From IMG/VR virus record IMGVR_UViG_3300042301_001187, positions 1 to 38,963 of that record: DNA of 38,963 nucleotides; one strand, written 5' to 3'. This DNA is from a virus. Each line of letters starts with the position of its first letter. Position 1 is the stretch's first letter. This document shows positions 1 through 38,963 of the stretch, one piece after another. The notes below the pieces were generated by a model, which did no database searches, had not been told where the DNA came from, and worked only from the letters and a program-made list of their open reading frames with translations. Position numbers and translations under genes: made by a program.

Positions 1-352
1 TGCTGATCTGCGGATTTCTCCACCGGATCAGGGGCTTTTGCTTGTGTTGTGCTTACCTGTGGCTCAATTACCGGGTTTGTACTTGTTGTCGCCTCTACGG
101 CCTCTACAGCGGTCTCTGAGGGGATCGTGGATGCAATAGTCCTGGGGGTCTGGACCGAAGTAGTCGTAGAAATAATCGTCACCGGCAAGGGAAGGGTGGT
201 TGCCGGGATTGTGGTCAATGGGGGCGGGGCCAGAGTAGTTGTAGTCGGCGCACTTGTAGTCGTCGTAGGAGGGTCTGGGACCGTAGTTGTCAACAATGTC
301 GGCAAAGGCGTGGTTGATGGCTCGCTGATAGGCAAGGTGCTGCTCGTTGTCG
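1..352. repeat. Left copy of 352-bp near-identical terminal direct repeat (contig overlap)
   Basis: This stretch matches 38612-38963 over its full length, in the same orientation and without gaps, with 10 substitutions by my count. The reading frame of the secreted surface protein continues through the join. Position 1 corresponds to 38612, so one turn of a circular genome would be 38611 bp. The simplest reading is an untrimmed overlap of a circular or terminally redundant genome assembled from a mixed population. A true terminal repeat cannot be excluded. Confidence 0.9.
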
Positions 353-860
353 TCCATGGGACCTCCGTTGTAGTAGTTGTTTCTTCTACTGTAGTGGTGG
401 TTTCTTCTACTGTGGTGGATGTTGTGGTGGTTGGGATATTTGTCACACCCTCAACAAACAATTCGTAATCTAGGTTCCAGCCGTTACCGCTACGCCACAA
501 GTCAGGCTGGCCACAGCAAACACCAGCACGAAGCCGATACCAACCTGGTTCTACCTGGATTTCGATGCGACTTTGTAGACCGTAGTAGTCATCGTTAGTA
601 AAGATAAGGGTACCTTCAGAGTTATAGAGCCATAGCTGGGGGTCTGAAGGGTGGTTGGGTACATCGTACGTACGGGCCGAGAAGGTAGTCGGACTATCAT
701 AATTGAACCAATAATCTGTTGGTTGTGTGACTAACAGGTTTTCTGCGTGTGCAGGTCTTACCGCAAACAGTAGTAGTACAGCCCCCGTGAGGGCTAGTAC
801 AAACCTACTTGTTGGCTTTACCGAACGCCGCTGCAACTTCTTCTTTAGTGAGGACCCCAT
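1..860 (-). CDS. Secreted Thr/Pro-rich surface protein, N-terminal part (runs off the left edge)
   Basis: The frame is open from an ATG at 860 to the window edge and continues in the right-hand copy to a stop at 38251, giving 406 residues if the circle is closed. Residues 1-39 form a clear signal peptide: basic start (LKKKLQRR), hydrophobic core, AHA cleavage site. Residues 40-140 resemble a PPC-type beta domain (LWLYNSEGTLIF followed by NDD). A long Thr/Pro linker follows. The gene overlaps the preceding holin-like gene by 56 bp; a TTG start a few codons downstream is possible. A phage protein exported to the host surface could act in superinfection exclusion or lysis, or it could be a decorating protein. 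Its function is not known. Confidence 0.75.
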   Translation of the reverse strand, partial: MGSSLKKKLQRRSVKPTSRFVLALTGAVLLLFAVRPAHAENLLVTQPTDYWFNYDSPTTFSARTYDVPNHPSDPQLWLYNSEGTLIFTNDDYYGLQSRIEIQVEPGWYRLRAGVCCGQPDLWRSGNGWNLDYELFVEGVTNIPTTTTSTTVEETTTTVEETTTTTEVPWTTTSSTLPISEPSTTPLPTLLTTTVPDPPTTTTSAPTTTTLAPPPLTTIPATTLPLPVTIISTTTSVQTPRTIASTIPSETAVEAVEATTSTNPVIEPQVSTTQAKAPDPVEKSADQ

Positions 861-1035
861 CCTCCGACCATGAACGAAGTAAAGATTCAGTCACCTTGGA
901 TGCGCTAACAACACCAGCGATAGCAGCAGACTTCCATAGTTCTACACCAAAGATTGCACCACCGGCTACGGCTGCTAGTGCGGATGAGCCGAATACTCCG
1001 GCTACTCGAAGAACGATTGTTTGTAATTTGACCAT
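805..1035 (-). CDS. Small holin-like membrane protein (76 aa)
   Basis: Residues about 5-47 are hydrophobic and Ala/Gly-rich in two stretches split by VELWKS, and are followed by a polar tail (GVLTKEEVAAAFGKA). This layout recalls small actinophage holin-like proteins but has no diagnostic motif. I chose the ATG at 1035 because AAAGGA sits 6 bases upstream; the preceding stop is at 1046. Its place between the tail-collar fibre and the secreted surface protein, ahead of the endolysin on the circle, fits a lysis role. A small membrane-associated virion protein is an alternative. Confidence 0.55.
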   Translation of the reverse strand: MVKLQTIVLRVAGVFGSSALAAVAGGAIFGVELWKSAAIAGVVSASKVTESLLRSWSEDGVLTKEEVAAAFGKANK

Positions 1036-1045
1036 GATGTTTCCT

Positions 1046-2248
1046 TTAGTAGTCGTGTTTGATGATGTAGTTGATAATAGTTGATGGCTGGACGTTGCCG
1101 TGTGTGGCTGCTGCGCTTGAAGCACCAGTTGAACCGCTCATAGTATGACCATGGTTGGGGTCGGTAATCGTATGCCCAGTAGTAGCAAATGTTGTTGCGA
1201 TGTTGTGGCTGTGTATTCCTGCTGAAGCGGTTCCTCTTGTATCTGCAACAACGTTATAGTTCCCAGGACCAGCAGAATAATAATCATCACGTGTGTGGGC
1301 GTGAGAAACGGCACCGGCGTTATGCGACAACATTGGAGTGCCGTGGATGTGTCCACCAGTTTCAGTAGTACTACCGTAGTGCCCGTGGTCTCCTGTTCCA
1401 TTCAGAACAACCCCAGAGCTAGCAGAAACGGCAGCTAATGTCCCAGCAACGTGTGTATGCGGTGCGGTGCTGGTGGTTGAACCGAACGACGTGAGCAAGT
1501 CGCCGTCAAACGGGGCAGAGCCTTTACCTACAAGAACTTTGCCTTGGAGGTTTGGTGTCGTAGCACCAACCAAAGCAATTAGTTCTGTGTACCCTGTAGT
1601 GCTTACACCCGTGCAAAGAAGCCAGCCAGCAGGAGCAGTAGCCCCAGGGTAAGCGGAGATGGTTCCAACGGGGCAAACAAGTTTCAGCAACGCTGTAGCA
1701 ACGTCTGCTTGCACAATCGTATTGGCAGCAATCTTGGCTGAGGTTACAGCACCATCTTGGATTTTTGCTTCAGTAACAGCGTCAGTAGCAATACCACCAG
1801 CAATAACCTGTCCCCATTTGAACCCGTTGGTTGCAGTTGAATCGACTTGCAAAACGTGAGCATTAGTTGCACCTACCGCCAAACGGTTGATAGTGCTACC
1901 GTCTGTGGCAATAAGGTCGCCTTTGGTGGTCATGGCTGAAGCTACTTGGTTGGCTTCATCAGCTTCGCTTGCTGTGAACACAGGATAAATGACCGCGCCA
2001 GCAGTATGCGCTACGCCAGTCGTGTTGTCTACACCACGCGCAACAGTCAAAGTCAACGTCGAAATGCCTGTAACACGCATCTTTTCTTCTTTAGAAGTGC
2101 CAGGGTCAACAACAACAAAAAACGGGAACGTTGTCGGCCAACCCGTTTTCGCTGCAACCGTAAACGTCGTGTCAGCGTCAGTTGGGCTAGAAGTTAAAGA
2201 TGATTGTACACCGTTACCGGTATATCCTTTTCGTACTGGTAATGCCAT
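1046..2248 (-). CDS. Tail fibre with phage tail-collar domain (400 aa)
   Basis: The central part (about residues 195-240: GTISAYPGATAPAGWLLCTG, then LQGKVLVGKG) is the phage tail-collar domain, and the end (NVQPSTIINYIIK) is the classic close of that family. Between them lie many HxH motifs (HTH, HGH, HIH, HAH, HSH, HGH), as in the metal-binding shafts of long tail fibres. The N-terminal 100 residues are beta-rich and probably attach to the tail. An AGGAG precedes the ATG at 2248. It follows the nozzle gene by 10 bp and is likely a receptor-binding or tail-tip fibre. Confidence 0.85.
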   Translation of the reverse strand: MALPVRKGYTGNGVQSSLTSSPTDADTTFTVAAKTGWPTTFPFFVVVDPGTSKEEKMRVTGISTLTLTVARGVDNTTGVAHTAGAVIYPVFTASEADEANQVASAMTTKGDLIATDGSTINRLAVGATNAHVLQVDSTATNGFKWGQVIAGGIATDAVTEAKIQDGAVTSAKIAANTIVQADVATALLKLVCPVGTISAYPGATAPAGWLLCTGVSTTGYTELIALVGATTPNLQGKVLVGKGSAPFDGDLLTSFGSTTSTAPHTHVAGTLAAVSASSGVVLNGTGDHGHYGSTTETGGHIHGTPMLSHNAGAVSHAHTRDDYYSAGPGNYNVVADTRGTASAGIHSHNIATTFATTGHTITDPNHGHTMSGSTGASSAAATHGNVQPSTIINYIIKHDY

Positions 2249-2257
2249 TGTTTGCTC

Positions 2258-4126
2258 CTAGTTTTCTACACTTCTCATAGTAACAGTTGCCGTACCTTCC
2301 CATTCCCAGGTGTTCCCGTAGGAATCAAGGGGTGTCCATTCAACATCTTCCACAATCACGGAATGGTTGTTAGACCCTATTTGGAGGGTGATGATGGACG
2401 GGTTAGCAATAAGGTTGTCTAAAATATCCGTTTCGTCCTGCACATTTAGGTAATAATCTTTGCCTTTAACGTTCAGCTTGTGGTGCAAAATAATAGGCAC
2501 AATGAATACTTGTGAACGGAACGGAGCGGCATATGCACGGGCCATCCAGCGTGTAAACACAGGTCCTTCGGTGACTGTCGTGCCGCGTGTCAACGTGAAC
2601 TTGATGGCAGCTTCAATTGTTTTTGTATCGGAACCCTGAAAAGTAAATTCGGTTTGACCAGCCGTGTTCCAAGTCCCTAAAGAATCGTATCCAGCGTTAT
2701 CCGTAGATAAGTATGCGGTAATAGAACCTTTTAGTGGTTCGCTGCGGGCATCTACTTTGGCAACAAACTTGCGGTCAGGAATACCCCAACGCCAGGTCCC
2801 ACCCTCGATAGTGCCGGAAGCAACAAGTTGGTCAGCATCCTCACGCACAATCCCAACCCCGTTGATGCTGTAAACCCGTTTAGAACCAAACGTCACAACG
2901 CCTTCCACACTAGCGGTAGAAGCATACATGAGGTCTGTAGCGAAAGCAGGCGTGTTTGTTCCTGTGCTAACCGACAAATCTAAACGACCCAAACCACCCG
3001 ACACACCATCATAGTTTGTCCAAGTAAACCAAACAAACCTGTTTTCGGCAGTGAAATCTTTGACATCGCCACCTGTCGGGATTAAAGAACCCGAAATTAG
3101 GTTGCCCGAAGAATCAGCGGAACATAAACGGACACCCTTGTTTGTTCCCAAAAGTATGTTACCAAGATACCCGTGGATACCAGTAGGGTATTCACCGACA
3201 GGTAGCTCTAATGCGACGACAGCAACATCAAGAGTCCCAGCAGAAGTTGTCCCCATGCGGTAAACAAGACCAACATCGTTTCCTCTGCCCGCTATATAAA
3301 TATTGTTTTGCCCACCAGCGATACCTGCGCAAACAAAATTGGGGTCCCGCAATGTGGCAACAGCAGTACCGTGCGATGTTGACGCGTTATATGGAATAAC
3401 ATGGACATGAGTGTTTGCTGTGTCGTTGTGCGTACCAACAATAAAACCTTTAGCAAAACCTATAGCAGTATAATTGTATGTTCCGCCTGATGTGGCGTAA
3501 TGGTCAGTCATAGATGCACCACCCACGGCGGTCATCAAAATGCCTTCATTTTGGTATGCAACATAAACTTGTTTACCGTCTGTCGCAATGTCGTTAATCG
3601 GTTGGCTAGGGTTGCCAGTAACGGTAACCCAAGTAGGGGTCGCAACAAATGGGTTCAAAGTGTATTTCAATGTTTGACCATCAGCAACATACAAGTAACC
3701 GTTGGCTTCAAGCATTTTTAGTTTCGTGCCAGTAATAGAAGAATCAAGTTCAGTGTCGTTCAACAAAGACACTTGGCCTTTAACCCAAGGGTTAATACCT
3801 TTAGATTTATAGAACTGGTAGTCCATTGCACCAGCAACATCGGCATACTGTTGTCCTGCACCAAAATGCCATGAATCCTGCCCGCGTCGCCACAACCCAC
3901 CAGGGTTAATAGCTGCTTCACCAGGGGCAGTCGAAGTGTCCTGCGAGTCACGCACACGTTGCTCATACCCACGGGCAAACTTGCCTGACTTCTGGTCAAC
4001 CATATATGGTCTACCGTTAATAGCCACGGGAAACGTTGATGGTACGAGAGTTGTTGAACCTGTGCCCGAAAAGTATGCGGGTGTACCAAAGAAAGGTACT
4101 GTTAAAAAGAGCGACGGTGCGGTCAC
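2258..4126 (-). CDS. Beta-propeller-like tail protein, probable tail nozzle (622 aa)
   Basis: The middle (about residues 140-430) is a series of short beta-blade-like units such as YVADGQTLKYTL, QVYVAYQNEGIL, IYIAGRGNDVGLVYRM and VRLCSADSSGNLI, which suggests a propeller. Podoviral tail nozzles (T7 gp12 type) are propellers of similar or larger size. It directly follows a candidate tail adaptor (stop at 4130) and precedes a tail fibre, the expected place for a nozzle. The C-terminal 100 residues look like a beta-sandwich. Assignment rests on fold impression and gene order, not on a signature motif; a minor tail protein is the alternative. Confidence 0.6.
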   Translation of the reverse strand: MTAPSLFLTVPFFGTPAYFSGTGSTTLVPSTFPVAINGRPYMVDQKSGKFARGYEQRVRDSQDTSTAPGEAAINPGGLWRRGQDSWHFGAGQQYADVAGAMDYQFYKSKGINPWVKGQVSLLNDTELDSSITGTKLKMLEANGYLYVADGQTLKYTLNPFVATPTWVTVTGNPSQPINDIATDGKQVYVAYQNEGILMTAVGGASMTDHYATSGGTYNYTAIGFAKGFIVGTHNDTANTHVHVIPYNASTSHGTAVATLRDPNFVCAGIAGGQNNIYIAGRGNDVGLVYRMGTTSAGTLDVAVVALELPVGEYPTGIHGYLGNILLGTNKGVRLCSADSSGNLISGSLIPTGGDVKDFTAENRFVWFTWTNYDGVSGGLGRLDLSVSTGTNTPAFATDLMYASTASVEGVVTFGSKRVYSINGVGIVREDADQLVASGTIEGGTWRWGIPDRKFVAKVDARSEPLKGSITAYLSTDNAGYDSLGTWNTAGQTEFTFQGSDTKTIEAAIKFTLTRGTTVTEGPVFTRWMARAYAAPFRSQVFIVPIILHHKLNVKGKDYYLNVQDETDILDNLIANPSIITLQIGSNNHSVIVEDVEWTPLDSYGNTWEWEGTATVTMRSVEN

Positions 4127-4129
4127 TGT

Positions 4130-5017
4130 TTAGTTCCGTTGCAGAAACGTAGGGTACTGGCGAGTCAGCTTGGCTGCTTCGGCTATGATGCGGTCCCTTC
4201 GCATACGCAACAAGTTCGTAATACTTCCGCCGATAGCACCTGCGCCTACTTCTTCTGAACGGCGCGTATCACCTTGCGATTCGGTAAAGTTGCGTTTTAC
4301 TTCACGTGGGGCGACAAGCCTGATTTCTGCACCAATAATCAAGATGTCCTCAGCCGAAAGAGGGTAACCGGCGATGGTTTGCAGGTCATCCGCCTCGGAG
4401 GTGACACGGGTAAAAGGTGCTTTATATGAGATGCGGATTTCTGATGCAGGGATACCTGAATCGATTTGGAGCGCCATACCGGAACCAAAATCCTTAGTTG
4501 GCATATCGCGCATAAGTTTTACATTGTTTACGGTTTTGTAGTCGGACGCAATGTAGCGGTAACGGACTTCCAGCAGGTCAATAACGTCGCTAATAGCAGG
4601 CAGGTTGACCTGGCGGTTAGCAGGGTTGTATGTCATGTCCAGGGTTTTGACACGGAACAAGCCGTTCATCGGAGATGACAAGTCTGACAGTTCGTCGTTG
4701 ATAGCTTCGATAATGTTGCTACGAGGAAACCGTGGGTTAGCCGTAATGATGCTGTTTGCTGCTTGTGCTGAAGCAATAGTGCCGTTGAAAGCTCGTTCTA
4801 CTGTCAGGGTTTTGGTGGATTCTACGGTTGCCCAAACATACATTTGTTCTGAACCAATCTCGATGACGGTTCCTGAACGTATTCCACCCAGTTCGTAGGT
4901 CAACACGACGCTTGTAGACACGGCTGTTAAAGCTGAGGCTAGTTTGTTGCGTTCCTCTACCACCCCTGATAGGAGTTGGCGTTGGGTGCGGTTGATGATT
5001 TGGGCGACGGTGGACAT
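4130..5017 (-). CDS. Probable tail adaptor / head-tail connector protein (295 aa)
   Basis: The N-terminal helix (TVAQIINRTQRQLLSGVVEE) is followed by a beta-hairpin insertion (VVLTYELGGIRSGTVIEIGS) and a helix IIEAINDELSDL, then alternating beta and alpha segments and a basic C-terminal helix. This mix resembles gp11/gp4-type connector proteins that join portal and nozzle. Its ATG shares one base with the stop of the 38-residue gene upstream (TAATG), and the nozzle candidate starts 3 bp after its stop. The role is inferred from size and neighbours. Confidence 0.5.
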   Translation of the reverse strand: MSTVAQIINRTQRQLLSGVVEERNKLASALTAVSTSVVLTYELGGIRSGTVIEIGSEQMYVWATVESTKTLTVERAFNGTIASAQAANSIITANPRFPRSNIIEAINDELSDLSSPMNGLFRVKTLDMTYNPANRQVNLPAISDVIDLLEVRYRYIASDYKTVNNVKLMRDMPTKDFGSGMALQIDSGIPASEIRISYKAPFTRVTSEADDLQTIAGYPLSAEDILIIGAEIRLVAPREVKRNFTESQGDTRRSEEVGAGAIGGSITNLLRMRRDRIIAEAAKLTRQYPTFLQRN

Positions 5018-5133
5018 TACTTCTTTTTCTTTGCAGCCTTTTTCATTGGCATACCAGTTTTTTTAGCCATCTTTTTGGCAGCCATTTTTCCGGCAGCTGT
5101 GTATGGGAACTCTTTTTTTCCGACCATTGGCAT
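5017..5133 (-). CDS. Lys-rich 38-aa basic peptide
   Basis: A very short gene starting MPMVGKKEFPYTAAGKMAAK and ending in a run of Lys (KKAAKKKK). AAAGGAG lies 7 bases before the ATG and its stop overlaps the next start, so translation is well supported despite the length. Small Lys-rich proteins of this kind are common in structural modules of phages and may bind DNA in the virion or help assembly. Function unknown. Confidence 0.65.
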   Translation of the reverse strand: MPMVGKKEFPYTAAGKMAAKKMAKKTGMPMKKAAKKKK

Positions 5134-5160
5134 ATCAGACTCCTTTATGAGTGTGTCTGC

Positions 5161-5170
5161 ATATTAGCAC
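5161..5170 (-). promoter_or_regulatory. Putative extended -10 promoter
   Basis: On the minus strand the sequence GTGCTAATAT contains a TGC extension before a TAATAT hexamer, about 28 bases before the 38-residue gene and its strong Shine-Dalgarno. The same GTGCTA core occurs at 9491-9500. No good -35 was seen. It could drive the adaptor, nozzle and fibre genes separately from the upstream glycosyltransferase. Confidence 0.35.
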
Positions 5171-5937
5171 GAGAACATAATCTCAATATCTTCCACGTAC
5201 TTACGGTGGATTTGGGGGACAAGTTCCTGTATCAAAGCGTTCTGTTGGCGTTGCGCGGTGTGCGGGCCGATGTGCTGTAGATATAGCAGCTTGTCGATGT
5301 GAACACTTTTGGTCCATAAAGCTGACCGGACTATCAGGTCGTAGTCGTCAGCAACACGGAGGGTGGCATCATGCCCACCTAGTTTGCGATATGTCTCTCT
5401 GCGCCATGCTCGGACATGGTTGGGGACGGACACGATATGGCTGAGGGTGGTGCGGTTGAGTGGTGGCGTTATCATTTCCCACACGTTGTATTCGGTGTTC
5501 CAGCGTTCTGTGCCATAGCCGAACGCCCAGCCTTCAGGGTATTTACCGCTAGTGCCGTCATCAAAAACTTCTGCACAGTTGGAGTACACGAAACCAACAC
5601 CGTAGTCAATGAAAGCTACGTCTATCTCAGCCAAAGCATCGGGGGTGAGTTCGTCATCATGGTCCAATTCAACCAGTATCTCGCCTAAACCTAAAGAGAA
5701 CGCCATGTGTTTTGCGTAGCCGATGTTTCCGCCTGAAGGTACGTGTGGTCTAAACACCCGTATCTTGTACCGTTCATCGGAGCAGAACCCATATACCTGA
5801 TTGTATGTGTCTAGGTTGGGGGAGTCGTCGTAGATGACCCATTCCCAATCAGCAAAGGTTTGGGCTTTGAGTGATGCCCATGTGCGGGCTAGAACTTCGG
5901 GTGGCGTGTTGTACGTGCAGGTAATGACACTAATCAT
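5164..5937 (-). CDS. Family 2 (GT-A) glycosyltransferase (257 aa)
   Basis: A cytoplasmic GT2-type nucleotide-sugar transferase. The start MISVITCTYN is the first strand and helix of the fold, YDD (36-38) binds the nucleotide, and LDHDDE (91-96) is the DxD metal site. GGHDATLRVADDYDL later is the typical acceptor-side ED-like motif (here DD). There are no membrane segments. It lies inside the tail-fibre block, 4 bp overlapping the small fibre-associated gene, so it may glycosylate a virion fibre or alter host surface sugars. Which substrate it uses cannot be told from the sequence. Confidence 0.85.
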   Translation of the reverse strand: MISVITCTYNTPPEVLARTWASLKAQTFADWEWVIYDDSPNLDTYNQVYGFCSDERYKIRVFRPHVPSGGNIGYAKHMAFSLGLGEILVELDHDDELTPDALAEIDVAFIDYGVGFVYSNCAEVFDDGTSGKYPEGWAFGYGTERWNTEYNVWEMITPPLNRTTLSHIVSVPNHVRAWRRETYRKLGGHDATLRVADDYDLIVRSALWTKSVHIDKLLYLQHIGPHTAQRQQNALIQELVPQIHRKYVEDIEIMFSC

Positions 5938-6116
5938 GCAGGCAATTCTACGTTAAAGAAAGCGTACGCTTCTTCATCCGCATCAAACCAGTACCAACCG
6001 TCAACAGGGTACTCATGGCTATCTTTAGTTTCTTTCCTAAGTTCATAAGCTGCATTGAGCACAAAATTGGGTCCGTGCAAAACCATTTCTCCATCAAGTT
6101 TGTAAAAACCGCTCAT
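5934..6116 (-). CDS. Small fibre-associated phage protein (60 aa)
   Basis: The sequence begins MSGFYKLDG, continues LHGPNFVLNAAYEL and ends PVDGWYWFDADEEAYAFF. I recognise this as a small family that recurs beside tail-fibre genes in several phages; its function is not established, perhaps fibre assembly. I chose the ATG at 6116 because it forms an ATGA overlap with the stop of the leucine-rich-repeat fibre gene; a start at 6131 is also open. Its own stop overlaps the glycosyltransferase start. Confidence 0.65.
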   Translation of the reverse strand: MSGFYKLDGEMVLHGPNFVLNAAYELRKETKDSHEYPVDGWYWFDADEEAYAFFNVELPA

Positions 6117-7861
6117 CCTGTAATCGTCCATCCTTTTGCTATAGCGATTGATATATTGTCTGTTGCCGTGCCCCAGTTCCCAGTAACAGTCAAAGTCCCC
6201 GCGGCAACGGTTGGCAAAGCAGTATAGTAAGCATTTAATTCTGTAGCGCTAAATTTGGCAGATGCAATACTATGCGTAAATTTCATATTCGTTGCGCCAA
6301 TCGAGCCTAGCGAAAAACAACCGGAAAAAATGTTGGAATAATTAGAAGTACTTGTTGTCGAGTTTCCATTAAGCCCAGTAATTTTTTGTAAAGATGGGCA
6401 AGTATTAAACATATTGGAAAAATCACTAACAAGGGTATTGGCAGGGAGGCTTATTGATGGCAATGAACTGCAACTTTGAAACATGCCATTTATAGATGTT
6501 GCTGCTGCCATGCTTGGAATAGATACATAATTAAGCGCAGAACAGTTATTGAACATGTTAGACCAGGTTTGAACTAAAGATGTATTCACTAAAGTAACAT
6601 TTTGCAAAGTAACGCAACTTTGAAAAAGTTGGCTTGCATTGGTACACGCTGGCAAATCCAATGAAACGCGAGCAATCGAACTGCAGCTTTGGAACATGGA
6701 AGATGCATTTGTTACCGCGGTCAACGGGCCAATATTGATTTCCTTTAACGTTAAGCAGTTAAAAAACATTTGGCTCGTGGTAGTAGCTGTTGCCACGTTT
6801 GGTATGTTTACTTTAAGCAGACCAATAGATGAACTAAACATACCCGTCATATCTCGAATGTCATTCGTTGTTGGTAAATTAATTTCCTGCAAAGACTGGC
6901 AACCTGTAAACATACTGCTTGCTTGTTGTAAAGCCTGGAGATTAGGCATATATACATATTGCAAAGAATTGCAGTTTGAAAACATACTTTGTGCGTTTAC
7001 AAGGTTGTTCAAGTTTGGCAAATAAACGGATTGCAGTGAACGACAAATGTTAAACATGTTTGTCGCGGTTGTAAGTGCTGGAAGATTTAGTGAAATATTT
7101 TTTAACGAAGCACAGCCACTAAATGCTGTTTGTGCATGGGTGCATAACGGAAGATCTCCTAATTGCACATTTTGCAGTGCATTGCATTGTGAAAACATTG
7201 AGGTAATTGCAGTAGTTGCTGGCAGTCCACCAAAACTAACCTCTTTTAAGGAATAACAAGCGTTAAACATAAACGCAGTGCTGGAAAGGTTGCAATTTCC
7301 GGTCCAAGTAAACTTTCGCATACTTTGCGGAGGTGTAGCCTGTATAATACCGGAAGTCCCGTAACCAAGCGCAAATCCAATTATGGTGGTTCCAACAACT
7401 TTAATTTCGTTAATTTGCGCATCGGCTGAGTTAGAAGTTATATTGGTGTTTCTTGAATACGCAAAACCTAATAAATCATTAGTTCCACCAGCAGCGTAAA
7501 TACGTATGATTGCCTGACGATAACCATCCGTTGTAAGTGTCCCAGAACCAACACTTGCCCAAGTAATTCGTTTGCTAGCAAGAGCCGCCGAAACAAAGTT
7601 GGCTGTGGTCCCGTCACCCCAGTCAACGGTGTAATTTCCTCCGCCTACCGTGGTTACTTGAAATTGAAAAAAGTTTGAGTCATTTTCATAAATAGGAACA
7701 AGAATTGCAATTTCGCAAGCGTTAGTATTGTTTAATGCAAGCCAATCATCAGGGCGCGACCAAGTGTCATTGTCTTGGCGTGCACGTACAGGGTCGGGAA
7801 AAGTTTGCGTTAAGTCCGAAACAGGACCGCTTTGGTTGACTTTCGTAGCAAACCTGGACAT
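6113..7861 (-). CDS. Leucine-rich-repeat (BspA/DUF285-like) tail fibre or adhesin (582 aa)
   Basis: After an N-terminal region with a PKD-like VDWGDGT turn (about residue 83), roughly 13 repeats of about 23-24 residues follow between about residues 180 and 500. Each has the pattern LxxVxLPxL, then SMFxxCxSL, for example LQYVYMPNLQ with SMFTGCQS. This is the BspA / DUF285 type of leucine-rich repeat. The tail (ALPTVAAGTLTVTGNWG, then IAIAKGWTITG) matches the usual end of such bacterial surface proteins. In a phage fibre cluster it is most likely a receptor-binding protein. The repeat count could vary between relatives by recombination. Confidence 0.8.
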   Translation of the reverse strand: MSRFATKVNQSGPVSDLTQTFPDPVRARQDNDTWSRPDDWLALNNTNACEIAILVPIYENDSNFFQFQVTTVGGGNYTVDWGDGTTANFVSAALASKRITWASVGSGTLTTDGYRQAIIRIYAAGGTNDLLGFAYSRNTNITSNSADAQINEIKVVGTTIIGFALGYGTSGIIQATPPQSMRKFTWTGNCNLSSTAFMFNACYSLKEVSFGGLPATTAITSMFSQCNALQNVQLGDLPLCTHAQTAFSGCASLKNISLNLPALTTATNMFNICRSLQSVYLPNLNNLVNAQSMFSNCNSLQYVYMPNLQALQQASSMFTGCQSLQEINLPTTNDIRDMTGMFSSSIGLLKVNIPNVATATTTSQMFFNCLTLKEINIGPLTAVTNASSMFQSCSSIARVSLDLPACTNASQLFQSCVTLQNVTLVNTSLVQTWSNMFNNCSALNYVSIPSMAAATSINGMFQSCSSLPSISLPANTLVSDFSNMFNTCPSLQKITGLNGNSTTSTSNYSNIFSGCFSLGSIGATNMKFTHSIASAKFSATELNAYYTALPTVAAGTLTVTGNWGTATDNISIAIAKGWTITG

Positions 7862-8220
7862 TAAACAATCTCGTTTACATATCCAGTAATTGTAATTTTG
7901 CTAGCGGTACTTGCGTAAGCCCTAATCACCAATGGCGTAGCGTTCCCCTTGAGGATTAGCCCCGGAGAAATTAAAACCAAACCGGTTTGCGGTGGAATAG
8001 GGATAACAATATCGTCGTTGATGGCTGTTGTTCCACCAAACTGGACCGTCAACGTGTACTGAGTGTTGTTGGGGTTCGATGCGTACAGCCAGACTTCTTG
8101 CAAAGTTGTTGCGGTGGCAGAACCAGTGTGGATGGTTGTCCCGGAAGATGCGGTATTCACAACCAAAATTGGTCGACCATCAGTAGACGCGCTAAGTATT
8201 TTCTTTTCGTATGTAGCCAT
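7861..8220 (-). CDS. Small beta-rich virion protein between two fibre genes (119 aa)
   Basis: A beta-sandwich-like sequence (TLQEVWLYASNPNNTQYTLT, then IPPQTGLVLISPGLILKG) with no catalytic motif. AGGA precedes the ATG, and its stop shares a base with the start of the leucine-rich-repeat fibre (TAATG). Proteins like this often form a fibre base or head decoration. Its position between the collagen-like fibre and the repeat fibre suggests an adaptor or cap; this is inference. Confidence 0.6.
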   Translation of the reverse strand: MATYEKKILSASTDGRPILVVNTASSGTTIHTGSATATTLQEVWLYASNPNNTQYTLTVQFGGTTAINDDIVIPIPPQTGLVLISPGLILKGNATPLVIRAYASTASKITITGYVNEIV

Positions 8221-8228
8221 AATTTTTC

Positions 8229-9143
8229 CTAACTAAAAACTTGCACTTCAAGAATGTTTGCAACGCTAGCAGCACCTTGCGCGCCTTGAGGACCCTGAGA
8301 ACCAACATCACCTTGCGCACCTTGTGGACCTTGCGCACCCTGAACACCTTGAGGACCCTGAATACCAGGTGAACCCGTAGCACCCTGCGCACCCTGAAAC
8401 CCTTGGAAACCCTGCGCACCTTGAGGACCAACAGAACCCTGCGCACCTTGCGACCCTTGTGGTCCTTGCGGTCCTTGTGAGCCTTGCGGTCCAGCAACAG
8501 TCGAATCAGCACCAGTAGCCCCCTGTGCACCTTGGGAACCTTGTGGTCCTGTAGCACCCTGACTACCAACGTCACCTTGGAAACCTTGTGGACCTTGCGC
8601 ACCTTGTGCGCCTGTAGCACCCTGGGGTCCCGTGGCACCTTGACTACCCGTGTCGCCTTGGAAACCTTGTGGACCTTGAGCACCAGTTGTGCCTTGAAAA
8701 CCTTGTGTACCTTGAGGACCTGTTGCTCCTTGAGAACCTGTCGCACCTTGCACACCTTGGAAGCCTTGCGCTCCTTGCGACCCTTGTGGTCCTTGGAAGC
8801 CTTGGGGTCCTTGATAACCTATGGCTCCTTGTGCCCCTTGAGAACCTTGAGGGCCGGTAGCGCCTTGAGCGCCTGTGGCCCCTTGCGCACCTTGAGTGCC
8901 AGTAAAACCTTGTGGACCTTGCGTACCATGTGCTCCAGTCGGACCCTGAGGGCCAGCGTTGCCAATACCTCCTGTAGAACCAGCAGGACCAGGAACACCT
9001 TGAAACCCTTGTGGGCCTTGAGACCCCTGAGAACCTTGAGCCCCCTGAGAACCTTGAACTCCCTGAGGACCAGCAGGTCCAACTTCGGATGTTGAAAGAA
9101 TGGTTATTTCGTCGTTAATGGTTACGTTTAGTTCGGTGGTCAT
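8229..9143 (-). CDS. Collagen-like tail fibre (304 aa)
   Basis: From about residue 22 to 291 the protein is an almost unbroken Gly-X-Y series, mostly GPQ, GAQ, GSQ and GFQ triplets, roughly 90 in total, with one interruption near residue 212 (GADSTVAG). The first 20 residues ([18 protein letters not shown]) and the last 13 ([11 protein letters not shown]) are not collagenous and may anchor and cap the trimer. Such repeats form long rigid fibre shafts in phages. Large open frames on other strands and frames here are artefacts of the repeat. Confidence 0.9.
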
Positions 9144-9481
9144 GTTCTTGTCACATCCGCTAGAATTGTTACAACACCAGAAAGAAAGGTTGACTTAGAA
9201 CCACCAATGTCTTGTTCTAGGTCCCAATAGTAATAACCTGGAGAAAGATTTTTTGACAAAGACGGGGAAAGCGTACACTCAACTTTGCCGTTGGCCGCAT
9301 CTGTTACAACGCAAGTAAATGTTGCGGAGATGGAAGCAATATCCTGCGTCGTGCGAAACTGCATAGCATATGTTCGACTAGTAATATTTATGGCTGTTCC
9401 GTTTTCATCCTTGATATTAACAACAAGGGCCAGGGTGTCTCCCCTGGTATATGTGAGGTCTTGTTTAACGGGTGCAGCCAT
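9140..9481 (-). CDS. BppU-N-like fibre/baseplate protein (113 aa)
   Basis: The opening [20 protein letters not shown] followed by SRTYAMQFR and [13 protein letters not shown] is typical of the Ig-like N-terminal domain of BppU-type proteins that anchor receptor-binding fibres. The gene shares an ATGA with the collagen-like fibre downstream, so the two are probably made together. No Shine-Dalgarno precedes the ATG at 9481, but a TATACT hexamer lies 9 bases upstream, which suggests a leaderless message. Confidence 0.65.
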
Positions 9482-9490
9482 ACTATTTGC

Positions 9491-9500
9491 AGTATAGCAC
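9491..9500 (-). promoter_or_regulatory. Putative extended -10 promoter for the fibre module
   Basis: The minus strand reads GTGCTATACT: TGC followed by TATACT, 9 bases before the ATG of the BppU-like gene. Transcription would begin almost at the start codon. Leaderless messages are common in Actinobacteria. It shares the GTGCTA core with the element at 5161-5170. No -35 is apparent. Confidence 0.4.
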
Positions 9501-9752
9501 CTACCATTTTACCCTGTTCGCCCAATACGCAGCAGACATCTTGCCACGGGCAATGTTCTTAGCATGACGAGCCTTAAAGGCGTTATTGCGGGCAGACCCA
9601 TCAGGGGAACCCTTCACACCCTGCTGGCCGAACCGAATCAACTTAACCGTACTGCCCTCTTTAGCCAACACGGCATGAGACTTCTTTGCCCCAGGGGTAG
9701 CTTTAGGTTTGTTGTAGCCTGCAAACCGTTCGCCGCGATACTCGATAGTCAT
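9501..9752 (-). CDS. Conserved small basic phage protein (83 aa)
   Basis: The body reads MTIEYRGERFAGYNKPK, then HAVLAKEGSTVKLIRFGQQG and ends FKARHAKNIARGKMSAAYWA. I recognise this as a small basic family found in many phages beside capsid and tail genes; its biochemical role is not known. I chose the ATG at 9752 because it forms an ATGA with the upstream stop; an in-frame ATG eight codons earlier lacks a ribosome site. Confidence 0.65.
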   Translation of the reverse strand: MTIEYRGERFAGYNKPKATPGAKKSHAVLAKEGSTVKLIRFGQQGVKGSPDGSARNNAFKARHAKNIARGKMSAAYWANRVKW

Positions 9753-10027
9753 TGCGGGACACCCTCTATTTGCCATTTATGAGTAGCATGTTTTTCTAAC
9801 AACGAGGAACCCTCAATCTTGCGGGGCTGCAAACCCTGCTTGCGCAAACGTTTGTACGCAGGCATATCTTTGTTCCAGCGCTTTTCGCGCTGGTTAGTTT
9901 CTTCAACAACAGAACCACGGGTGGTGGTGGAGTTCGTGCCGGTATGGACCATTGATATTCGACATCCAAAACAATCTTCTACGTCAAGGTTTGGGTGAGT
10001 TTCCCTATGCTTCAATGTAATCACCAT
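9749..10027 (-). CDS. Small hypothetical phage protein (92 aa)
   Basis: It begins MVITLKHRETHPNLDVEDCF and contains a GCR next to that Cys (DCFGCR), then a long basic helical part (REKRWNKDMPAYKRLRKQGL). DCFGC is a possible half zinc site but there is no second pair. The ATG at 10027 overlaps the upstream gene by 23 bp; a TTG at 10039 is an alternative. It sits in a run of small genes after the capsid gene, so a head-completion or virion role is possible but unproven. Confidence 0.55.
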   Translation of the reverse strand: MVITLKHRETHPNLDVEDCFGCRISMVHTGTNSTTTRGSVVEETNQREKRWNKDMPAYKRLRKQGLQPRKIEGSSLLEKHATHKWQIEGVPQ

Positions 10028-10262
10028 ACCCACCTGCAATAAGGTCTGCTTCTTCAGCGGCGGTCAACGGGTGGATATGCCCACCGTGGTAAATATGGGC
10101 GACAAGACTGTCATCAAAAGGTTGCGACTCGGTAAAAGAACCGTCAGTCATTTTAAATACATTCCTGCCGCGACGACCAGGTTTTAGGTAAGCCATAATG
10201 CCCGATTCGTAGCTTTCAGCCCAATAAACAAAATCGTCTGTGGGTGGTTTAAAAGTTGCCAT
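10005..10262 (-). CDS. Small conserved phage protein after the capsid gene (85 aa)
   Basis: The sequence has MATFKPPTDDFVYWAE, a basic turn GRRGRNVF, and an acidic half with HIYHGGHIHPLTAAEEADL, ending GGYGDYIEA. The His cluster (HxxHGGHIH) is striking and could bind metal. I know of similar short proteins next to capsid genes in actinophages but not of a proven function; head decoration or completion is a guess. It follows the capsid terminator, so it is read by partial read-through or by its own promoter. Confidence 0.6.
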   Translation of the reverse strand: MATFKPPTDDFVYWAESYESGIMAYLKPGRRGRNVFKMTDGSFTESQPFDDSLVAHIYHGGHIHPLTAAEEADLIAGGYGDYIEA

Positions 10263-10279
10263 GTCTAGACAATAGCAAA

Positions 10280-10303
10280 AGCCCCCCGCCGAAGCAGGGG
10301 GCT
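10280..10303 (-). terminator. Rho-independent terminator after the major capsid gene
   Basis: On the minus strand a stem AGCCCCC / GGGGGCT encloses a ten-base loop and is followed by TTTTGC. It lies 23 bases after the capsid stop. The U tract is short, so it may only attenuate, giving more capsid than downstream messages. Confidence 0.75.
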
Positions 10304-10325
10304 AGTGCAAATAAGCGGTAAAGCT

Positions 10326-11309
10326 TTAGGCGTTGTTTGCACCGATGCTTGAAGCAGATTCGATACGACGAAGTGCTTCTTGACGGAACACGCTGTAACC
10401 AACAAAGTGCTTCCAGCCGACTGGGCGGAAACGCTTGAGGAGGTCGGTGACGGTACCGTACACGATGGTTGGCTGTGCGCCATACTCGCCACCAAGGGAG
10501 ATACCCTTAGCAAGAGCTTGACGGCCCATGATGAGTGTTCCATAAGAGTCACCCGTTCCTGCTGCACCTGCGCCGTTGAAAGCGTTAGTGAAGATAGGAG
10601 CGCGTGGTGAAGAAATGAAACGAACACCATCGATTTGACCGATTTCGCCGTTAATCAACGGTGTTGCATCGGTGTACTTGTAAGCGTCACGCCAGCCTGC
10701 TGCGTCAGTAGCCGACATAAGGTCGAACTGTACGTCAGGGTGGATGAAGCCCATGTAGGTACCATTGATGGTTGGAACGTTTGCACCACGCAATTGTGCA
10801 ACAGCCTTGCGGATGTCACTAATTGTCAATGTGTCGTCAACGTCCATGTCAACGCGAGCAGAAGCGGTGTCTGTACCACCCGAAGCGTAGAACACGTTTG
10901 AACCAGCCTGCAAAACGTCACGGGCAATCGTGTCGATGCTCAAACCAGCGTTGTAACCAACAGCCTGAGCTGCTACTGGGTCAACAGGCATGAACGAAGA
11001 AGCACGGAGCTTAGCGGTGGTTACAGTTGCGTTACCGTATTCGCGAAGGGTAACAGTAACTTGACTGTCGCTCATCGATACAGGTGTTACGTCTTCTGCT
11101 TCGCCAAGTTCTGTGGTTGCAGCAGCAAGGTCAGCGAAAACGGTGAACTTGATAGATGAACCAGGGTTGGTGGCATTGGTTGCCTGAACGTCTGCGAACT
11201 GGTCGAAGTACATTTCAGGGCGGAGTGCGAAGTACGCGAGCTTTTCAAACGCAACCTGGTCGGTTTGCAAACTTGCGGTACTAATTTCGTTGGCGTAAAA
11301 ATCGGCCAT
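10326..11309 (-). CDS. Major capsid protein, N4-gp56-like family (327 aa)
   Basis: The start (FYANEISTASLQTDQVAFEK) and the central VTVTLREYGNATVTTAKLRA, then AAQAVGYNAGLSIDTIAR, match the N4-gp56 family of HK97-fold capsid proteins in style and length. The C-terminal YGTVTDLLKRFRPVGWKHFV is also characteristic. It is preceded by the scaffold gene (26-bp gap) and flanked by a promoter upstream and a terminator downstream, as expected for the most abundant virion protein. Confidence 0.85.
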   Translation of the reverse strand: MADFYANEISTASLQTDQVAFEKLAYFALRPEMYFDQFADVQATNATNPGSSIKFTVFADLAAATTELGEAEDVTPVSMSDSQVTVTLREYGNATVTTAKLRASSFMPVDPVAAQAVGYNAGLSIDTIARDVLQAGSNVFYASGGTDTASARVDMDVDDTLTISDIRKAVAQLRGANVPTINGTYMGFIHPDVQFDLMSATDAAGWRDAYKYTDATPLINGEIGQIDGVRFISSPRAPIFTNAFNGAGAAGTGDSYGTLIMGRQALAKGISLGGEYGAQPTIVYGTVTDLLKRFRPVGWKHFVGYSVFRQEALRRIESASSIGANNA

Positions 11310-11335
11310 AATTTATTCCTTTGCTTGAGGGGGGT

Positions 11336-11794
11336 TTAGAGTTGGATTCCTTGTGCTTGTGCCTCTGCAAAGATGTCGTATACTTCTTGTTCCGACTGAG
11401 CATCCTGAATACGTTTTGCCCAAGATGGTCCTGGAGGTGCTGATTCGCTACCGGCAGCAATCTTATTAGACTGTTGCCAAGCCTGCTTGTCTTGGTCCAC
11501 AACGTTATTTTGGGGTGTAATCAACTGTGCTTCTTCAGCGGCCCGCCTGATAGCTTCCGGAGTTAGTTCGCCGTCATAGCCTTTAACGAAATATTTGAAT
11601 CTTGGATCATCGGTTTGGATACCGGCTTTTACAAAATTCATTTCGCGAGAGGCTTGTGAGAACTCTGCCACTTGTCGGCGTAGTTCCTTGGCTTCCTTTT
11701 CCAGTTGTTTCATTCTTGCCCTCACAGGATTCTGTGGTTGCTCGATTGGCTGGTCGTCTTCGTCTTCGTAGAAGTATTCTTCAAACTCTGACAT
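11336..11794 (-). CDS. Capsid scaffolding protein (152 aa)
   Basis: A highly charged helical protein: acidic N-terminus (EFEEYFYEDEDDQPIEQ), a coiled coil (ARMKQLEKEAKELRRQVAEF) and a helical C-terminus ending AEAQAQGIQL. Directly upstream of the capsid gene, this is the usual pattern of a prohead scaffold. The ATG at 11794 has AGGAG 8 bases upstream; earlier starts are open but lack such a site. Confidence 0.8.
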   Translation of the reverse strand: MSEFEEYFYEDEDDQPIEQPQNPVRARMKQLEKEAKELRRQVAEFSQASREMNFVKAGIQTDDPRFKYFVKGYDGELTPEAIRRAAEEAQLITPQNNVVDQDKQAWQQSNKIAAGSESAPPGPSWAKRIQDAQSEQEVYDIFAEAQAQGIQL

Positions 11795-11922
11795 ATGGCA
11801 CTCTCCTTTAGACCGCACCACACCGGAGGAGCATGGTGGCTTCTTGTTGTTTTACACCCCATATGTACGCTGTCAGTATTGGGGGGTTCCCGACAGGTTT
11901 CAGCACTCGGCTTACCCAAAGA

Positions 11923-11952
11923 ACTATAAAGACATCAATCGCTTTTTGTCAA
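11923..11952 (-). promoter_or_regulatory. Sigma70-type promoter for scaffold and capsid genes
   Basis: The minus strand has a perfect TTGACA (11947-11952) and TATAGT (11923-11928) separated by 18 bases. It starts right after the stop of the 280-residue gene and leaves a leader of about 120 bases before the scaffold ATG. With the terminator at 10280 it defines a scaffold-capsid transcription unit read by host RNA polymerase. Confidence 0.8.
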
Positions 11953-12795
11953 TCACTGTCCTACGGTACGTAAGCCTTCAGTACCAAATTGGTTTGCGCG
12001 TGCAAATCCTCCACCTGATTCAAAAGCTGCACTACGTTCGCGTTTACGTTTTGCTATGCGTTGGGTAGCGGCAGCGTTTGTGCCAAAGGTGCCAGCGATC
12101 TGTTGCTCTTGGTTAATTGCTTCTTCTCCCTGGAGCGGATTAAAAAGTTCCTGTTGGGCGGAGATATTGAAAAAGCCTTGTTGCGCTTCGGCCTTGTCGA
12201 TACCTTCTTTGCGCAATTCTTCAGATTGTTCTACCGAAAGATTAATGCCCGCCTGGCGTTTAGCTTCTGAACCAATCTCAGCGACTCTGGCTCTATTAAC
12301 AATAATGTCAGTAGTCACATCTGGGTTCATGAAATAGGCAGCAAGGTCGCCATTATTTACATCTGGGTAATAAGTCTTCAACTGGGCGAGCACCTCTGGG
12401 TTGGCATCCTTAACAGCTAAGTAGCCGTTGTCAACGCGGTTGGCTACTTCCTGCGGAGAAACGTCAGCGCCTATAAACTTGGCATAAGCCTCAGGGGTAT
12501 CATAAAAACCAGGTGGCAAGCCGCGTCCTTGTATAGCATTTTTATAGGACTGCTCTTGTTGCAGATAGTTGCTTATAGAAAATGGAGGTTTTCCAGCTTT
12601 TTCTAAAGCAACGTTTCCAGCAAACCGCCTTTTGTACGGCTCTGTTTCTTTAATCTGAAAGCCAATTTGGTCAATGCTTGTTTCTTCTGTAATTTTTCCT
12701 TCGCCATAAGCAGCCCAAACAACGGAGGCTAGGTCTGCTAAGCCAACTCCGCTAAGCATAGATTTGAGTATTTGTTCTGCGTCTAGTTCAGCCAT
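11953..12795 (-). CDS. Probable internal virion protein (280 aa)
   Basis: A soluble, mostly helical protein with no signal peptide: MAELDAEQILKSMLSGVGLA at the start, a Gln/Glu-rich middle (SVEQSEELRKEGIDKAEAQQ) and a basic RIAKRKRERSAAFESGGG end. It is translationally coupled to the large upstream virion gene (TAATG). Four such genes in a row between portal and scaffold suggest internal or ejection proteins; no enzymatic motif is visible. Confidence 0.55.
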   Translation of the reverse strand: MAELDAEQILKSMLSGVGLADLASVVWAAYGEGKITEETSIDQIGFQIKETEPYKRRFAGNVALEKAGKPPFSISNYLQQEQSYKNAIQGRGLPPGFYDTPEAYAKFIGADVSPQEVANRVDNGYLAVKDANPEVLAQLKTYYPDVNNGDLAAYFMNPDVTTDIIVNRARVAEIGSEAKRQAGINLSVEQSEELRKEGIDKAEAQQGFFNISAQQELFNPLQGEEAINQEQQIAGTFGTNAAATQRIAKRKRERSAAFESGGGFARANQFGTEGLRTVGQ

Positions 12796-14759
12796 TATAT
12801 AATCTTTCCAAAAGCGCTAGCAAGGTTGAAAGCTAGTTCTCTAGCACCTTGTTTTGCTGTGTTTGTGTTCTTCCAATTGTATATAGAGTCTGTGCGGAGC
12901 TTTTGATTCCATTCGCCAATCGACAAAGCTTTTGTCTGCCCATTTTCCGTGTTGCCGCTGTAAGCAATTTGGAACTGAGGAAGGGTCATGTCAATCTGGC
13001 TTGGGTCCATTTCAAGAACCTTTGCTGCGTGTTCTTGCCACGGCCTAACAATCGTTGCCATGTCCATAGACGGATCGTCTAATTGCTGGGCAAGGTTACC
13101 GTAAACGTTTTTAGCTACCGTGCGCAATGATCTGTCAAAGTCTTCTACTGTTTTCTCGCCTGTAAGCAAACTTACAATTGTGTCATCCGACACACTAGAG
13201 AACATGTTCTTTGCGTAGGTTCTGTACTTGTTGGCGTTTGTACCTTTGAGGACAGTTTTTGCTGCTGCGTCGTTTACGTAGTTACCGGTAATTGGGTCTC
13301 GTCTAAATGCCTCGCCGTAAAAAGCAGTATCCAGAGTTGCATCGTCGTACTTCTGGTTCATCGTGTCGGAAACAAGTTTTGAAAAACCACCGTTTGCAAA
13401 CGGGATGTCACCAAAACGGTTTCTAACTCGACGAGAGGCCGCGATAGTTGCCTTGTCCATAAACCAGGATGTACCTGGTGCAAGTTCATTCCAACGTTCT
13501 TGTTCTATATCACCATTAATTAAATCAACGGTTATCTTTTTTAAGTCGTCGAATTGTGGGTCTAGATCAAGAATCCACGCATACTGCGGAAACTGCACTT
13601 TCAATGCTTCGTAATCAATAGCAGGAGGTAGTTTCTTTTTGCCACCCTTGTTGTTTTTCCCACCTTTATTGTTTGAACCGGTTGGAGGCAATCCACCAGT
13701 TCCACCACCAGTTCCACCACCAGTTCCACCACCAGTTCCACCTGCACCAATATTGTTCCTGCTTGAAGGGTTTTGAATATTGCTTACTAACGGTGCTCCG
13801 GTAGAAGGCTTAACAGGTGTTGTGGATGGGACCGTAGTTGTAGTGCTTTGTGGGGTGGTTGTAGTTGTTGTGGCCCCAGGGGTGGTTGTTGTAGTAGCTC
13901 CAGGAGTTGTAGTCGGCGTAGTCTTAGGAGTGGTGGTTGGAGTTGGAGTAGGTGCAGTTGTTGTGGTAGTGGGGGCCTGCGTAGTTGTTGTGGTAGTAGG
14001 GGCTACTTTAAGTTTTGCCTCCAAAGCTTTCTTTTCGTCGGCAAGTCTTTTTTTCTCAGCGCTACTAATATCTTTTGCGCCAGCACGTTTTTCACGATCA
14101 GTTTTAGGTTGTAATTTTTTATCAATTTCTTTTATCTGGTTTTGGACTTCTTTAATTGGAGCTTCAATGGTTTCAAGATTCCTCGCAGCTGCTTCTGCTG
14201 GGACTCTAAGTTCTTCAATTATTTCTCGTAGTTTATTGTCTCCTGGTATTCCAAAATATGTACGCCCCTTGTAAACTTTGTTTTCGCTAATTTTAGACAA
14301 AGAAGTTATAGCTTCTAAAAGTTCGGCAGCTGTAGAGGCTGCAAGTTTCTTTGCTGCGTCGTATTCCTTTTTGGAAACAATCTTGCTTTCTTGGGCTGAC
14401 GTACCAGTTGTTGGCTGAACGGTTGTAGAAGTAGTTGGAGTTGCATTGCTTGGTGGGCGGAAGTCCCAACCTGGTGGCAATGAACCGCCCTGTGGGGTGG
14501 ATTTGCTGTTGCTGCCTTTTTTATCATCGGACCCAAGGAAAAGAATGTCTTTAAACCCTGGACGGGCAACTTTGTAAACGTTCCCAGTTTTGCTGTCAAC
14601 ATAAAACTTCCCCGGAGCAAGACCTTTTTTGGAAGCTGCAGGGTACAAAACCGAATCACCAGGTTTTACGTTTTCCGGAGTTGTTGTTGGTGTTGTGTTC
14701 CCGGTAGGTCGGAAGTCCCAACCTGGAGGTAAGTTCTTATCTTTTTTTGCAGATGCCAT
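12795..14759 (-). CDS. Virion protein with two LPPGWDFRP motifs and a Thr/Pro linker (654 aa)
   Basis: The N-terminal part carries LPPGWDFRP twice (about residues 10-18 and 93-101) around a beta domain (GKFYVDSKTGNVYKV). A helical charged stretch follows (KEVQNQIKEIDKKLQ), then a Thr/Pro linker of about 70 residues and four GGGT units (about 340-356). The last 270 residues are a globular helical domain (FPQYAWILDLDPQFDDLKKI and onward). LPPGW recalls WW-domain openings, but I see no second WW tryptophan, so this is only a resemblance. Likely an internal or ejected virion protein. Confidence 0.55.
   Translation of the reverse strand: MASAKKDKNLPPGWDFRPTGNTTPTTTPENVKPGDSVLYPAASKKGLAPGKFYVDSKTGNVYKVARPGFKDILFLGSDDKKGSNSKSTPQGGSLPPGWDFRPPSNATPTTSTTVQPTTGTSAQESKIVSKKEYDAAKKLAASTAAELLEAITSLSKISENKVYKGRTYFGIPGDNKLREIIEELRVPAEAAARNLETIEAPIKEVQNQIKEIDKKLQPKTDREKRAGAKDISSAEKKRLADEKKALEAKLKVAPTTTTTTQAPTTTTTAPTPTPTTTPKTTPTTTPGATTTTTPGATTTTTTPQSTTTTVPSTTPVKPSTGAPLVSNIQNPSSRNNIGAGGTGGGTGGGTGGGTGGLPPTGSNNKGGKNNKGGKKKLPPAIDYEALKVQFPQYAWILDLDPQFDDLKKITVDLINGDIEQERWNELAPGTSWFMDKATIAASRRVRNRFGDIPFANGGFSKLVSDTMNQKYDDATLDTAFYGEAFRRDPITGNYVNDAAAKTVLKGTNANKYRTYAKNMFSSVSDDTIVSLLTGEKTVEDFDRSLRTVAKNVYGNLAQQLDDPSMDMATIVRPWQEHAAKVLEMDPSQIDMTLPQFQIAYSGNTENGQTKALSIGEWNQKLRTDSIYNWKNTNTAKQGARELAFNLASAFGKII
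13693..13740. repeat. 12-bp tandem repeat, four copies, in a virion gene
   Basis: The unit CCACCAGTTCCA (plus strand) is repeated four times without change and encodes GGTG units in the linker of the 654-residue protein. Perfect repeats of this kind expand and contract easily, so linker length may vary among relatives. Confidence 0.9.
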
Positions 14760-15656
14760 TTATATACCTTTCAACAAAGCGTCTAGAGATGCTCCCAATT
14801 GGCCAAAACGCATCATTGCAGCTTCCTGCCCGTACTCTTGCTCGATCTGGCTTTGTGCAATAGTTTGAGCAGATGGGGCCTGTTGGGTCTCGGTAGCATT
14901 TGATTGTCCAGCAGCACGTTCACGTGATTGGACCTTGCTGACAATCTTGCTTACTTCCGTAGAGTTTAACCTGCGGCCAATTGTTTGTTCAGCGACCCTA
15001 TTCGCAATGTTGATGATGTCGTCATCAGAAGAAATTGAATACCTGTTTGCTCCGCCACCACCAGTACCAGGTGCGCCTTGGATAGCTTGGAACTCAGAAA
15101 AAATAATCGGCTTTGCTACGTCCCATGTGTAGCCGGTTGGGTTAACAGCAGCTAAAAACTGTTCCATGGCGTAAACAGAGTTGTTGTCTCGCCCGGTCAC
15201 AGAAGGGCCGGTCTTGCTTGGAAAGAACCCGCGCTGATATAGGGCGTTTAAAAGTTCAATTCTATTGGGTTGTGACATTTGCGCAAGTTCGACTTCAGCA
15301 TCTTTTGAAGGGTTGTACTGCTCACGCGACAGTTCGCCATTTTTGTCAATTAACTTGTTTGACGCAACTTGTGCGCTTGTAACGTACTTGCTAATAAAGT
15401 TTGTGCCACCGGTCACGTTACCGGCTTGCATTGTAACGCCCTTGGGGTTTGCTCTGTTCCTAACAGTTACAACGTCCGTTTTAGAAATTCCAGACTGTAC
15501 GGCTTTTTGCGCAGCGGGGCCTTTTACTGTTCTTTTAGTTTTGGTTAAATCGACTTCCCATGGGTTGGCAACAGTGGCCGTGTTCGGAAGAAGCAGTTCT
15601 GGTGGTATCTCGGTTGGGTTTGCTGCTTGGTTCGGTTGTACGTTCTCGTTACTCAT
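14760..15656 (-). CDS. Probable internal virion protein (298 aa)
   Basis: A soluble protein with a disordered Asn/Gln/Pro-rich start (SNENVQPNQAANPTEIPPEL), a central helical part with LLNALYQRGFFPSKTG, and a C-terminal helical region (INIANRVAEQTIGRRLNSTE) ending in a Gln-rich tail. It overlaps the stop of the 1583-residue gene by one base and is followed without gap by the 654-residue gene. I do not recognise a family. The set of large soluble proteins suggests ejection proteins that line the DNA exit channel. Confidence 0.5.
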   Translation of the reverse strand: MSNENVQPNQAANPTEIPPELLLPNTATVANPWEVDLTKTKRTVKGPAAQKAVQSGISKTDVVTVRNRANPKGVTMQAGNVTGGTNFISKYVTSAQVASNKLIDKNGELSREQYNPSKDAEVELAQMSQPNRIELLNALYQRGFFPSKTGPSVTGRDNNSVYAMEQFLAAVNPTGYTWDVAKPIIFSEFQAIQGAPGTGGGGANRYSISSDDDIINIANRVAEQTIGRRLNSTEVSKIVSKVQSRERAAGQSNATETQQAPSAQTIAQSQIEQEYGQEAAMMRFGQLGASLDALLKGI

Positions 15657-18600
15657 TAGTCCTCAATTTCAGGTGCTAGTTTTTGGTCAAACACTCTAGA
15701 AAATTCTGGTGTAATAGATATTAACGCATTGGCTTTTGCCATCAAGTAATCCCGCAACGGTTGTGCTGCTTTTGATTGAGCAAGACTTACCCCATTTGCA
15801 TCAGCTGCTGCTAGTGCTTGATCGCGGGCATCTAGGTATTCATTTATGGCGGATGTCACAGGTTGATCTTGCACGGCGCTGTTGCTTGCTGCTTTGCGCA
15901 GCTCGACTGCAAACGAATCAAGTTGACCTACGGTAAACGAAGCTGTTGCTGGGAAACCTGGATACTGCTGGGACAAAAGTTGGCGTTGGTTTTTGAGCCA
16001 TGCACGTTGTAATTCGTTTGGATACGAACCAAAAGCTAGACGCAACTGGCGGTACTTGTATGAACCAATTGTTTTCTGTGCAGTTTCAATAATTTCGCGG
16101 CTTGTCAAACGTTCACGCTTACCTGTTTGTATTTGCCTATCCCAAGCAGCAAAAGAAAACTCTGATCCAGGAGGAGCAAAATAACCGGCTGTATTTTTGT
16201 AAGCGTCAAAGAAGTTGCTATTGCCGCGTTCAAAGTTTGCAAACTCGTTGGTTGCTTCTAAACCACCATAAACGGACCTTGTTTTTGAGGATATGTAAAG
16301 CCCTACTTCTTCACCAAATGTGTTTATGAAGTTGCCTACAGCGCCATCGTAGTTTTCTTTTTGCATCTTTTGGAACTCTTTTACAAGTTCACCGGCGTAA
16401 ATGTCACCTTGTTTTGTCTTGACAGAATATACTGGAGACCCAGCAGTCGGTCCAATAAACTGGCTAGCTGCACGGAACCCAACCATCCACCTTGCTTTTG
16501 TTTTAGCGTCATCGAGAAGCTCTTGCTTGCCTTCTTCTGTGTCAAGGTTGTACTTGCCGGTAGCAGACAATGCGCGCATAACGTCAACATATGTAGTTGC
16601 GTACATAGAATCCATTTTTGACGGGTCAGCTTTGATAGCTTCACCAAGTTTTTTAAGCCATTGTGGTGCGCCAACAAGGCTAGAAACAAAACTTTCACCT
16701 TGCTTCCCTCTACCGTATGGCAAAAAGATGTTTGCGACCTCATCAAAAGCTGGCTTGTCTGGAAGTATTTGGTTTAAGGAGAACTGACCAACGGGGCCTA
16801 AACCTGGCATAACCTGAAAACCCATGGTCAAACGTTTAATTGGGGCCGTTAAAGGGGCTTTTACGCCAGTAACAAATTTTGACAATTCTCCAGAAAGTGG
16901 GAACGCAAATGTCATTTCACCAGTAACAGGGTCCTTGTAAAACAAACCGTTGTCGCCAAAAGCTGTAACTTCCGTCAAGCCATTGTATGCCCGTTGTGCA
17001 CGAAGAACAGCTGTTGGATCTTCTGCCAAAACCTTAATGTACTTCTGCATTACTTCTCGCCAAGCAGCACCAAACGGGGCAGCGATGCGCATAGCATCTT
17101 CAAGGTTGTTCTTTGTAGAAGCATCAAACAGAATATCACCCATTCGCTTGCCAGCTATTCTACCGGCATAGGCGCTTAGTTCGCGTGCTGTAACTATTTC
17201 GGTAGAAGAAGAAGCTGCCTGTTGTTGCAGCTGTTTTATAATCCGTTTAGTGGCCCAGTTTTCAGGAGATATTCCTTCTTCTGCGGCAGACATGGTTATC
17301 CTGTCAAGAACTTTCTGCGCCTCTTTGGGGGCAAGAAGGTCTATGTTTTCTCCTACCGCATTGTAATACTGCTGGCGGAACAAAGGGTCCTTTTCAAACT
17401 TGGCCATCGCTTTTGCGCTGACGTTGTTGAAGAACCAACTGCTTATTTTTCTCCAACTTTCGATTGGATTCAAACCTTCTGGTTTCTCGTTAATCTTTTC
17501 GTGGAGCGTAAACCTTGGCATCAGGGTGCTTCCATCGTCTTTAACAGTACCGGCTAATCTATTAATAAGGCTTCGCAATGTTGCCGAGCCTTGGTTTACG
17601 TTTCCGGTAAAGGCTTCTTCGTCATAAAGATAATGAATGTCGTAAATTTCATCACCAGTATTTGGATCAATGCGCACATTCTCGATAGCAAACAGCTTGG
17701 TTCCATCAGGGGTTTCGCGTGTGAACATGGTTCCGACTCCCCAAGACCCGCCATAACTTACACCAGAACCGCCAACCGGGGTGATGCCGTTTTTCTTAGC
17801 TCCCAAAGCTGCGCCGGTAATGGTGTCCATTTCGCCTGTAGCAACGTGGTTGGTAAGTAGGGCTAAACGCAACTCTTCCATATTCGCTACACCCATACCG
17901 TCGCGAACAATATGTTCTATTGGTTTTTTATAATCAGAGTTTATAAGAAGGCGCAAAGCTTTATTTTGTTCAACGGATGTGTCTAACTTTAGTGGCATGT
18001 ATAGCTGTTTGCCGGTATTCGGGTTTACATACTTGATGCCATTTTCGTCCGAGAAGGGCAAACCGCGCCTTAAGTTGCCAAGCATAAATTCCCTGTGCTG
18101 CGCCCCAGCGTCAGAAAACAAAAACGCCATAATTTCATCGTCTGATTTTCCTTCCAAAACCATACGGTAGATTTCATCACCTCGGTAATGGGCCAACGTT
18201 TGAACAGTGCCAGTAATGTAAGCTTCAGCACTCTCAGGGGCATATTGAACAGGCACAAAGTCACCGCTCATTGAAAGATTGTCAAGAACGTTTACTTGAT
18301 TATCGATAGAAGATGCTGCTCTGCCAATTTGATTTGCGTATTCTAATTGGGCGATACCAGAAGAACTCATTCCCCCGGCTTTAAATAGCTCACCCATAAT
18401 GTCACCACGGCCCTTAGCGCTTACACCACGCGAACCCATCCAACGCAAGTATCCAATCGGGTCGTTAAACAATGTGGATATGCCTTCACCATCTTCGCCA
18501 CCACCAAGACGTTTTCTAAATTGGCTACCATATTTGAGACTTGTTTTAAGCTGGCCGTCAAGTATGTTTCTCATCATGTAGCCAACGGTTGCAAGTGCAG

Positions 18601-20407
18601 AAGTTTTCCAAATTTCATTCTGCAAAAAGTCAACCGCTTCAACTAATTTATTTTGTTTTCCGTCTCCAGAAGCAATAGCTTTCTGTAGCGTCCTTCTGTA
18701 CAAAGGACTATTTGTGAGCCTTCTAATTCTGCGCATATCTGGCAAAACATGGACTCGATCAAGCAAGTCACCATAAGCGGTAGGGCCAGCAAAACGCAAC
18801 TCTGAAATAGGCACGGGTTTGCTATTCATAATTGAAAACAAGGTATCTTCGTCGACCAAACCTTCGGCGTGAAAACCGGCAAGAAGCCCATGGTCAGTAT
18901 GTTTTCCCATGTCGGAAACAAAATAAGCACGGAGTTTGCCAACTAGATTTTGCTCGCCAGAAATAGTGCTATTAATAACTTCTTCGGGTACATCAAAAGC
19001 TTTTAACGTTGAACGGATTAATTCGTGATATGCACCCTGGGCTTCATAAACATCTCTAGATGAACCAGTTTTTGCATAAGCTCTAGTGAATTTATCAACA
19101 AGAGCTTTTCGTTCTTCAGGGGTTACCTTGCTGCCTAGTTGTGTTATCGCATTGCGGTAGTTTTTTACAGCATCTGTACGTTGCTCGACCGTGCCATGGA
19201 TAATAACATTAGATTTTGGTACATCAGAAAACCATCTATCAACCCATTTAGGGATTACAGCTTTCTGCACTAAAGTGCGGGTGCCTTGGAATGACTTCAA
19301 CCCAGACATGTCTGAAAAACTTGTTGGAACCACCCCTGGCAACAGTTCTCCAAAAATAGACTTAGCAACGTCGTCGCTTGAATCCATAAACCCAAATTTG
19401 CTAGCTGCCCCAATAATCAAAGCTTTTATTTTTTCAGGGTCTTTTTCTTCAGCTAAACGAATAGCTATTTCGGGTGGCAAGTTGCCTTTGTAAATGTTTA
19501 ATATGTCATCTACATCTTCTGTATCTGCAACTACTTTATAAAGACGTTGAGCTTTTGTGTTCTTGTCAAAGAACCTAACTGCGCTGGTAGTGTCCCATTG
19601 CGCTAATTCGTTAGCATTTGCAACGCCTGCCGCAACTCTAGCCGCTAAAGCAGCTTCTGCTTTGCCAACTTGGATTGTGTTCCTGCCAACATTTAATGCT
19701 TTTACCCCAGCCCCAATAAAGTTTAATGGGTCAGTTGTTATGTTTACCGCAGCGTCTACCGTACCCGACAAAAACTTATAAGCAAAACTATCTACAGGAG
19801 CAACAAGACTTACAGAGCCGCGGCCAATAGTCCATGCATGACCATTTACTTCGCCACGGTATCTGCGTGCGCGCTCTGCTTGTAGTTCGTCTAATTCCTT
19901 GCCAGCAAAAAATCCGTCACCAGCAAGCTTGCTGTCGCTCATCATCGAACCAAGTTTTGTAGATTGCCACCATCCAGAAATAGATGATGCCCATCCAGTG
20001 CCACCTTGTTCTGGCCCGCTGTCTAAAAAGTCAGATGCAACGTTTTGTGTAAGGTCCGGCACGGCTTGCATAGCAGCGAATGTCCAACGAGAACCAGTTT
20101 TTATCTTGTCGTAGATATTACGTTCCCACCAACTTTTTTTAGATGGGCTGTGTACGTCAGTAAGATCAGCCATTTGCCTGCCAGACATATCGGCAATAGC
20201 TTTCTGCGATGGTCCATAAGCATTTGCTTGGGCAGCAGCGTAGTTAGTCCCTGGTTGTGCCCATGGAATCTGCGAGTATTGCGCCCCAATTTTGTTTGAT
20301 GTGTCTTGAGAACTTTCGGTAGCGACTTGTGCGCGTAATGCTTCTCGTCTTGCTACTTCTGCTAGTTGTTGTTGTCCGGTAACCGCATCAATAAACCCTC
20401 TGGCCAT
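15656..20407 (-). CDS. Giant internal/ejection-type virion protein (1583 aa)
   Basis: The largest gene in the genome. The N-terminus is Gln/Ala-rich and hydrophilic; several moderately hydrophobic helical stretches occur later (for example GPTAYGDLLDRVHVLPDMRR and APLTAPIKRLTMGFQVMPGL), as in proteins that enter the envelope during DNA ejection. The region GVKAPLTAPIKRLTMGFQVM with PGLGPVGQF recurs, in my memory, in giant proteins of other actinophages. I see no lysozyme, RNA polymerase or protease motif by eye. Position between portal and scaffold and length suit a podoviral ejection protein. Confidence 0.6.
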   Translation of the reverse strand: MARGFIDAVTGQQQLAEVARREALRAQVATESSQDTSNKIGAQYSQIPWAQPGTNYAAAQANAYGPSQKAIADMSGRQMADLTDVHSPSKKSWWERNIYDKIKTGSRWTFAAMQAVPDLTQNVASDFLDSGPEQGGTGWASSISGWWQSTKLGSMMSDSKLAGDGFFAGKELDELQAERARRYRGEVNGHAWTIGRGSVSLVAPVDSFAYKFLSGTVDAAVNITTDPLNFIGAGVKALNVGRNTIQVGKAEAALAARVAAGVANANELAQWDTTSAVRFFDKNTKAQRLYKVVADTEDVDDILNIYKGNLPPEIAIRLAEEKDPEKIKALIIGAASKFGFMDSSDDVAKSIFGELLPGVVPTSFSDMSGLKSFQGTRTLVQKAVIPKWVDRWFSDVPKSNVIIHGTVEQRTDAVKNYRNAITQLGSKVTPEERKALVDKFTRAYAKTGSSRDVYEAQGAYHELIRSTLKAFDVPEEVINSTISGEQNLVGKLRAYFVSDMGKHTDHGLLAGFHAEGLVDEDTLFSIMNSKPVPISELRFAGPTAYGDLLDRVHVLPDMRRIRRLTNSPLYRRTLQKAIASGDGKQNKLVEAVDFLQNEIWKTSALATVGYMMRNILDGQLKTSLKYGSQFRKRLGGGEDGEGISTLFNDPIGYLRWMGSRGVSAKGRGDIMGELFKAGGMSSSGIAQLEYANQIGRAASSIDNQVNVLDNLSMSGDFVPVQYAPESAEAYITGTVQTLAHYRGDEIYRMVLEGKSDDEIMAFLFSDAGAQHREFMLGNLRRGLPFSDENGIKYVNPNTGKQLYMPLKLDTSVEQNKALRLLINSDYKKPIEHIVRDGMGVANMEELRLALLTNHVATGEMDTITGAALGAKKNGITPVGGSGVSYGGSWGVGTMFTRETPDGTKLFAIENVRIDPNTGDEIYDIHYLYDEEAFTGNVNQGSATLRSLINRLAGTVKDDGSTLMPRFTLHEKINEKPEGLNPIESWRKISSWFFNNVSAKAMAKFEKDPLFRQQYYNAVGENIDLLAPKEAQKVLDRITMSAAEEGISPENWATKRIIKQLQQQAASSSTEIVTARELSAYAGRIAGKRMGDILFDASTKNNLEDAMRIAAPFGAAWREVMQKYIKVLAEDPTAVLRAQRAYNGLTEVTAFGDNGLFYKDPVTGEMTFAFPLSGELSKFVTGVKAPLTAPIKRLTMGFQVMPGLGPVGQFSLNQILPDKPAFDEVANIFLPYGRGKQGESFVSSLVGAPQWLKKLGEAIKADPSKMDSMYATTYVDVMRALSATGKYNLDTEEGKQELLDDAKTKARWMVGFRAASQFIGPTAGSPVYSVKTKQGDIYAGELVKEFQKMQKENYDGAVGNFINTFGEEVGLYISSKTRSVYGGLEATNEFANFERGNSNFFDAYKNTAGYFAPPGSEFSFAAWDRQIQTGKRERLTSREIIETAQKTIGSYKYRQLRLAFGSYPNELQRAWLKNQRQLLSQQYPGFPATASFTVGQLDSFAVELRKAASNSAVQDQPVTSAINEYLDARDQALAAADANGVSLAQSKAAQPLRDYLMAKANALISITPEFSRVFDQKLAPEIED

Positions 20408-20814
20408 CAGTAACCGTCCACCGAATATGATTCAAGCAACGCAGCAAGGTCGTCATTGGGGAATGCTGCATAAATTGCACGTATTTGTTCAACTGTATTG
20501 CTTTCTGTTGACATACGCGGCAAAGTGCCTGCCATAAACGGTGTAGAACCCGGTCCAAACGGCGCGCCAGAGGTAACTGGCTCATTTGGCCGTTCAGTTG
20601 GCCTGTCAAAAGAACCAATAGTCCCAGGCATGGCGTAGTTTTTTTGCGGTTGCCCTGCTGCTCCGGTGTCCGTAGGTGGTTTACCCATAGGGACTACAGA
20701 CTGTGCCTGCATTTGCTGCCCTGCGGAACCATAGGTCTGGCCTTTTGCAGCCATCTTTGCCACTTTTGTGGTTTTGTTTTGTAAATCTGTTCTGTTTGTA
20801 TATGATTTAGCCAT
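20407..20814 (-). CDS. Small Pro/Gly-rich virion-module protein (135 aa)
   Basis: A low-complexity protein rich in Pro, Gly, Gln and Thr (GAPFGPGSTPFMAGTLPRMS) with a basic start (MAKSYTNRTDLQNKTTKVAK) and a short C-terminal helix (VEQIRAIYAAFPNDDLAALL). It sits between portal and the giant protein, its ATG directly following the portal stop (TAAATG). Possibly a head-completion protein; no family recognised. Confidence 0.5.
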   Translation of the reverse strand: MAKSYTNRTDLQNKTTKVAKMAAKGQTYGSAGQQMQAQSVVPMGKPPTDTGAAGQPQKNYAMPGTIGSFDRPTERPNEPVTSGAPFGPGSTPFMAGTLPRMSTESNTVEQIRAIYAAFPNDDLAALLESYSVDGY

Positions 20815-22617
20815 TTAGACCATAGCCCCCATTGGTTGTGGTGGAGCACCGCCCCCACCAAGTTGTTGCAATAGCGCGCCTAATTGCGGTGGACCAGCTG
20901 GACCAGGTGGTGGGCCTGCTGGTTGTTCTGCGCCCATACCCGGCATTGCCATACCAGGCATTGTTTCTGGTGCACCGGCTGGAGCAGGGGTAGCCTGTCG
21001 AGCTTGTGCACGCTTTTGAGCTGCTTGAATAGCTTCAGCAAGACTCATCTTGTTTGATTGTACCTGCGTAGAAATGTAAGCAAGATCATCCGGCTGATAT
21101 GGACCGTTTGGATCTGCTGCTTGCGCTTGGATTGATTGCAGCAAGGCACTTTCAATGCCTTCTGCAACAATACGATCTTTCTCTAACTCTGGATCAACAA
21201 TCAATGGGTCTGATTCGCGAGCGGTTTCTTTAGACATCAAGCCAGTACCTAAGCGCTGACCAAGCCCAACAATAAGACTGTTAACGTCGCTGCCAGAAGC
21301 AGAGTACGAAACATAGTGGAAGTCAGTTTCCCAAAGTTTGTTAGGTGTGTAATCTGTGATCCCACCTTTGCGGCCAGGAATGTAAAATGATTTTGCCTGG
21401 TTGCCCCAGTAGGTCTTCTCAAGCGCAATAGCAATCTTGTCTTCTTCCACTAAAGCTGATGCAAAGACATCCTGTGCTTCTTGGACGCGGAAGTCAACCG
21501 TTGCAGAAAGAACACTATCGCCACGGCGACCAGTTCTAATGTTGCTGCCAGACTCTCCGCCAAACTCTGGCGGGATAGAACCCTCAAGACGTTCTTGGCG
21601 CTCAAGACGGTCAAGCGCTACGTCGGTCTTGTAACCAGGGTTCTGTTGTAGTTGTTGGATGTCTCCACCCTTAACTACACCAAGCTGACCAGTTTTGCCA
21701 TCGGCAACTTGCAGAATCTCTGGGTTCTCTCCTGGACGCGAGACCAAATACTCGTCAGGGAAGATACCGCGCTCGATAGCAATTTCGGTCAGAGCTTGCA
21801 AACGCGCACGCGTGTAGTACATACCCATCAAGCCATCGAACTGACCGCGTGGTTTGTCTAAAGTAATGCGCGAAGGCACAACTACAAGCGGCATGTTTGT
21901 GCGGTTCGGCATACGTGAAAGTTCTACAACACGCGCACCGCTATAGGTTTGACCAGTTTGTGCGTCGCGAGCTTTTTCCGTACCAAGAACACAGGTAACT
22001 ATTTCGTTGTCACAAACATATTCAAGGAGAGTAAACATGTCGTCCCAAGATGGGTTACCAACGTTCAAGATGCCATTAATTGCATAACCGTAATTTTGTG
22101 TCAACCACCGGTATGTACGGTTGTACGTAAAAATTACATTGTCCGGAATCGGATTGTCCGGGTCTGTGCTTGGTGCAGCAAAGGTATCAAGCGGGTTACG
22201 TAAGTGCCACTCAGGAACGCGCTTATCAAAGTTTGGTTTGATAAAAACTGGACTAGAAGAGTAGGCAAGCATGTGACGCGCACGACGACGCATCTTTTGA
22301 TTCATGCGGTTCTGGTCCCAGATGGCAAGCATAGCGCGATTACGTTCACGAGAAAGCTTCATGCTTCTGTCGTTGCCTTCACGCATTGCTGGAAAGTATG
22401 GCGTTGGCATCGTCGATGCCACACGCATACTCATCTGGTCCAAACCCTGTACTAAAAGATTAGCTACAGAAGATTTAGTGTTTCTATCAAGTTCGTTCAA
22501 AGGCACAACAATGTCGCCATTTGCCAACCTGCGCACATCGCGCATTTGTTGTAGCAACGGTCCTTGTGCGTCTAAACGCTCTTTGTATAGTTCAACTATC
22601 TGTTCTGGCTGAATCAT
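20815..22617 (-). CDS. Portal protein (600 aa)
   Basis: The protein has a helical N-terminus (QPEQIVELYKERLDAQGPLL), a wing with RNPLDTFAAPSTDPDNP, and the clip-stem region near TEIAIERGIFPDEYLV with a long helix around LDRLERQERLEGSIPPEFGG. The C-terminal 60 residues are Pro/Gly/Met-rich. Length and gene order (terminase, then one small gene, then portal) fit the dodecameric portal through which DNA enters the capsid. No catalytic function expected. Confidence 0.75.
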   Translation of the reverse strand: MIQPEQIVELYKERLDAQGPLLQQMRDVRRLANGDIVVPLNELDRNTKSSVANLLVQGLDQMSMRVASTMPTPYFPAMREGNDRSMKLSRERNRAMLAIWDQNRMNQKMRRRARHMLAYSSSPVFIKPNFDKRVPEWHLRNPLDTFAAPSTDPDNPIPDNVIFTYNRTYRWLTQNYGYAINGILNVGNPSWDDMFTLLEYVCDNEIVTCVLGTEKARDAQTGQTYSGARVVELSRMPNRTNMPLVVVPSRITLDKPRGQFDGLMGMYYTRARLQALTEIAIERGIFPDEYLVSRPGENPEILQVADGKTGQLGVVKGGDIQQLQQNPGYKTDVALDRLERQERLEGSIPPEFGGESGSNIRTGRRGDSVLSATVDFRVQEAQDVFASALVEEDKIAIALEKTYWGNQAKSFYIPGRKGGITDYTPNKLWETDFHYVSYSASGSDVNSLIVGLGQRLGTGLMSKETARESDPLIVDPELEKDRIVAEGIESALLQSIQAQAADPNGPYQPDDLAYISTQVQSNKMSLAEAIQAAQKRAQARQATPAPAGAPETMPGMAMPGMGAEQPAGPPPGPAGPPQLGALLQQLGGGGAPPQPMGAMV

Positions 22618-22627
22618 TTATTACTTT

Positions 22628-23068
22628 TTATTTACGCTTCTTTTTTACCGTAACTTTAGGTTGTTTATTGTCTTGGTATTCACGATATTGCGAGGAAGAT
22701 GCCCGTCCATAACTTTCGGCATAATCAGTAGAGTCATTTTGCTTTACGATCTGTTTTCCACTAATGCCTGCTGCTTTTGATTTCAATGCAGTTTTCATCA
22801 ATCTGTTTGCTTCTTTTTTTGTTGCTCCCTCTACCCAAACATATGTACCCATTTTCCCACCCATAGGCTTATCTGGGTAATCAAGATTAATACGCCTAGA
22901 CTCAATTTCTCCTTTGGAAGTGCTCATTCCATAACCCTGTGGCATACGTGGGTAACGAGGTGCTTTAGCTGCCGCTGCTTTGGTTGCTTTAGTATCAGCC
23001 ATACGCACTTTTGCTGCGCTTGATGTTGGCTTGACTCGGTTGGATGTTGATTTCTTGGCTGATGCCAT
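22628..23068 (-). CDS. Basic protein between terminase and portal (146 aa)
   Basis: The N-terminal 40 residues are Lys/Ser/Ala-rich and disordered (ASAKKSTSNRVKPTSSAAKV), then comes a globular part (GTYVWVEGATKKEANRLMKT) and a Lys-rich tail (VTVKKKRK). I placed the start at the ATG at 23068, which has AAGGAG 7 bases before it. Strong positive charge suggests DNA binding, perhaps in packaging or inside the virion. Family not recognised. Confidence 0.6.
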   Translation of the reverse strand: MASAKKSTSNRVKPTSSAAKVRMADTKATKAAAAKAPRYPRMPQGYGMSTSKGEIESRRINLDYPDKPMGGKMGTYVWVEGATKKEANRLMKTALKSKAAGISGKQIVKQNDSTDYAESYGRASSSQYREYQDNKQPKVTVKKKRK

Positions 23069-23116
23069 TTGGGTCTCCTTAGAAAATAATACCGGTGATG
23101 CCAAAGAATAACATAT

Positions 23117-25129
23117 TCATTTTTCTAACATCCAAGATGGCCTCCATTGGCGGGGAGGTAAAATTGGTTTGGTCAGTTTTGGCGCGTGCAGCAACATAAA
23201 CCACATAGCCATAACCATGTCAGTACCCCTGGTTTTATCTCTTGTCCATGTAGTCATTTCGTCTACAAGTGCAAGAGTTTTCCAGTTCCCGCGCATAGTT
23301 GGCAGCCGGACAGAGCCGGAACGAACTACAGTTGGGATCAAAGCCTCAACGCCAAGGGTCTCGTCAAGTTTGTTTTTGCTGGTGGTGTGTGGGACTACAA
23401 GCACACCATGCTCGGCCTGCCACCTACGCACAAAGTCGTGCGCCAAGAGAAAGCGCTGCGCCGCGTTAATCTCTACAATCCAATGGGAGATTGGGTAGCC
23501 CATAGACATTGAACGGTTCTGCCACTCTTCCATGATGCCTGAATATGTAGAGGTAGAAATGTTGTAGCCAAGAAGCTCTTCGGCTGTCAGCTTGATGCGC
23601 TCGCAGTCAACAAGATGAAAGAGGTTTAGGTCTGGCTGGTAGAGCCACCACTCAACTGCCCAGAACTGGGTAGGGCTTGGGTCGACTGAGCAGATAGATA
23701 TAAGCGGAGGAGACAACCCAGGTGGGATATGCCCGGGTAGGCGGTCCTGGTCAATGCAGCCATGGTACATAACACCATCAGATCCGATACCACCGGTTAC
23801 CCAAACGCGGTCAATCAGCGCGTCGTCTTGCTCGGCATCTTCCTGTTGGTAAACTACACGGAACTTGCCAGGGTTGTTGTACCGAATATACGACAAGTCT
23901 TTCCACGACAGGCGGTACGGGTCAAGAAGTGGACCTTCCGGCCAAGCTTTAGCAGAAGTCCTGCGGCTTTCCGGTCCGGTGTCTAGCTCTTCGTAATAAG
24001 CTTTGTAGATAATGTGGTGGTACTTGCTGTGCTTTACAGGCTCAACCGCATCCGGGTCCGGTTTGTTGTCGTCTGTAGTTACATCGGACCCGTCGTAGTT
24101 GTCTCCAAAGTCATCATAAGAAATCTTGGAAAGGCAATGCGCGTAAAGATCCTTGGGTCCAAGCCTCTGGCCAACCACAGCCAGAACACCACCCGGGTCT
24201 ACACGAGCTTCAGCCATGGAGTCCCAACGCTCTATAAGACGGTCGCGGGCTACAGAGTCTTTGGCATTCTCAGGAGAAGCAACGTCGTCGAAGAGGCAGA
24301 GGTCGGCGCGGTGTCCAATAAACTCAGACTCAATACCATACGCAGAGACGGTAGGTTCTTTGTTGTCCAGACCACCAGGGGTAGCTTGCTCGACAACAAA
24401 CTCTTCTGCGCGCCAAAGCGAACCGGTAGCCGTCGGCTTAAACCGGCCATAGTCAAATGCCAAGCAGCCTTCGGCGTTGAGCGCCAGGCCGCGCCTGACC
24501 AACTCTGGGTCTGGTTCCAGCGGAGATGTGCGCTCCAAAGTGTCGCGGATACGGCGACTGTACTGCTTTGCCAAGCTTTGGCTGATAGAGCCGATAAGGA
24601 TACGGATTGACCGGTTGCGGACAATACACCAAACTGCAACGTCGTGGAACAGGGTTGACTTACCAGCACCGGGGGCTACGTTCAGGCAAAGGAACTCTTT
24701 CTCCTCCGACTCCAAATACTGAACAATCTTGTAAGCAGCGTCGACTTGCCACGGAGATGGGACGCGCCCAAGGTACACGCGGCGGAAGTAGTCAAAGTCT
24801 TCTCGTGCTTTAAGTGCGCGCTCAGTAAGGAGATGCTCTGGAATTACAGGAGGTAGATGCATGTCGGCAGACATAGCAATGTGAGCTTCCCGCAGGACCT
24901 GGCCATTGCGCGGCGCACCTTTAGTCTTCTCGTTGAAGTTAGCTAGCTCTGCTTTAGCTTCAAGAACCTTTTGTTTACGAACCCATTTAGTTGCCGTAAC
25001 ATAAGCAATCCCTGCCATCTGAGCAGAGTCCTTAATTGTCATACCAGATGACATGCACTGCCAGAACCTTGCCCTATCGGCTATTGGTACTTCTCTTCTT
25101 CCCTGTGGCATTAGTGCTATCATACACAT
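23117..25129 (-). CDS. terL: Large terminase with N-terminal helix-turn-helix (670 aa)
   Basis: The ATP-driven DNA packaging motor and nuclease. The first 55 residues form a small-subunit-like helix-turn-helix (MTIKDSAQMAGIAYVTATKW). Walker A is APGAGKST (about 152-159) and Walker B is LCLFDDVA (about 277-284). The RNase H-type nuclease carries SVDPSPTQFW, then VEINAAQ, then RGTDMVMAMW. No separate small terminase is recognised. I chose the ATG at 25129 (GAGGG 6 bases upstream); a GTG at 25189 is in frame, but the stretch between folds into two hairpins and reads like a leader. Confidence 0.85.
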   Translation of the reverse strand: MCMIALMPQGRREVPIADRARFWQCMSSGMTIKDSAQMAGIAYVTATKWVRKQKVLEAKAELANFNEKTKGAPRNGQVLREAHIAMSADMHLPPVIPEHLLTERALKAREDFDYFRRVYLGRVPSPWQVDAAYKIVQYLESEEKEFLCLNVAPGAGKSTLFHDVAVWCIVRNRSIRILIGSISQSLAKQYSRRIRDTLERTSPLEPDPELVRRGLALNAEGCLAFDYGRFKPTATGSLWRAEEFVVEQATPGGLDNKEPTVSAYGIESEFIGHRADLCLFDDVASPENAKDSVARDRLIERWDSMAEARVDPGGVLAVVGQRLGPKDLYAHCLSKISYDDFGDNYDGSDVTTDDNKPDPDAVEPVKHSKYHHIIYKAYYEELDTGPESRRTSAKAWPEGPLLDPYRLSWKDLSYIRYNNPGKFRVVYQQEDAEQDDALIDRVWVTGGIGSDGVMYHGCIDQDRLPGHIPPGLSPPLISICSVDPSPTQFWAVEWWLYQPDLNLFHLVDCERIKLTAEELLGYNISTSTYSGIMEEWQNRSMSMGYPISHWIVEINAAQRFLLAHDFVRRWQAEHGVLVVPHTTSKNKLDETLGVEALIPTVVRSGSVRLPTMRGNWKTLALVDEMTTWTRDKTRGTDMVMAMWFMLLHAPKLTKPILPPRQWRPSWMLEK

Positions 25130-25142
25130 GCCTGGCCCTCGG

Positions 25143-25189
25143 CGTTGGTTCCCCCTTCCCAACGTGCCCTTTCTGCGGGGGCCGGGCAC
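25143..25189 (-). other. Two-hairpin leader before the terminase gene
   Basis: Between the DpdA stop and the likely terminase ATG the minus strand can form GTGCCC / GGGCAC (25184-25189 with 25164-25169) and CGTTGG / CCAACG (25159-25164 with 25143-25148); they share one base. No U tract follows, so this is not a standard terminator. It may set terminase expression, or simply be part of a longer GTG-initiated coding region. Confidence 0.45.
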
Positions 25190-25978
25190 TTACTTATTTA
25201 GAGTGTTAAGACCTAGAAGCTCGTATTTACCAACAACGCTGTCGGCCCATATTTGTGACCACTTGTAACAGTTGGTGCAAGTAGCAGCAGGGTGGTCGAC
25301 ACCGCACAGCTTGTTGCCGCGGTTACCTTCAAACCTTCCCCATGTAACCCAAGCCATAGAGTCGGAAGATTGCAAGCACTCTCCAAACTTTACAAATGCA
25401 TCCTTCTTCAACCCAAAGCCATGCATCTTAAGGCCGTAGTCGTGCAAGTCATAGAAGAGTTCTGTTATACCTTTAAACTTTGTTCTACGACAAACAGAAC
25501 CAACCCCTACAGTTGGATGCTCTCGAAGGTCGACCCCGTACTCAGCAAACATCTCAACATGCCTTCGGTATTCATCCGGGTGCCATCCCTGCAGCACGGG
25601 AATAATAGGTAGCTCAGGTCCAAGTTCTTGCAGTGTGCAAAAGTTCTCGCAGGTGAGGCGTTGATGTTTCTCTACATTAAACCCAGTCTTCTCAAGCATA
25701 TGAGGTTCACACATCCAGTCCTGCTGGGAGGCAAAGTCCAAATTACCAACCTTGTCAGTAATCCGCCGCAGCTCCTCGACATACCACTCCGGTGTAGTTT
25801 TCCACTTTCCGTGCATCTTCAGCTCAGTGAACCCACCCGAATCACATGCCCAGTTACGGGTAGCAGGTTTAATCTTCTTTACCATCGATATGGTTCTAAC
25901 TGAGACAAAAAGAGGGTGTCTAGGTTCTTGCTTCCATAGCCAATATGGCCGACCAGTCCCCACATAAAAAATTGTCAT
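25190..25978 (-). CDS. dpdA: DpdA-like DNA 7-deazaguanine transglycosylase (262 aa)
   Basis: A relative of tRNA-guanine transglycosylase of the phage DpdA kind, which swaps guanine in DNA for a 7-deazaguanine such as preQ0 and so blocks restriction enzymes. Key marks are ACDSGGFTEL (Asp46, base site), PVLQGW (about 127-132), VGVGSVCRR (157-165), SSDSMAW with Asp206 as candidate nucleophile, and a zinc-like Cys225/His229/Cys234/Cys237 set. No FolE, QueD, QueE or QueC was recognised in the window, so the modified base would come from the host. There is no Shine-Dalgarno at the ATG; TACTAT lies 13 bases upstream, so the message may be nearly leaderless. Confidence 0.75.
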   Translation of the reverse strand: MTIFYVGTGRPYWLWKQEPRHPLFVSVRTISMVKKIKPATRNWACDSGGFTELKMHGKWKTTPEWYVEELRRITDKVGNLDFASQQDWMCEPHMLEKTGFNVEKHQRLTCENFCTLQELGPELPIIPVLQGWHPDEYRRHVEMFAEYGVDLREHPTVGVGSVCRRTKFKGITELFYDLHDYGLKMHGFGLKKDAFVKFGECLQSSDSMAWVTWGRFEGNRGNKLCGVDHPAATCTNCYKWSQIWADSVVGKYELLGLNTLNK

Positions 25979-26482
25979 TTGATTGTTGATAATAGTACAA
26001 CCATGGTGTACACTGCTGGCAACACAGAAAGACCTTATCGCTGTTAAGCAGAAAAGGCACGCGAGCCCAGACCCTATCGTTCAGGATTGACGCAGGTAGG
26101 ACGGGCATTATGGCCGGTAACGGGGACCGATCCTCCATGTCAAAGAACGCCGCTAGCGAGTGCCAACCGCTTTAAATATGCGATACGTAGAGGGTAAAAA
26201 ACTAACAACAGGTGTCGGCTAGAAATACTGGTCACGGCCACCTTCAACTAAAGATTGTAAAGCGTGGGGGGGACTAAGAACTCATGTCATCACGGAGATG
26301 GAAACGATTAGCTACAAACCCATCACCTACCACTAGCTGCGGCAATAACAATAAAAATTAGTTTTAAAAACCAAACAGAGTGTTAGCTCCCGGTCCCCTA
26401 CAGCTTTCACTTGTTCACAAACTCATCCAACCACTCGCCTCTAGAGCAATTGGCGGCCAACCACCGGAGACATGGGAACATA

Positions 26483-26519
26483 GATATATATGTCGAGAAT
26501 GGGTATATATCTTATACCC
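26483..26519. repeat. Nested AT-rich inverted repeats
   Basis: GATATATA (26483-26490) pairs with TATATATC (26504-26511), and GGGTATA (26501-26507) pairs with TATACCC (26513-26519). The two stems share bases and are mutually exclusive, a layout seen in switches, protein-binding sites and unwinding elements. Confidence 0.7.
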
Positions 26520-26573
26520 CACTGGAGTGCCTAGGCAGACCCCCAGTTAGAGATTCTGTAGCGTACCGACAGA

Positions 26574-26587
26574 GGTTGTTGACAACC
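26574..26587. promoter_or_regulatory. 14-bp palindrome, possible operator
   Basis: GGTTGTTGACAACC has six-base arms that are exact reverse complements around TG. It may be a dimer-binding site; no partner protein can be named from the sequence. Confidence 0.4.
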
Positions 26588-26647
26588 ACCGAGGGGAGCA
26601 CGGGGCAAGCGAACGTGGAGCGAAGCGTAACTGTGAGCGCTGATCGA

Positions 26648-26705
26648 TTAGGTATGAACGCAGTGAATACCTAATAAGATCCTCGCCGCAGGCGAGGCAA
26701 AATTT
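26648..26705 (+). ncRNA. Plus-strand double hairpin with terminator-like end
   Basis: Read on the plus strand: stem TTAGGTAT / ATACCTAA (26648-26655 with 26667-26674), a six-base link, then stem CCTCGCC / GGCGAGG with a GCA loop (26681-26697), then CAAAATTTTT. This is a good intrinsic terminator for a plus-strand transcript, in a genome where all genes are on the minus strand. No promoter for such an RNA is clear, so its existence is inferred. Confidence 0.35.
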
Positions 26706-26909
26706 TTGGCGGATAGGGGGCTAGATCGCGTTGTGACGGGCGCAAATTTTTTGCGTTGTAATTGCCCGACCGCTCGGAAAAGGCGAACACGGGAGAAAAT
26801 AGAGGGCTTACCGCCTAGTGTGGCTGGAAACTCTGACCATTTGTGAGAGGGGGCGCGTGGGTCGCGAAAATTTTTATTGGGCGCGGTTCGGTAGCGGTGT
26901 CGGGGCATG

Positions 26910-26950
26910 AAAAAGCCCGACCATTCGGAGGGTGAACGGTCGGGCTTTTT
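26910..26950. terminator. Strong bidirectional rho-independent terminator
   Basis: AAAAAGCCCGACC and GGTCGGGCTTTTT form a perfect 13-bp inverted repeat around a 15-base loop. On the minus strand a T5 run follows, ending transcription 24 bases after the stop of the last gene of the MoxR-VWA cassette. On the plus strand the T run is even longer. Confidence 0.9.
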
Positions 26951-26973
26951 CTTTTTTGGGCTATCTGGTGGGG

Positions 26974-27261
26974 CTACTTGGTGGCGTAGAACTCCCTCAG
27001 ATCTTCAAGGAAACTCAGCACCATTTCCGCTATTTTTTCGGTTTCGGTTTTGACGGCTTGCATGCTTGGAAATTCTTCGGCGTCTAGTTGCCAGATTAAG
27101 GAAACGATTTCATTTCTCGCGTCGTTTACTCGCGTGAAGAGTGGCGGAAATTCTTTCATTCCTGCTGGCTCCGCTTTCATGATGTCGGCGGAAATTTGAG
27201 CCAGTAGAGAATTCATCTCTTCTAGTTCTGGCAGGTCGTGACGTAGTGCTACGCGGTTCAT
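26974..27261 (-). CDS. Helical unknown protein, last gene of the MoxR-VWA cassette (95 aa)
   Basis: An acidic, helical protein (LPELEEMNSLLAQISADIMK; EKIAEMVLSFLEDLREFYAT), possibly a coiled coil or helical bundle, with no cysteines or membrane segments. It shares ATGA with the 168-residue gene upstream and is followed by the strong terminator, so it belongs to the same operon. No family is recognised; a binding partner of its neighbour is plausible. Confidence 0.6.
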   Translation of the reverse strand: MNRVALRHDLPELEEMNSLLAQISADIMKAEPAGMKEFPPLFTRVNDARNEIVSLIWQLDAEEFPSMQAVKTETEKIAEMVLSFLEDLREFYATK

Positions 27262-27764
27262 TCTGTTTCTCCTGCTTCTGCGATGTGTTGCGCCATGAAT
27301 ACAGCCAGCGTCATTTTTTCTAGTGCTTCAGCAAGTTTTCCGTGACCCTCTCCGTCTTGTAGTCCTGCTGTGAACCCGACTGCTTCCGCTTGCTCTGGGT
27401 GAACTGGTGAGACGTAGCAGGCGATCTCTTCGCCATTGTGAATGGTGCTCACCACCACATCTAGTGGCTCCGTGTCGGGGTCTGGTTCGTTACCTGTTGC
27501 GTCTGCTTTTGCAACCATTGCTTGGGTCTCAATTATTAGCGCGTCAATGTCGCGCAGTTCTTTTACCTTGTCAAGCATGAGACGCACCGCGAACGTCTGC
27601 AACATTTCGTAGGCGTCGCCATGGTGTGCAACTTCTTTGGTTTCTCCATTTTTTAGAACGGCAAACAAACGGTGAATTTCGCTGTGTTGTTGTCCTGTTA
27701 GTTGGCGTTCCAGTTCGCGGAATTGTGCGAACTGGCTGAGTGTTTGGGTGAGTGTTTCTTTCAT
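27258..27764 (-). CDS. Unknown soluble protein of the MoxR-VWA cassette (168 aa)
   Basis: The sequence starts with helices (SQFAQFRELERQLTGQQHSE), then a short beta motif (RLFAVLKNGETKEVAHHG), a long helix (TFAVRLMLDKVKELRDIDAL), an acidic loop (EPDPDTEPLD) and an alpha/beta end (VGFTAGLQDGEGHGKLAEAL). AGGAG precedes the ATG. It is cotranscribed with the ATPase-VWA pair. I do not recognise the family; as third member of a MoxR-VWA set it might be substrate or adaptor. Confidence 0.6.
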   Translation of the reverse strand: MKETLTQTLSQFAQFRELERQLTGQQHSEIHRLFAVLKNGETKEVAHHGDAYEMLQTFAVRLMLDKVKELRDIDALIIETQAMVAKADATGNEPDPDTEPLDVVVSTIHNGEEIACYVSPVHPEQAEAVGFTAGLQDGEGHGKLAEALEKMTLAVFMAQHIAEAGETE

Positions 27765-27775
27765 TTTGTTTTCTC

Positions 27776-27859
27776 CTATTTTCCTATTTGGTTTATTGCT
27801 GAAATTGTCAGAACTATCGCAAGCCCTGTGGCTACTTCTAACGCGTTTGGTATTCCCAT
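27776..27859 (-). CDS. 27-aa single-span membrane peptide
   Basis: A tiny frame starting 4 bases after the VWA stop, with GAGGAAG about 9 bases before its ATG. Residues about 7-22 (LEVATGLAIVLTISAI) form one hydrophobic helix flanked by polar ends (MGIPN and NQIGK). The ribosome site of the next gene begins at its stop codon. Size and position suggest a small membrane effector or anchor; a chance frame cannot be ruled out. Confidence 0.45.
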   Translation of the reverse strand: MGIPNALEVATGLAIVLTISAINQIGK

Positions 27860-27863
27860 GTTT

Positions 27864-29297
27864 TTATTCTTCCTCTTCGTTGTTGTCGTCTAAGTAATAC
27901 TCTTTGCATTGTTTTACGTATCCAGAAATTCTCTGGCGTGGTTTTTCTCCTCTCGTTGCTTTGGCAAGTATCGCGACGGCTTCGGCTGGTGTGTCCACCA
28001 TGTGTACGCCATGACGCGTGATAAGTGAAACAAGTTCGGCGGTTTCTTTCTTGCCCATGTTTCCGTTTTTGCTGTATGCGTAACCATCTGTTACCCACAC
28101 AATGGGTTCGCCTGTTCTGGAGCGTTCCGAGATCGCGTAGCGGAGTGCTGACGCGTCCACGCCATTTCCATTTCCGCCCATTGGTGCGAGTGTTGAGCGT
28201 TTGCCGTTCTTTGCGTGTATCCAGACGTTCGCGACGTGACTGCCACAGTCTGAGTAGCCAATGACAGTCGCGCCACCTGCGACGCTGAGAATTGCTTCAA
28301 CGTCTGACGCGCTAAGGCTCATGCTCCCCGATTGGTCTATTAACACGACGCCACCATGTGCGCGGATTTTGCGTGAAAAAATTCGCGTGTGTGGATCGGT
28401 TGCCATTCGCGAAACGTGGCGCGGTGCTTTACCTTTGTTGCTGGCAATTCTGCGCTTTGCCATTTTGCCTAGGTGTGCTGTGTCTAGTTCTGTATCCATT
28501 AGACGTACGTCGTCATAACTTGAACCCTTCCCCGTGTGTTCTGGGTGCTTGGTGAACTTTGACATGGCGGAGCTTCTTTTTCTTTCGCGGTCTGCTTCTG
28601 CTTTGGCGTTTGCTTTTTCTGCTCGCGTTTCTGCTGTTTCTAGTTCTGGCTCGCGTCTGCTGTGTGACTCAATGAGTCGGGCAAGTGAGATAGACGTAGA
28701 GAAACCCGCTGGCATTTCTAGTGGTCGTTTTGTTCCGTCATCTTCCAGATACTCAAACTCCAATGCCGTGAGGTTGGAAATTGAGTAGTGGTAATGGCTG
28801 AGAATTTTTTTCATTTCTCTACGGAATTCTTGTAATGGTTTGCGCCATTCTGTCGGGGCAAATTTTGTGAGCGCGGTTTTCACTTTGCTTTCATGCCCTG
28901 TTTTGTGCGCATACAACGTGATTAGTAACGCGTCGCGCCATGACTTGCTAAGCCCTGCGCGTCGTGCTTTACCCTCTTCGCTGTAATCAATGAACGCTTC
29001 TATACTCACTCCCGATTTTTCCGCGATTACGTTCATTCGCAAACATTCCGCGATCGTTAGCGCGTCGGTGCTTACCTCGAACATTCGCGCGTATTTCACT
29101 AATGGTTCTACGGGTGAAAATGCACCATGACAGTACGCATGAGCCCTGCACGCTTCGGCGGTTTCTCCAAATTCGTCGGGGGCTTTCATCACTTTTTCCA
29201 TTCGTGACGTTTCGCAAATTCCGCGAACGGGGGGCGCGTACAACGTACGCCACCCCCCTTCTTGCGCTGTTGGTAATGCGTTAGGAATTATTTTCAT
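27864..29297 (-). CDS. VWA-domain protein, partner of the MoxR ATPase (477 aa)
   Basis: The C-terminal third is a von Willebrand A domain: the metal site DQSGSMS (Asp321, Ser323, Ser325), a Gly/Asn-rich loop PMGGNGNGVD (about 372-381) and WVTDG with Asp404. The N-terminal part is helical; residues 215-250 are a charged linker. The tail is acidic (DDNNEEEE). Its ATG overlaps the ATPase stop (ATGA), the usual arrangement of MoxR-VWA pairs, which act as metal- and ATP-dependent chaperone-like machines (RavA-ViaA, CobS-CobT, GvpN are known cases). The target here is unknown. Confidence 0.8.
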   Translation of the reverse strand: MKIIPNALPTAQEGGWRTLYAPPVRGICETSRMEKVMKAPDEFGETAEACRAHAYCHGAFSPVEPLVKYARMFEVSTDALTIAECLRMNVIAEKSGVSIEAFIDYSEEGKARRAGLSKSWRDALLITLYAHKTGHESKVKTALTKFAPTEWRKPLQEFRREMKKILSHYHYSISNLTALEFEYLEDDGTKRPLEMPAGFSTSISLARLIESHSRREPELETAETRAEKANAKAEADRERKRSSAMSKFTKHPEHTGKGSSYDDVRLMDTELDTAHLGKMAKRRIASNKGKAPRHVSRMATDPHTRIFSRKIRAHGGVVLIDQSGSMSLSASDVEAILSVAGGATVIGYSDCGSHVANVWIHAKNGKRSTLAPMGGNGNGVDASALRYAISERSRTGEPIVWVTDGYAYSKNGNMGKKETAELVSLITRHGVHMVDTPAEAVAILAKATRGEKPRQRISGYVKQCKEYYLDDNNEEEE

Positions 29298-30043
29298 GAC
29301 ATCACCGCGCGATCGTCTGCGTTTGCTATTTCTGCTGTGGCGAGTTCTGAAATGTTCCAGACGTTCACCAAACTTTCTGCGAGTTCTTCGCCAAAAATTA
29401 AGCGCGTGGCTTCTGCTCTTCCGATGTGTGTCTCTAGTCGTACCAGTTCAAGAAACGCGCGCATACTTGCGCGTTCGTTACCTTCTGCTCCTGCCATTGT
29501 TCGCGCTGTTTCGCGGTAGATCTCTGGCAAGCGTTCTAGTGCCATTGGGTGTGGTTCTGTAATGCATAACGCGATAGGGAAACGATCAACTAGCGCGGTT
29601 GGTAGGTCGCCCATGTTCATTACGTTTGTTGTCATGAATACAGAAAAATTTTCATGTGGCGTGACTATTTCGCCTGTCTCTGGGTTCTGCCATGAACTGC
29701 TTTCTACTGTGTCAGTCATCGCCATTAGCACCGCGAGAACGTCGCCATTTGCTTTGTCTATTTCGTCAATGACCAAACGTCCGCCAGTTCTCCACGCTTT
29801 AATCGCGGAGCCTTCGCGCCACGAGAATTTGCCTGTGCTGTTTGGTTCCCAGTTGCCCACTATGTCGGCGTCTGTCATTTCTTCGCTACAGATCAAACGG
29901 AACGCGTTGATCGGGTTTCCTGCTGTGAGTCCTGCGTAGGTTTTGCCTGTTCCTGCGTTGCCGTAAAGAATGACGCGTTTTGTGTCTGCTTCCATCAGTT
30001 TCGCGAGGTCTTGCCATGCGTTGGGTTTTGCTTGCTTTTTCAT
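29294..30043 (-). CDS. MoxR/CobS-type AAA+ ATPase (249 aa)
   Basis: An AAA+ chaperone-like ATPase. Walker A is GNAGTGKT (28-35), Walker B LVIDEID (90-96), sensor 1 TTN (138-140) and the arginine finger region ALVDRF (Arg154). The length suits a minimal MoxR core with a small helical lid. The ATG at 30043 has GGAG 10 bases upstream; a GTG at 30085 would add 14 residues. It is coupled to the VWA gene. Actinophages and cyanophages carry related ATPases (often annotated CobS or MoxR), with no settled role. Confidence 0.85.
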   Translation of the reverse strand: MKKQAKPNAWQDLAKLMEADTKRVILYGNAGTGKTYAGLTAGNPINAFRLICSEEMTDADIVGNWEPNSTGKFSWREGSAIKAWRTGGRLVIDEIDKANGDVLAVLMAMTDTVESSSWQNPETGEIVTPHENFSVFMTTNVMNMGDLPTALVDRFPIALCITEPHPMALERLPEIYRETARTMAGAEGNERASMRAFLELVRLETHIGRAEATRLIFGEELAESLVNVWNISELATAEIANADDRAVMS

Positions 30044-30490
30044 TTTGCGATATCTCCATATCGGTTTTGGTGGCGTTGTTGCCACGTGTTCAGAATAGCG
30101 GAAATTAGCCAGGTGCGCGCGTTCATTTCAGCCTTATTTTGTAAGGGTTCCAGAATGGTGAAATTTTTTAGGTGGCCGTTCTGGGTGGCCGTTCTGGTGG
30201 CCGTTCTGGGTGGCCGTTCTGGTGGCCGTTCTGCGTCGTCAATTTGCGAGCAGTCGGAACTTTCCGCGTCGCGGTTTTGGTCGTCAATTTCCCCGACCTG
30301 TTGGGTCTCTTTGGGTCGCCTAATTGGGGTCTATTTTCGCGCGTGGTCGGCGTGGTCGGGGTCGCGGTTCCGTTGTCGCGGTCTGGGTCGCGGAGCATCT
30401 GGCGCGTCGCGTGTTTGGTTCGCTTAACCTCGCGCGTTCGCGGTTTTGCTGTCAAGTGTTCGGGCTACCTAACACGCAAAAATGCCGATC
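30044..30490. other. Non-coding stretch upstream of the ATPase
   Basis: No supported gene. A 95-codon minus-strand frame is open (30168-30455) but starts with TTG, has no ribosome site, and its C-terminus just translates the tandem repeat. The region is rich in CG words like the cassette downstream, and probably carries the promoter of the MoxR-VWA operon, which I could not pinpoint. Confidence 0.6.
30171..30233. repeat. Alternating 13/12-bp tandem repeat, five units
   Basis: The unit GGTGGCCGTTCT(G) occurs five times with lengths 13, 12, 13, 12, 13, so the higher-order period is 25 bp. No base change is seen between units. Repeats near replication origins often bind initiators or regulators, but this one may also be a slippage product. 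Confidence 0.9.
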
Positions 30491-30541
30491 TGTGGAAACC
30501 CAAAAGTTATCCACACGTTTTCCACAACCCCCTGTGGATAA
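30491..30541. other. DnaA-box cluster of a candidate replication origin
   Basis: Two perfect DnaA boxes face each other: TTATCCACA at 30507-30515 and its complement TGTGGATAA at 30533-30541. Two near matches flank them: TTTTCCACA at 30518-30526 and TGTGGAAAC at 30491-30499. Four sites in 51 bp are far beyond chance and match the arrangement of bacterial and plasmid origins. They imply use of host DnaA. Confidence 0.8.
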
Positions 30542-30579
30542 CCCGGATTTCGGGGGGCCAAGCCGGTAAAATTTGTTCT

Positions 30580-30633
30580 TTATCGGTAGCGATCGTTTCG
30601 TTATCGGTAGCGCCCAATTCGTTATCGGTAGCG
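30580..30633. repeat. Three iterons of the candidate origin
   Basis: TTATCGGTAGCG is repeated exactly at 30580, 30601 and 30622, a 21-bp spacing that puts all copies on the same face of the helix. They lie 38 bp from the DnaA boxes. Such iterons usually bind an initiator or a repressor; which protein binds here is unknown. Confidence 0.85.
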
Positions 30634-30639
30634 CCAGAC

Positions 30640-30828
30640 TTAATCTGGTTGTCTGCGGATAATGCGAAGCAAAGCATTCTGACAGAGAACTAACGAAACC
30701 ATATCCATGTCCGCAGCTAGGTCTGCGCAAATGTCCATACGCTCTAAAGCTTCTTCATCTGTGCATGTGGTAGCAGCAAGCATTGCTTCTATCAATGCAA
30801 ACTGTTTGTCTGTGTACTGTGCATTCAT
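30640..30828 (-). CDS. Small acidic protein after WhiB (62 aa)
   Basis: A short helical protein (TDKQFALIEAMLAATTCTDE; EERMDICADLAADMDMVSLV in outline) with three Cys and a basic end (LLRIIRRQPD). It overlaps the WhiB stop (ATGA) and ends next to the iterons. No family is recognised. Its place beside the origin makes a regulatory role possible. Confidence 0.6.
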   Translation of the reverse strand: MNAQYTDKQFALIEAMLAATTCTDEEALERMDICADLAADMDMVSLVLCQNALLRIIRRQPD

Positions 30829-31115
30829 CTTACTTTACCTTTCAGGTATGAGTTGCGTTCTGATGGTGTAAAGCCACCCCATACGCCATGTTTTATGTTG
30901 TTGTTTAAAGCAAAGTCTAGACAGCGCCATCGAACGTCGCAAGTCTTGCAAACCTTTTTAGCATCTTTTATTAGTGTTTGCTCTTTAGCGGGATCAGCAA
31001 AATACTTTTCGTTGCCGGTGTCTAGGCACGCAGCTTCTATCTGCCAACTAATATCAGAGTCACTAAGTTTGTGTACAAGTTCTGTCAACTGGTCTTTGTA
31101 CTTTTTTTGTGTCAT
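30825..31115 (-). CDS. WhiB-like transcription regulator (96 aa)
   Basis: WhiB proteins are iron-sulphur transcription factors found only in Actinobacteria and their phages; they bind the housekeeping sigma factor. All four cluster ligands are present (Cys30, Cys56, Cys59, Cys65 in CKTCDVRWRC), followed by the turn GVWGG (77-81) and a basic tail (SERNSYLKGKVR). AAAGGGG precedes the ATG. It probably tunes host or phage promoters; phage WhiB proteins can also block superinfection. Confidence 0.92.
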   Translation of the reverse strand: MTQKKYKDQLTELVHKLSDSDISWQIEAACLDTGNEKYFADPAKEQTLIKDAKKVCKTCDVRWRCLDFALNNNIKHGVWGGFTPSERNSYLKGKVR

Positions 31116-31258
31116 CTGCTTGCCCCTTTCTTTTTAGTTTTCTTTTGTGTTCTCCAATGCTCACGGGACTGGTGGCAAAGACATTCGCACCCTTCTGTTT
31201 GGATTCTTGTCCATGACGTTAGCGCGGCCTTAACGGTTCCGCAATGTTCACAGCCCAA
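31112..31258 (-). CDS. Small zinc-knuckle protein (48 aa, TTG start)
   Basis: Read from a TTG at 31258, this frame encodes a zinc-ribbon-like pattern: CEHC near the N-terminus and CECLC later, then a Lys-rich tail. Its stop overlaps the WhiB ATG (ATGA), which supports it, as does the tight packing of the region; an in-frame TAA lies just before the TTG. The ribosome site is weak. Confidence 0.5.
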   Translation of the reverse strand: MGCEHCGTVKAALTSWTRIQTEGCECLCHQSREHWRTQKKTKKKGASR

Positions 31259-31272
31259 TTAAAAAACAAATC

Positions 31273-31497
31273 TCACAAGGGTTTGCGCCAATTAGAAGGT
31301 GAGTGGTAATCCTCTACTGCTTCTCGCTGGTCTTCAGATTCGTACATACGGATGATATGTATGCATGGATCTTCTCCGCCAAAGAACGACTCTTCTTCTT
31401 CGCCTTCAGACATTGGCAAACCATCGTGCGTATAGCAAACGGGTGGTCCACACCACCCGTTGTCTATACCAATTTGAATCCACTCATCTGCTTCCAT
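31273..31497 (-). CDS. Conserved small actinophage protein (74 aa)
   Basis: The sequence IGIDNGWCGPPVCYTHDGLP with a following acidic run (SEGEEEE) and DPCIHIIRMY is, in my memory, recurrent in actinophages, with no known function. Three conserved-looking Cys and two His could bind a metal. It overlaps the SSB stop by one base (TGATG). Confidence 0.65.
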   Translation of the reverse strand: MEADEWIQIGIDNGWCGPPVCYTHDGLPMSEGEEEESFFGGEDPCIHIIRMYESEDQREAVEDYHSPSNWRKPL

Positions 31498-31892
31498 CAG
31501 AATGGGTCCTCGGGTGATGGGAATGCGCTAGTAAGCATTCCTACAGCGTTCTCAAACTTGCTCTTGTCTTCCGAGAAAGCTGGTGCCCAACGCAATGAAA
31601 TGCCAACCTCGTCGGCAATGATCTTGTTTGCTTTGCGCTTCTCGCCGGTCTTGGTTTCGTAGTCCTCGACATCAATGCGACCACAGATAATTACTGTTGA
31701 GCCTTTTTGAATTGACGCTGAGCAATGCTCTGCAAGCGGACCGAACACAACAACGTTGTGCCATGTGGTTTTCTTTTTCTCATCTTTGCCGGAGGTAGTA
31801 CCAACACCAAAGGTGCATAACGGCATACCGCCTTGTGTGTATCGCAGTTCGGGTTGTTGTCCTACTTTTCCTGCAATCGTTACGTTATTCAT
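31497..31892 (-). CDS. ssb: Single-stranded DNA-binding protein (131 aa)
   Basis: An OB-fold SSB: MNNVTIAGKVGQQPELRYTQ, then LCTFGVGTTS, TTWHNVVVFGPLAEHC and GSTVIICGRIDVEDYETKTG are the standard blocks, and the end PSPEDPF resembles the acidic SSB tip that recruits partner proteins. It protects single strands during replication and recombination, working with the exonuclease and annealing protein of this phage. GGGGAAG precedes the ATG. Confidence 0.92.
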   Translation of the reverse strand: MNNVTIAGKVGQQPELRYTQGGMPLCTFGVGTTSGKDEKKKTTWHNVVVFGPLAEHCSASIQKGSTVIICGRIDVEDYETKTGEKRKANKIIADEVGISLRWAPAFSEDKSKFENAVGMLTSAFPSPEDPF

Positions 31893-31985
31893 CGTCTTCC
31901 CCTTTCAGGTGGAATGGTTTTATCTTTTGGGATTTTATGCTTGGGCAATGATGCGTGGGCGGTTCGACTAAATTGACATAGGCAA

Positions 31986-32444
31986 TCAACTGTTGGGAGC
32001 AGTTTTGACAAATCCATACTTTTCTTTTGTTTCCCATTGTCGCCATGGATTGCCCCCTTTCAGTTCAGAAGAATAATCATACAAAGCTTTTGCTGCTTTT
32101 AGGTTAACCCGTGGATTGAGCAAATCTGAGGATTTACGCACAATTTTTCTGTCACGCAAGTACGTGATCCATGAGTAGTCATTTATTTGTGTAAGGCCAT
32201 AGTCCTTGGACCAAACTTCACCAAACTTGGTTAGGTTCTTTCCGATGGACTGTGTATGGCATCGGGACTCTCTCCACATTATGTAGTCAAGAGTTGGCAG
32301 GTCTTTCTTTTTGAACCCTGCTTTTAGTGCTAATTCATGCCATTGAGGGCAATTCGGTTTATTCGGTTGGGCTGCTTGCGCAGGTACGGATGGAAAGATA
32401 AGTAAAGATGTAATAATTAATGGGGTCAGGATGCGTTTAAGCAA
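31986..32444 (-). CDS. Secreted lysozyme/transglycosylase-like protein (152 aa)
   Basis: Residues 1-25 are a signal peptide (LKRILTPLIITSLLIFPSVP, cleaved after AQA). The mature part has MWRESRC (Glu59, candidate catalytic acid), DYGLTQIND (81-89) and a helical end with NLKAAKALYDYS, the outline of the goose-lysozyme/SLT fold. It starts at TTG with AAAGGAG 5 bases upstream. It is far from the endolysin, in the replication region. It may remodel the wall or act in superinfection exclusion; its timing is unknown. Confidence 0.75.
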   Translation of the reverse strand: MLKRILTPLIITSLLIFPSVPAQAAQPNKPNCPQWHELALKAGFKKKDLPTLDYIMWRESRCHTQSIGKNLTKFGEVWSKDYGLTQINDYSWITYLRDRKIVRKSSDLLNPRVNLKAAKALYDYSSELKGGNPWRQWETKEKYGFVKTAPNS

Positions 32445-32517
32445 GGTGGCTCCTTTGTTTGAGGGACAGATTCAGTTTCTTTCTATGTTTATTCCTTTCG
32501 ATTGGCCTTTATAATGT

Positions 32518-32541
32518 CTAGTCGGATTCAAGCATCATGTC
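32518..32541 (-). promoter_or_regulatory. Weak promoter-like signals before the secreted lysozyme gene
   Basis: The minus strand has TTGACA near 32538 and TATAAA just downstream of the preceding stop, but the spacing (24) is too long for a standard promoter. A 73-base gap before the TTG start suggests some control element here. I note it only as a candidate. Confidence 0.2.
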
Positions 32542-32730
32542 AATTAATGCTGATCCAGGCGCATCGGTATTGCGTTTCGTGCCTATTGACAAATTGTGGT
32601 TAGTTATGTATTCACCGCATTGGTGATCGAACTGGACAACTTCCCATTTAGGGTATCGCCTGCATTCTCCAAGCGGTTTTATCTGTGGTTGGAAATAAAA
32701 ACAAAATTTGCATATGTCTAAAGCGTTCAT
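32518..32730 (-). CDS. Four-cysteine zinc-binding small protein (70 aa)
   Basis: CKFC (7-10), then GECRRYP and HQCGEY give a C-x2-C...C...C set as in small phage zinc-binding proteins of unknown role. The ATG at 32730 overlaps the resolvase stop (TAATG). It could bind nucleic acid or protein in the recombination module. Confidence 0.65.
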   Translation of the reverse strand: MNALDICKFCFYFQPQIKPLGECRRYPKWEVVQFDHQCGEYITNHNLSIGTKRNTDAPGSALIDMMLESD

Positions 32731-33065
32731 TAGTAACCGGCCTCCTTCAGTAGTTTGACTAAAGACGATACTGGCATGATTGCATACCATTCACCGACCT
32801 TTAGCGTGCCGCGCTTTTTAGCAACGACAGCGCCAGCTTCTGCTTTTGCATTTACTACTTCTTCTTCTAGTTCTTTAAGCCATGCGGGGATGGTTATCTT
32901 TGCGTGGTCTTTTACTTCAAAAACAATTGGGCCACAGCCGGTTATGTCGCCTTTGTCTAGGTTGCCATGCAAGGCACGACGTTCCGCATATGGGAAGCCG
33001 TGCTCTTGCAGGTACCTAACTACAGCAGTTTCGGCTGCCGTGCCCTTTTGTTTAGACTTTGACAT
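32730..33065 (-). CDS. Holliday-junction resolvase-like nuclease (111 aa)
   Basis: A small PD-(D/E)xK-type nuclease: KGTAAETAVVRYLQEHGFPY with Glu12, then GNLDKGDITG (Asp40), FEVKDH (Glu50, Lys52) and a helix (IPAWLKELEEEVVNAKAEAG). This matches the Hjc-like resolvases frequent in actinophages, which cut branched DNA before packaging. The ATG at 33065 overlaps the upstream gene by 14 bp; earlier TTG starts were rejected. Confidence 0.75.
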   Translation of the reverse strand: MSKSKQKGTAAETAVVRYLQEHGFPYAERRALHGNLDKGDITGCGPIVFEVKDHAKITIPAWLKELEEEVVNAKAEAGAVVAKKRGTLKVGEWYAIMPVSSLVKLLKEAGY

Positions 33066-33348
33066 CTTCTTGATTCTGGTATTCAGCTTCGGCGTATTCA
33101 ACCTTGCCTAGTTCGCGGGCTAAAACTTCTGCAGTTCTGTGCCAACGGTCGGCATCGTTGCTAAAAGCAAGCAATTTTTCGCATTTTTCGTTAGTCAGTT
33201 TTTTGCATTCTTCGTACCAATGGTCAGCTCGTGTTTCAGCATCTTCAAGCTGCCTAATCATTGCTTTCCAATCGTCGCGATAAAAGTCAACTATCGCTTG
33301 CAATTTGATTACTTGCATTTCTAGGTTTTCTTTTTTGTGGTCATGCAT
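33052..33348 (-). CDS. Coiled-coil protein of the recombination module (98 aa)
   Basis: A highly charged helical protein (LEMQVIKLQAIVDFYRDDWK; QLEDAETRADHWYEECKKLT) expected to form a long coiled coil, ending in an acidic strand (AEYQNQEDVKV). The ATG at 33348 overlaps the upstream gene by 8 bp with AAGGAG upstream. Function unknown. Confidence 0.6.
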   Translation of the reverse strand: MHDHKKENLEMQVIKLQAIVDFYRDDWKAMIRQLEDAETRADHWYEECKKLTNEKCEKLLAFSNDADRWHRTAEVLARELGKVEYAEAEYQNQEDVKV

Positions 33349-33649
33349 TTTGTTTTTTCTCCTTGTTCCAAATGTCTTCGTACCATGTATCGCCATAAAC
33401 TTCGTATGGGTGGTAACCGTATTGGATGCAAATCTTGTCTGCACGATACAGCCTAATCCCACATTTTATCCATCTCGGCATTGAGTCCCTGAATCTTATT
33501 TTAAAATCTACAGGTAACTTGTCGAGCATTGGTTGTATTGACAACGTTGGTTGTGCTTGCAATCTTTTTAAATCACGAACGGCTATGCGGCAATCGTCAC
33601 ACCGGCAGCCACCGTTTCTGTAACAACTAACAGTCCCGTGCGTCCTCAT
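33341..33649 (-). CDS. CxCxxC zinc-motif protein (102 aa)
   Basis: It opens with MRTHGTVSCYRNGGCRCDDC, a motif (HGT-C-GCRCxxC) shared by a small actinophage/actinobacterial family often found near DNA genes, followed by a basic helix (AVRDLKRLQAQ) and an aromatic-rich end (GYHPYEVYGDTWYEDIW). It probably binds zinc. Role unknown. The start lies next to a hairpin that presents its ribosome site. Confidence 0.6.
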   Translation of the reverse strand: MRTHGTVSCYRNGGCRCDDCRIAVRDLKRLQAQPTLSIQPMLDKLPVDFKIRFRDSMPRWIKCGIRLYRADKICIQYGYHPYEVYGDTWYEDIWNKEKKQNA

Positions 33650-33650
33650 T

Positions 33651-33678
33651 GCTGGGCCACCCTTTCAGGCAGCCCAGC
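33651..33678 (-). promoter_or_regulatory. Hairpin around the ribosome site of the CxCxxC gene
   Basis: GCTGGGC / GCCCAGC form a 7-bp stem whose 14-base loop contains GAAAGGG, the Shine-Dalgarno of the gene starting at 33649. The stem may expose or tune this site, or slow ribosomes. Confidence 0.45.
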
Positions 33679-33686
33679 GCTGAGCA

Positions 33687-34325
33687 TCATGGCTTGTCAC
33701 CGCGCATTACTTTGTAGGTAGCACGCAAGAGTGGCTTGTCGCGATTGAACAACTCTTCGTGCCACAAACCGGCAGATGCGCATACCTGCAAGCGAGTCAA
33801 GCCGATCTTCTCGCAAGCCTCGTCAAATGTCTTGAGGAAATCTGCGCTAATTAGTTCGTCAGGGTTCTCCTCTACGGCTACTGGTTCTTCTTTCTTTGGT
33901 GCAACCTGCTTGTTAGATGCAGATCCAAGGGACTTTTTTGGTACTTCACCAAGGTCTTCCCATTCCTGTTTGGTCCACAATGACAAAGAAATTCCAAAAC
34001 GCATCGCGGCGTTTCTGAGGAAGTCCCCTACAAGTTCCTTGTCTAATTCTTTTTTGTCTGCGGGAACGCTGCCCACACCAAGACGCGCTTGACCAAGAAT
34101 AGTTAGCTCGCCCCACATAGTTGCCATGCCGTTCTCAACGTGGATTGCTGGGCGACCGTCTTTCCATTCGATGGGAACCCAACGCCATGTCGGATCAATC
34201 TCCAAAAGAATGCGCGTGATGTCGGCGTGACCAACAAAGTCAAGCTGCGTGCCACCCTTAGGTAGCTTGCCAACAATCTTTGGATCGGGTACTGCGTACT
34301 TACTGAGGATTTCTGATAGTTCCAT
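33687..34325 (-). CDS. Erf/Sak-like single-strand annealing protein (212 aa)
   Basis: Residues 1-115 (QLDFVGHADITRILLEIDPT; MWGELTILGQARLGVGSVPA; KELVGDFLRNAAMRFGISLS) resemble the phage annealing proteins of the Erf/Rad52-like group. A linker (PKKSLGSASNKQVAPKKEEP) and a short C-terminal domain follow. It overlaps the exonuclease stop by one base, giving an exonuclease-annealing pair like Red alpha/beta, used for recombination-dependent replication and end repair. Confidence 0.65.
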   Translation of the reverse strand: MELSEILSKYAVPDPKIVGKLPKGGTQLDFVGHADITRILLEIDPTWRWVPIEWKDGRPAIHVENGMATMWGELTILGQARLGVGSVPADKKELDKELVGDFLRNAAMRFGISLSLWTKQEWEDLGEVPKKSLGSASNKQVAPKKEEPVAVEENPDELISADFLKTFDEACEKIGLTRLQVCASAGLWHEELFNRDKPLLRATYKVMRGDKP

Positions 34326-35248
34326 TACTTCGCTCCTTTAATGTTGAATGTTCTAATTGTCATTTGCTTTGTGTATTGAGATGTAAGTTCAGGGTTGTCA
34401 GCCTTGAACGCCTTGCTGTCGAATGATGACCTTACCTGCGGTTTCCACGTTGCGACAACATTTCCGTCAATTGTCGCTGACTCAGAGTTGCCCATCAGTT
34501 CACAGAACTCTGCTTTGAGCATGTCTTCCATTTGCTCGTAGCTTTTGAGTTCTGATTTAACGTGGCGCAATTGGTCAAGCACTTCCTTGCCCCACGGCCC
34601 TACTTCTACGGATGAACCGTCAGCAGCGTTATAACGGCTAGTGATCGTTGCGTATGACCAACGGACACCGGTTGGTGTTGCATCGTAGTCGATTGCTTCA
34701 AACCACATACGCACAGCAGCTTTATGCTCTGCCATTTCGTCAGAAGAAACTGTCTGTTCGTAGATGTGTAATGAAAGTGTTGAATCAAACACACCCCAAA
34801 TAACTTTGTTCTTGCCTGCACAGATTGCTTGCTGAACACCTTGAACTGCCCAGTGAGCAGGAAGAGTTCCTGTCCATTGTTTGTTGTAGGTTTTGATTTC
34901 GACAATATCGCCGTCTTCCGTCATGCCGTCAAGCGTCGCGCTCATGCGACCATCGCGATACATAACGTCAGGCGTTGTAATCTTCTTGCCGATACGGTCA
35001 CTAACCCATTCGAGCAATGGTGCTTCAAGGCGATTGCCACGCTCCATTGCTTCGCTAGGTGCTTTTGGTTCAGGCGCTTGCTTGCTCAGCTGTTCTGCAG
35101 CGTATTGCTCGCGTGACTTGAACGGATGCAAGTCGTAAATAGCTGCAGCATCTGATGCCGATACAAGAAGATTGCCCTCTTCATCTTTCCATCTTGCAAG
35201 CAGCCACTCTTTTGAACCGTGCTCTGGCTTTGGAATTGTTGTACCCAT
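34325..35248 (-). CDS. YqaJ-type 5'-3' exonuclease (307 aa)
   Basis: A lambda-exonuclease-like PD-(D/E)xK enzyme: SASDAAAIYDLHPFKS, RGNRLEAPLLEWV (Glu76), SATLDGMTEDGDIVEIKTYN (Asp107, Glu117, Lys119). These are the catalytic residues of the YqaJ family. The following WAVQGVQQAICAGKNKVIWG is the family's helix near the active site. It resects DNA ends for the annealing protein, to which it is coupled. GAAGGGAA precedes the ATG. Confidence 0.88.
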   Translation of the reverse strand: MGTTIPKPEHGSKEWLLARWKDEEGNLLVSASDAAAIYDLHPFKSREQYAAEQLSKQAPEPKAPSEAMERGNRLEAPLLEWVSDRIGKKITTPDVMYRDGRMSATLDGMTEDGDIVEIKTYNKQWTGTLPAHWAVQGVQQAICAGKNKVIWGVFDSTLSLHIYEQTVSSDEMAEHKAAVRMWFEAIDYDATPTGVRWSYATITSRYNAADGSSVEVGPWGKEVLDQLRHVKSELKSYEQMEDMLKAEFCELMGNSESATIDGNVVATWKPQVRSSFDSKAFKADNPELTSQYTKQMTIRTFNIKGAK

Positions 35249-35295
35249 AAATTTCCCTTCTGTTGGTTAACAAGAGAGAACGTACAGGAGGGGTG

Positions 35296-35592
35296 TTACA
35301 TAGTCAAGTCTTTTGTTGCCGGTGTGAGAAAAGTCACACTACGCATCATGCCAGTAGGGATGTGGATCACATGGTCTACGAACTCATCGGGGCTTACTGA
35401 CTGAGCAATCGTGTAGTGGTTTGGCTTGCCACCTTCTGACGGTGGTATCAAGTAACCCGATGTTGCAACAATGTGTTCTTCTTGGTCACTTTCGTCAAGC
35501 GTCGCCCAATGCCCGTCACCTGCGTGAGCGTCAGCCCACAGGATAGTTATTCTTTCGTACTTATTCTGCTGCTGGTCTTGGTTCATCGACAT
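35296..35592 (-). CDS. Hypothetical protein (98 aa)
   Basis: A mixed alpha/beta acidic protein (KYERITILWADAHAGDGHWA; IVATSGYLIPPSEGGKPNHY) ending in a beta-rich part (DHVIHIPTGMMRSVTFLTPA). No motif recognised. The ATG at 35592 overlaps the upstream zinc-ribbon gene by 32 bp. Its stop is followed by 47 bases before the exonuclease. Confidence 0.55.
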   Translation of the reverse strand: MSMNQDQQQNKYERITILWADAHAGDGHWATLDESDQEEHIVATSGYLIPPSEGGKPNHYTIAQSVSPDEFVDHVIHIPTGMMRSVTFLTPATKDLTM

Positions 35593-35695
35593 CAGAATCG
35601 CCTTCGTTTTTGCATACCCAACAATAGCGCCCGTCGCGTATAGGCCAGCTGACCTCGCACTCGCTACAAACTAACCAGTCCTGTGGAATGAACAT
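35561..35695 (-). CDS. Zinc-ribbon micro-protein (44 aa)
   Basis: Too short to be called by length alone, but it carries two CxxC knuckles (CSEC and CWVC) 14 residues apart in a clear zinc-ribbon order, with an acidic tail (DSDVDEPRPAAE). It starts 5 bases after the metallophosphoesterase stop. Such ribbons often bind nucleic acids or polymerases. Confidence 0.6.
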   Translation of the reverse strand: MFIPQDWLVCSECEVSWPIRDGRYCWVCKNEGDSDVDEPRPAAE

Positions 35696-35699
35696 CCCA

Positions 35700-36701
35700 T
35701 TAGTCTAGCCATATGGTGTGCTCAGAGGTGACCCGACCCTTCTCAGGATCAACAAAATGGAGCCTTTGGGATGGTCGTCCTTTGGCTGCCACGAACTCCG
35801 CAGCATAAACGCTCTCTGATTCCGTGCTCCCGGTACCGAACACACGGCCTCCGTTGGCAAGGGTAAGGGTCATAGGCGTATGGAAGTGCCCGTGGTAAGC
35901 GTCAAGGAATGGCTCCACAACACCGGTAGCCCAAGCATTGCACTTGCGCAGGATGCCGAACGCTGGAGTGTTGCCACCAAATGACTTGACTTCATCGCCA
36001 TGGAACAAGAGGGCACGGTAGTTGCCGATTACGACAAGTTGGTGCCAGTTCTCCGACTGGTGAAATTCAACGCGCTTGTTGTTTACAAACTTGTTTTCAA
36101 CAATCTGATATGCAATGCGGTCAAAGTTGTCTGTTGTAGGAACGTCTCCGCGCCTACCCATACGCCCGTGATTGCCGTACTCGCACCACACCGTTACCTT
36201 CTTGAACTCCTGCAGCAGAGTAAGCACAATGCGCTCCATCAATCGCGCACATTCAAACAACTGCTGAAACAGGTGTGCTTCAACTTCGTATGCTTGACCG
36301 GGGAACACGGTGATACCTTCAACCATGTCACCACCAAACATAACTACGATTTCATCTACGGGGTGGTCTGCGCGTTGGATCTTTGTCAAGGCAATAGCTT
36401 TTTGCACAAGAGTGTCTAAACGCTTGCCGCAAGTTTCCATAGAGTAATCAGATGTAATCTTGCCAAGTTGCCAGTCTGTTGTATGCAGCAATGCCACTTC
36501 CCGCTTGCCTTTGCGCTTGTCGAGAATAGGGGCTGGGATAGCAGGCCCTACAGATACGGCAGCTTCTTTTGCTGCGGCGTAAATTGCATCAGCTAATTCT
36601 TGTTTCTTACCTTTAGCTTTTGCTAGTTCGCGTTGAGTACGCAAAAGGATCTTGCGCAATTCCTCGTCTTCTGGATGGGACAATCGGTCACTTAGGTTCA
36701 C
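35700..36701 (-). CDS. Calcineurin-like metallophosphoesterase (333 aa)
   Basis: Motifs in order: HTTDWQLGK (Asp76), GGDMVEG (about 123-129), GNHGR (about 175) and HGHFHTP (about 268), the two-metal site of the Mre11/SbcD-like and phage phosphoesterase family. The first motif has Gln where many members have His. A helical N-terminus of 60 residues precedes the domain. It starts with GTG, with GGGGAG 9 bases upstream. In this recombination region it may act as a nuclease or a nucleotide phosphatase. Confidence 0.85.
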   Translation of the reverse strand: MNLSDRLSHPEDEELRKILLRTQRELAKAKGKKQELADAIYAAAKEAAVSVGPAIPAPILDKRKGKREVALLHTTDWQLGKITSDYSMETCGKRLDTLVQKAIALTKIQRADHPVDEIVVMFGGDMVEGITVFPGQAYEVEAHLFQQLFECARLMERIVLTLLQEFKKVTVWCEYGNHGRMGRRGDVPTTDNFDRIAYQIVENKFVNNKRVEFHQSENWHQLVVIGNYRALLFHGDEVKSFGGNTPAFGILRKCNAWATGVVEPFLDAYHGHFHTPMTLTLANGGRVFGTGSTESESVYAAEFVAAKGRPSQRLHFVDPEKGRVTSEHTIWLD

Positions 36702-36936
36702 AGGAACACTCCCCTACTACATGCTTTCTAAAAGTACCTTCTTTTAATACGTAACCTTCGTCTGTTATTTTTCGTAACAACCAGGCACGTGAAAAAACTG
36801 CTTTTGAATTTCGTAACAAAACAATAGCATTTTCAACAGATTCTTTATCGTCTTTAGGCATTGATTTGATTACTTTTGCTGCCAGACAATCAACATATTC
36901 AGGTTTCCAGTTAGTAATTGATTCTTTTAATCCCAT
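36688..36936 (-). CDS. Possible winged-helix DNA-binding protein (82 aa)
   Basis: The C-terminal half (FSRAWLLRKITDEGYVLKEG followed by TFRKHV) has the look of a helix-turn-helix or winged helix; the first half is helical (VDCLAAKVIKSMPKDDKESV). It ends ECSCEP, perhaps a metal knuckle. The ATG at 36936 has AAGGGA 6 bases upstream. It overlaps the phosphoesterase start by 14 bp. A regulator of early genes is plausible but unproven. Confidence 0.55.
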   Translation of the reverse strand: MGLKESITNWKPEYVDCLAAKVIKSMPKDDKESVENAIVLLRNSKAVFSRAWLLRKITDEGYVLKEGTFRKHVVGECSCEPK

Positions 36937-36976
36937 ACCGTTCCCTTCGTGTCGGTTGTTAAAACCATACACATGG

Positions 36977-37120
36977 CTATGCGGCTTGTGGTGTTCCCTT
37001 TTTATTTGCTAATTCAGCATCGATGCCGTCAATCAAATGCAGCAGACGCTTTTGTTCGTCCCCGTGGACAACAACTTTAGATAGGAACCGACGTATTTCT
37101 GTGAGCGTTGCAATAGTCAT
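36977..37120 (-). CDS. Small helical protein (47 aa)
   Basis: The sequence (TIATLTEIRRFLSKVVVHGD; EQKRLLHLIDGIDAELANKK) forms two amphipathic helices with no membrane segment. It starts 20 bases after the last lysis gene and 41 bases before the next gene's start. No Shine-Dalgarno is evident, so its start is less sure. Confidence 0.5.
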   Translation of the reverse strand: MTIATLTEIRRFLSKVVVHGDEQKRLLHLIDGIDAELANKKGTPQAA

Positions 37121-37139
37121 AGGACTAGCAATAGTACAC

Positions 37140-37316
37140 CTACAGAGACCCTTTCAGATGGTCATCAATGTGGTCATCTAACTTTGTTTCAATACGGTTA
37201 AGACTGTTGGCAACGACGGCATGGTCATTGCGGTTTTCTTTGCGCAAGCCTTGGACCAAAGCTGCCAAAACGCCACCAAAGGCAGCTATTGCTGCAACAA
37301 TAATTGCTTCGCTCAT
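37140..37316 (-). CDS. Membrane protein with one span and helical tail, lysis cassette (58 aa)
   Basis: Residues 3-23 form a transmembrane helix (EAIIVAAIAAFGGVLAALVQ) followed by a basic turn (GLRKENR) and an amphipathic helix (SLNRIETKLDDHIDDHLKG). This layout is common in phage lysis cassettes (holin or accessory). The ATG at 37316 overlaps the 38-residue gene (ATGA). Confidence 0.65.
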   Translation of the reverse strand: MSEAIIVAAIAAFGGVLAALVQGLRKENRNDHAVVANSLNRIETKLDDHIDDHLKGSL

Positions 37317-37429
37317 TCCCACATATCCCCTGGATTCGGTGCGGTCCGATGGAGAATCTCAAAGATCCCCATTGCAACAGCAAAAACAATTACGCCAAAC
37401 CCGGCGATTGTAGCTAAACCTTTAATCAT
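37313..37429 (-). CDS. Tiny single-span membrane protein (38 aa)
   Basis: Starts MIKGLATIAGFGVIVFAVAM, a single transmembrane helix, then a short polar tail (EILHRTAPNPGDMWE). It is locked between its neighbours by overlaps at both ends (8 bp with the 29-residue gene, ATGA with the 58-residue gene), strong evidence that it is translated. Candidate holin, antiholin or spanin-like helper. Confidence 0.6.
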   Translation of the reverse strand: MIKGLATIAGFGVIVFAVAMGIFEILHRTAPNPGDMWE

Positions 37430-37511
37430 TTTCCATAAGCCATTTCAATAGTAGGTGGATAGCAACAAGGCCAACGGAAGCAAACCCAATAAAAGCAAAG
37501 AAGCCCGCCAT
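37422..37511 (-). CDS. Tiny single-span membrane protein after endolysin (29 aa)
   Basis: Starts MAGFFAFIGFASVGLVAIHL, one transmembrane helix, and ends KWLMEND. Its ATG is one base after the endolysin stop. Longer frames from upstream starts would run through the endolysin gene and were rejected. Its place suggests a lysis-timing role. Confidence 0.55.
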   Translation of the reverse strand: MAGFFAFIGFASVGLVAIHLLLKWLMEND

Positions 37512-37512
37512 T

Positions 37513-38070
37513 TTATCCGGCGTACTGCCAATGCCAAATCTCAAACTCCCTGCTTGACGGGTTGTCTGATTGCAAATAGAACCCGTACTTGGGTGCGTTT
37601 TCGCACATCCAATCGGCAGCTTTCTTGTCTGATGCAAGCGCTACAAGCTTTTTTGCGCGCTCTACACCAACATCGATTGCTAAACCAAAGCCGTGGTTGG
37701 ACTTACCTGGGGTTGAGCATGGCGAAAATCCGTTGCGAAGTAGCCATGTTTCACCTTCGTAGGTGCGCTTAACGCGGTCAGGGTCATTCAAGATGCCCTT
37801 CTTTTTGTCTTTCCAGTCGCGATCTTCAGCGGGACGATAGCGTTCCTTGAACAAACCCAACTGTGCTTCAAAAGAACGGTAGTCGCCTACGTTGCGGAGC
37901 TTGTGCCCTGCTGCTAAAGCTGCGTCGTACAGTTCATTGAACTTAGCTGCAACTGGCGTGTACATTGTTCCACCACATTTTACAGAGGACAACATTGCTG
38001 GCTTTAGTTTGCCGTTACCAAGTTTCTCGATATCGGCAGGCACAACAAGTTTCTTGTAGGGGTATTTCAT
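37513..38070 (-). CDS. Endolysin, M15 (VanY/L,D-carboxypeptidase-like) peptidase (185 aa)
   Basis: Cuts peptide stems of peptidoglycan at the end of infection. The zinc site is SNHGFGLAIDVG (His126, Asp133) with EIWHWQYAG at the C-terminus (His180), the SxHxxGxAxD and HW motifs of M15 peptidases. There is no signal peptide, so it needs a holin. It is flanked by small membrane-protein genes and shares ATGA with the two-span protein upstream. Confidence 0.9.
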   Translation of the reverse strand: MKYPYKKLVVPADIEKLGNGKLKPAMLSSVKCGGTMYTPVAAKFNELYDAALAAGHKLRNVGDYRSFEAQLGLFKERYRPAEDRDWKDKKKGILNDPDRVKRTYEGETWLLRNGFSPCSTPGKSNHGFGLAIDVGVERAKKLVALASDKKAADWMCENAPKYGFYLQSDNPSSREFEIWHWQYAG

Positions 38071-38237
38071 TCTTCCTCTTTCAATTCAATAGCAACGAGA
38101 ATAGCAGTACATGTAAGCAAAATTCCGGTTATCCCAAGAGCTTGGGTCTTTGTTTCCCCGGACAAAGTAATAATGATGTATGCGCTAGAACACGCAGCCA
38201 CAATCAGGGTGCAAAGTGAGGCAAGGTATTTACGCAT
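38067..38237 (-). CDS. Two-span membrane protein, candidate holin (56 aa)
   Basis: Two hydrophobic helices (LASLCTLIVAACSSAYIIIT; LGITGILLTCTAILVAIEL) joined by a short polar loop (SGETKTQA) and a charged end (KEEE) match a class II holin. It directly precedes and overlaps the endolysin. VAAC at residues 13-16 also fits a lipobox, so a small lipoprotein is a weaker alternative. Confidence 0.65.
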   Translation of the reverse strand: MRKYLASLCTLIVAACSSAYIIITLSGETKTQALGITGILLTCTAILVAIELKEEE

Positions 38238-38250
38238 AATTGTTAGATTA

Positions 38251-38963
38251 TCACTTTCTTCTTGCAGCTACTGCTGGCATTGCTGTTAAAACTGCCCCAA
38301 TAACTACGAGAGTTCTGCGCTCTCCAACATCCACTGTTGAGCCAACGGGGACGTAGTTGTCCAGTCCACCGCCGAATATGTTGATTTCTGACTCAAATTT
38401 TTCTTTAACAGCTTTTGGTGCATTGCTCACAGCTTTGGCGATGTTGTCAAGCTGGGTACTTGTCAAAACATCAATATTTTCTGCGATGTCCTGGATGGCT
38501 TGTTCGACCTGTTCAGGAGTGGCTGACTCAGAAAAAGATTCAATGAGTTGTTTTTCTTCTTCAGGGGTGATAACTTGTGTTTCGGCCCCTGGCCCGGTTC
38601 CCTGATCTTCTTGCTGATCTGCGGATTTCTCCACCGGATCAGGGGCTTTTGCTTGTGTTGTGCTTACCTGTGGCTCAATTACCGGGTTTGTACTTGTTGT
38701 CGCCTCTACGGCCTCTACAGCGGTCTCTGAAGGCATCGTAGACGCAATAGTCCTGGGGGTCTGGACCGAAGTAGTCGTAGAAATAATCACCACCGGCAAG
38801 GGAAGGGTGGTTTCCGGGATTGTGGTCAACGGGGGTGGGGCCAGAGTAGTTGTAGTCGGCGCACTTGTAGTCGTCGTAGGCGGGTCTGGGACCGTAGTTG
38901 TCAACAATGTCGGCAAAGGCGTGGTTGATGGCTCGCTGATAGGCAAGGTGCTGCTCGTTGTCG
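38251..38963 (-). CDS. Secreted Thr/Pro-rich surface protein, C-terminal part (runs off the right edge)
   Basis: The second half of the protein whose start lies at 860. It contains the Thr/Pro linker, a helical domain (PEEEKQLIESFSESATPEQV onward, with VEQAIQDIAENI and LDNIAKAVSNAPKAVKEKFE), and a C-terminal hydrophobic helix capped by basic residues (TLVVIGAVLTAMPAVAARRK). That tail would leave the exported protein anchored in the host membrane. No LPxTG sorting motif is visible. In the overlap the two copies differ at three residues. Any start called inside this fragment is an artefact of the edge. Confidence 0.75.
   Translation of the reverse strand, partial: TTSSTLPISEPSTTPLPTLLTTTVPDPPTTTTSAPTTTTLAPPPLTTIPETTLPLPVVIISTTTSVQTPRTIASTMPSETAVEAVEATTSTNPVIEPQVSTTQAKAPDPVEKSADQQEDQGTGPGAETQVITPEEEKQLIESFSESATPEQVEQAIQDIAENIDVLTSTQLDNIAKAVSNAPKAVKEKFESEINIFGGGLDNYVPVGSTVDVGERRTLVVIGAVLTAMPAVAARRK
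38612..38963. repeat. Right copy of the 352-bp terminal direct repeat
   Basis: Matches 1-352 with 10 substitutions by my count and no indels. Six of the substitutions are silent in the surface-protein frame and four alter three codons (Ile/Met, Thr/Val, Ala/Glu). This pattern is that of natural variants, not sequencing error. Confidence 0.9.

Follow-up and report, generated by a model that had tools for sequence, protein, structure and literature searches.

A cluster of DnaA boxes beside iteron-type repeats in a near-complete phage genome: a possible host-DnaA-dependent replication site

The phage genome was taken from an IMG/VR virus record of 38,963 bases, and this whole stretch is referred to as the window. 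Given an overlap of 352 bp (97%) between its two ends, the genome of ~38.6 kb is close to complete and redundant-ended or circular. As the ORF map indicates, the minus strand carries nearly all genes. Terminase, portal and major head protein are encoded, as well as a WhiB protein (PF02467 match), which points to an actinobacterial host. Furthermore, the minus strand encodes an SSB (31497..31892; PF00436, E=3.1e-26), a RusA-like Holliday junction resolvase (32730..33101; phrog_244, E=6.7e-29), a single-strand annealing protein (33687..34325; phrog_3290, E=1.3e-50) and a RecE/YqaJ-like exonuclease (34325..35248; PF09588, E=3.7e-10; phrog_434, E=2.4e-57), so that these Pfam and PHROGs matches confirm all four proteins named in an initial sequence-only reading of the DNA. 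An integrase or partition gene was not recognized in the phage. A DpdA-like gene at 25190-25978 (PF23859, E=3.9e-61) suggests 7-deazaguanine DNA modification; among the relatives examined, G015 alone carries a homologue. A 91-aa protein (9501-9776) recurs with ~40-70% identity in marine podovirus contigs (L167, L164 and others), which are otherwise largely unrelated and in which the neighboring genes are far less conserved.

The element analyzed here (30491-30633) lies entirely within a 554-bp gene-free gap (30086..30639 in the ORF map and gap list). Only one gene-free stretch of the genome is larger than this gap, which separates the MoxR-type AAA gene from an ORF of 62 aa. Four DnaA boxes were located in 51 bp (30491-30541). 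Two perfect boxes, TTATCCACA, face each other at 30507-30515 on the plus strand and 30533-30541 on the minus strand. Between them TTTTCCACA (30518-30526, plus strand) differs from TTATCCACA by one mismatch and starts 11 bp after the first perfect box, resulting in a tandem pair of the oriC type, and a weak box, GTTTCCACA, with two mismatches occupies 30491-30499 on the minus strand. Under the published consensus TTWTNCACA (PMC5835720), three of these four sites, including TTTTCCACA, qualify as consensus boxes. One more site with a single mismatch, TTATCCGCA (30654-30662, minus strand), falls within the neighboring ORF and may be due to chance. The number of perfect boxes in the whole window is ordinary (2 found, 1.7 expected). 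Of 2000 dinucleotide shuffles of the whole window, none placed two perfect boxes inside 40 bp, and none placed three, let alone four, TTNTCCACA inside 60 bp; two perfect boxes were not obtained in any of 20000 shuffles of the gap alone. Evidently, the clustering of consensus DnaA boxes in this non-coding DNA exceeds chance; coordinates and shuffles thus bear out the two perfect opposed boxes and two near matches in 51 bp that had been noticed from the letters.

Next to the boxes the exact 12-mer TTATCGGTAGCG occurs three times on the plus strand in 21-bp steps (30580..30591, 30601..30612 and 30622..30633), in agreement with the iterons described beforehand, and nowhere else in the window. With at least three regularly spaced direct repeats the element is of the iteron type, and a regularly spaced triple, even of 8-mers, was not observed in 3000 shuffles of the gap. 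The possibility that the iterons represent seven-codon peptide repeats was rejected, because the 12-bp core is invariant at synonymous sites while the spacers vary. Single iteron copies in G003, G016 and G019 lie in one conserved reading frame and were taken as chance. The array was found nowhere else, including an IMG/VR search with the iteron pair, and the iterons do not occur in 121 genomes of the freshwater actinobacterial order discussed below. Comparison of the gap DNA with phages and plasmids gave weak, composition-like matches only.

The gap has a GC content of 55%, and a stability scan detected no low-stability stretch, as would be expected of an AT-rich unwinding element, adjoining the boxes; the least stable 50 bp of the gap (97.6th percentile) start at 30121, ~370 bp from the boxes. 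Single-strand folding of the element was not striking (z -1.7). A GC-skew switch around 30.5 kb, for which the sequence-only reading had suggested to look, was not observed: the minimum lies at 38.4 kb and the maximum at 16.1 kb. GC skew is, however, uninformative as an origin marker here, since it is confounded by the location of nearly all genes on one strand. The stretch 30086-30480 is strongly strand-asymmetric (G132 C93 A46 T124), and five tandem copies of GGTGGCCGTTCT in 12- or 13-bp steps are found upstream of the AAA gene (30171..30232).

Directly downstream of the element, the minus strand encodes the MoxR-type AAA+ ATPase (AAA_5; 29294..30085; PF07728, E=2.9e-16), followed by a partner protein (27864..29297, minus strand), which is vWA-like by eye and matches phrog_33218, a family of unknown function. 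Homologues of both proteins were detected neither in IMG/VR contigs by a peptide scan nor in the relatives examined. For an unannotated 168-aa protein (27258-27764), a conceivable cryptic initiator, the AlphaFold mean pLDDT of 46 was too low to use. As the element lies upstream of the AAA gene, within the gap of 554 bp, DnaA could act as a transcription regulator, the boxes and repeats being operators of the leftward AAA/vWA-like operon timed by the DnaA-ATP level of the host. Bacterial promoters regulated by DnaA have been described (PMC5835720), and the element and the AAA/vWA-like cassette are missing together from the relatives. However, no sigma-70-like promoter was found by a scan of 29900-31200, the AAA start codon is ~400-460 bp away from the boxes, and the oriC-type tandem pair together with opposed boxes exceeds the needs of a promoter. 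We therefore regard such a regulatory role as unlikely.

The tandem pair TTATCCACA-NN-TTTTCCACA in its 11-bp register is a signature of oriC. Scanning bacterial genomes for TTATCCACANNTTTTCCACA gave at least 120 matching stretches, and about a third of the 80 matches listed were near a dnaA-like gene. In the freshwater actinobacterium L267 the pair is located between dnaA and dnaN, and the phage sequence GTTATCCACACGTTTTCCACA differs from its counterpart GTTATCCACACCTTTTCCACA in the spacer alone. The relaxed pair TTWTCCACANNTTWTCCACA was found in 10 of 121 genomes of the same order, which comprises small-genome freshwater actinobacteria; in all ten it adjoins the 3' end of dnaA in the dnaA-dnaN gap, and the reversed control of TTWTCCACANNTTWTCCACA gave no match in the same 121 genomes. 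Genome sizes of 1.0-2.2 Mb and the freshwater origin suggest that this order is 'Ca. Nanopelagicales', for which cultured hosts and phages exist (PMC10202952). The tandem pair matches the oriC of one freshwater actinobacterial order, to which the phage host, deduced from WhiB, may belong.

In six-frame searches with working controls neither DNA polymerase A (PF00476) nor DnaB_C (PF03796) was detected in the window; for DnaB_C both positive controls, G030 and Immanuel3, scored. Pfam and PHROGs likewise revealed no primase, helicase, polymerase or Rep among the proteins scanned, a set leaving out some short ORFs. These searches agree with the previous impression by eye that polymerase, primase and helicase are missing. 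In the relative G006 a sliding-clamp-like protein is encoded (L102 5124-5738; phrog_947, E=9.1e-7), which would fit a recruitment or redirection of the polymerase of the host.

For the major head protein, 503 relatives were found in IMG/VR, of which 23 with lengths up to 42 kb were fetched (eight of at least 35 kb). Where covered, terminase, SSB, resolvase, annealing protein and exonuclease are syntenic in these 23 relatives, which have no counterpart of the AAA gene, the vWA-like gene or the origin stretch; a cluster of at least three boxes or an iteron array occurred in none of them. A second set of 76 further loci, found via the exonuclease, in 38 of which the relevant side is covered by 6 kb or more, contained no box cluster, no iterons, no AAA/vWA-like genes and neither the helicase nor the primase of phage F5. 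Eight of the exonuclease loci have pairs of TTCTCCACA within the exonuclease gene itself; these were left out of the DnaA-box counts. A DnaB-type helicase and an F5-type primase were likewise not detected in the near-complete relatives tested. The sequence-only reading had named related genomes without the sites at the syntenic position as a refutation, and both sets lack them; a clade-wide origin of this phage group is not borne out by the sequences compared, and the generalization fails. Among the relatives examined, boxes, iterons and MoxR/vWA cassette appear in this genome only. From the 23 relatives and 76 loci surveyed, the clade seems to be generally devoid of helicase and primase, and the element seems to have been added in a single member. 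The lack of replisome genes does not entail the element, because relatives without such genes are also without the cluster.

Boxes were observed in other phages. In the control region adjoining terminase, G014 shows a single pair, TTATCCACA/ATATCCACA, the two boxes being 15 bp apart, and the distant relatives G030/G031 carry several DnaA boxes just upstream of terminase. Since G030 additionally encodes helicase and primase, box clusters and replisome genes are not mutually exclusive. In L198 and L230, from other WhiB-bearing phages, a similar tandem pair faces opposed boxes. The terminase, capsid and tail proteins identify the Planktophila phages E7/F5 (OX376640/OX376641) and the Streptomyces Beephvirinae as distant relatives. 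Unlike the phage analyzed here, F5 codes for a DnaB-like helicase as well as a primase and is free of DnaA-box clusters, and Immanuel3 is annotated with primase and DnaB.

Independent of the element, a non-coding stretch of ~250-300 nt beside terminase (25990-26290, plus strand) is conserved in 15 genomes (e.g. L088 17110-17385, L091 3345-3585, L102 2540-2815 and L099 11215-11495). In 16 of 34 predicted pairs both sides are changed with pairing kept, and GGTGTCGGCTA...CGGCNACC...GTGGGGG is invariant. The stretch, which has no Rfam match, is a candidate for a new structured RNA. A covariance model of its 3' part matched seven further loci and gave no match in phage F5 or Immanuel3.

The restriction of the cluster to this genome among the relatives examined, together with the lack of an initiator gene, might be explained by a relic, e.g. 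oriC or plasmid-origin DNA that was acquired with the cassette and has no present function. Recent or maintained selection is nevertheless implied by the two perfect boxes and by the exactness of the three 12-mers, whose spacers have diverged, and we consider a functionless remnant improbable.

As a generalization, the assumption that a high density of DnaA boxes is exceptional for lytic phages proved to be wrong. At least 120 stretches of viral contigs contain the exact pair, and among the matches listed at least 43 viral stretches reach five or more TTNTCCACA within 150 bp; such density is not uncommon among viral contigs. Contigs from one family of marine podoviruses exhibit 7-12 boxes in less than 200 bp, intergenic and near terminase (L167 185-366, L150 285-415, L171 4893-5020 and L231 1283-1433), L167 being the richest contig among the matches listed with 12 boxes in ~190 bp. 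These podovirus clusters may serve as origin, as DnaA sink or in promoter control. L171 and L231 also encode a primase-helicase, and because members of this family do so, boxes may serve purposes other than an origin in some phages. One such purpose would be a DnaA sink or a nucleotide-exchange site, similar to datA or DARS, by which phage DNA titrates or reactivates DnaA and alters host replication. Up to 12 boxes in podoviruses with primase-helicase in their family would fit such a function, and in E. coli datA, DARS1 and DARS2 likewise consist of few boxes in small clusters, the ColE1 DARS having three boxes in 70 bp (PMC5835720). With three or four boxes per genome, however, titration would become relevant late only, and the regular iterons are left unexplained. 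Moreover, datA and DARS have been described in E. coli but, to our knowledge, not in actinobacteria, which also counts against a sink or exchange site, and we consider it improbable.

We favor the interpretation of the element as a host-DnaA-dependent origin or an origin auxiliary site, an unproven assignment for which we see the chances as about evenly balanced. The stretch 30491-30633 would be a cis-acting replication site recruiting the host initiator DnaA. DnaA would bind the opposed box cluster, as its sequence suggests, and a second protein of phage or host may bind the three in-phase 21-bp repeats, a step that we infer because their spacing corresponds to two helical turns. In analogy to DnaA-assisted iteron plasmids, both proteins could then open nearby DNA, where DnaB helicase, primase and polymerase III of the host would be loaded, after which phage SSB, exonuclease, annealing protein and resolvase would support recombination-dependent copying. 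The element was probably gained in this lineage with, or beside, the MoxR/vWA cassette and would not be the ancestral replication solution of the clade.

A DnaA-dependent origin, as it was proposed in the sequence-only reading, is supported by the box clustering beyond chance, the gene-free location, the oriC-type pair, WhiB and the lack of polymerase A and DnaB in a near-complete genome, as well as by the boxes in G030/G031, G014, L198 and L230. Against it stand the absence of the sites from near-complete relatives and 38 well-covered loci, which are likewise without helicase and primase, and the lack of a skew extreme at 30.5 kb, of an adjoining AT-rich stretch and of a Rep-like gene; furthermore, the iteron array does not occur elsewhere, and phages with their own primase-helicase carry dense boxes. 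A more far-reaching proposal, in which a small lytic phage without helicase, primase, polymerase and Rep copies from an acquired mimic of the host oriC with DnaA as initiator, while its sisters are recombination-based and site-free, is possible but doubtful. Many freshwater actinophages of the clade encode no recognizable helicase, primase or polymerase, and for one lineage this genome may offer a concrete and testable answer to the question how replication starts, namely a DnaA-binding-type cluster matching actinobacterial oriC. That sister phages lack it would mean that a rapid turnover of the origin type is possible while the recombination genes are retained.

Among known systems, the iteron plasmid origins of pSC101, P1 (oriR) and RK2 (oriV) resemble the element in that DnaA boxes adjoin short direct repeats, of which pSC101 has three and RK2 and P1 have five (PMC4980987). 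The periodicity of about two turns is a further likeness, whereas the phage has no Rep initiator gene, an exact repeat core of 12 bp only, no obvious AT-rich unwinding element and no recognized integrase or partition gene. Phage lambda encodes the O initiator and the P loader, and no O/P-like gene was found in the phage studied here. Lambda ori, with DnaA sites near pO, is nevertheless comparable in that DnaA of the host binds to the origin region of a phage (PMC3985674), the DnaA sites of the present phage being predicted from its sequence. Compared with the actinobacterial chromosomal oriC, the element has few boxes in opposed orientation instead of a long array, lacks dnaA and dnaN as neighbors and adds three iterons; common to both is the TTATCCACA/TTTTCCACA tandem pair in the 11-bp register.
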